A stretch of DNA of 34,996 nt, from contig DATKAN010000064.1 of the NCBI GenBank assembly GCA_035498035.1, forward strand, positions 1 to 34,996. The letters are read 5' to 3'. The position numbers and the translations under genes were made by a program. The stretch is from Nitrospiria bacterium. Lineage in GTDB: Bacteria > Nitrospirota > Nitrospiria > JACQBZ01. This document shows positions 1 to 34,996 of the stretch, in pieces. The stretch's first letter is position 1, and every line of letters begins with the position of its first letter. The notes under the pieces are model-generated. The model saw only the letters and a list, made by a program, of their open reading frames with translations, had not been told where the DNA came from and did not search any database.

Positions 1-75
1 TGGTCCCAGCGGGATTCGAACCCGCGTTTTCGCCTTGAGAGGGCGACGTCCTAGGCCGGGCTAGACGATGGGACC
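1..75 (-). tRNA. tRNA-Glu (anticodon CTC)
   Basis: Read on the minus strand, the 5' acceptor arm GGTCCCA (75-69) pairs perfectly with TGGGACC (8-2), and position 1 gives discriminator base A. The T arm with GGTTCGAATCC is clear. The anticodon stem CGCC/GGCG encloses the loop CTCTCAA, so the anticodon is CTC and decodes GAG (Glu). The 3' CCA, if encoded, lies outside the window. Confidence 0.93.
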
Positions 76-87
76 CGGTTTACAAAC

Positions 88-147
88 CATTTACCATTTA
101 CTATTTGCTGCCCTTACGGAAAACTCAGTAAATAGTGAATCGTAAAT
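88..147. repeat. Inverted pair of degenerate heptamer arrays (AT-rich version)
   Basis: Three 7-bp units CATTTAC, CATTTAC, TATTTGC (88-108) face three units AGTAAAT, AGTGAAT, CGTAAAT (127-147). The two arrays are approximate reverse complements with an 18-base spacer. They lie between the tRNA and the stop codon of the iron-transport gene, so the transcript from either side could fold into a hairpin. Similar arrays with other unit sequences occur at 8737-8838, 26609-26707, 28723-28750 and 29454-29559. Confidence 0.75.
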
Positions 148-177
148 AGGGGAAAATTCAACCCGGCGGGGAATTTT

Positions 178-1386
178 CTACGGCGTCATGGTCATTCCAA
201 ACATCTGAGGGAGCACGGTCCCGATAAAGTATCCCAGCAGCCCTGAAGCGGTTCCGATGATCATGACCTCCAACCCGGCCCGAAGGGGATGTTTCCCCGT
301 CACGCGGGCCTTGGCCAGTCCCACCACGAACAGCGTCGCGACCGTGACCGCGATCGAGGCCCCGATCACGGCCATCGTTCCGAGGAAAATATAGGGAATC
401 AGGGGAACGATCGCGCCCAGCATGAACGAGATCCCCATGGTGAACGCGTCCTTGGTCGGGCTGGCCAGATCCTCCGGGGTGAGACCGAGCTCCTTTTCGG
501 TCAGCGTCTTCAGCCACAACTTCCGGTCCGAGGCGACGCGATCGGCCAGCCGCTCCGACTCCTCCAGGGTCAATCCCTCCTGAAGATACAGCTCGATCAG
601 CTCGGCCATTTCTTCATCGGGGTTCGTCGCCAGCTCCCGGGCCTCCTTCTCGATCTCGGCCGAGTGGAGGTCTTTTTCGGCCTTGGAGGCGAGATAACTC
701 CCGGTGCCCATCGCGATCGTTCCGGCCATCGCGGTGGTCAGGCCGGCGATGAAAACGATCGGGCGATGGGCGGTGGCGGCCATGACGGAGGCGGCGACCG
801 CCACCGTCGAGACCAGACCGTCCTGCATCCCGAACACCACCTCGCGGATGCGCTCGAGCGTCGCGATCCGCCCCTTTTCCTCTTTGACCTCCGGAACCGA
901 CGGATTTCGGCCGGCGGCCGATCGGATCTCCGGCCGCGCGGCGGCGGAACCCTCCGTCTTTACCCCGGAGGATGGAGAGGCCGCCGTGCGGGCCGGCACG
1001 CCCGATTTCCGTTCGAACTCTTTGAGCGCCTCGGTGAAGAGTCCGAGGTGGTAATGCTCCCGGTTCATCGCCAGACGAAAGGTCTCGGCCGCGTCCTTCC
1101 GGCCCTCGTCGAGGGCCTCCTGGATCATCCTGGGATACACCCGTCCGGTTTCAAACTGCTCCGACTCGACCACGAAACGGAGATTTTCAAGCGTGGACTT
1201 GATCTGCCCCACGACCTTGAGATGGCTGATCGCGTGGGCCGTTTCGGCCCCGGCCACCTCGAGGAAAAGCTGGGCGACCTCCGGATGGTTTTCCTCCATG
1301 GCCCTGAGGCCGAAGGCCGTGTAGACGCGGTTGGCCTTGGCTTCTTCCAGGAACGCCACCCACAGATTCCGCGTCGTCTTATCCAT
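178..1386 (-). CDS. Ferritin-like/rubrerythrin domain fused to VIT1/CCC1 iron transporter (MbfA-like)
   Basis: A 402-residue two-domain membrane protein. Residues 1-125 form a ferritin-like four-helix domain with diiron-ligand-type positions E14/E15, E48-H51 and E110-H113. A low-complexity linker of about 45 residues follows. Residues 178-395 are a VIT1/CCC1-type domain with GMQDG near residue 190, MGTGSYLASKAEKD and C-terminal membrane helices. The architecture matches membrane-bound ferritin A, known in alphaproteobacteria as an inner-membrane iron exporter. I infer Fe(II) or Mn(II) efflux or storage. It stands alone on the minus strand, divergent from ffh, with its own plausible promoter at 1506-1535. 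Start is ATG at 1386. Metal specificity cannot be read from sequence. Confidence 0.88.
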   Translation of the reverse strand: MDKTTRNLWVAFLEEAKANRVYTAFGLRAMEENHPEVAQLFLEVAGAETAHAISHLKVVGQIKSTLENLRFVVESEQFETGRVYPRMIQEALDEGRKDAAETFRLAMNREHYHLGLFTEALKEFERKSGVPARTAASPSSGVKTEGSAAARPEIRSAAGRNPSVPEVKEEKGRIATLERIREVVFGMQDGLVSTVAVAASVMAATAHRPIVFIAGLTTAMAGTIAMGTGSYLASKAEKDLHSAEIEKEARELATNPDEEMAELIELYLQEGLTLEESERLADRVASDRKLWLKTLTEKELGLTPEDLASPTKDAFTMGISFMLGAIVPLIPYIFLGTMAVIGASIAVTVATLFVVGLAKARVTGKHPLRAGLEVMIIGTASGLLGYFIGTVLPQMFGMTMTP

Positions 1387-1505
1387 ATTTATAGGGGCTC
1401 ACGTCGCCGACAATCCAATGTGGGGGCCCGTGCGGGCTTCGCCCTTCCGATGCTCCCAGCCCTGCACTCAAACAGGCCGGGCATTATCCTCTTGCAAAGC
1501 AGTGA

Positions 1506-1535
1506 ATTATGCCAGAGAAACAGGGAGCATGTCAA
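1506..1535 (-). promoter_or_regulatory. Putative sigma-70 promoter of the iron-transport gene
   Basis: On the minus strand TTGACA (1535-1530) and CATAAT (1511-1506) are separated by 18 bases. The predicted start near 1499 leaves a leader of about 110 bases before the ATG at 1386. No Fur-box-like palindrome was recognised by eye. Confidence 0.5.
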
Positions 1536-1567
1536 ATCTATCCGGGGCCGATCGGCCGATTTTATCC

Positions 1568-1596
1568 TTGACATTAATGGCTTGATTCTTTAAACT
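1568..1596 (+). promoter_or_regulatory. Sigma-70 promoter of the ffh-rpsP-trmD operon
   Basis: TTGACA (1568-1573), a 17-base spacer and TAAACT (1591-1596) sit about 70 bases upstream of the ffh start codon. The flanks are AT-rich compared with the surrounding coding DNA. It is the only strong-looking promoter before the long rightward gene series. Confidence 0.65.
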
Positions 1597-1667
1597 TAAT
1601 AAAAATTTATGACGGGAAGCGCGGATAAGATTTGGCTCGCTGATCAACGGTGGCGGAGGTTTTTGTC

Positions 1668-3011
1668 GTGTTGGACCGGCTTTCCTCAAAGCTGGAAAGC
1701 ATCTTTAAGAAACTAAGAGGCCGGGGTGTCTTAAGTGAAAGCGATATTGATGCCGCACTGAAGGAAGTCCGACTCGCCCTTCTTGAAGCCGATGTCCATT
1801 TCAAAGTCGTCAAGGATTTTCTGGCCGCCGTCCGGCAGAAGGCGGTCGGTCAGGAGGTTCGCGAAAGCCTGACGCCCGGTCAGCAGGTCGTCAAGATCGT
1901 CTGGGAAGAGCTGCGCCGTTTGATGGGCGAGGATCTTTCCGGAGGCAAGCCGCTGCATCTTTCGCCCAACCCTCCGACCGTCCTGATGCTGGTCGGCCTT
2001 CAAGGATCGGGCAAGACGACCACGGCGGCCAAGCTGGCGCATCGGTTTAAGCAGGAGGGGCGGCGGGTTCTTTTTGCGGCGGCCGATCCGCGGCGGCCGG
2101 CGGCCGTGGATCAGCTGGTGACCTTGGGCCGTCAGATCGGGGTGGAGACCCAGACCCTTCCGGCCGACGACGCCGTCGGCGTCTGCCGCGAGGCGGTCGC
2201 GCGGGCCCGGGAGCGGCACGATGATCTGGTGATCCTGGACACCGCCGGTCGGCTCCATGTGGACGAGCCCCTGATGGCCGAGTTGAAGCGCATCAAGACC
2301 GAGGTGAATCCGAACGAGGTTCTCCTCGTGGCCGATGCGATGACCGGCCAGGACGCGGTCCAGATGGCGGAACGGTTTCACCGGGAGATCGGACTGACGG
2401 GGATCGTCCTGACCAAGCTGGACGGCGACGCCCGGGGCGGGGCGGTTCTCTCCGTACGGGCCGTGACCGGCGTCCCGGTCAAGTTTATCGGGGTGGGGGA
2501 AAAAACCGACGCGTTGGAGCCGTTTCACCCGGACCGGATGGCCTCCCGGATCCTGGGGATGGGGGACGTCCTCTCGCTGATCGAGCGCGCCGAGGAGGTT
2601 TTCTCGAAGGAGCAGGCCGAGGCGACCGCCCGGAAATGGCAGACGTCGGGTTTTTCGTTCGAGGATTTTCGGGACCAGCTCCGAAAAGTGAAAAAGATGG
2701 GCTCCATGGAGAGCCTGATCGGAATGCTGCCGGGGGCGGGACGGCTCCTGCCAAATGCCTCGGCGGGGGGGCTCCCGGAGAAGGAATTGACGCGGGTGGA
2801 AGCGATCATCAATTCCATGACGGCGCAGGAACGCGCCCGTCCCGATCTGATCGACGGCAGTCGACGCAAACGGATCGCGCGGGGAAGCGGGACCACGGTT
2901 CAGGAGGTCAACCGCCTCCTCAAACAGTTTCTTCAGATTCGGAAATTGATGAAGACGCTGTCCCGTTCGCCGGGCCGATCGGGGCTGGCGAATCTTCTAC
3001 GGAATTTTTAA
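1668..3011 (+). CDS. ffh: Signal recognition particle GTPase Ffh
   Basis: SRP54-type GTPase that binds signal peptides and SRP RNA and delivers ribosomes to FtsY at the membrane. The N domain (start MLDRLSSKLESIFKKLRG) is followed by the G domain with GLQGSGKTTTAAKLA (P-loop), DTAGRLH (G3) and TKLDGDARGG (G4/closing motif). The methionine-containing M domain follows, with SRRKRIARGSG. I chose GTG at 1668 because GGAGG (1655-1659) lies 8 bases upstream and the resulting N-terminus matches the family. An in-frame GTG at 1650 would add six residues. It gives 447 residues, normal for Ffh, with no extended Met-rich tail. It heads the translation operon. Confidence 0.96.
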   Translation: MLDRLSSKLESIFKKLRGRGVLSESDIDAALKEVRLALLEADVHFKVVKDFLAAVRQKAVGQEVRESLTPGQQVVKIVWEELRRLMGEDLSGGKPLHLSPNPPTVLMLVGLQGSGKTTTAAKLAHRFKQEGRRVLFAAADPRRPAAVDQLVTLGRQIGVETQTLPADDAVGVCREAVARARERHDDLVILDTAGRLHVDEPLMAELKRIKTEVNPNEVLLVADAMTGQDAVQMAERFHREIGLTGIVLTKLDGDARGGAVLSVRAVTGVPVKFIGVGEKTDALEPFHPDRMASRILGMGDVLSLIERAEEVFSKEQAEATARKWQTSGFSFEDFRDQLRKVKKMGSMESLIGMLPGAGRLLPNASAGGLPEKELTRVEAIINSMTAQERARPDLIDGSRRKRIARGSGTTVQEVNRLLKQFLQIRKLMKTLSRSPGRSGLANLLRNF

Positions 3012-3043
3012 CAACCCGGCCACAGCATTGTGGTCCATACAAG

Positions 3044-3125
3044 GGAGCGTCCGGACTTCGGCGAGCTCAGTCGAGTCGCTTGGCCGGCGCGACCGCGGGG
3101 GCACGGGGGCGTGCGAGGACTTTGT
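3044..3125 (+). repeat. Intergenic repeat, copy A (inverted relative to 6273-6354)
   Basis: This stretch between ffh and rpsP matches the reverse complement of 6273-6354 over roughly 80 bases. A core of about 46 bases (3046-3091) has one visible mismatch; the rest is weaker. The core centres on GAGCTC and is partly palindromic. It fills most of the 161-base ffh-rpsP gap and has no coding role that I can see. It resembles short palindromic intergenic repeats scattered through some bacterial genomes. Confidence 0.85.
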
Positions 3126-3172
3126 GCCCTGGCTGCCGAAGCGGCCCCCCGATAAGAAAGGAGTTGTACGGA

Positions 3173-3436
3173 GTGGCAACCATCATTCGTTTGACCCGCA
3201 AGGGAAAGCATAAGCGTCCGTTCTACCGGATCGTCGTGGCCGATTCCCGCATGCCGCGGGACGGTCGGTGCCTTGAGATCATCGGCAACTACGATCCCCT
3301 GGCCAAGACGGCCGCCGTCCAGGTGAAACAGGAGCGGGCCGTGGAATGGCTCAAGAAGGGGGCGCAGGTATCCGATACGGTGAAACGGCTGTTTAAGAAG
3401 GCCGGATTGTATCAACAGATCAAGACGGCGAAATAA
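3173..3436 (+). CDS. rpsP: 30S ribosomal protein S16
   Basis: An 87-residue S16 of the small ribosomal subunit. The N-terminus ATIIRLTRKGKHKRPFYRIV and the motifs VVADSRMPRDGR and IGNYDP are diagnostic. Start is GTG at 3173, preceded by AAAGGAG (3157-3163) at good spacing. A longer open frame runs upstream through the repeat but has no family homology. The order ffh-rpsP-khpA-rimM-trmD-rplS is the common bacterial S16/TrmD/L19 operon. Confidence 0.96.
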   Translation: MATIIRLTRKGKHKRPFYRIVVADSRMPRDGRCLEIIGNYDPLAKTAAVQVKQERAVEWLKKGAQVSDTVKRLFKKAGLYQQIKTAK

Positions 3437-3561
3437 CGGAGGATCGATCGCAACATCTCCAGTCACGGCCGGATCCTCCTGGACCAACCCGCAGAAGTTC
3501 GTTCTCCGAGTGAAGGTGACGTTCGTCCACGGCACGGAGTGTGAGGATGGAGGTGGCCCCG

Positions 3562-3792
3562 ATGAAAGAGCTGATCGAGTATATCGCGAAGTCTTTGGTG
3601 GACAAGCCGGAGTCGGTGTCGGTGAGAGAGACCGAAGGTGAAAAGACGACCATCATCGAGCTTCGGGTGGCGCAGGACGACCTGGGCAAGGTGATCGGAA
3701 AACAGGGGCGGACCGCGCGGTCGATGCGGACGATCTTGAATGCCGCGGGGACCAAATTGGGCAAACGGTGCGTTCTTGAGATCCTCGAGTGA
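3562..3792 (+). CDS. khpA: KH-domain RNA-binding protein KhpA
   Basis: A 76-residue single type-II KH domain. The GxxG loop is visible in [18 protein letters not shown]. KhpA proteins bind RNA, in some bacteria with KhpB/Jag, and affect envelope growth and ribosomal RNA metabolism. ATG at 3562 follows GGAGG (3549-3553) by 8 bases and gives exactly the usual family length. A GTG at 3541 would add seven unconserved residues. It sits 125 bases after rpsP, and its 3' end appears to overlap the 5' end of rimM. Confidence 0.93.
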
Positions 3793-4318
3793 GGAGAGGG
3801 CGTCGCTTGACGACTGGGTTGTGATCGGGGAGATCACAAAACCCTTCGGTCTGAAGGGCGGATTGAAGATCCGGCCTCTGACGGAGGATCCGGGTCGCTT
3901 CCGACGGCTCGCGGGGGCCGTGCTGGAGGCCGTCGACGGAACCCGGCAGACCTGCACGATTGACGAGGTTCGCACCGACCGGGATTCGGTGGTCCTGTTC
4001 TGCCGCGAGATCGAAACGGTGGAACAGGTCGAGCGCTTTGTGGGAGGGACGGTGCGGATTCCGGGTTCCGAAGCGATACGGCTCCCCCAGGGTTCCTACT
4101 TCCAGCATGACCTGGTGGGCCTTCAGGTTTACCTGGAGGACGGCCGGTATCTCGGCGTGATCCGGGAGATCTGGCCGACCGGCGGCAACGATGTGTTGGT
4201 GGTACGGGACGGGGAACGGGAGCGGCTGATTCCGGCGATCAAGTCGATCGTGATCGCGGTCGACCTGACGGAAAAACGGATGGTCCTTCGCTGGATGGAA
4301 GGATTGCTTGATTTATGA
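3740..4318 (+). CDS. rimM: Ribosome maturation factor RimM
   Basis: RimM helps 30S head assembly by binding S19. The N-terminal barrel begins at [20 protein letters not shown], followed by a PRC-barrel half with [14 protein letters not shown] and [12 protein letters not shown]. The start is uncertain. ATG 3740 overlaps khpA by 53 bases, TTG 3776 overlaps by 17, and GTG 3821 would cut off part of the first conserved strand. None has a convincing ribosome-binding site. The stop overlaps the trmD start (ATGA), which suggests coupling. Function is secure; the N-terminal ~25 residues are not. Confidence 0.9.
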
Positions 4319-5070
4319 TGAAATGTGATATCATCACCCTTTTCCCGGATCTGGTTCGCCCGGTCCTGGAGCACGGCATGCTGCGGCGGGCCGTGGAAAA
4401 GGGGCTGCTCGACGTTGGGGTTCACAACCTCCGCGACTTCACGCGGGATAAACACCGCACGGCGGATGATCATCCGTATGGCGGAGGGGCGGGGATGGTT
4501 TTGAAGCCGGAGCCCATATTCCGTGCGGTGGACGCGATTCGGTCTCAGGGGGAAGCGTTGCGGCTGATCCTCACCTCGCCGCAAGGAAGGCGGTTCGGAC
4601 AGTCGCTGGCAGTCGAGTTCGGCCGGGAGGAGCGGCGGCTCGTGTTCATCTGCGGCCGTTATGAAGGCGTGGATGAGCGGGTGCGCGAGGGCCTGGAGCT
4701 GGAAGAAATTTCGATCGGAGATTACGTCCTGACGGGCGGCGAGTTGCCGGCCCTGGTCATGATGGACGCGGCGGTGCGGTGGGTCCCCGGCGTTCTGGGC
4801 GATCCGGAATCGGCGCAGGAAGACTCCTTCGCCGGCGCCTTGCTGGACTATCCGCATTATACGCGCCCCGCGCTGTTTCGCGGCCTGAATATTCCGGAGG
4901 TATTAATCTCCGGGAATCACGCGGCCATCCGGGGTTGGCGTCGAAGACAGGCCCTTTTGAATACGTTTCAAAAACGGCCGGAGCTGCTCGATGAGATCGA
5001 TCTGACGGAGGAGGATCGTAAGACCTTGGAGGAGTTGAAGAGGGAAACAGGCAGGGAGGGCGTTCGCTGA
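4315..5070 (+). CDS. trmD: tRNA (guanine37-N1)-methyltransferase TrmD
   Basis: A 251-residue SPOUT-family enzyme that methylates N1 of G37 in tRNAs reading CNN and related codons, preventing +1 frameshifting. It shows [12 protein letters not shown] at the start, GGGAGMVLKPEP, then the trefoil-knot SAM site LTSPQGRRF, CGRYEGVDERV and IGDYVLTGGELPAL. The length is typical. ATG at 4315 overlaps the rimM stop; the adjacent ATG at 4318 is equally possible and differs by one Met. Cytoplasmic, cotranscribed with rplS 51 bases downstream. Confidence 0.96.
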   Translation: MMKCDIITLFPDLVRPVLEHGMLRRAVEKGLLDVGVHNLRDFTRDKHRTADDHPYGGGAGMVLKPEPIFRAVDAIRSQGEALRLILTSPQGRRFGQSLAVEFGREERRLVFICGRYEGVDERVREGLELEEISIGDYVLTGGELPALVMMDAAVRWVPGVLGDPESAQEDSFAGALLDYPHYTRPALFRGLNIPEVLISGNHAAIRGWRRRQALLNTFQKRPELLDEIDLTEEDRKTLEELKRETGREGVR

Positions 5071-5121
5071 GCGGAAACATGCCGTGTGGAACGGTTGGGA
5101 CGAGGAGGAGGGGGGTTCGTC

Positions 5122-5535
5122 ATGAATCGGTTGGATCGGATCGAACAGGGTTTAAAAAAGACTCAGATACCGGCGTTTAAAGTGGGAGATACCGTTCGGG
5201 TCTCCGCCAAGGTGATGGAAGGGGAGAAGGAGCGGACCCAGGTGTTCGAAGGCGTCGTGATCGCCCGAAAGGGCGGGGGCCATCGTGAGATGGTGACGGT
5301 GCGCAAGCTCTCCTTCGGCGTGGGCGTGGAAAAGGTGTTTCCGCTGCATTCACCGACGCTCGAGAAAATCGAGGTGGTCAGGGAAGGGCGCGTCCGGAGG
5401 GCCAAGCTGTATTATCTGCGGACGAAGCAAGGCAAGGAGGCCAAGATCGCGGAGCGGGAATACGCCGTGGACTTGATCGAAAAGAGTCTGGCCGCGGAGC
5501 CGGAGCCTGAAACGGTCAAAGCGGAAAAAAGCTGA
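5122..5535 (+). CDS. rplS: 50S ribosomal protein L19
   Basis: A 137-residue L19 of the large subunit. Recognisable segments are [50 protein letters not shown] and RRAKLYYLR. It carries about 20 residues of charged C-terminal tail beyond the usual ~115. ATG 5122 lies 8 bases after a purine-rich GGAGGAGGGGGG tract (5104-5113). An upstream in-frame start at 5086 is rejected because its extra 12 residues are unlike L19. Confidence 0.95.
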
Positions 5536-5574
5536 CGATGGTTTTCTTAATCCACTACGGGGAGCGGGCCTCCG

Positions 5575-6267
5575 GTGCGGGATCCGAGGCGGCGGGATAG
5601 GGCCGGTCCCCTGGAGCCCGAATCGGCGGAGGGCCCCGAAGCGGATCGAACCCGTTTTGAACGCATCGCCTACGCAGAGGGATTTCGTCGGATCGCCGGG
5701 TTGGACGAGGCGGGACGCGGTCCCTTGGCCGGTCCGGTGGTCGCCGCCGCGGTCATTCTTCCCCGCGACGCCCTTTTTCCGGGGCTGCGCGACTCAAAGA
5801 AGCTGACCGTCCGCCAGCGGGAACGATTTTTCGATGCGATCCGAGGACGCGCCTTGGCGGTCGGCGTCGGGGTGGTCGGCCCGGACGTGATCGACCGGAT
5901 CAACATCCTCCAGGCGACGTTTCGAGCCATGGTCCGGGCCCTGGAGGGGCTGGCGCTCGCTCCCGATTATCTGTTGGTCGATGCCCTGACCGTACCCGAT
6001 CTTCAGATCCCGCAGAAGGCCTTGATCCGGGGGGATGATCGGAGTCAAAGCATCGCGGCGGCTTCGGTGATCGCCAAGGTGACGAGGGATCGTTTGATGC
6101 TGGAGCACGATCGCGAGTTTCCGCAGTACCGCTTCCGCTCTCATAAGGGGTACGGGACGGCGGAGCATCTGGAGGCCCTGACGCGCTTCGGGCCCTGTCC
6201 GATCCATCGAAAAAGCTTTCGAGGCGTCCGGACCGATGATGGCCGGGGCCCGCTGCCGCCATCATGA
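5575..6267 (+). CDS. rnhB: Ribonuclease HII
   Basis: RNase HII removes single ribonucleotides and RNA from RNA-DNA hybrids. The signature GLDEAGRGPLAGPVV carries metal ligands D44 and E45, a third acidic residue is D136 in YLLVDAL, and SVIAKVTRDR and HKGYGTAEH complete the site. GTG at 5575 is the first available start, with GGGGAG about 11 bases upstream. The 35-residue N-terminal stretch is unconserved and Arg-rich, so the true start may be further in. It follows rplS by 39 bases, a common arrangement with yraN downstream. Confidence 0.94.
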   Translation: MRDPRRRDRAGPLEPESAEGPEADRTRFERIAYAEGFRRIAGLDEAGRGPLAGPVVAAAVILPRDALFPGLRDSKKLTVRQRERFFDAIRGRALAVGVGVVGPDVIDRINILQATFRAMVRALEGLALAPDYLLVDALTVPDLQIPQKALIRGDDRSQSIAAASVIAKVTRDRLMLEHDREFPQYRFRSHKGYGTAEHLEALTRFGPCPIHRKSFRGVRTDDGRGPLPPS

Positions 6268-6272
6268 AACAA

Positions 6273-6354
6273 GGTTCCCGCATGCCCCCCGGGCCCCCGG
6301 GTTCGCGCCGGCCAAGCGACTCGACCGAGCTCGCCGAAGTCCGGACGCTCACTT
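6273..6354 (-). repeat. Intergenic repeat, copy B (inverted relative to 3044-3125)
   Basis: Reverse-complement partner of the ffh-rpsP gap repeat. It occupies most of the 97-base rnhB-yraN gap and ends just before the yraN start. The core (about 6308-6353) matches copy A with one visible difference, while the flank toward rnhB is more diverged. Both copies sit exactly between genes of one operon. Confidence 0.85.
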
Positions 6355-6364
6355 AGGGCGGATC

Positions 6365-6751
6365 ATGAGCCTTGAGAGCCGTTCGTTCGGAGAGCAGTCG
6401 GAAACGGAGGCGGTCCGCTTTCTTGAACGGCGCGGATATCGGGTCGTGGGCCGGAACATACGGATCGGGCGGGGGGAGATCGATCTGATCGCCTACGACC
6501 GGGACGTCCTGGTTTTCATCGAGGTCAAGGCCCGGCGCAATACCCGCTACGGGGGGGCGTCGTTCGCGGTGGACTCGCGAAAACAACGACAGCTGAGTGT
6601 TCTGGCGGCGGGCTATATGGCGAGGCGGCGGATTAAGGATTGTCCGTGTCGTTTTGATCTGGTCCTGATTCAGGGGTTCGCGAATCGCGCGTTGGAAATC
6701 GAATTGATTCAGAATGCCTTTGAGGCCGGAGGGGATTTCCGCTCAAGATGA
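6365..6751 (+). CDS. UPF0102 YraN-family endonuclease-like protein
   Basis: A 128-residue member of the YraN/UPF0102 family, predicted to have a Holliday-junction-resolvase or restriction-endonuclease-like fold. The expected motif is present as GRGEIDLIA (E38, D40) and FIEVKARRN (E53, K55), which would form a metal-dependent nuclease centre. The cellular role is unsettled. ATG 6365 follows a weak GGGCGG. The 3' end overlaps the next gene by 4 bases (ATGA), so the two are probably translated together. Confidence 0.9.
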   Translation: MSLESRSFGEQSETEAVRFLERRGYRVVGRNIRIGRGEIDLIAYDRDVLVFIEVKARRNTRYGGASFAVDSRKQRQLSVLAAGYMARRRIKDCPCRFDLVLIQGFANRALEIELIQNAFEAGGDFRSR

Positions 6752-7155
6752 TTACCGGACTGAATACGGATATTGAACATCAGGGCAAGATCTATCATGT
6801 TCAAACCGAGGACACCGGCCAAAAGAACGCGACGATCGTCACGATTCTGTTCCAGTCCGGCGCCATTCTCGCCACCCGCAAGACCGGTTATGCCGACATC
6901 GTCAAGGCCGAAAACCTGCCGGCCATCCTGAAGGACCTGATGAACGAACAGCACAAGAAAATGATCGAGGATCTGCAGACGGGCCGAATTTCCTCGGGGG
7001 CGACCCGGACCGAGGCGAAGCCGGTGGCGGCCCCCCCTCCCGCGTCAAGCCCCGCGCCCGAGAGTCCTCCATCGTCGGCGTCGGACCGGAAGAAAAGTCT
7101 GGACGACATGATTCTGGACTACCTGGCCGCCCGGGAGGAGCGTAAGAAACCGTAG
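6748..7155 (+). CDS. Conserved hypothetical protein before ftsE
   Basis: A 135-residue soluble protein that I do not assign to a named family. The first ~70 residues look folded (GLNTDIEHQGKIYHVQTEDT, then AILATRKTGYADIV and LKDLMNEQHKKMIEDL). A Pro/Ala/Ser-rich linker (about 88-113) and a short charged helix ending DDMILDYLAAREERKKP follow. No signal peptide or membrane helix is present. It overlaps yraN by 4 bases and precedes ftsE by only 3, so it is embedded in the division-related part of the operon. A link to envelope or division is inferred from position only. Confidence 0.75.
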   Translation: MITGLNTDIEHQGKIYHVQTEDTGQKNATIVTILFQSGAILATRKTGYADIVKAENLPAILKDLMNEQHKKMIEDLQTGRISSGATRTEAKPVAAPPPASSPAPESPPSSASDRKKSLDDMILDYLAAREERKKP

Positions 7156-7158
7156 CGA

Positions 7159-7821
7159 ATGATCCAGCTCTTTCACGTTTATAAATCCTACGGCCGTCAC
7201 CGCATGGCCTTGGAGGATATCACCCTTCAAATCGAGAAGGGCGAATTCGTGTGGCTCACCGGCCCCAGCGGAGCCGGAAAATCGACCCTTCTGAAGCTTC
7301 TGTTCGGTTTGGAGCAGCCGGATGCGGGTCAGATTGTGATCCAAAACAGAAACGTGGCCCGGCTGAAGGAATCCGGTCTGCCGCACCTAAGAAGAAGCAT
7401 CGGGTTTATCTTTCAGGATTTTAAACTTCTCCAGAAAAAAACGGTCTTTGACAACGTCGCCGTGGCCCTGCAAATCGCCGGGGTGTCCCCGCCCGAAATT
7501 CGGAGACGGGTCGCCGAGGTGCTCGGATCGGTCGGGCTGGATCATAAAAAAGACCTGCTTCCGTCCATGCTTTCCGCAGGGGAACAGCAGCGGGTGTGCG
7601 TGGCGCGATCGATCGTGAGCCGTCCGATGGTCCTGCTGGCGGACGAACCGACCGGAAACCTCGACGCCGATCTGACCACGGAGATCTTCGAACTGTTGAA
7701 AACGATCAACACGAGAGGGACGACCATGCTGGTGGCGACCCACAACCGGGACATCGTGTCGCGCGTCCCGCGCCGGGTGATCGTTCTCAAAGAGGGAAGG
7801 ATTGCGGCGGGGGGCGGTTGA
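7159..7821 (+). CDS. ftsE: Cell division ABC transporter ATP-binding protein FtsE
   Basis: A 220-residue ATPase of the FtsEX complex, which drives septal peptidoglycan hydrolysis through a periplasmic activator. Walker A is GPSGAGKS at residues 35-42, the ABC signature is LSAGEQQR, Walker B is VLLADEPTGNLD and the H-loop lies in VATHNRD. The N-terminus MIQLFHVYKSYG is typical of FtsE. The stop codon overlaps the ftsX start by one base (TGATG), and an EnvC-like gene follows ftsX. Confidence 0.95.
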   Translation: MIQLFHVYKSYGRHRMALEDITLQIEKGEFVWLTGPSGAGKSTLLKLLFGLEQPDAGQIVIQNRNVARLKESGLPHLRRSIGFIFQDFKLLQKKTVFDNVAVALQIAGVSPPEIRRRVAEVLGSVGLDHKKDLLPSMLSAGEQQRVCVARSIVSRPMVLLADEPTGNLDADLTTEIFELLKTINTRGTTMLVATHNRDIVSRVPRRVIVLKEGRIAAGGG

Positions 7822-8708
7822 TGCGACAGCTCCGGTATTTTCTGAAAGAGACGCTGCTCAATCTTCGGGGCAACAAGTCGACCACGTTGATCTCGATGGC
7901 CACCATCGCCTTTACGATGATGCTCTTCGGGGTCTTTCTCCTGGTGTATTTTAACCTCGACGCCCTGGTCGGATCGCTTCAGCAGGAAATCAAGGTGATC
8001 CTTTACCTCCGGGACGGGCTCCCGGATAAGGAAAGGGCCGAGCTGGAGGGAAAAGTTCGGGAGGAGCCCGGGGTCTCAAGTGTCGTCTACGTTTCAAAGG
8101 CGGCGGCCCTGGAGAACTTCCGCCGGTCGTTGGAGGGCCAGGATATTCTCCTCAAGGGGCTGGGGGACAATCCCTTGCCGGCTTCCCTTGAATTGACCTT
8201 GGAAAAAGCGTATCAGACTTCGGAGGCCGTTCAACGGCTGGCGCAACAGTTCAAAGGACTGAACGGCGTCGAGGATATCCAGTACGGTCGCGAATGGGTC
8301 GATAACGTCAACGCCGTTCTGGAAGCCGTGAGAGTGGGGAGCGCGGTGATCGGGCTCATCCTCGGACTGGCGGCGGTGGTGATCATTGCCGGCACCATCG
8401 GGTTGACGGTCTGGTCGCGCCTGGAGGACATCGAAGTGCTCCAGCTGATCGGCGCCACCCGCGCGTATATCCAAATGCCCTTTCTGATGGAGGGCGCGTT
8501 GATGGGACTGATCGGCGGCGTTCTCGCCGTCGGGTTGTTGCGCGGGATCTTTGAACTGGCCAAGAACCGATTGGCCGAGGTCGGGGGTTTTCTCGGCGGC
8601 CCGATGAATTTGATGTTTTTGCCGGTGGACTGGTTGCTCCTGTTCTTGGCGGTCGGCGTTGGACTGGGTTGCACGGGGAGTCTTGTCTCGATACGAAGAC
8701 TCTTATAG
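7821..8708 (+). CDS. ftsX: Cell division permease-like protein FtsX
   Basis: A 295-residue membrane partner of FtsE. The first membrane helix lies near residues 22-45 (SMATIAFTMMLFGVFLLVYF). A periplasmic loop of roughly 130 residues follows, with the family-typical KVILYLRDG and a PLPASLEL segment. Three C-terminal helices carry the WSRLEDIEVLQLIGAT signature. The loop is expected to bind the EnvC-like protein encoded 187 bases downstream. Start is ATG 7821; the longer open frame upstream overlaps ftsE and is spurious. Confidence 0.94.
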   Translation: MRQLRYFLKETLLNLRGNKSTTLISMATIAFTMMLFGVFLLVYFNLDALVGSLQQEIKVILYLRDGLPDKERAELEGKVREEPGVSSVVYVSKAAALENFRRSLEGQDILLKGLGDNPLPASLELTLEKAYQTSEAVQRLAQQFKGLNGVEDIQYGREWVDNVNAVLEAVRVGSAVIGLILGLAAVVIIAGTIGLTVWSRLEDIEVLQLIGATRAYIQMPFLMEGALMGLIGGVLAVGLLRGIFELAKNRLAEVGGFLGGPMNLMFLPVDWLLLFLAVGVGLGCTGSLVSIRRLL

Positions 8709-8736
8709 GGGCTTGCGTCGCCCCGTCACTTTATGG

Positions 8737-8838
8737 ATTTGAGGTTTCGGGTTGCCCTATTTGGGATTTGCCATTTTCGATTCACCAAAATTTTCCTCGG
8801 GGGGACGTAAATCCTAAATTGGAAATAGGGGAAATCCC
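8737..8838. repeat. Inverted heptamer arrays, ATTT/AAAT version
   Basis: In the ftsX-envC gap, ATTT/ATTC recurs at 8759, 8766, 8773 and 8780, exactly 7 bases apart, with earlier degenerate units from 8737. Opposite it, AAAT recurs at 8809, 8816 and 8823 (7-base steps) and again at 8832. The halves are approximate reverse complements. Unit sequence differs from the other arrays here but the 7-base period and facing orientation are the same. Confidence 0.6.
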
Positions 8839-8895
8839 CCTCTTGCTCGACGTGGTCGCTGGGAGGCGCTTGGGCTCTGATCGAGGGTGTCTGAT

Positions 8896-10092
8896 GTGAA
8901 ACGGGTCTTGATTCCGACGCTGTGCGTTCTGGCGGTCCTCGCCCCGGTTCTTTTCCTGACGGGCGTCGACGGGTCGGCCGAGTCGCCGTCCGATTCGGTC
9001 TCGAAAAAAGTGACCCAGGAAAAGCAGGAGCTGGATCGCCTGAGACAAAAGATCGACCAGCAGCGCCGTAAGAGCCGCGACGCGGCCAAACGGGAGAATT
9101 CGATCCTCGCGAATCTGGAAGAGGTGGATTACCAGCGGACCCTCAAGAAGAAAGAGCTCCGGGTGGTGAACCTGCAATTGATCGAGCGGGATCAGGAGAT
9201 CGAACAGCTGGACGGCGACCTGAGCGCCCTGAGGCGCGAGATCGAGTCCAAACAAGGGCGGGTTCGGGAGAGGCTCCGGGTGTTGTATCAGGAAGGGCGA
9301 TTTAACACGTTGAAGGTCCTGTTTACGTCGAGCGACCATTATGATTTTCTGAGGCGGTATTATTACCTGACTTGGATCTCAAACAAGGAAAGCGACCTGC
9401 TCCGGAGTTATCAGTCGGCGGTGGAGCGCTTGGAGCCCAAGGAGGCCGCCGAGCGCAAAGCCCGGGCCGACCTTCTGGAGTATAAGAACGAAATCACACA
9501 GAAACTGTCCGAGATCCACACTGAAAAGAGGAAGAAGGACCTGCTGCTGGCCAGCATTCGCGACGAGAAAACGACCTATGAGCGGACCCTCCGCGAACTG
9601 GAGGACTCGGCCGCAAGGCTCAAGGGCCTCATTCAAGAGCTGGAAAAACAGCGCCGGGCCCGTCGGGAGCCGTCCCCCGGCGAAGGGTTTGCGTTTCAAC
9701 GCGGACACCTGGATTGGCCGACCCTGGGGCGGGTGGTCACCCTCTTTGGCCGCCAGAAGCATCCTCGGTTCGATACCTATGTATTTCGTAAAGGGATTGA
9801 AATCCAGTCCAGCCAGGGCAGTCCCATTCGTTCGGTCTACGGCGGCTCGGTGGTCTTCGCCGATTGGTTCCGAGGCTACGGGCTCTTGGTGATCATCGAT
9901 CACGGGAAAAATTATTTCACGCTCTACGCCCACGCGGCCAAATTGTTGGTCTCGCCGGGCGATACGGTCTCGCAACGCCAGGTCATCGGTGAGATCGGGG
10001 ATACCGGCCTGACGAGCGACAACAATCTCTATTTTGAAATTCGCCACGGGGCGGATCCGGTCGATCCCCTGACATGGCTGAAACGGCGATGA
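8896..10092 (+). CDS. EnvC-like murein hydrolase activator (degenerate M23/LytM domain)
   Basis: A 398-residue exported coiled-coil protein. The signal segment KRVLIPTLCVLAVLAPVLFL is followed by heptad-rich coiled coil (about 30-250, many K/E/Q/R) and a C-terminal LytM/M23 fold (about 285-398). The zinc-ligand positions of active M23 peptidases are replaced: the usual HxGxD is KGIEI and the usual HxH is NLYFE, although YAHA remains. This matches EnvC, which activates amidases instead of cutting peptidoglycan. Location after ftsEX supports an FtsEX-EnvC unit. GTG 8896 is chosen because GAGGG lies 8 bases upstream and it begins the signal peptide; GTG 8887 is the alternative. Confidence 0.9.
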   Translation: MKRVLIPTLCVLAVLAPVLFLTGVDGSAESPSDSVSKKVTQEKQELDRLRQKIDQQRRKSRDAAKRENSILANLEEVDYQRTLKKKELRVVNLQLIERDQEIEQLDGDLSALRREIESKQGRVRERLRVLYQEGRFNTLKVLFTSSDHYDFLRRYYYLTWISNKESDLLRSYQSAVERLEPKEAAERKARADLLEYKNEITQKLSEIHTEKRKKDLLLASIRDEKTTYERTLRELEDSAARLKGLIQELEKQRRARREPSPGEGFAFQRGHLDWPTLGRVVTLFGRQKHPRFDTYVFRKGIEIQSSQGSPIRSVYGGSVVFADWFRGYGLLVIIDHGKNYFTLYAHAAKLLVSPGDTVSQRQVIGEIGDTGLTSDNNLYFEIRHGADPVDPLTWLKRR

Positions 10093-10132
10093 GCGGGCGT
10101 TTTTAAATCGGGCGTCATTCTGGGAGGAGATT

Positions 10133-11473
10133 ATGCACAAGCAACAAAAGACCTTGATGGGCATCGTCATTATCCTGTTAATCACCGTCTTCACGACCGG
10201 GATGATGGTCGGGAAGGGACTTCGGAACGCGCTATCGGCGGAAGCGGAGGTCTACGAGGAGCTTAAAATATTCGCCGAGGTTCTGTCCCTGATCCAGAAA
10301 AATTACGTGGAGGAAACCCACAGCAAGGATTTGGTGTACGGTGCCATCCGGGGGATGCTCAACACCTTGGATCCGCATTCGGCTTTCATGTCTCCGGATA
10401 TGTATAAGGAAATGCAGGTGGACACCAAAGGGGAATTCGGGGGGCTGGGGATCCAAATCGGCATCAAGGAAAACCATTTGACGGTCATCGCCCCGATCGA
10501 GGGAACCCCGGCCGACCGGGCCGGGATCAAGTCCGGGGATTTCATCGTCAAGGTCGACGAGGAATCCACGAAAGAAATGACCCTGATGGAGGCCGTGGAA
10601 AAGATGCGCGGGCCGAAGGGCACCAAGGTCAAGCTGACCATCGAACGGGAGGGGACCGATGAGCCGCTGGTGTTTGATCTGGTCCGGGAGACGATCAAGA
10701 TCGACAGCGTCAAAAGCAAGATGCTGGACGACCGCATCGGGTATTTTCGGGTGAGCCAATTTCAGGAAATGACCGCCAAGGATCTGGCGGCCGCGTTGAA
10801 GAAGTTAAAGGATCAGAAAATGAAGTCCATTATTCTGGACCTCCGGAATAATCCCGGGGGGCTGCTCACCGCGGCGGTCGAAACGACCGAATTGTTCATC
10901 CCGCCGGGCAAGGTGGTGGTGTCCATCAAAGGCCGCGATCCCAATAAACAAAAGGACGAGTATCAGTCCAGCGACAAAAATCCCTACGACACCTATCCCA
11001 TGATCGTGCTGGTGAACGAAGGAAGCGCCAGCGCTTCCGAGATTGTGGCGGGGGCCTTGCAGGATTGGGGTCGTGGAATCATCCTTGGAACGACGACGTT
11101 CGGAAAAGGATCCGTCCAAACCATATTACAGCTGTCCGACGGTTCCGGTCTGCGGCTGACCACGGCCAAATATTACACGCCGAAGGGGCGTTCGATACAG
11201 AATATCGGGATCACACCGGATATCGTTGTCAAACCTTTGCCGGTCAAGGGCTCTTCACAAGCCCCTCCCGCGTTACGTGAAAAGGACCTGGAAAGGCATC
11301 TGAAAAACGAGAATGCGGAACCGCGTCCCGACAAGGAAATAAAACAAGAACCGGCGCCGCCGTCCGGCGAGGCGGCCCCCGAGACGGAGGATATTCAACT
11401 TCAAAAGGCCATCGACCTTCTGAAGACCTGGGAGATTTTCAAGGAGATAAAGCCGGTGCAGGCCTCGAGTTGA
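10133..11473 (+). CDS. C-terminal processing protease CtpA (S41 family)
   Basis: A 446-residue periplasmic serine protease anchored by an N-terminal helix (about 8-28). The PDZ domain (about 95-175) contains GGLGIQIG and DRAGIKSGDFIVKVD. The S41 domain contains the catalytic dyad S300 (GSASASEIVAGALQD) and K325 (TTFGKGSVQT). The C-terminal tail is Pro/Glu-rich and probably disordered. Family members trim peptidoglycan-associated or exported proteins. It lies 40 bases after the EnvC-like gene, a frequent pairing, suggesting shared control of murein hydrolases. Confidence 0.94.
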   Translation: MHKQQKTLMGIVIILLITVFTTGMMVGKGLRNALSAEAEVYEELKIFAEVLSLIQKNYVEETHSKDLVYGAIRGMLNTLDPHSAFMSPDMYKEMQVDTKGEFGGLGIQIGIKENHLTVIAPIEGTPADRAGIKSGDFIVKVDEESTKEMTLMEAVEKMRGPKGTKVKLTIEREGTDEPLVFDLVRETIKIDSVKSKMLDDRIGYFRVSQFQEMTAKDLAAALKKLKDQKMKSIILDLRNNPGGLLTAAVETTELFIPPGKVVVSIKGRDPNKQKDEYQSSDKNPYDTYPMIVLVNEGSASASEIVAGALQDWGRGIILGTTTFGKGSVQTILQLSDGSGLRLTTAKYYTPKGRSIQNIGITPDIVVKPLPVKGSSQAPPALREKDLERHLKNENAEPRPDKEIKQEPAPPSGEAAPETEDIQLQKAIDLLKTWEIFKEIKPVQASS

Positions 11474-11494
11474 ATCCGAACCCCGGGCGCGATC

Positions 11495-11526
11495 CCCGGC
11501 CGGAAGGCCGGGCGTCTTCATTTTTT
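11495..11526 (+). terminator. Probable Rho-independent terminator after ctpA
   Basis: A perfect 7-bp stem CCCGGCC/GGCCGGG with a GGAA tetraloop (11495-11512) is followed, after 8 bases, by six T residues (11521-11526). The gap between stem and T tract is longer than ideal. It lies between ctpA and the groE promoter. Confidence 0.6.
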
Positions 11527-11536
11527 AAAAAAAGAC

Positions 11537-11565
11537 TTGACACCCAAATTTCGATGGTGTAAATT
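11537..11565 (+). promoter_or_regulatory. Sigma-70 promoter of groESL
   Basis: TTGACA (11537-11542), 17 bases, then TAAATT (11560-11565). The -10 box overlaps the left arm of the CIRCE element by two bases, so a bound HrcA repressor would block RNA polymerase. Confidence 0.85.
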
Positions 11566-11590
11566 AGCACTCGCCGTCTATGAGTGCTAA
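11564..11590 (+). promoter_or_regulatory. CIRCE operator (HrcA binding site)
   Basis: TTAGCACTC (11564-11572), nine bases, then GAGTGCTAA (11582-11590). Both arms match the consensus perfectly with the standard 9-base spacer. It predicts HrcA repression of groESL relieved by heat shock. No hrcA gene is in this window. Confidence 0.97.
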
Positions 11591-11682
11591 TTTATTTGGC
11601 GAATCACGAAACGATTTAGAATAACGAAAGGGGGGAATGAATCATGTCTGTACAAGCGACGCAAAAGAAAGGGGAGGTTTCA

Positions 11683-11946
11683 ATGAAATTCAAGCCGCTC
11701 AAGGACCGTGTGTTCGTGAGCTACTCGGAAGAGATGGAAAAAACTCCGGGAGGGATCTATATCCCCGAAGCCGCGAAGGAAAAACCGCAGAAGGGCAAAA
11801 TCGAAGCGGTGGGCGCCGAGGTCAAGAGTTTGAAGGTCGGGGATGTCGTCTTATTCGACAAGTATTCCGGAAGCAAAATCAACATGGACGGAACGGATTA
11901 CCTCATCGTCAAGGAAGAAGACATCCTCGGTATCTTTGAAAAATAA
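11683..11946 (+). CDS. groES: Co-chaperonin GroES
   Basis: An 87-residue GroES that caps GroEL. MKFKPLKDRVFV, mobile-loop sequence EKTPGGIYIP and AKEKPQKGKIEAVG are diagnostic, and the end ILGIFEK is normal. It is several residues shorter than most GroES because the loop after AVG is short. ATG 11683 has GGGGAGG (11671-11677) in front and gives the canonical N-terminus. A second ATG at 11644, also with a G-rich site (GGGGGG just before it), would add 13 residues. The promoter and CIRCE lie about 100 bases upstream. Confidence 0.95.
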   Translation: MKFKPLKDRVFVSYSEEMEKTPGGIYIPEAAKEKPQKGKIEAVGAEVKSLKVGDVVLFDKYSGSKINMDGTDYLIVKEEDILGIFEK

Positions 11947-12033
11947 GAACGATCCACACGAATGATTTATTAACCCATGCATCGAACGGGGCCGCAATCG
12001 TTCCGTTCGACCCATCATGAAAGAGGAGCTGAT

Positions 12034-13662
<1,629 letters not shown>

Positions 13663-13684
13663 GAGCGGTCGGATGGAGGAGAAG

Positions 13685-13717
13685 GCCCCCGCCGCGGCAA
13701 ACGGCGGGGGCTTTTTT
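13685..13717 (+). terminator. Rho-independent terminator of groESL
   Basis: A perfect 10-bp GC stem (13685-13694 with 13702-13711), a 7-base loop and immediately six T residues (13712-13717). It lies 22 bases after the groEL stop codon. Confidence 0.95.
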
Positions 13718-13749
13718 CTTGGCCGGTTCACTTGAAGGTCAATGATGAA

Positions 13750-13778
13750 TTGACACCACGTGGAAAGTGGTATAAAAT
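13750..13778 (+). promoter_or_regulatory. Sigma-70 promoter of trxA
   Basis: TTGACA (13750-13755), a 17-base spacer and TAAAAT (13773-13778, inside TATAAAATTT). The predicted start is about 30 bases before the trxA ATG. Together with the terminator upstream, this makes trxA its own transcription start. Confidence 0.8.
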
Positions 13779-13816
13779 TTTCTCATTTCACAAAGCACGA
13801 TGGAAAGGGGATATTC

Positions 13817-14149
13817 ATGGCAAAACCGCTGAAGGTGGATTCGAAAAGCTGGGATCAGGAGGTGTTAAAGGGCGATGGGCTCACCATGATTGATTTCTGG
13901 GCCGTGTGGTGCGGACCGTGCCAGATGATCGCTCCCGTCGTGGACGAACTGGCCCAGGAATACGAAGGTCGCTTGCGTGTCTTCAAGCTCAACACGGATG
14001 AAAATCCCGACGTGGCCAGTCGCTACCAGATTATGGGCATCCCGACCCTTCTTTTCTTCAAGGATGGAAAGCCGGTCGATAAGATTGTGGGCGCGGCGGC
14101 GAAAAAGCAGTTCAAGGACAAGATCGATTCGCTTCTGGCCGGGAAGTAA
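13817..14149 (+). CDS. trxA: Thioredoxin
   Basis: A 110-residue thioredoxin with the redox motif WCGPC (C32, C35) in IDFWAVWCGPCQMIAPVVDE and the cis-proline segment GIPTLLFF. It is a cytoplasmic disulfide reductase with no signal peptide. ATG 13817 follows AAAGGGG (13804-13810); an upstream in-frame start would overlap the promoter and is rejected. recN starts 35 bases downstream and may be cotranscribed. Confidence 0.95.
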   Translation: MAKPLKVDSKSWDQEVLKGDGLTMIDFWAVWCGPCQMIAPVVDELAQEYEGRLRVFKLNTDENPDVASRYQIMGIPTLLFFKDGKPVDKIVGAAAKKQFKDKIDSLLAGK

Positions 14150-14184
14150 ACGGGTCCCCGCATCATCATCCGCTTGAGAGTTCC

Positions 14185-15864
14185 ATGCTGCGCGAGCTGC
14201 GCATTCAAAACTTCGCCATTATCGACCGTCTCGAAATTCGGTTTCACGAGCAGCTCAACGTCCTGACCGGGGAGACCGGGTCGGGGAAGTCCATCGTGGT
14301 GGATGCCGTGGATCTGCTGCTGGGCGGCCGCGCGTCCTCCGAACAGATCCGCACCGATTGCGACGAGGCCGTCCTGGAGGCGGCCTTTGAAGTTTCGAGG
14401 GAAGGTCCGTTGGCCGCCCAGCTCCGGGAGATGGATCTTTCGGATGGGTCGGGGGATGAGCTGGTCATCCGCCGCGTCGTCGGCCGCGCCGGGAAAAGCC
14501 GCGCCCAGGTCAATGGCCGCCTCGTTTCCATCGGACAACTCCAGCAGTTGGGCAATGGGCTGGTGGATATTCACGGTCAGCATGAACACCAGTCGCTTCT
14601 CAAACCGGAGCAGCAGCTGTATCTTCTCGATGCGTTCGGAAAGCTGCTTCCCCGCCGGGAGGAATTTCATCGCCGGTATCTCGCCTTTCGAAAAATACAA
14701 ACGGAGCTTTCCGAGCTGGGAACCCAGGAGAGCGACCGTTCCCGGCGCGAGGACTATCTAAGATTCCAGATTCAAGAAATCGAAACGGCCCACCTTTCAC
14801 CGGGCGAGGATGTCCGCCTGGAGCAGGAGCGTAACCTTCTGGCCAATGCCGAACGGCTGGCGGTGCTGTCGGAAGAGGCCTATCAGCACCTCTATGCGGC
14901 GGACGGAGCCATCGCCGCCCAGCTCGCGCGCGTCGAGACCGCGGTGAATGAACTGGCCCGGACGGACGAGAGGATGAAGGACGTTTCGACGGCGTGCTCC
15001 GAGGCCTCGGCGCAGCTCCGGGAGGTCGCGGGACGATTACGGGATTACAAGGATGGGATTGAATACGATCCGAAGCGTCTGGAGCAGGTCGAAGAACGGT
15101 TGTATGGGATGGCCTCTCTCAAAAAGAAATACGCCCCGACCCTCGAGGGAATTTTGACCTTCCTTCAGAAGGCGAGGGAGGAGCTCGGCGCCCTTGACAC
15201 GCACGATGAACGTCTCAAATCCCTGCGACGCGCGGAGGAAGAGGCGCGCGCGAAATGCGCGGATCTGGCCCAACAACTGACCCGGGAACGAACCCGGGGG
15301 GCGCGCTCGCTCGAGAAAAAAGTCGAACAGGAACTGGCCCGATTGAAGATGGGCAGGACGAAATTTAAGATCCGGGTCGAACCCCGGCCGGGGGCCGAAG
15401 ATCTTGAACCGACCGGGGCGGACCTGATCGAGTTCCTCGTGTCGCCCAATCCGGGGGAGGAACTCAAAGCGCTGGCCCGGATCGCGTCGGGCGGGGAGTT
15501 ATCCCGTCTGATGCTTTCTATAAAATCCATTCTCGCGGGCGTCGACCGCGTGCCGACCCTGATTTTTGACGAGGTGGACGCCGGGATCGGAGGCGGTGTG
15601 GCCGAGGTCGTGGGCCAGCGATTAAAGGAGCTGGCCCGACACCGTCAGGTTTTGTGCATCACGCACCTTCCCCAGATCGCCAGCCAGGCCGCCCTGCACT
15701 TTACGGTCGAAAAGTTGCTGTCCAACGGTCGCGCGGTCACGCGGATCAAGCGCTTGGAAAGGGAGGACCGGGTTGAGGAGATCGCCCGGATGCTGGGCGG
15801 TCGCGAGCTGACGCCGACGGCTTTTCAACACGCCCGGGAGATGCTGGACCTCGCGGCGCATTGA
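14185..15864 (+). CDS. recN: DNA repair protein RecN
   Basis: A 559-residue SMC-like ATPase for double-strand-break repair. Walker A GETGSGKS lies at residues 29-36 after LRIQNFAIID. The DIHGQHEHQSLL motif follows, then a central coiled coil (about 150-390). The C-terminal half carries the signature ASGGELSRLMLS and Walker B LIFDEVDAGIGGG, followed by CITHLPQIAS. Length is normal. No separate LexA-like site was recognised before it. It converges on the leftward regulatory genes. Confidence 0.96.
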   Translation: MLRELRIQNFAIIDRLEIRFHEQLNVLTGETGSGKSIVVDAVDLLLGGRASSEQIRTDCDEAVLEAAFEVSREGPLAAQLREMDLSDGSGDELVIRRVVGRAGKSRAQVNGRLVSIGQLQQLGNGLVDIHGQHEHQSLLKPEQQLYLLDAFGKLLPRREEFHRRYLAFRKIQTELSELGTQESDRSRREDYLRFQIQEIETAHLSPGEDVRLEQERNLLANAERLAVLSEEAYQHLYAADGAIAAQLARVETAVNELARTDERMKDVSTACSEASAQLREVAGRLRDYKDGIEYDPKRLEQVEERLYGMASLKKKYAPTLEGILTFLQKAREELGALDTHDERLKSLRRAEEEARAKCADLAQQLTRERTRGARSLEKKVEQELARLKMGRTKFKIRVEPRPGAEDLEPTGADLIEFLVSPNPGEELKALARIASGGELSRLMLSIKSILAGVDRVPTLIFDEVDAGIGGGVAEVVGQRLKELARHRQVLCITHLPQIASQAALHFTVEKLLSNGRAVTRIKRLEREDRVEEIARMLGGRELTPTAFQHAREMLDLAAH

Positions 15865-15893
15865 TCGATTTCCGTCGGCGGGTTTCCGAACGC

Positions 15894-16040
15894 CTAGAAG
15901 GCCCGGATCGTCATCATCACAATGATGGCCGAGCCGATGATATAGAACGGCAAAAACTTCGGCGACGTCACGAAGATCCGCTCGATCACCAGATAGCCGA
16001 CGACCAGACCCACCATCAAGATTGCTGTTGGGCTTCCCAT
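15894..16040 (-). CDS. Small two-helix membrane protein (48 residues)
   Basis: Starts MGSPTAILMVGLVVGYLVIE and ends IIGSAIIVMMTIRAF. Two hydrophobic segments (about 4-20 and 30-45) are separated by a short polar loop with a Pro and two Lys/Arg. An AAAGGA site lies correctly before ATG 16040. It is 28 bases downstream of the HD-GYP regulator on the same strand, so likely the last gene of that unit. A longer in-frame start overlaps the regulator and is less likely. No family recognised. Confidence 0.65.
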   Translation of the reverse strand: MGSPTAILMVGLVVGYLVIERIFVTSPKFLPFYIIGSAIIVMMTIRAF

Positions 16041-16068
16041 CCGAGTTCCTTTCTTAAATGAACCGACC

Positions 16069-17220
16069 TCATTCGTGGGCGATGGGTTCGGTTTCGTGAA
16101 GTTGAAAGGGTTTGGGGAAAATATCTTCCCCCTTTTCCTCGATAATTTGGAGCAGGAGCTGCACCAGATATGGATCAAACTGGACGCCGGCGAATCGCTT
16201 CAGTTCGGCGATAATCTCGTTCAGGGGGAGGGCTTTTCGATACGGTCGGTCCGTTACCATGGCGTCGAAGCTTTCCGAGGTCGATACAATCCTTGTGATG
16301 AGGGGGATCGCTTCTCCTTTCAATCCGTCCGGGTAACCGCTTCCGTCATAGAATTCGTGGTGGTGCCGGATAATGGAGGTCACCCGGTGCGAGAGCCCGA
16401 TGGGACTCACCAGCTCGACCCCGATCTCGGGGTGCTTGCGCATCAGGAGCAGCTCTTCCCTCGTGAAGGGCCCCTGTTTATAAATGATCTTCGTATCCAC
16501 TCCCAGCTTGCCGATGTCGTGGAGGTAGGCGCCGACCTGAAGGTCGCGCAGCTCCTCCTGGCTCAGGTCCAATTTCTGGGCCAGCAGGTTGGAGTAGTAA
16601 TTGACCCGGCTCGAATGGCCATGGGTAAAGGGATCCTTGCCCTCGAGGGTTTCCGACAGGACCCTCACAAATTCAAGGTGGTTTACCGACCGGGATGAAT
16701 CGCGTGGTTCCTTAACCCGGTCGAACACGTCCTTCAGCGATTCCAGGAAGTCAGGTTGATCGGTCATCGCGCGGCGCACCTTATCTATCGTGCTGTCGTA
16801 GCCGACCATCTCGCCCAATTCGCCGAGAAAGTTCGCGAGGTAATCCCGCCGCATTTTTTGGGCCAGGATCCGGTTGATGACGGAAATAATCTCGGTGACA
16901 TTGAACGGTTTCAAAAGATAATCCGCGGCCCCCTGACGGATGGCGTCCACGGCGGTTTTCAAGCTTCCGTAACCCGTCAGGATCACCACTTCGACATGAC
17001 TTTTTTCCTGCTTGATTTCACGGAGGATGTCCGTGCCTTGCAGTCCCGGCATCTTGAGATCCAGAATCACAAGGTCCACGCTCGTTCTTCGCAACAGCTC
17101 CAAGGCTTGATGACCGCTCTCGGCGTTGTAGACACCGTAGAACGGTTTCAGGATCATATTCAACGCTTCGCGCGGACCCGCTTCATCGTCGACGATCAGG
17201 ATACTCTGTCGTGATTCCAT
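16069..17220 (-). CDS. Response regulator with HD-GYP domain (putative c-di-GMP phosphodiesterase)
   Basis: A 383-residue regulator. The receiver domain (about 6-120) has D11/D12, phosphoacceptor D54 (VILDLKMPG), T82 and K104. A linker of about 60 residues follows, then an HD-GYP domain (about 185-365) with GHSSRV, YLHDIGKLG (H234, D235), HHHEFYDGSGYP (286-297) and SFDAMVTDRPYRKAL. The family hydrolyses cyclic di-GMP and so affects biofilm or motility. ATG 17220 is preceded by GGAGG. A sigma-54 promoter sits about 80 bases upstream, and an NtrC-type activator is the neighbouring gene. Confidence 0.92.
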   Translation of the reverse strand: MESRQSILIVDDEAGPREALNMILKPFYGVYNAESGHQALELLRRTSVDLVILDLKMPGLQGTDILREIKQEKSHVEVVILTGYGSLKTAVDAIRQGAADYLLKPFNVTEIISVINRILAQKMRRDYLANFLGELGEMVGYDSTIDKVRRAMTDQPDFLESLKDVFDRVKEPRDSSRSVNHLEFVRVLSETLEGKDPFTHGHSSRVNYYSNLLAQKLDLSQEELRDLQVGAYLHDIGKLGVDTKIIYKQGPFTREELLLMRKHPEIGVELVSPIGLSHRVTSIIRHHHEFYDGSGYPDGLKGEAIPLITRIVSTSESFDAMVTDRPYRKALPLNEIIAELKRFAGVQFDPYLVQLLLQIIEEKGEDIFPKPFQLHETEPIAHE

Positions 17221-17553
17221 CGGTGCCTCCACAGGTCGTTCGAGCCGCATTGAGCATTCAGGCGGGTTGAATTCAGGGAATCCGATACAGTGAATAAGCA
17301 ACTCTTATGCCGGGGATATGACTCCGGGGTCATTCGGCGAATTTGAAAAAACACTGGGTTTTCCATGGGAAGCACGGGTCGTTTATTTGAGTTTTGCTTC
17401 GGCCATTTTACGGAAAAACTTCCGGTGTACATATTTGATCCATCAATCTTGATCGTGTAAATAAAGAATCAGGAAATCAACAGGATAAATAAGATCCGCT
17501 TACTGTTCAAATTTGTCCATTGCGTCATTTCTTTCCTAATTGAAGATCGAACC
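17221..17553. other. Intergenic regulatory region between two response regulators
   Basis: This 333-base gap contains no credible gene. It is AT-rich relative to its neighbours. It holds the sigma-54 promoter at 17297-17312 and, roughly 100 bases further upstream of the HD-GYP gene, the inverted repeat CGGAA-N4-TTCCG (17411-17424). That distance suits an enhancer-binding site. A TTGATC...TTGATC pair lies at about 17436-17454. No terminator for the upstream gene was recognised. Confidence 0.6.
17297..17312 (-). promoter_or_regulatory. Sigma-54 (-24/-12) promoter of the HD-GYP regulator
   Basis: On the minus strand CGGCAT-N5-TTGCT. The invariant GG (17311-17310) and GC (17299-17298) are separated by exactly 10 bases, as sigma-54 requires. 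The predicted start near 17286 gives a ~65-base leader before ATG 17220. Confidence 0.7.
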
Positions 17554-18975
17554 TTACCCCGTTCGTTCACGACGGGAAGGGATCTTGGCTGAAGAATGCA
17601 GGGTATGACCGGGCGGGGTGATTCCCAGCGCGTCCATTTTATATTTTAAGACCCTTCGAGTGATTCCCAGAAGACGGGCGGTCCGGGTCTGGATGTAATT
17701 GGTTTTTTGAAGCGCGGACTGGATGATTTCACGCTCAAACGATTTGACGGCGTCGGAGAGTGAAACCTGACCGCCCACGGCTTTGTCCTTTAGCGTGTTG
17801 GTCCTCCGACGCGTTTGAACCTGCATGGGCAGGTCGCCCGGGCCGATGATCGGGCCGCTGGAAAGCGTCACGGATTGCTCGATGACGTTTTCAAGTTCCC
17901 GTACGTTCCCGGGCCAGTCATAGCGCATCATGTAGGCCAGGGCCTCCTTGCTCAATGTTTTCGCGGTTCGTCCATCGTCGTGCGCTTTCTTGGCCAGGAA
18001 ATGATTGGCCAGCGGCGGAATGTCTTCCTTCCGTTCGCGCAGCGGGGGCAGATGGATGGGCAGGACATGGATTCGGTAATAAAGGTCTTCGCGAAAGGTC
18101 TTGCGGCGGATGGCGTCCTCCAGGTCTTTATTCGTCGCCGCGATCAGGCGCACATCCACCTCGATGGTCTGCGTTCCTCCGACTCGAACGAACTCCTTGG
18201 ACTGAAGTACACGGAGCAGCTTGGCCTGGGTGACCGGACTGAGCTCGGCGATCTCGTCCAGAAACAAGGTTCCCCCGTTGGCCGCTTCAAACTGGCCGAG
18301 CTTTCGGGCGGAGGCATCCGTAAAAGCACCCTTCTCGTAGCCGAAAAGCTCGCTTTCGATCAGGCTGTCGGGGATGGAGGCGCAGTTCAAGGCCACGAAG
18401 GGCTTGTCGCGTCGGGGGCTGTTGTAGTGAAGCGCGCGCGCCACCATTTCCTTCCCCGTGCCGCTCTCTCCGGTGACGAGGACCGTGGTCTTGGTATCCG
18501 CCACCTGTTCGATTTTCAGGAAAACCTCCCGTATGGCCCGGCTCTTTCCGACAAGGTTGTCGAAATGGTATTTTTTGCCCACTTCCGCCCGAAGATAGTG
18601 CACCTCGCGTTCCAGTTCGTGAGCGGCAATGGCCTTATCGATGGTCAATCGGAGCTCTTCGATGTCAAACGGCTTGCCGATGTAGTCCGTCGCCCCCATT
18701 TTCATCGCCTCCACGGCCGTTTTCACCAAGCGGGTGGCGGTAAGCATGACGATGGGGAGAGAGGGTTCGACTTCACGAAAGCGTTTCAACAGGGTCAGAC
18801 CGTCCAGGCCCGGAAGGACGATGTCCAAAAGAATCAAGTGGATCTGGTTGCGGTGGAAAAGCGTGAGGGCCTCTTCCCCGTCGGAGGCCCATACGAAACG
18901 ATAGGCCGGTTTGAGGGCGATCTTGAGGGAATCGGCAACGGCCGCTTCATCGTCCACGATCAGAATGTTTTTCAT
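17554..18975 (-). CDS. NtrC-family sigma-54-dependent response regulator
   Basis: A 473-residue three-domain activator. The receiver (about 1-120) carries phosphoacceptor D51 and K100. The AAA+ domain (about 138-375) has Walker A GESGTGKE (168-175), the sigma-54 contact loop GAFTDA (215-220) and Walker B GGTLFLDEI. A Fis-type helix-turn-helix closes the protein (QTRTARLLGITRRVLKYKM). The loop reads GAFTDA instead of GAFTGA, a variant also seen in working activators. ATG 18975 has AAGGAAG upstream. The gene downstream has a sigma-54 promoter and is a plausible target. The cognate kinase is not visible here. Confidence 0.94.
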   Translation of the reverse strand: MKNILIVDDEAAVADSLKIALKPAYRFVWASDGEEALTLFHRNQIHLILLDIVLPGLDGLTLLKRFREVEPSLPIVMLTATRLVKTAVEAMKMGATDYIGKPFDIEELRLTIDKAIAAHELEREVHYLRAEVGKKYHFDNLVGKSRAIREVFLKIEQVADTKTTVLVTGESGTGKEMVARALHYNSPRRDKPFVALNCASIPDSLIESELFGYEKGAFTDASARKLGQFEAANGGTLFLDEIAELSPVTQAKLLRVLQSKEFVRVGGTQTIEVDVRLIAATNKDLEDAIRRKTFREDLYYRIHVLPIHLPPLRERKEDIPPLANHFLAKKAHDDGRTAKTLSKEALAYMMRYDWPGNVRELENVIEQSVTLSSGPIIGPGDLPMQVQTRRRTNTLKDKAVGGQVSLSDAVKSFEREIIQSALQKTNYIQTRTARLLGITRRVLKYKMDALGITPPGHTLHSSAKIPSRRERTG

Positions 18976-19122
18976 TCGACTTCCTTGAGTCAAGACGCAA
19001 TGAATGAAGATACGAGCAATCTGATTAATTTTACAACCTTTCCGCGTTTCTGACAAGGAAGCGAAACCGACGGGTCCGGGGCTTTTTTTAACCTCGGGCC
19101 GCGATTTTAAGGAGGGAGGACC

Positions 19123-19911
19123 TCAGAGATTGGGTTGAAGGGGGTCCCCGGCTTGGCTGGAAATAAATACGACGGTAACGTTATCCTCGCCGCCCTTCTC
19201 GTTGGCCGTATCGATTAAACGTTGGCAGACGGTCCGGGGTTCTTTGAGGCTGTCCCGACTGATGGTGATCAGCTCATCGTCGGTCAAAAGGTTGCTCAGG
19301 CCGTCCGAACAGAGGAGGAGGGCGTCGCCTTCCCTGAGCGGAACGGATTTGATATCCACCTCGACCTTCACGGCGCTGCCGAGCGCCCGCGTGATCACGT
19401 GCTTGAGGGGATGCTGATTGGCCTCCTCGATTTTGAGCAACCCTTGCTGGATGTAATCGTTGATCAGCGAATGATCCTCCGTCAGTCGATCGATCCGGCC
19501 GTTTCGGAAGAGATAAGCCCGGCTGTCGCCGACGTGCGCGACGTGCGCGGTGTCCTGGTCGATCAGAATCGCGACCATGGTCGTGCCCATCCCGTTCAGT
19601 TTTGGATTGGATCGACTGGCCTGGAAGATCTTCTCGTTGGCCAATTTCCCGGCCGCGACCAGGCGTCGGATCGGGATGGGAAGATTCCGGTCCGTGTCGG
19701 CCGGCCAGGTCACCTCGGAGGATTGGAGGCTCATCTTGATGAAATCGTGCATGGTGTCCACCGCCATATGACTGGCGATCTCGCCCGCGGCATGGCCGCC
19801 CATGCCGTCGGCCACGACGAAGAACCGGAGGTCCGTAAAAACGGCCCAGGCATCTTCGTTGGATGACCGTACGCGTCCCACGTCGGATTGGCCGAAAGCT
19901 TTGATCTGCAT
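19123..19911 (-). CDS. PP2C-family serine/threonine protein phosphatase
   Basis: A 262-residue phosphatase, cytoplasmic. MQIKAFGQSDVGRVRSSNED opens the domain. Metal-binding aspartates lie at D20 and D35 (VVADGMGGH), with further motifs in GTTMVAILI, VGDSRAYL, LLLCSDGLSNLLTD and GGEDNVTVV. It is close to the Stp/PrpC type that reverses Hanks-kinase phosphorylation; no such kinase lies in the window. ATG 19911 gives the canonical start; the longer open frame adds 66 unconserved residues. It is 147 bases upstream of the sigma-54 activator gene on the same strand. Confidence 0.93.
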   Translation of the reverse strand: MQIKAFGQSDVGRVRSSNEDAWAVFTDLRFFVVADGMGGHAAGEIASHMAVDTMHDFIKMSLQSSEVTWPADTDRNLPIPIRRLVAAGKLANEKIFQASRSNPKLNGMGTTMVAILIDQDTAHVAHVGDSRAYLFRNGRIDRLTEDHSLINDYIQQGLLKIEEANQHPLKHVITRALGSAVKVEVDIKSVPLREGDALLLCSDGLSNLLTDDELITISRDSLKEPRTVCQRLIDTANEKGGEDNVTVVFISSQAGDPLQPNL

Positions 19912-19918
19912 CGCACCC

Positions 19919-19956
19919 TTATAACATATTTTAACAGGCCGGATCAATTCCGTAAA
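19919..19956 (-). promoter_or_regulatory. Possible promoter of the PP2C gene
   Basis: Two overlapping minus-strand candidates: TTTACG (19956-19951) N17 TAAAAT (19933-19928), and TTGATC (19947-19942) N17 TTATAA (19924-19919). Either gives a very short or nearly absent leader before ATG 19911. Confidence 0.35.
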
Positions 19957-20012
19957 ATCGATATCAGCGGGGTCCGCCGATCCATTCGACCTTGGGGACC
20001 GGCGTCGTAAAT

Positions 20013-21230
20013 TCATGGATATTCCCGGACGCCCCTCGGTCTCCAAGCGGGAGAAATCACGGTCCGGCGGGACGGGCCCGTGATCAGCGTGCCCCAACGG
20101 GCCGTCCATTGGCCGTAGCGGTCGTTGATCCCGTCCATCGCGGCGAGCAGCCGACGGCGGCGCTGTTCCGTTTCAAACAGCGGAAGCTGGCCCGCGTCCG
20201 GGATCAATCCGGCCAGGCCCACGCCGACCAGGCGGACCGCCCGCTCCAGCCGGACGGTTTCCAGGATCCGGCGCGACGCCAGATAAATCTCCGACCCGTC
20301 GTTCAGAAACGCCCGAAGCCGGCGCCGGCGGCTGAACGTTTGAAAGTCGGAGTATCGAAGCGTCAGCGTCACAATGTTTCCCCGGTACCGGTTCCGTCGC
20401 GCGCGCCGTCCGACTCTCTCGGACAGCTCGATCAGCGTATGTTCGATCTCCTCCCGGCGTCGAAGGTCGCGCGCCAGCGTCATACTATGGCCGATCGATT
20501 TGGGTTCCGGGTCCTCCCCGGCCGGAAAGACCGGGCGGTCGTCCCGGCCCATTCCCAGGGCCTTCAGGGTACGGCCGATGGTCCCGAAGCGGCCGATCAG
20601 CCGTTCCACAGGCGTCCTCCCCAGCTGGCCGCAGGTCCGGATGTCCATCTCGGCCAGGGCCCGATCCAGAGCGGGACCGATTCCGCACAGCTCCTTCACG
20701 GGGAGGTCTTCGAGCAGTACCGGCACGTCCTGCGCTTCAATCCGGACCAACCCGTCCGGTTTTTTCAGGCCGCTTCCCAGCTTGGCCAGGATTTTGTTGG
20801 GCGCGATTCCCACCGAGGCCGTGAGCTGCATTTCCCGTCGGATCCGCTGTTTGATGGCCGACGCGATGGCCTCGCCGCCTCCAAAAAGGGTTAAGGAACC
20901 GGTGATGTCCAAAAAGGCCTCGTCCACGGAGAAGACCTCCACGAGCGGGGTATAGTCCTGATAGATCGCCAGGAGTCTCCGGCTGACATCGGTATAGCGT
21001 TCATGATCCCCCGGCACCACGATCAGACCCGGACAGAGCGCCCTCGCCTCCGGAACCGTCATGCCGGTCTTGACGCCGTATTCTCGCGCCTCATACGAAG
21101 CCGTCAGCACGACGGTGCGGGCGCCGGCGCCGCAGACCGCGATCGCTTGGCCCCGGAGGGCGGGATGGACCCGTTGTTCGACCGAGGCGAAAAAAGCGTC
21201 CATGTCGATATGAAGAATTGTAGGGGTCAC
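20013..21230 (-). CDS. dinB: DNA polymerase IV (Y family)
   Basis: A 405-residue translesion polymerase. Catalytic residues are D9 (HIDMDAFFASVEQ) and D103/E104 (FSVDEAFLDITGS); SYEAREYGVKTGM and IAPNKILAKLGSGLKKPDG are typical. A helix-hairpin-helix region and little-finger domain follow. Near the C-terminus QLPLF is a canonical beta-clamp-binding motif. GTG 21230 overlaps the stop of the upstream gene (GTGA), implying coupled translation; an extension upstream of this would overlap that gene and is rejected. It is the last gene of a leftward series headed by lexA. Confidence 0.94.
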   Translation of the reverse strand: MTPTILHIDMDAFFASVEQRVHPALRGQAIAVCGAGARTVVLTASYEAREYGVKTGMTVPEARALCPGLIVVPGDHERYTDVSRRLLAIYQDYTPLVEVFSVDEAFLDITGSLTLFGGGEAIASAIKQRIRREMQLTASVGIAPNKILAKLGSGLKKPDGLVRIEAQDVPVLLEDLPVKELCGIGPALDRALAEMDIRTCGQLGRTPVERLIGRFGTIGRTLKALGMGRDDRPVFPAGEDPEPKSIGHSMTLARDLRRREEIEHTLIELSERVGRRARRNRYRGNIVTLTLRYSDFQTFSRRRRLRAFLNDGSEIYLASRRILETVRLERAVRLVGVGLAGLIPDAGQLPLFETEQRRRRLLAAMDGINDRYGQWTARWGTLITGPSRRTVISPAWRPRGVREYP

Positions 21231-21832
21231 GGCAGCAAGATCCGGCCCGGCGCGGCCTCCTTCCGGAACTGCTCGGCGAGTTCGGGATGAATTTGTTCGA
21301 TGAGCCCGAGGAGTCCCCGCAGGAACTGGCGCGAACGGAGCAAGGAATCCGAGAACGACCGGGCCAGCTTCAGGTAGGCGTCCATCGCTTCGACCGCGGC
21401 CTGCGGGCCGCTTTCCTTCGCCACGGCTTCCATTTCTTTCCATAAGGCATCGCCGAAGGGCGAACGGGCCGACTCGGGAAGGGCCAGGGGGCTCAGCCGC
21501 CGCCGGAGGTCTTCCAGGCCGACAATCACCTCGGCATCCGTCGCCGAGCCGCGTTGGGCGAAATACTTGAAGATCACGGCCTCCATCACGGCCAGGAAGG
21601 GGATCATTTTTTGATTTTTCAGCCCCTGAAAGACCCGGGCCCGTTCAACCGAGAAGGCCTGGGCCGTCCGGCCGCGCTGATAGCCCTCGTGCGTCGTGAG
21701 ATAGGCGCAGTCCGGGGGACACGCGATCCGGACCTGACGGTGTTCCCCGCAGCATCGCGGGCAGATCAGTCCGCCAAGGGCGGGGCAGGAACGCTTGCCT
21801 TTTGCTTTATGACAGTAAACGCAGGAAACCAT
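21227..21832 (-). CDS. Conserved Cys-rich protein coupled to dinB
   Basis: A 201-residue protein that I cannot place in a named family. The first ~45 residues hold eight Cys: CVYCHKAKGKRSC, ICPRCC and CPPDC, spaced like a zinc-binding module. The rest is predicted alpha-helical without membrane segments, with repeated hydrophobic heptads (e.g. LLRSRQFLRGLLGLIEQI). The stop overlaps the GTG start of dinB by 4 bases. Coupling to dinB and position in the lexA series suggest a DNA-damage role, by context only. The gap of 90 bases to the upstream radical-SAM gene shows no clear promoter. Confidence 0.75.
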   Translation of the reverse strand: MVSCVYCHKAKGKRSCPALGGLICPRCCGEHRQVRIACPPDCAYLTTHEGYQRGRTAQAFSVERARVFQGLKNQKMIPFLAVMEAVIFKYFAQRGSATDAEVIVGLEDLRRRLSPLALPESARSPFGDALWKEMEAVAKESGPQAAVEAMDAYLKLARSFSDSLLRSRQFLRGLLGLIEQIHPELAEQFRKEAAPGRILLP

Positions 21833-21922
21833 CCATCCCCCACGGAATCCGTCGGAACGATAACCCTGCCTATAATCATAGAGGCCGGGTTCCGGGCAGT
21901 CTATCCGAATACGGTTTCCGGG

Positions 21923-23161
21923 TCAAATCGGCTCCGGCGACCAGAGGTCGAGCTGAACGGGCTTGATCCGGGACGACGCCGGCGTCAGCGGCCGGCCGTG
22001 AAGAAGCAGGTACGGCGCGGCGCGTTTCATCACGACGCCCAGCCGGGTCAACTGCCGGGGATCGGTGAGGACCGCCGACCGGCGCAGCTCCGCAATCCGC
22101 TTGGCCGAGATCGGACCGATGCCCGGCACGCGCAGCAGCTTTTCGTAATCGGACCGGAGGACCTCCAGCGGGAAGAACTCGGGATGGCCGAGGGCCCAGG
22201 CCGTTTTCGGATCGACGGCCGTCGGCAGATGGCCCCGATCGTCGAAGATCAGCTCCGGGACCGAAAAACCGTAGAAACGCAGCAGCCAGTCGGCCTGGTA
22301 CAGCCGGTGTTGTCTCTGAAGAGGGGCCGGCGAAAGGTGATCGAGCGGGGTGTCCGGGACCGGGCTGAAGGCGCTGAAATAAGCCCGACGCAGGCCGATC
22401 TCGCCGTAAAGCCGCCCGGTGGCAGCGAGGAGGTCCAGATCGGTCTCGCCCGCCGCGCCCACCACGAACTGGGTGATCTGGCCCGCCGGGATCCGGTCGG
22501 GATATTGCTGCTTGAGGCGCTTGACCCAGACCATCCGGGTGAGCATATCGTCCAGGAAATTCTTCCGGGCCGAGAGCCGCGAGAGATGCTGCGGGGTCGG
22601 GGCCTCAAGATTGAGGGAGACACGGCTGGCGATGCGAAACGTCTGTTCCACCGCGGCTTGGCTGGCCCCGGGCAGTATTTTTAAATGGATGTATCCTTTG
22701 AACTGATGCCGCGTTCTTAAGATTTCGGCCGTCTGGATCATCCGCTCCTGCATCGTGTCGACCTTCCGGGTGATTCCGGAGGAGAGAAACAGCCCGTCCA
22801 CGAACCGTTTCCGGTGAAGCATCATGAAAGTCCGGGCCAGCTCCTCCGGGGATACGTAGGTGCGCGGCACGTCGCGACCCGCCCGGTGCTCGCAGTAGAA
22901 GCAGTCGAATTCGCAGATGTTGGTCTGGAGGACCTTGAGCAGGCGGACGGTCTTTCCGCCCCCGACCGGACTGACATGAATTCCGCCGGGGAGATGGCGG
23001 GCGGCGCCCTTGAGGACGGGATTCCGGTGCCGCAGATAGCGGTCGTCCGGCCTTGTGCCGGATTGCGGGGTAAAGCACGCGGGGGCGGATTGTCCGGCCG
23101 AAAGCTCATGCTCCCGCGCCGCGCCTTCGCCCAGGATCGCGAGTTTCTGAAGGATGTCCAT
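21923..23161 (-). CDS. Radical-SAM protein with C-terminal helix-hairpin-helix (putative DNA modification/repair)
   Basis: A 412-residue protein. The [4Fe-4S]/SAM motif CxxxCxxC is C83, C87, C90 (CEFDCFYCEHR), in a TIM-barrel-like core. A helix-hairpin-helix DNA-binding motif lies at about 338-365 (LLRVPGIGPISAKRIAEL). This matches the family described as putative DNA modification/repair radical SAM proteins, often paired with a uracil-DNA-glycosylase-like partner; that partner is not seen here. The very C-terminus QLDLW resembles a beta-clamp-binding motif. Substrate and reaction are unknown. Its place between lexA and dinB supports a repair role. Start ATG 23161. Confidence 0.87.
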   Translation of the reverse strand: MDILQKLAILGEGAAREHELSAGQSAPACFTPQSGTRPDDRYLRHRNPVLKGAARHLPGGIHVSPVGGGKTVRLLKVLQTNICEFDCFYCEHRAGRDVPRTYVSPEELARTFMMLHRKRFVDGLFLSSGITRKVDTMQERMIQTAEILRTRHQFKGYIHLKILPGASQAAVEQTFRIASRVSLNLEAPTPQHLSRLSARKNFLDDMLTRMVWVKRLKQQYPDRIPAGQITQFVVGAAGETDLDLLAATGRLYGEIGLRRAYFSAFSPVPDTPLDHLSPAPLQRQHRLYQADWLLRFYGFSVPELIFDDRGHLPTAVDPKTAWALGHPEFFPLEVLRSDYEKLLRVPGIGPISAKRIAELRRSAVLTDPRQLTRLGVVMKRAAPYLLLHGRPLTPASSRIKPVQLDLWSPEPI

Positions 23162-23177
23162 TGTTTGCCACGTCCTT

Positions 23178-23205
23178 GTAGGGGCGTACGGCCGTACGCC
23201 CCTAC
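23178..23205. repeat. Perfect 28-bp palindrome
   Basis: Fourteen bases GTAGGGGCGTACGG are followed directly by their exact reverse complement. The palindrome lies 16 bases upstream of the radical-SAM start, between it and the 82-residue gene. There is no T tract on either side, so it is a poor intrinsic terminator. Related TAGGGGC...CGTCGCC sequence occurs at 8706-8722 and 1391-1408, which suggests a dispersed repeat. Confidence 0.85.
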
Positions 23206-23215
23206 GGAAAATGCG

Positions 23216-23464
23216 CTACATCGGGCTCACGGTCATCAACTTCCAGGAAAGGGCTCCGGCGTCGTAGGTCAGGTCATACACATTGGCGCCGTCCGTCACC
23301 GCGAAATGATGATAAATTCTGTTTCCGTCCCGGACCTTCCAGGCAAAGGTCACGCGCTGAACGCTGTATTTGCGGTTGTTCCAGACGAACCATTTGGGTT
23401 GGAGCGTCTGCTCCGGGTCAAATACGGCGCCGACCTTGACCGGCTCTCCGATTTCCGTGATCAT
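23216..23464 (-). CDS. Small conserved protein (82 residues) between lexA and the radical-SAM gene
   Basis: Starts MITEIGEPVKVGAVF and contains WFVWNNRKYSVQRVTFAWKV and HFAVTDGANVYDLTYDAG. It is predicted to be a small beta-rich soluble domain with no signal peptide or membrane helix. From memory it resembles small proteins found beside Y-family polymerases (the DUF6504 type); I could not verify this. Gene order places it in the DNA-damage group. A 120-base gap to lexA holds a GC-rich degenerate repeat. Confidence 0.72.
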   Translation of the reverse strand: MITEIGEPVKVGAVFDPEQTLQPKWFVWNNRKYSVQRVTFAWKVRDGNRIYHHFAVTDGANVYDLTYDAGALSWKLMTVSPM

Positions 23465-23584
23465 TTATATATATGGGAGCCCGTGCGGAAGATTAAAACT
23501 GCAGGTCCTCCGAGGCCCCCACCCCCCGTGCTCGGACAGGCGAAGCCTGATCCTCGCATAATTTTTATTGTGCGCATTGTTTTT

Positions 23585-24202
23585 TCATAATTTACGAATA
23601 ATCGCCACGACCTTGCCGAGGATGCGGACCTCCTCCCGGTTCGGTCTCACCACGATCGGCTTCATCCGGGCGTTGGCCGGCTCCAAGCGGATCGCGTCGG
23701 GGTCTTTGTAAAAGCGTTTGACCGTGGCCTCGTCGTTTAGGAGCGCGACCACGACTTCTCCGTTGCGCGGCTGGGGATGGGGTTGCACCACGGCGTAGTC
23801 GCCCGAATGGATTCCGGCCTCGATCATGCTGTCGCCCGTGACCCGGACCACAAACGACCCGGGCGGGGCCAGGCTTCGATCCAGCCGGAAGTGACGCTCC
23901 ACCTCTTCCGTCGCCAGCAGGGGCGCGCCCGCCCGGACGCGTCCCAGCAAGGGGACGGCGACGGTCGGGGAGGCCGTCTCCCCGGACCACCCGACGACCT
24001 CCATCGCGCGGGACAATCCCGCCCGGCGGCGGATGTAGCCTTTATCCTCCAGTGCGGCCAGATGTTTCTGCGCGCCCTTGGGTCCCCGCAAGCGCAGATG
24101 CCGTGCGATCTCCCGTATCGTGGGGGGGAAACCGTTTTTTTCGTAACTATCCTTTATATAGTCCAGAACCCGTTCCTGACGGGGGGTCAAGGTGTCTTTC
24201 AT
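23585..24202 (-). CDS. lexA: SOS repressor LexA
   Basis: A 205-residue self-cleaving repressor. The winged helix-turn-helix (about 1-65) begins LTPRQERVLDYI and has PTIREIARHLRL. The recognition helix reads GPKGAQKHLAALE, unlike the E. coli SPNAAEEHL. The S24 protease half has cleavage bond A91-G92 (RVRAGAP), nucleophile S125 (GDSMIEAGI) and K162 (EATVKRFY). ATG 24202 gives the standard start; a TTG at 24217 would add five residues. An inverted repeat 20 bases upstream is a likely operator. It heads the leftward series 82-residue protein, radical SAM, Cys-rich protein, dinB. Confidence 0.95.
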   Translation of the reverse strand: MKDTLTPRQERVLDYIKDSYEKNGFPPTIREIARHLRLRGPKGAQKHLAALEDKGYIRRRAGLSRAMEVVGWSGETASPTVAVPLLGRVRAGAPLLATEEVERHFRLDRSLAPPGSFVVRVTGDSMIEAGIHSGDYAVVQPHPQPRNGEVVVALLNDEATVKRFYKDPDAIRLEPANARMKPIVVRPNREEVRILGKVVAIIRKL

Positions 24203-24221
24203 GGCGGCTCGATCCAAAGGT

Positions 24222-24233
24222 CTACATTTGTAG
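24222..24233. promoter_or_regulatory. Candidate LexA operator (CTACA-N2-TGTAG)
   Basis: A perfect inverted repeat CTACA-TT-TGTAG, extendable to GG.CTACATTTGTAG.CC. It lies 20 bases before the lexA ATG, where autoregulation is expected. It is not the E. coli (CTGT-N8-ACAG) or Bacillus type, consistent with the unusual recognition helix. No second copy was seen in the window. Confidence 0.5.
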
Positions 24234-24371
24234 TCCTACCTTATCTGAATCGGAAGGCGTTGTCAAGCGCCGCTCATCCCGGCTCCAGGATGGCCCCGAC
24301 GCCCTTCGCCAAGGCCATGCTTCAATCGCCTGGGGTTCCAAGGCGTTGGGAGCGTTCCACCCTTATTTTGA

Positions 24372-24400
24372 TTGACAATGCGGGTTCAATGTGATAAAAA
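24372..24400 (+). promoter_or_regulatory. Candidate sigma-70 promoter of the exopolysaccharide locus
   Basis: TTGACA (24372-24377), 17 bases, TAAAAA (24395-24400, in GTGATAAAAAAG). The predicted leader is about 170 bases, long enough to hold regulation, but no structured element was recognised in it. Confidence 0.5.
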
Positions 24401-24579
24401 AGCTCAATCATTTTGGCCAAGTCCAGATAATCTGAATACTCCTTCCATCCCTCATTGAGGTTCGGAAACGGTTTGGGGCGGGCCGGTCCATTCCGTCCAT
24501 TAGAATAACGAGGCTGACTCGGACACAATGCAACACCTCCACCTTCTTTCCCACGGGCATTTCCCAAAGGGGGTCTCGT

Positions 24580-25830
24580 ATGTCTTTATTATCTCTCCCG
24601 CGGCGTCGTGCGGGGATTTTGTTCGTTTTTCTTTCGGGTCTCGGGTTCGTGATCGGATGGGCCCCGCCGGCATCGGCGGTCGGGAATCTGAAACTGGGTC
24701 CGCTTGAGCTTCATCCCTACTTTCAGGTTTCCGAATCCTACGACAGCAACGTTTGCCGGTCGGAAGATATGGTCTGTCTGAGTCCGGATGATCCTTCCAA
24801 AAGCAAGGACGCGAACGACTGGCTGACCCTCTTCACCCCCGGGCTTCAGGCGGCGCTCCCTTTCCAGAATTCCCGTTTCGAGGCGGAGTATCGTGGAGAC
24901 TGGGGCCGGTACAACGAGCTGAAGGTCTGGAACTACAGCGACAACCTGGCCAAGGGCAATCTGGCCCTCAACTTTGCCGGCGGCGTTTCGTTGCGAATAA
25001 AAGAAGAATGGACCAACGGCCATGACGCGCCCGGCTTTGCGCAGAGCCTTCAACTCGACCTCTACCATGAAAACACGGCCGGGGGGGGCATCGACTGGCA
25101 GGTCGGACCGAAACTGCGCGTGGCGGTGGATTATACGAACCTCATGCTGAACTACGCGGACGACGCCCGGAACGGGTTCCGGGACCGGACGGACAACACC
25201 GTCGGCGGAACGGTTTTTTACAAGATTCTGCCGAAAACCTCCGCGCTGCTGGAGTACGAGTACACCGACGTGAATTTTGTCGAGGGCGACGTCGCTACCA
25301 AGAGCGTGGACAACGCGACCCAGCGCGGTTATCTCGGTCTCACCTGGGACGTCACCGCGAAATCGAAGGGGACCGTGAAGGCCGGCTACGCCCGGAAGGA
25401 TTATCAGGAATCCGGCGTGGACAACTTTCAGGGGGGGATCGTATCGATCGGCCTGAGCCATGAAATGACGCAGCGCACCTCGCTGAAGTTCGACGCGGTG
25501 CGGGACGTTCAGGAGAGCTACGTCGCGGGCCAGCCTTACTACCTGACCTCCGGCGGGCGCCTCGAGCTGATCCACGCCGTTCATCCGAAGGTCACCTTTA
25601 AAATGAACGCGGGTTTCAGCCGGGACCAGTATCCCGACGATATGACCGTCGGGACGGAGACCCGCAAGCGGATCGACAACAGTTGGGACCTGGGCGGCCG
25701 CTTTGAATACCGGATCCAGCCCTGGCTGAACCTGGGGCTCGGATACGATTATTCCCAGCGTCGTTCGACCTTTAGCGATTTTGGATATGTGGACAATCTG
25801 TACACCTTCAGCGTCGGGACCTTGTTGTAG
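24580..25830 (+). CDS. Outer-membrane beta-barrel protein of an exopolysaccharide locus
   Basis: A 416-residue exported protein. The signal peptide (about 1-33) ends PPASA. The mature part consists of alternating amphipathic strands with aromatic girdles (e.g. LGLTWDVTAKSKGTVKAGYA, LGGRFEYRIQPWLNLGLGYD), ending with a short hydrophobic strand FSVGTLL. I infer a barrel of the BBP2/EpsL kind found in polysaccharide-export operons. Two Cys flank a short insert near residues 50-65 (NVCRSEDMVC). ATG 24580 follows AAAGGGGG. Its exact transport role is unknown. Confidence 0.82.
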   Translation: MSLLSLPRRRAGILFVFLSGLGFVIGWAPPASAVGNLKLGPLELHPYFQVSESYDSNVCRSEDMVCLSPDDPSKSKDANDWLTLFTPGLQAALPFQNSRFEAEYRGDWGRYNELKVWNYSDNLAKGNLALNFAGGVSLRIKEEWTNGHDAPGFAQSLQLDLYHENTAGGGIDWQVGPKLRVAVDYTNLMLNYADDARNGFRDRTDNTVGGTVFYKILPKTSALLEYEYTDVNFVEGDVATKSVDNATQRGYLGLTWDVTAKSKGTVKAGYARKDYQESGVDNFQGGIVSIGLSHEMTQRTSLKFDAVRDVQESYVAGQPYYLTSGGRLELIHAVHPKVTFKMNAGFSRDQYPDDMTVGTETRKRIDNSWDLGGRFEYRIQPWLNLGLGYDYSQRRSTFSDFGYVDNLYTFSVGTLL

Positions 25831-26608
25831 GAGCGTCCCCGGTTTTTTCGCGTCCGCGCTGAGACGATTCGCGGCCCTGCTGATCGGCGCAGGGCTTATT
25901 CTCTCCGGAACGGCGTGGTCCCAGGATTATGTCCTGGGTCCGCGCGACGTCCTCAACATCACCGTTTACGATCACAAGGACCTCGAAACCAAGGTCCGCG
26001 TCAGCGAAGACGGCAAGATCACCTTCCCGCTCCTGGGCGAGATCAAGGTTTCCGGCCTCACGGTCCAGCAGCTCGAGCGAAGGATCACGACCCGGCTGGC
26101 GAACGGCTACATCGTCCATCCCCACGTCGGCGTCTTCGTCGAGGAGTTCCGCGTCGTGGTCTACGTCACCGGCGAGGTGAGCAAGCCGGGTTCCTTTCCC
26201 TACGAAGAGGGGATGACCGTGATCAAGGCCCTCAGCCTCGCCGGCGGGCTGACCGAGAAGGCGGCCGAAGGGAAGATGACGGTCACCCGGAAGGGCCAGG
26301 GCCCGAACGAGACCGCGATTCTTGTCGGGATGCACGATCTCCTCCGGCCGGACGACGTCCTTCAGGTTCCGGAGAAGCGGTGGGTCTACGTGACCGGCGA
26401 GGTCAAGAAGCCGGGCTCGTATTTGTTCGACGAACAAATGACGATCCTGAAGGCGATCACGCTGGCCGGAGGGCTGACCGACAAGGCCGCCCCGGCCAAA
26501 ACGGAAATCATCCGGAAGAAGGAAGGAAAGGAAGACAAGATCCGCGTCAAGATGGAGGACCCGCTCCAGCCGGAGGACGTGGTGGTCGTCCCGGAAAGTT
26601 TCTTCTAA
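25781..26608 (+). CDS. Polysaccharide export protein with two SLBB domains (Wza-like)
   Basis: Periplasmic/outer-membrane export protein. A signal-like stretch RRFAALLIGAGLILSGTAWS is followed by the Poly_export domain (YVLGPRDVLNITVYDHKDLE). Two SLBB repeats follow, VYVTGEVSKPGSFPYEEGMT and VYVTGEVKKPGSYLFDEQMT, near residues 127 and 206 of the long form. The only ATG starts (25781, 25787) lie inside the upstream gene and put about 26 odd residues before the signal peptide. No ATG, GTG or TTG occurs at the natural start; a CTG (25859) does. It would form the export channel for the polymer made by the downstream genes. Function confident, start not. Confidence 0.87.
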   Translation: MDMWTICTPSASGPCCRSVPGFFASALRRFAALLIGAGLILSGTAWSQDYVLGPRDVLNITVYDHKDLETKVRVSEDGKITFPLLGEIKVSGLTVQQLERRITTRLANGYIVHPHVGVFVEEFRVVVYVTGEVSKPGSFPYEEGMTVIKALSLAGGLTEKAAEGKMTVTRKGQGPNETAILVGMHDLLRPDDVLQVPEKRWVYVTGEVKKPGSYLFDEQMTILKAITLAGGLTDKAAPAKTEIIRKKEGKEDKIRVKMEDPLQPEDVVVVPESFF

Positions 26609-26707
26609 AGGAGTAAGGAGCGAGGAGTGAAGGGTAAGGGGAAAAAATGAATATTTGGAAGTGTGGAGCGTCTTCATTCTCCTTACTCCTAACTCCTCAC
26701 TCCTAAC
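26609..26707. repeat. Inverted pair of heptamer arrays, five units facing five
   Basis: Five units AGGAGTA, AGGAGCG, AGGAGTG, AAGGGTA, AGGGGAA (26609-26643) face TTCATTC, TCCTTAC, TCCTAAC, TCCTCAC, TCCTAAC (26673-26707). The arms are approximate reverse complements separated by 29 bases. They fill the gap between the export gene and wzc. A folded transcript would have a long imperfect hairpin in mid-operon. Confidence 0.85.
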
Positions 26708-26728
26708 TGGTTACGCATTGGAGTCATT

Positions 26729-28741
26729 ATGCAAACCGAACCCGAAATCCATCTGCGCGATTACCTCCGCGTCCTCCAGAAACGGCGGTGGACCGCGATC
26801 ACCTTTTTCGTGATCCTGGTCACCGTCGTGGCGGTGGTCACCTTCACGATTCAGCCCGTCTATCGCTCCGCCGTTCAGATCCTGATCGAACGGGAGAATC
26901 CCAACGTGGTTTCGATCCAGGAGGTCCTGGCGGTCGACGCCACCGCGACTGACTACTACCAGACCCAGTACGAGATCCTGAAGAGCGAGACCCTCGCCCG
27001 GCGGGTGATCGACCGGCTGAAGCTGGGCCAGAACCCCGATTTTCAGAACCCATCCGCCCGCTCGGAGGATTCGACGAGTCCGGATCCCGAGGAGAATTCC
27101 CGGCGGTGGTTGAAGACATTCCTGTCCCGGTTGACGGTGAGCCCCATCCGCAACAGCCGTCTCGTGAAGGTCGAGTTTGATTCGCACGATCCCGCGCTCG
27201 CCGCGCTCGTGGCCAACACCCTGGCCGATGAATACATCAATTACAACAGGGAGCTGAAGATCAAGGCGGCCCAGGAGGCCAACACCTGGCTCCGAAAGCG
27301 CGTGGACGAGATGCAGGGGAAGGTGCAGCAGTCGGAGGAGGCCTTCGAGAAATACAAGGAGAGCATCCCGGCCCAGATCACGGCCCAGGTCGAGTCCAAG
27401 GCCGAGTCTCGCGCCGCGATGAAGGAGATGGAGTCCCGCCCGGAGGTGGTCAACAACGCGTTCATTCAAGAGCTGCGGACGGAGGAGATCCGCCTGACGG
27501 CGAAGCAGTCGGAGCTGTCGAAAAAATACGGCCCGAAGCATCCCCAGATGATCCAGGTCGCCTCGGAGCTCGCGACGCTCCGCAACAAGCTGGAGCGGGA
27601 GATCAAGCGTCTGGTGGGCGCGGTGAAGATCGAGGAGTCCCCGCAGTACCTGCTCTTGAAGCGCGAGGTGGACGCCAACCGCCAGTTGTTCGAGGTCCTG
27701 CTCAAGCGGCTGAAGGAGACGGCCCTGACGGAGAACATCCCCAGGGGAAATATTCAGGTGATGGATGCGGCCCAGCCGTCCACGGTCCCGATCAAGCCGA
27801 AAAAAACCATGAACATGATCCTGGCCGTCGTCCTCGGCCTGGTCCTGGGCTCCGGCCTCTCGTTTTTCTTCGAGTACCTCGACAACACGATCAAGAGCCC
27901 CGAGGACATCGAGCGCGTGATCGCCGCGCCGCTGCTGGGGATCGTGCCCTCGGCCGGACGGAGGAAGAAATCGGCCGGCCCGTCCGGGAGGCCGTCTCAT
28001 CCGATCGAAACCGTTCTGTCGGCCGAGCCCAAGTCCTCCTACGCCGAGGCCTACCGGACGATCCGGACCGGCGTCCTGCTGTCCTCGGCCGAGCACCCGC
28101 CGAGGGTGGTCCTGGTCACCAGTCCCGGACCGGTCGAGGGCAAGACCACGACCGCCGCGAACCTCGCGATCGCGATGGCCCAGGCCGGGAGCGCGACCCT
28201 CCTGATCGACGCCGATCTGCGCCGGCCGAGGATCCATCAGCTCTTTGAGCCGTCGAACGGGGGCGGCCGTTCCGAAGGGGATCGGGACGTGAACGTCAAA
28301 GGCCTGGGGCCGGTCCTGGTGGGCGAGGCCACGGCCGAGGCCGCGATCCGGCAGACTCCGATCCCGCTGCTCTGCATCCTTCCCTCCGGGCCCGTCCCGC
28401 CGAACCCGGCCGAGCTGCTGGGCTCGAACCGGATGCGGGACCTGATCAAGGAGGTGGGCCGGAAGTTCGACCGGATCATCATCGATTCCCCGCCGCTGGT
28501 CCCCGTGACGGACGCCACGCTGCTTTCGACCCTGTGCGACGGCGTGGTGCTGGTGGTGAAGGAATCCCGGACCACGAAGCTTCTGGCGACGGAGGCCCGG
28601 AAGCGTCTGGCCGACGCCAAGGCGAGGCTTCTGGGCGTCGTGTTCAACGACGTGGACCTGAAAAAGGACACCTACCGCTACTATCCCTATCAATCGTATT
28701 ACGGGAAAGAAGATAAAAAGAAAGTAAGGAGTAAGAGGTAA
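26729..28741 (+). CDS. Wzc-like chain-length determinant with C-terminal tyrosine autokinase
   Basis: A 670-residue inner-membrane protein. The Wzz domain has a first helix (about 22-42) and an FLSRLTVSPIRNSRLVKVEF segment. A long coiled coil (about 190-300) follows. The second helix is near 360-385, after the Pro-rich PSTVPIKPKK. The cytoplasmic BY-kinase has Walker A PGPVEGKTTT (K472), Walker A' LLIDADLRRPR and Walker B RIIIDSPPL. The C-terminus carries a Tyr cluster (YRYYPYQSYYG), the expected autophosphorylation site. It controls polymer length and export with the SLBB protein. The last six codons and the stop are formed by a heptamer repeat array. Confidence 0.93.
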   Translation: MQTEPEIHLRDYLRVLQKRRWTAITFFVILVTVVAVVTFTIQPVYRSAVQILIERENPNVVSIQEVLAVDATATDYYQTQYEILKSETLARRVIDRLKLGQNPDFQNPSARSEDSTSPDPEENSRRWLKTFLSRLTVSPIRNSRLVKVEFDSHDPALAALVANTLADEYINYNRELKIKAAQEANTWLRKRVDEMQGKVQQSEEAFEKYKESIPAQITAQVESKAESRAAMKEMESRPEVVNNAFIQELRTEEIRLTAKQSELSKKYGPKHPQMIQVASELATLRNKLEREIKRLVGAVKIEESPQYLLLKREVDANRQLFEVLLKRLKETALTENIPRGNIQVMDAAQPSTVPIKPKKTMNMILAVVLGLVLGSGLSFFFEYLDNTIKSPEDIERVIAAPLLGIVPSAGRRKKSAGPSGRPSHPIETVLSAEPKSSYAEAYRTIRTGVLLSSAEHPPRVVLVTSPGPVEGKTTTAANLAIAMAQAGSATLLIDADLRRPRIHQLFEPSNGGGRSEGDRDVNVKGLGPVLVGEATAEAAIRQTPIPLLCILPSGPVPPNPAELLGSNRMRDLIKEVGRKFDRIIIDSPPLVPVTDATLLSTLCDGVVLVVKESRTTKLLATEARKRLADAKARLLGVVFNDVDLKKDTYRYYPYQSYYGKEDKKKVRSKR

Positions 28742-28750
28742 GGAGTTATG
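28723..28750 (+). repeat. Heptamer array spanning the wzc stop and the next ribosome-binding site
   Basis: Units AGTAAGG, AGTAAGA, GGTAAGG, AGTTATG (28723-28750). The array encodes the end of the Wzc-like protein, supplies its TAA stop (28739-28741), the GGAG ribosome-binding site and the ATG of the phosphatase gene. No facing reverse array follows here. Confidence 0.75.
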
Positions 28751-29467
28751 ATCGACCTCCATTGCCACATCCTGCCCGGCCTCGACGACGGGCCCCGGAC
28801 GAGGGACGAGGCGCTGGCGATGGCCCGCATGGCGGCGGCGGACGGGATCGACACACTCGTGGCCTCGTCCCACATCACGCCGGGCGTTTACGATAACACG
28901 CCGGAGGGGATCGTCGCGGCCGCGGAGGCCTTCGGGGCCCGCCTCCGGCGGGAGGGGATTCCGCTCCGGATCATTCCGGGCGCGGATGTCCGGATGACGC
29001 CGGAGCTGCTGGACGGGGACGGCCGCCGTCTTTGCATCAACCGGGACACGCCGTATTTCCTGTTCGAGTTCCCGCACGACCTCGTCCCGCCCGGCAGCGA
29101 AGGGCTGGTGGAGGCCCTTCTCGGGAAGGGGTTGGTTCCCGTGATCACCCATCCGGAGCGCAACATGGAGTTCCAGCGACGGCCGGAAAAACTGGAGCCC
29201 TTTGTCAGGCTGGGTTGTCTGGTCCAGATCACCGCGATGAGCCTCACCGGCGGGTTCGGGCCGCGGGCGCAGTCCGTCGCGGAGCGGTTTATGAGGGAGG
29301 GCCGGGCGCATCTGATCGCGACCGACGCCCACGACACCGTGAAGCGGCCCCCGGTCCTTTCGCGCGCGCTCGAACGGGCCGAGGCCTTGGTGGGCGTCGA
29401 GGCCGCGCGGGCGATGGTTTTTGAGACCCCGGAGAAAATTGTAAGGGGAGAGGAAGTGAGGAGTTAA
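28748..29467 (+). CDS. CpsB/CapC-type PHP-family tyrosine phosphatase
   Basis: A 239-residue PHP-domain metalloenzyme that dephosphorylates BY-kinases such as the Wzc-like protein just upstream. Metal ligands are visible at H5 and H7 (MIDLHCHILPGLDDG), H42, D80, H135 (VITHPERNMEF) and D193/H195 (LIATDAHD). Typical length, cytoplasmic. Kinase and phosphatase adjacent in one operon fit cyclic phosphorylation during polymer assembly. Its ribosome-binding site lies inside a heptamer array, and its last codons and stop fall in the next one. Confidence 0.93.
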   Translation: MIDLHCHILPGLDDGPRTRDEALAMARMAAADGIDTLVASSHITPGVYDNTPEGIVAAAEAFGARLRREGIPLRIIPGADVRMTPELLDGDGRRLCINRDTPYFLFEFPHDLVPPGSEGLVEALLGKGLVPVITHPERNMEFQRRPEKLEPFVRLGCLVQITAMSLTGGFGPRAQSVAERFMREGRAHLIATDAHDTVKRPPVLSRALERAEALVGVEAARAMVFETPEKIVRGEEVRS

Positions 29468-29559
29468 GACGCAAGGAGTGAGTAGTAAGGAATGAGGGGG
29501 AAAGACGGCATTGCGCATACGCTCTCCTAACTCCTTACTCTTTACTCCTAACTTCTCCC
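29454..29559. repeat. Inverted heptamer arrays, seven units facing five
   Basis: Seven degenerate 7-bp units (29454-29502; e.g. AAGTGAG, GAGTTAA, GGAGTGA, GTAGTAA, GGAATGA) face five units TCCTAAC, TCCTTAC, TCTTTAC, TCCTAAC, TTCTCCC (29525-29559). The left array contains the stop codon of the phosphatase gene. The right one ends 15 bases before the next ATG. Confidence 0.82.
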
Positions 29560-29573
29560 AAGCGAATATCCCC

Positions 29574-31436
29574 ATGTTACTCGTCATCCAAACAGGCCTG
29601 ATCGCACTCCTCCTCTTCGCCCCGCTGGCCTTCGGCTCGGTCGAGGTCTGGGCCCGGTCGGTTCTGGAGTGGGGCGTCTTCGGACTGGCCGGGCTGTGGC
29701 TGATCCGTTTCGGCTTCGCCCGGGAAGCGCCGCCCAAACTCCCGGGGCCGGTCTGGCTCATGCTCTCGGTCTTCGCCGGCTACGTCCTCATCCGGCAGGC
29801 CGCCGCGACCTCGCTTTATCCGCGCGGCACGCGCGACGCGCTGGCCCTCGCGACCGCCTACGCGTTGCTCTTCGCGCTCGTCGTCTCGACCGTCCGGACC
29901 GAGGCCGAGATCCGCCGGCTCACCCTGTCCCTCATCGTGATCGGCTTCGGCGTCGCCCTGTTCGCCATTCTCCAGCAGTATACCTGGAACGGAAAGATCT
30001 ACGGACTCCGGCCCGTGACGGCGGGCGGGTCGCCCACCGGCCCCTTCGTCAACCGGAACCATTTCGCGGGCTACATGGAGATGCTGATCCCGGTGGCGAT
30101 CGGGTACACGGCGGCCTCGTTCGCGGAGGCGCCGGCGCGGGGCGGCACGGCCTGGCGGCGCTTCGTCGACCGGCTCACCTCCGAGCGGGCCCATCAGTTT
30201 GCGCTGCTGCTGTTCATGACGCTGGTGATGTCGGTCTCCCTCGTCCTGACCCTGTCCCGCGCCGGGATCGTGAGCTTCGTGACGGCCCTGGCCCTGATCG
30301 GGGCGGTCTTCGTGTGGGGCCGGACCACGAAGCGCCGGGTCCTGTTGCCGGGCGCGCTGGCCGCGCTGGTCCTGATCTCCCTCGCCTGGTTCGGGCTGGG
30401 GCCGGTGATCGACCGGGTCAACACGCTGCTCCATCTTCCCGGGGATCCGTCGATGCGGGGGCGGATCGCGGTCTGGAAGGACGCGACAAGGATCATGGCC
30501 GACTATCCGATCATGGGATCGGGCCCCGGAACCTTCGGGGCGGTCTACCCGGCCTACAAGACGGTTCCCGATCCGGTCTTCTACGAGCACGCGCACAACG
30601 ACTACGTCCAGTGGATGGCCGAGACGGGGATCGTCGGATTCGGCCTGGGCGCCGGAGCGCTCGGGATCCTGTTCGGCTTCATTCTCGCCGGCGGGCGGGC
30701 GCGGCGCAATCCCCGGGCAAAGGTACTGCTCCTGGGTGTCGTGACCGGCCTTGCGGCGATCCTGATCCACGGCCTGAACGATTTTAATTTTCATATTCCG
30801 GCCAACGCCTTCCTGTTCACGGTCCTGACGGGGATGGCCTGGAACCTCGCGCGGCCGGATCGATCGGACGCGCCGGACAGGCCGGCGGCCGGCCCCTGGC
30901 GTCCGGCGGCCGCCGTCGCGGGCCTGGCCGTCGTCGTGTGGCTGCTGTATCAGACCACGTCCGCGTTTGCGGCCGACCGGTATTACCGCTGCGGGCTGGA
31001 GCTTGAAAAGGCGGGAAAGCTCGATCGGGCCGAGGAGGAATACCGCCGTGCAATCGGTTGGGACCCGGCCCATCCGCAATACCATATGGCATTGGGCGGG
31101 CTGGACGAACGACGCTACAAACAGGGGGACGCGACGGCGCTGGCCCCGGCACGGTCCGAGATGGAACGGGCCGCCGCCCTGGCCCCGACGCTGGCCGCGC
31201 CGCATCTCGATCTGGGCTGGATCCACGCGCAGCTCGGGGAGACCTCCGAGGCGACGGAGGAGTTCGGCCGCGTACTGAAGCTGGACCCGACGAACCCCCT
31301 CTATCAGCATTACGTCGGCCTTTGGTTCGCCGCGACCGGACAGACCGACCGCGCCCTTTCGCTCGCGCAACGGCTTCGGGAGAACCGGCAGGATAAGTTG
31401 GCGGCGGAGATCGAGGAGCGGTTGAAGAAGACGTAA
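29574..31436 (+). CDS. O-antigen ligase/polymerase-type membrane protein with TPR tail
   Basis: A 620-residue protein. Ten or more membrane helices cover about residues 1-455, with the Wzy_C/O-antigen-ligase loop containing GPGTFGAVYPAYK and EHAHNDYVQWMAETG. After a last helix (about 450-465) three TPR-like repeats follow (e.g. AGKLDRAEEEYRRAIGWDP). Proteins of this form polymerise repeat units or ligate polysaccharide at the periplasmic face. ATG 29574 begins the first helix; an upstream TTG frame starts inside the heptamer region and is rejected. The ribosome-binding site is weak. The stop overlaps the next start by one base. Confidence 0.87.
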   Translation: MLLVIQTGLIALLLFAPLAFGSVEVWARSVLEWGVFGLAGLWLIRFGFAREAPPKLPGPVWLMLSVFAGYVLIRQAAATSLYPRGTRDALALATAYALLFALVVSTVRTEAEIRRLTLSLIVIGFGVALFAILQQYTWNGKIYGLRPVTAGGSPTGPFVNRNHFAGYMEMLIPVAIGYTAASFAEAPARGGTAWRRFVDRLTSERAHQFALLLFMTLVMSVSLVLTLSRAGIVSFVTALALIGAVFVWGRTTKRRVLLPGALAALVLISLAWFGLGPVIDRVNTLLHLPGDPSMRGRIAVWKDATRIMADYPIMGSGPGTFGAVYPAYKTVPDPVFYEHAHNDYVQWMAETGIVGFGLGAGALGILFGFILAGGRARRNPRAKVLLLGVVTGLAAILIHGLNDFNFHIPANAFLFTVLTGMAWNLARPDRSDAPDRPAAGPWRPAAAVAGLAVVVWLLYQTTSAFAADRYYRCGLELEKAGKLDRAEEEYRRAIGWDPAHPQYHMALGGLDERRYKQGDATALAPARSEMERAAALAPTLAAPHLDLGWIHAQLGETSEATEEFGRVLKLDPTNPLYQHYVGLWFAATGQTDRALSLAQRLRENRQDKLAAEIEERLKKT

Positions 31437-32233
31437 TGAATGAGGCCAAACAAGCGACCTTTTTTGAGATGGCCCCTGTTGATTGGAAAAATGAAGTGTC
31501 GATGAACGAAATTAAAAACATTGTTAAAAAAATCTTTGGACGAAATTCATCTCCGAAGGACGCGTTTCTTTCTTACCATTACCAGCGCCACAACCAGAGA
31601 CGGCTTGAGCATCTTGCCAGTCTGGGATTGGATCTGCACGGCGCCACGGTATTGGAGGTCGGGGCCGGAATTGGGGATCATACGAGCTTTTTTATAGACA
31701 GGGGCTGTAAAGTTGTTAGTACTGAAGCACGCAAGAGTAATCTCGACATACTCCGTTCCCGATATCCAGATATCGAAGTGAGGCATTTGGATTGCGACAA
31801 TCCCGACCCCGATTTCAATGATCGTTTTGATATCGTGTACTGCTATGGTTTGCTTTATCATCTCAGAAAACCGGCCGAGGCGATTGATTTTATGTCGCGT
31901 CGCTGCAAAAAAATGCTTTTGCTTGAGACCTGTGTCTCGATGGGTGATGGAGATTCGATCAATCTTTGCGCTGAAGATGCAGATAATCCGACGCAGGCGA
32001 TATCCGGAAAGGGGTGCCGGCCAACCCGGTACTGGGTCTACACGCAACTCAAGAAACACTTTGAGCATGTATACCTGCCGACGACGCAGCCCAACCATGA
32101 AGAGTTTCCCGTCGATTGGAGAGTTTCCCCCGGTCCGAATAGGTTAACGCGGGCGGTGTTCGTGGCATCGAGACACAAATTGGACAACAAATTCTTAATA
32201 CAAGAAATTCCAATGCAACAAGCACGTGAATGA
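31436..32233 (+). CDS. Class I SAM-dependent methyltransferase
   Basis: A 265-residue soluble enzyme. SAM-binding motif I is VLEVGAGIGDHTSFF; EARKSN and the DIVYCYGLLYHLRKP segment give the later Rossmann strands. The acceptor is not predictable; position in a glycan locus suggests a sugar or lipid-linked intermediate. ATG 31436 overlaps the previous stop (TAATG); a second ATG at 31503 would remove a 22-residue poorly conserved N-terminus and is possible. Codon use and base composition become AT-richer from here on, typical of strain-variable glycan modules. Confidence 0.87.
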   Translation: MNEAKQATFFEMAPVDWKNEVSMNEIKNIVKKIFGRNSSPKDAFLSYHYQRHNQRRLEHLASLGLDLHGATVLEVGAGIGDHTSFFIDRGCKVVSTEARKSNLDILRSRYPDIEVRHLDCDNPDPDFNDRFDIVYCYGLLYHLRKPAEAIDFMSRRCKKMLLLETCVSMGDGDSINLCAEDADNPTQAISGKGCRPTRYWVYTQLKKHFEHVYLPTTQPNHEEFPVDWRVSPGPNRLTRAVFVASRHKLDNKFLIQEIPMQQARE

Positions 32234-32256
32234 TGAGGAGAGTGGATGCTTGACTC

Positions 32257-33165
32257 ATGAATGACCTGAGCCCGGACAGACAAAAGCTGATGAGGCAATT
32301 AAATAATGCCTCTCGGTTTACAAAAAGGAAGCGTATCGCGCGCCTGGCCAGGCATCCTTGGAGAATGCTGTATCCGAAGTTGTTAGAGATCGGCCGAAGA
32401 CCCAAGGAAATTAGATCTCGAACCTTTTGGGGAGGTGAGATGAATGTAATTTACCCCGAGACGGTGTCGATGAATATCTGGCGATACGGCTACTTCGAGG
32501 AGGCCGTGTGCCTCTATATAATAAATCATCTTAAAGAGGGAATGACTTTTATCGATATAGGAGCCCATTTTGGTTTTTTTACCCTTCTTGGGAGTCATCT
32601 TGTCGGCCCCAAAGGAAGGGTCCTGGCCTTTGAGCCGACCCCAAGCACCTGTCGGCAGTTACAAAAAAATATTGCCAATTATTCCGAGCACCCCAATATT
32701 CAAATTTTTAACTGCGCCGCATACAATGAAGAGCGTGAAATAAAATTTTATGACTATGGGATCCAATATTCGGCGTTAAACTCTGGTTTTGGGATCAGAA
32801 GAAAAGACGCGGCCGCATTTGCCAAAAATGAAATTAAGGTCGAAGCCAGGAAGCTGGATAATATCCTGAAGGAGGGCGGAATCGATCATGTGGATCTCAT
32901 AAAAATCGATGCGGAATCATCCGAGATCCATGTGTTGAAGGGAATGGCGGAAACGTTAAATGGCAGCAGGCCCGCCCTCATCCTGGAGGTCGGGGATTTT
33001 GAAATCGAGGGCGTTCCGAGGTCGAAGGAAATTGTGGCCTGGCTGCAGGGGATGGGTTATTCCCCTTACCAGGTGCGGGAAGGAAAAACGGTCCCGCACG
33101 AGGTTATGGAAAACTACGAATACGACAATCTCTTATTTTTGCCAAACAATCGCTTAAGCCATTAA
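32257..33165 (+). CDS. FkbM-family methyltransferase
   Basis: A 302-residue enzyme. The FkbM fold starts near residue 85 with EGMTFIDIGAHFGFFTLLGS (SAM motif I). GRVLAFEPTPSTCRQLQKNI and the conserved LIKIDAESSEIHVLKGM follow. The first 70 residues are basic. FkbM enzymes O-methylate sugars or related hydroxyls; here the substrate is presumably the repeat unit. It begins 23 bases after the previous methyltransferase, so the locus encodes two different methylation steps in a row. Confidence 0.9.
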   Translation: MNDLSPDRQKLMRQLNNASRFTKRKRIARLARHPWRMLYPKLLEIGRRPKEIRSRTFWGGEMNVIYPETVSMNIWRYGYFEEAVCLYIINHLKEGMTFIDIGAHFGFFTLLGSHLVGPKGRVLAFEPTPSTCRQLQKNIANYSEHPNIQIFNCAAYNEEREIKFYDYGIQYSALNSGFGIRRKDAAAFAKNEIKVEARKLDNILKEGGIDHVDLIKIDAESSEIHVLKGMAETLNGSRPALILEVGDFEIEGVPRSKEIVAWLQGMGYSPYQVREGKTVPHEVMENYEYDNLLFLPNNRLSH

Positions 33166-33166
33166 A

Positions 33167-34684
33167 ATGCAGAGCCGCCGAATACTCATAAACGCAATGA
33201 TGTCCGTGGCGCAGGTTATACTGATCACGGCCGTCCAATTCATTCTTTACCGGCTTTTGCTTAAGACCATCGGGATCGAAAGGTTGGGGATCTGGTCTGT
33301 CGTGCTCGCCACGACCTCCGTGGCCCAGATTGCCAACCTGGGTTTATCGGCCGGCGTTGTCAAGTTCGTCGCCAAGTATCTCGCCCGCGGGGAGGAAGAA
33401 ACCGTGGTCGCGGTGATACAAACAACGGTTATTTCGCTCGGCCTCTTTTTCGCTTTGATTCTGGTCGTCGTCTATTCGGTGATCGGCATGCTGTTGGGCC
33501 TCGTCGTTCCGACGGCCCACCTTAAGGAAGCGCTTTCGATCGTTCCGTTCGCCTTGCTGTCGTTGTGGATCACGGTGCTTGCCGGCGTCTATCAGGCCGG
33601 GCTCGACGGTTACCAGCGCATCGATCTCCGAAGCAAGCTGCTCATGTCCGTTTCGGTCGTCAACCTCATCGTATGCTATGTCCTGGTTCCCAAGTTCGGA
33701 TTAATGGGTCTGGCGTACGCGCAAGTGGCGCAATCCGGCCTTTTATTGATCGGAAGCGGCCTCGTTCTTAAACGCCGACTTCCGGTATTGCCGCTCATCC
33801 CCAGTCGTTGGAATCGTGAAGTATTCAGGGAAATGCTCGGTTACGGATTGAACTTTCAGGTCATAACAATCAGCCAGATGCTCTGCGACCCGATTACCAA
33901 GTCGCTTCTTTCGAAATTCGGCGGGCTTTCGATGACAGGTTTTTATGAGATGGCCGGCCGGATGGTCATGCAGGTGCGGGCCATGATCGTCTCGGCCAAT
34001 CAGGTGCTCACCCCCGCCTTCGCCGACCTGGAAGTGAGAAATCCCGAGATGATTCGGAAGTTGTATAAAGATTCCTTCCGCTTGATTCTGTATGTGGCCG
34101 TTCCTTCATACGCAGCCCTGATCGCCTTTATCCCCATCCTATCTGAATTGTGGATCGGCCATTATGAAAAAGTATTTATTCTATTCTCCGTCCTTCTCGC
34201 CGCCGGCTCGTTTGTAAATACCCTGGCGGGTCCGGCTTATTTTGTGAACCTGGGGACCGGAGAACTCCGCTGGAACACCTGGGCACACGTCATCATCGGC
34301 GTCTCGAACCTGGCCCTGGGATGGTTTTTCGGAGGCATCCTCGGAGGAAAGGCCGTCGTGATCGCCTGGGTAATTTCATTGACGGCCGGCAGCCTCGTCA
34401 TTCCTTTCTCTTACCACTATAAAAATAAGATCCCGGTCGTCGATTTGGTTTCAAAAGAGAATGGGCGAATCTTGTTGGCAAGCCTCCTCGGCCTGTTTTT
34501 TTCGCTACTGTTCTATAATCAAATGAACCACCGGCTGGCCCCTCTTGTGCTTGCGGCCCTTTGCGTCTTTTTCTTCTCCGCGATCCTGGTTGTCCCCATC
34601 TGGCTCCATCCCATGCGAAAACGATCCATGGCATGGATCGCCGATGAGTTCCTGCAAGTGCGAAAGGTCATGGCGGAGAAATGA
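33167..34684 (+). CDS. Wzx-type polysaccharide flippase (MOP superfamily)
   Basis: A 505-residue inner-membrane protein with about 12-14 hydrophobic helices. The N-terminal pattern ([55 protein letters not shown]) is typical of RfbX/Wzx proteins, which flip undecaprenyl-linked repeat units to the periplasm. It fits with the Wzy-like and Wzc-like proteins upstream, implying a Wzx/Wzy-dependent pathway. It starts just after the FkbM gene and overlaps the glycosyltransferase start by 4 bases (ATGA). Confidence 0.9.
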
Positions 34685-34996
34685 AAAAATTCACGTCCCA
34701 GGAAATAAAAGACTTTGTCTCGAAACCCCTCTTTGATGAAAGAACAATTCTAAACAAAGATCCATCCTGGCCGAAAATTACGATTGTTACACCTTCTTAT
34801 AATCAAGGTCGTTTCTTAGAACAAACAATTCTTTCTGTCTTAAATCAGAATTATCCAAACCTCGAGTACATCATCATGGATGGTGGTTCCAGTGATAACA
34901 GTGTGGAGATCATTCGAAAATACGAGAAGTACTTGTGTCGCTGGATATCTAAGCCCGATGAGGGTCAAGCGGCTGCTATTGCTGATGGTTTTTGCA
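34681..34996 (+). CDS. Glycosyltransferase family 2, N-terminal part (cut by window end)
   Basis: The open frame from ATG 34681 runs off the window after 105 codons. It reads [20 protein letters not shown], then [19 protein letters not shown] and [14 protein letters not shown], the GT-A nucleotide-sugar binding start of family 2 glycosyltransferases (first Asp pair region in MDGGSSDNS). The first ~30 residues are a short leader. It overlaps the flippase stop (ATGA). The DNA is clearly AT-rich. Donor and acceptor cannot be predicted; the DxD/catalytic-base region lies beyond the edge. Confidence 0.9.

Follow-up and report, generated by a model that had tools for sequence, protein, structure and literature searches.

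Short arrays of degenerate heptamers, several of them facing an inverted partner, lie between the genes of an exopolysaccharide operon and at other gene ends of the same Nitrospiria genome. Here we read these arrays as REP/MITE-like dispersed palindromes. They probably form a family of short palindromes that has spread by copying and is tolerated at gene ends, the copies within the operon most likely being neutral or selfish passengers and not regulators. We infer spread by copying from compact versus occupied states of the same junctions, from copies inside genes, from the polarity of the units within an array and from spacer sequence shared between sites. The window, by which we mean the whole stretch of 34,996 nucleotides that was analysed, is contig C64 of a 2.67-Mb draft genome (G000). 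Its operon has the gene order wza-wzc-cpsB-wzy, each name to be read as "-like", and its CpsB is 74-85 % identical to those of the nearest named relatives, which are Nitrospirota genomes from groundwater.

The first-pass annotation of the window had described heptamer arrays at three successive junctions of this operon, and they are indeed present: arrays face each other at wza/wzc and cpsB/wzy (junctions 1 and 3) and a single array occupies wzc/cpsB (junction 2; Table 1). The arrays are interwoven with the ends of the genes. At junction 2 the array contains the wzc stop codon as well as the AAGGAG that stands right before the cpsB ATG, and at junction 3 the first units of the purine arm encode the C-terminus of CpsB, VRGEEVRS, together with its stop codon. 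A motif that is common to arrays at other junctions, GCRTACGCTCTCC, overlaps the spacer of junction 3 at 29513-29528. A search of Rfam gave no match at the arrays. Gene boundaries are those of our own simple gene caller and all genomes used are drafts.

Table 1. Genes and array features of the exopolysaccharide operon, in positions of the window
Feature	Position	Strand	Remark
wza-like polysaccharide export gene (Poly_export, SLBB)	25781..26608	+	stop TAA 26606-26608
Junction 1 (wza/wzc), left purine arm, 5 heptamers	26609..26643	+	directly 3' of wza stop TAA
Junction 1, spacer, about 33 bp	26644..26676	.	
Junction 1, right pyrimidine arm, about 5-6 heptamers	26677..26718	-	minus-strand reading
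wzc-like chain length determinant with kinase domain (Wzz, GNVR, AAA_31)	26729..28741	+	stop 28739-28741
Junction 2 (wzc/cpsB), single purine array	about 28723..28747	+	
cpsB/capC-like phosphatase gene	28748..29467	+	ATG 28748; stop 29465-29467
Junction 3 (cpsB/wzy), left purine arm, interrupted	about 29446..29501	+	clear at 29467-29501
Junction 3, spacer, about 20 bp	29502..29521	.	
Junction 3, right pyrimidine arm, 5 heptamers	29522..29556	-	minus-strand reading
wzy/O-antigen-ligase-like gene with TPR repeats	29574..31436	+	

Arrays of this kind are far more frequent than chance provides. The statistics were computed on 830 kb of the same genome, and since the contigs of this sample were picked for carrying arrays, their density is biased and the sample establishes an excess, not a genome-wide density. 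Within it, a score of 13 or more against the heptamer model is reached by 74 21-mers, compared to 1-4 in three first-order Markov resamplings. A scan for four-unit periodicity that presupposes no unit identified period 7 in 12 of 458 intergenic regions and in none of the regions in each of five dinucleotide shuffles. No region shows any of the periods 5-6 and 9-15, and two show period 8. The excess that a period-7 scan of intergenic DNA against shuffles was meant to reveal is therefore present, and together with the Markov resamplings and the polarity of the units it supports the earlier view of an evolving repeat, as opposed to random purine-rich DNA.

A pattern search of the whole genome returned about 17 array sites, 7 of them facing. 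These sites are found beside eno, nuo, hom, ispG/proS-like and tRNA genes too; the arrays are not specific to exopolysaccharide genes. Beyond this genome, an exact 21-base pattern matched 83 of 396 Nitrospirota genomes; of 50 genomes that were reached via other loci 5 have it, at least two of these five being Nitrospirota. For the searches with AGGAGTN, a control pattern read backwards was set aside, as the array itself fits it when the register is shifted. In some other Nitrospirota families this control pattern is commoner than the query, which points to yet another heptamer family.

The sites of G000 are also clustered locally, with 5 close neighbours where 0.25 are expected (0 of 20,000 simulations) and, after removal of two contigs with homologous flanks, 3 where 0.15 are expected (6 of 20,000). 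Four array sites (C23:42830, C23:43701, C42:5032 and C42:6269) have homologous left flanks (CGGCCCGCGCCGGAGGAATG...), and to judge from these flanks the array may travel as part of a larger duplicated segment or cassette. Given both the clustering and the homologous flanks, some of the spread may have come about by segmental duplication or by copying within a locality.

The unit has the consensus AGGVGTR; T is rare at position 4, which is otherwise A, C or G, and about 80 % of units have A or G at position 7. Arrays are mostly 4-5 units long, with a range of 3-7 in the family. Within an array the units are not interchangeable. In the family, 32 of the 57 innermost units have A at position 6, compared to 1 of the 199 others, and C stands at position 4 in 30 of the 57 outermost units, so that the inner unit reads AGGAGA and the outer one often contains CGT. 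This polarity is partly produced by the way in which array ends are detected, an effect that does not explain how strongly A is preferred to C or G. Orientation is equally ordered: over all loci, relatives included, 26 facing pairs point inward and none outward, an outcome with a probability of about 3e-8 if orientation were free. Two loci (L203 and L206) have facing arms of unlike units, GTGAGGC on one side and GTGAAAC-type on the other.

Similarity between sites extends beyond the heptamers. A 16-base spacer motif, GCGTATACGCTCTCC, is common to junction 3 of the window, to a site on contig C19 of the same genome and to sites in the relatives G001 and G004. The loop motif CGTAT/ATACG is found in 5 of 26 loops, with about 1 expected; as it was picked after the data had been seen, it is supportive only. 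Comparison of the array ends of the family revealed no strong conserved terminal motif outside the arrays. A complete element would be pictured as an imperfect palindrome of about 30-115 bp, composed of 4-5 purine-rich heptamers, a spacer and the same heptamers inverted.

These properties bear on a process that requires no movement at all, namely that arrays grow in place by replication slippage from a stop codon and a Shine-Dalgarno sequence (e.g. TAAGGAG), with the inverted arm made by template switching. The unit does resemble a stop codon fused to a ribosome-binding site, both of which junction 2 supplies; arrays abut stop codons at 11 of 17 sites; the numbers of units and arms differ between orthologs; and polymerase slippage has been proposed to be favoured by 7-nt repeats (discussed in PMC4679880). 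However, the compact junctions beside tRNA-Pro and hom have no seed unit, arrays lie inside coding genes, array length is narrow and the units are polar, and spacer sequence beyond the heptamer is common to two sites of G000 and to sites in two relatives. In-place slippage explains changes in unit number, not seedless or in-gene copies, and as the origin of the arrays we consider it rather improbable.

The dispersed palindromes that we favour can be followed at orthologous junctions in up to six relatives (G001 to G006). Related arrays are present there, so that this check, proposed in the first-pass annotation, also came out in favour of its observation, and turnover is fast. The same junction may hold facing arrays, a single array or a GTAGGGGC palindrome, or may be compact and empty. 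Facing arrays occupy the gatB-like/eno junction in G000 and G001; the same junction is short in G003 and compact in G002, G004, G005 and G006. At the nuo junction, about 100 bp with a facing array in G000 correspond to a GTAGGGGC-type palindrome in G006 and to a compact state in G002 and G003, where stop and start codons are a few bases apart. The hom junction has an array in G000, G001 and G005, a palindrome in G002, G003 and G004, and is compact in G006. Beside tRNA-Pro, facing arrays are present in G000, G001 and G004, and the junction is compact in G003 and G005. A junction on contig C9 of G000 is occupied in four species, across genera, from which it follows that some copies are old; they could have been kept for a function or could simply have persisted.

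The operon of the window varies in the same manner. Facing arrays occupy all three junctions in G001. In G005, junction 1 holds a palindrome, junction 2 has two units and junction 3 is empty. Of the junctions of G004, the second carries a double facing array and the first a different repeat; in G002, palindromes lie at the first, and no clear array is seen at the third. The repeat of G004 at wza/wzc (locus L033, about 3785-3880) is itself a facing one, with a unit of about 10 bp (AGAGATTGRT) in the place where the window has heptamers.

The first of three roles suggested earlier for the arrays was that of mid-operon hairpins setting stoichiometry: functional mRNA stem-loops that would protect, process or attenuate the message and so set the Wza/Wzc/CpsB/Wzy ratio. 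On paper they fold, both facing junctions of the window doing so better than shuffles (z -4.8 and -3.3), they lie between co-directional genes, and G001 has facing arrays at all three junctions. We nevertheless consider this role unlikely. Relatives lack facing arrays at the same junctions (G005 at all three, G002 with other repeats or none at junctions 1 and 3), so the hairpin is not needed for this operon. Compensatory change between the arms is not significant, as 73 of 1000 swaps of arms pair as well at the variable positions and 40 of 1000 are as good for identity. The same elements also occur beside unrelated genes and inside proteins, and in the window sequence no T tract typical of an intrinsic terminator follows the right arms, though a hairpin is present.

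For the second suggested role, recombination sites that shuffle glycan genes, no evidence was found. Sites do cluster in glycan gene regions of G000, G001 and G002; yet the order wza-wzc-cpsB-wzy is the same in relatives with or without arrays, the units are short and degenerate, and many sites lie outside glycan clusters. We give this role hardly any credence. The third, a selfish short repeat, fits best of the three. As to how the arrays may spread, the comparison gave no clear target-site duplication and no transposase that could be tied to them. The eno junction allows different 3-bp readings of such a duplication, and the compact orthologous junctions are too diverged.

A transposase-driven version of dispersal would hold that the arrays are REP sequences and that a REP-associated (Y1) tyrosine transposase moves them. 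Like REPs the arrays are palindromic, dispersed and near gene ends, often beside GTAGGGGC hairpins that resemble GTAG-tagged REPs. Against this, the array ends have neither a GTAG nor a CGTC tag, and the arrays lack the single GC-rich stem of 20-40 bp that REP/RAYT systems have. A link to Y1/RAYT genes was rejected on their distribution, with arrays and no Y1 gene in G005 and a Y1 gene and no arrays in G006, and neither of the two Y1 genes of G000 has arrays beside it. We regard movement by Y1 as very improbable. The two Y1 genes (C55:34071 and 37018) are near-identical, have inverted flanks of their own (CAGGTCTTGAATTATCAGTTTT) and are placed around an Rhs-like repeat region. The GTAGGGGC...GCCC palindromes, with their look of GTAG-tagged REPs, are seen at the same junctions as the arrays and often directly beside them: on contigs C45 and C28 of G002, at junctions in G003, G004 and G006, and in G000 near C23:43728, C42:6332 and C58:44994.

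The tolerance of dispersed palindromes at gene ends may be connected with how their two strands are read. The family has 51 arrays of at least four units. In 35 of them stop codons close every frame of the purine strand, compared to 25 % when the two variable positions are randomised, and in 31 every frame of the pyrimidine strand is open, compared to 9 %; these counts are those of the family set only, a second set having been gathered partly with a pattern that demands TRA. By our own reading of the 17 sites, the array contains or touches the upstream stop codon at 11. Array-encoded protein ends result, such as the C-terminal KKKVRSKR of Wzc in the window. In translation, pyrimidine arms give repeats of a hydrophobic heptapeptide (LLTPYSL) and make up apparent cores of signal peptides, as in LLLTPYSLLLTP; putative cores of this kind are MNMMGSLIILFLLLTPYSLLLTPASLGAQ in G000 and MKYLFFLLTPYALLLTVLAGCG in G001. 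The frame property could also follow from a purine bias at position 7 that has another cause, and stop codons do not explain why position 4 avoids T.

Some copies lie inside conserved open reading frames, where they keep the frame. A GH57 4-alpha-glucanotransferase of another Nitrospirota genome has 35 residues, encoded by both arms, where the solved structure 1k1w has 8. Methionyl-tRNA synthetase has the array-encoded SRLTPHA in a loop that is shorter in relatives, and a carbamoyltransferase of G000 contains the array-encoded LGVRSEE. At the same spot the ortholog of this carbamoyltransferase in G002 has a facing pair of another heptamer, TTGAGGY, which occurs in three places within about 5 kb of that genome; the architecture is thus kept with a different unit. 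On contig C67 of G002, in a glycan gene region, we observed a second facing heptamer family, TTGAGGY/TTGGAGG (loci L301, L303 and L305), one copy of which (L305) appears to be in frame inside a sugar transferase gene. An oxidoreductase fusion on the minus strand of L197 (529-2715) seems to hold two array-encoded inserts, SPLTPHASPLT and SSRLTPRASP.

We propose that elements would copy into new places and be kept where harm is small. At a gene end the purine arm would stop the upstream frame at once and the pyrimidine arm would let a downstream reading frame pass, and for this reason the element would be tolerated there; since it is palindromic, the effect would be the same on both strands. Later, arms would be lost and units altered, and some arms would be absorbed into C-termini, signal peptides and surface loops. 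It is possible, if doubtful, that the reading frame has itself shaped these mobile palindromes, with a stop per heptamer on one strand and none on the other, such that genes entering the element end, in all frames and on both strands, and genes leaving it start or are read through. If so, a frame-shaped element could enter any gene junction at small cost, and it would supply ready-made C-termini and signal peptides.

The arrays illustrate one way of remaking signal peptides and gene ends, and they advise caution: such hairpins are not to be taken as regulators of the operon in which they are seen. The stop-on-one-strand, open-on-the-other property of the unit predicts where copies can survive. 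Combined with compact and occupied states in close relatives and with copies in proteins, it makes the origin of the arrays testable with strain-level genomes.

Heptameric repeats have been reported to be over-represented in many bacterial genomes. Rickettsia palindromic elements are, in likeness to the present arrays, palindromic inserts in frame inside protein genes; they are longer, of unrelated sequence and not heptamer arrays. GTAG-tagged REPs (Rocco et al. 2013, PMC3733652) are also short dispersed palindromes near gene ends, some inside genes, and often supply the stop codon of a flanking gene; unlike the present arrays they are single stems of 20-40 bp with a GTAG tag, a transposase link and no heptamers. 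The TAACTGA repeats of Beggiatoaceae and cyanobacteria (MacGregor 2015, PMC4679880) share stops in all frames of one strand and a mostly intergenic position, and some overlap the upstream stop codon, but they are almost only direct, near start codons and not palindromic.

Whether the facing arrangement is described elsewhere had been left undecided in the first-pass annotation; it is, in Xanthomonas (PMC4692102) and in a similar form in Geobacter (PMC2700814). Class 3 of Geobacter metallireducens (Aklujkar et al. 2009, PMC2700814), like classes 1-2, is multicopy and is drawn as pairs on opposite strands. It has five tandem heptanucleotides of consensus MTYCTGA, known from only 16 aligned sequences, and the paired repeats of this species have been proposed as binding sites of a global regulator. 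The GGGAATC heptameric repeats of Xanthomonas (Rehm et al. 2015, PMC4692102) number 70-75 inward-facing pairs per genome, and sister species usually have them in the same gene context at different lengths. With these the present arrays share the degenerate heptamers, mostly four units per array, the intergenic position near an upstream stop codon, the excess of tandem heptamers and the many inward pairs on opposite strands. The Xanthomonas unit forms G-quadruplexes and is repeated up to 26 times; AGGVGTR, by contrast, has GG runs only and no such G-quadruplex potential, carries a stop codon, is repeated 3-7 times and shows higher turnover between species. The facing heptamer arrangement is thus already known; new in the present arrays are the unit and its frame property, the compact versus occupied junctions and the copies inside proteins.
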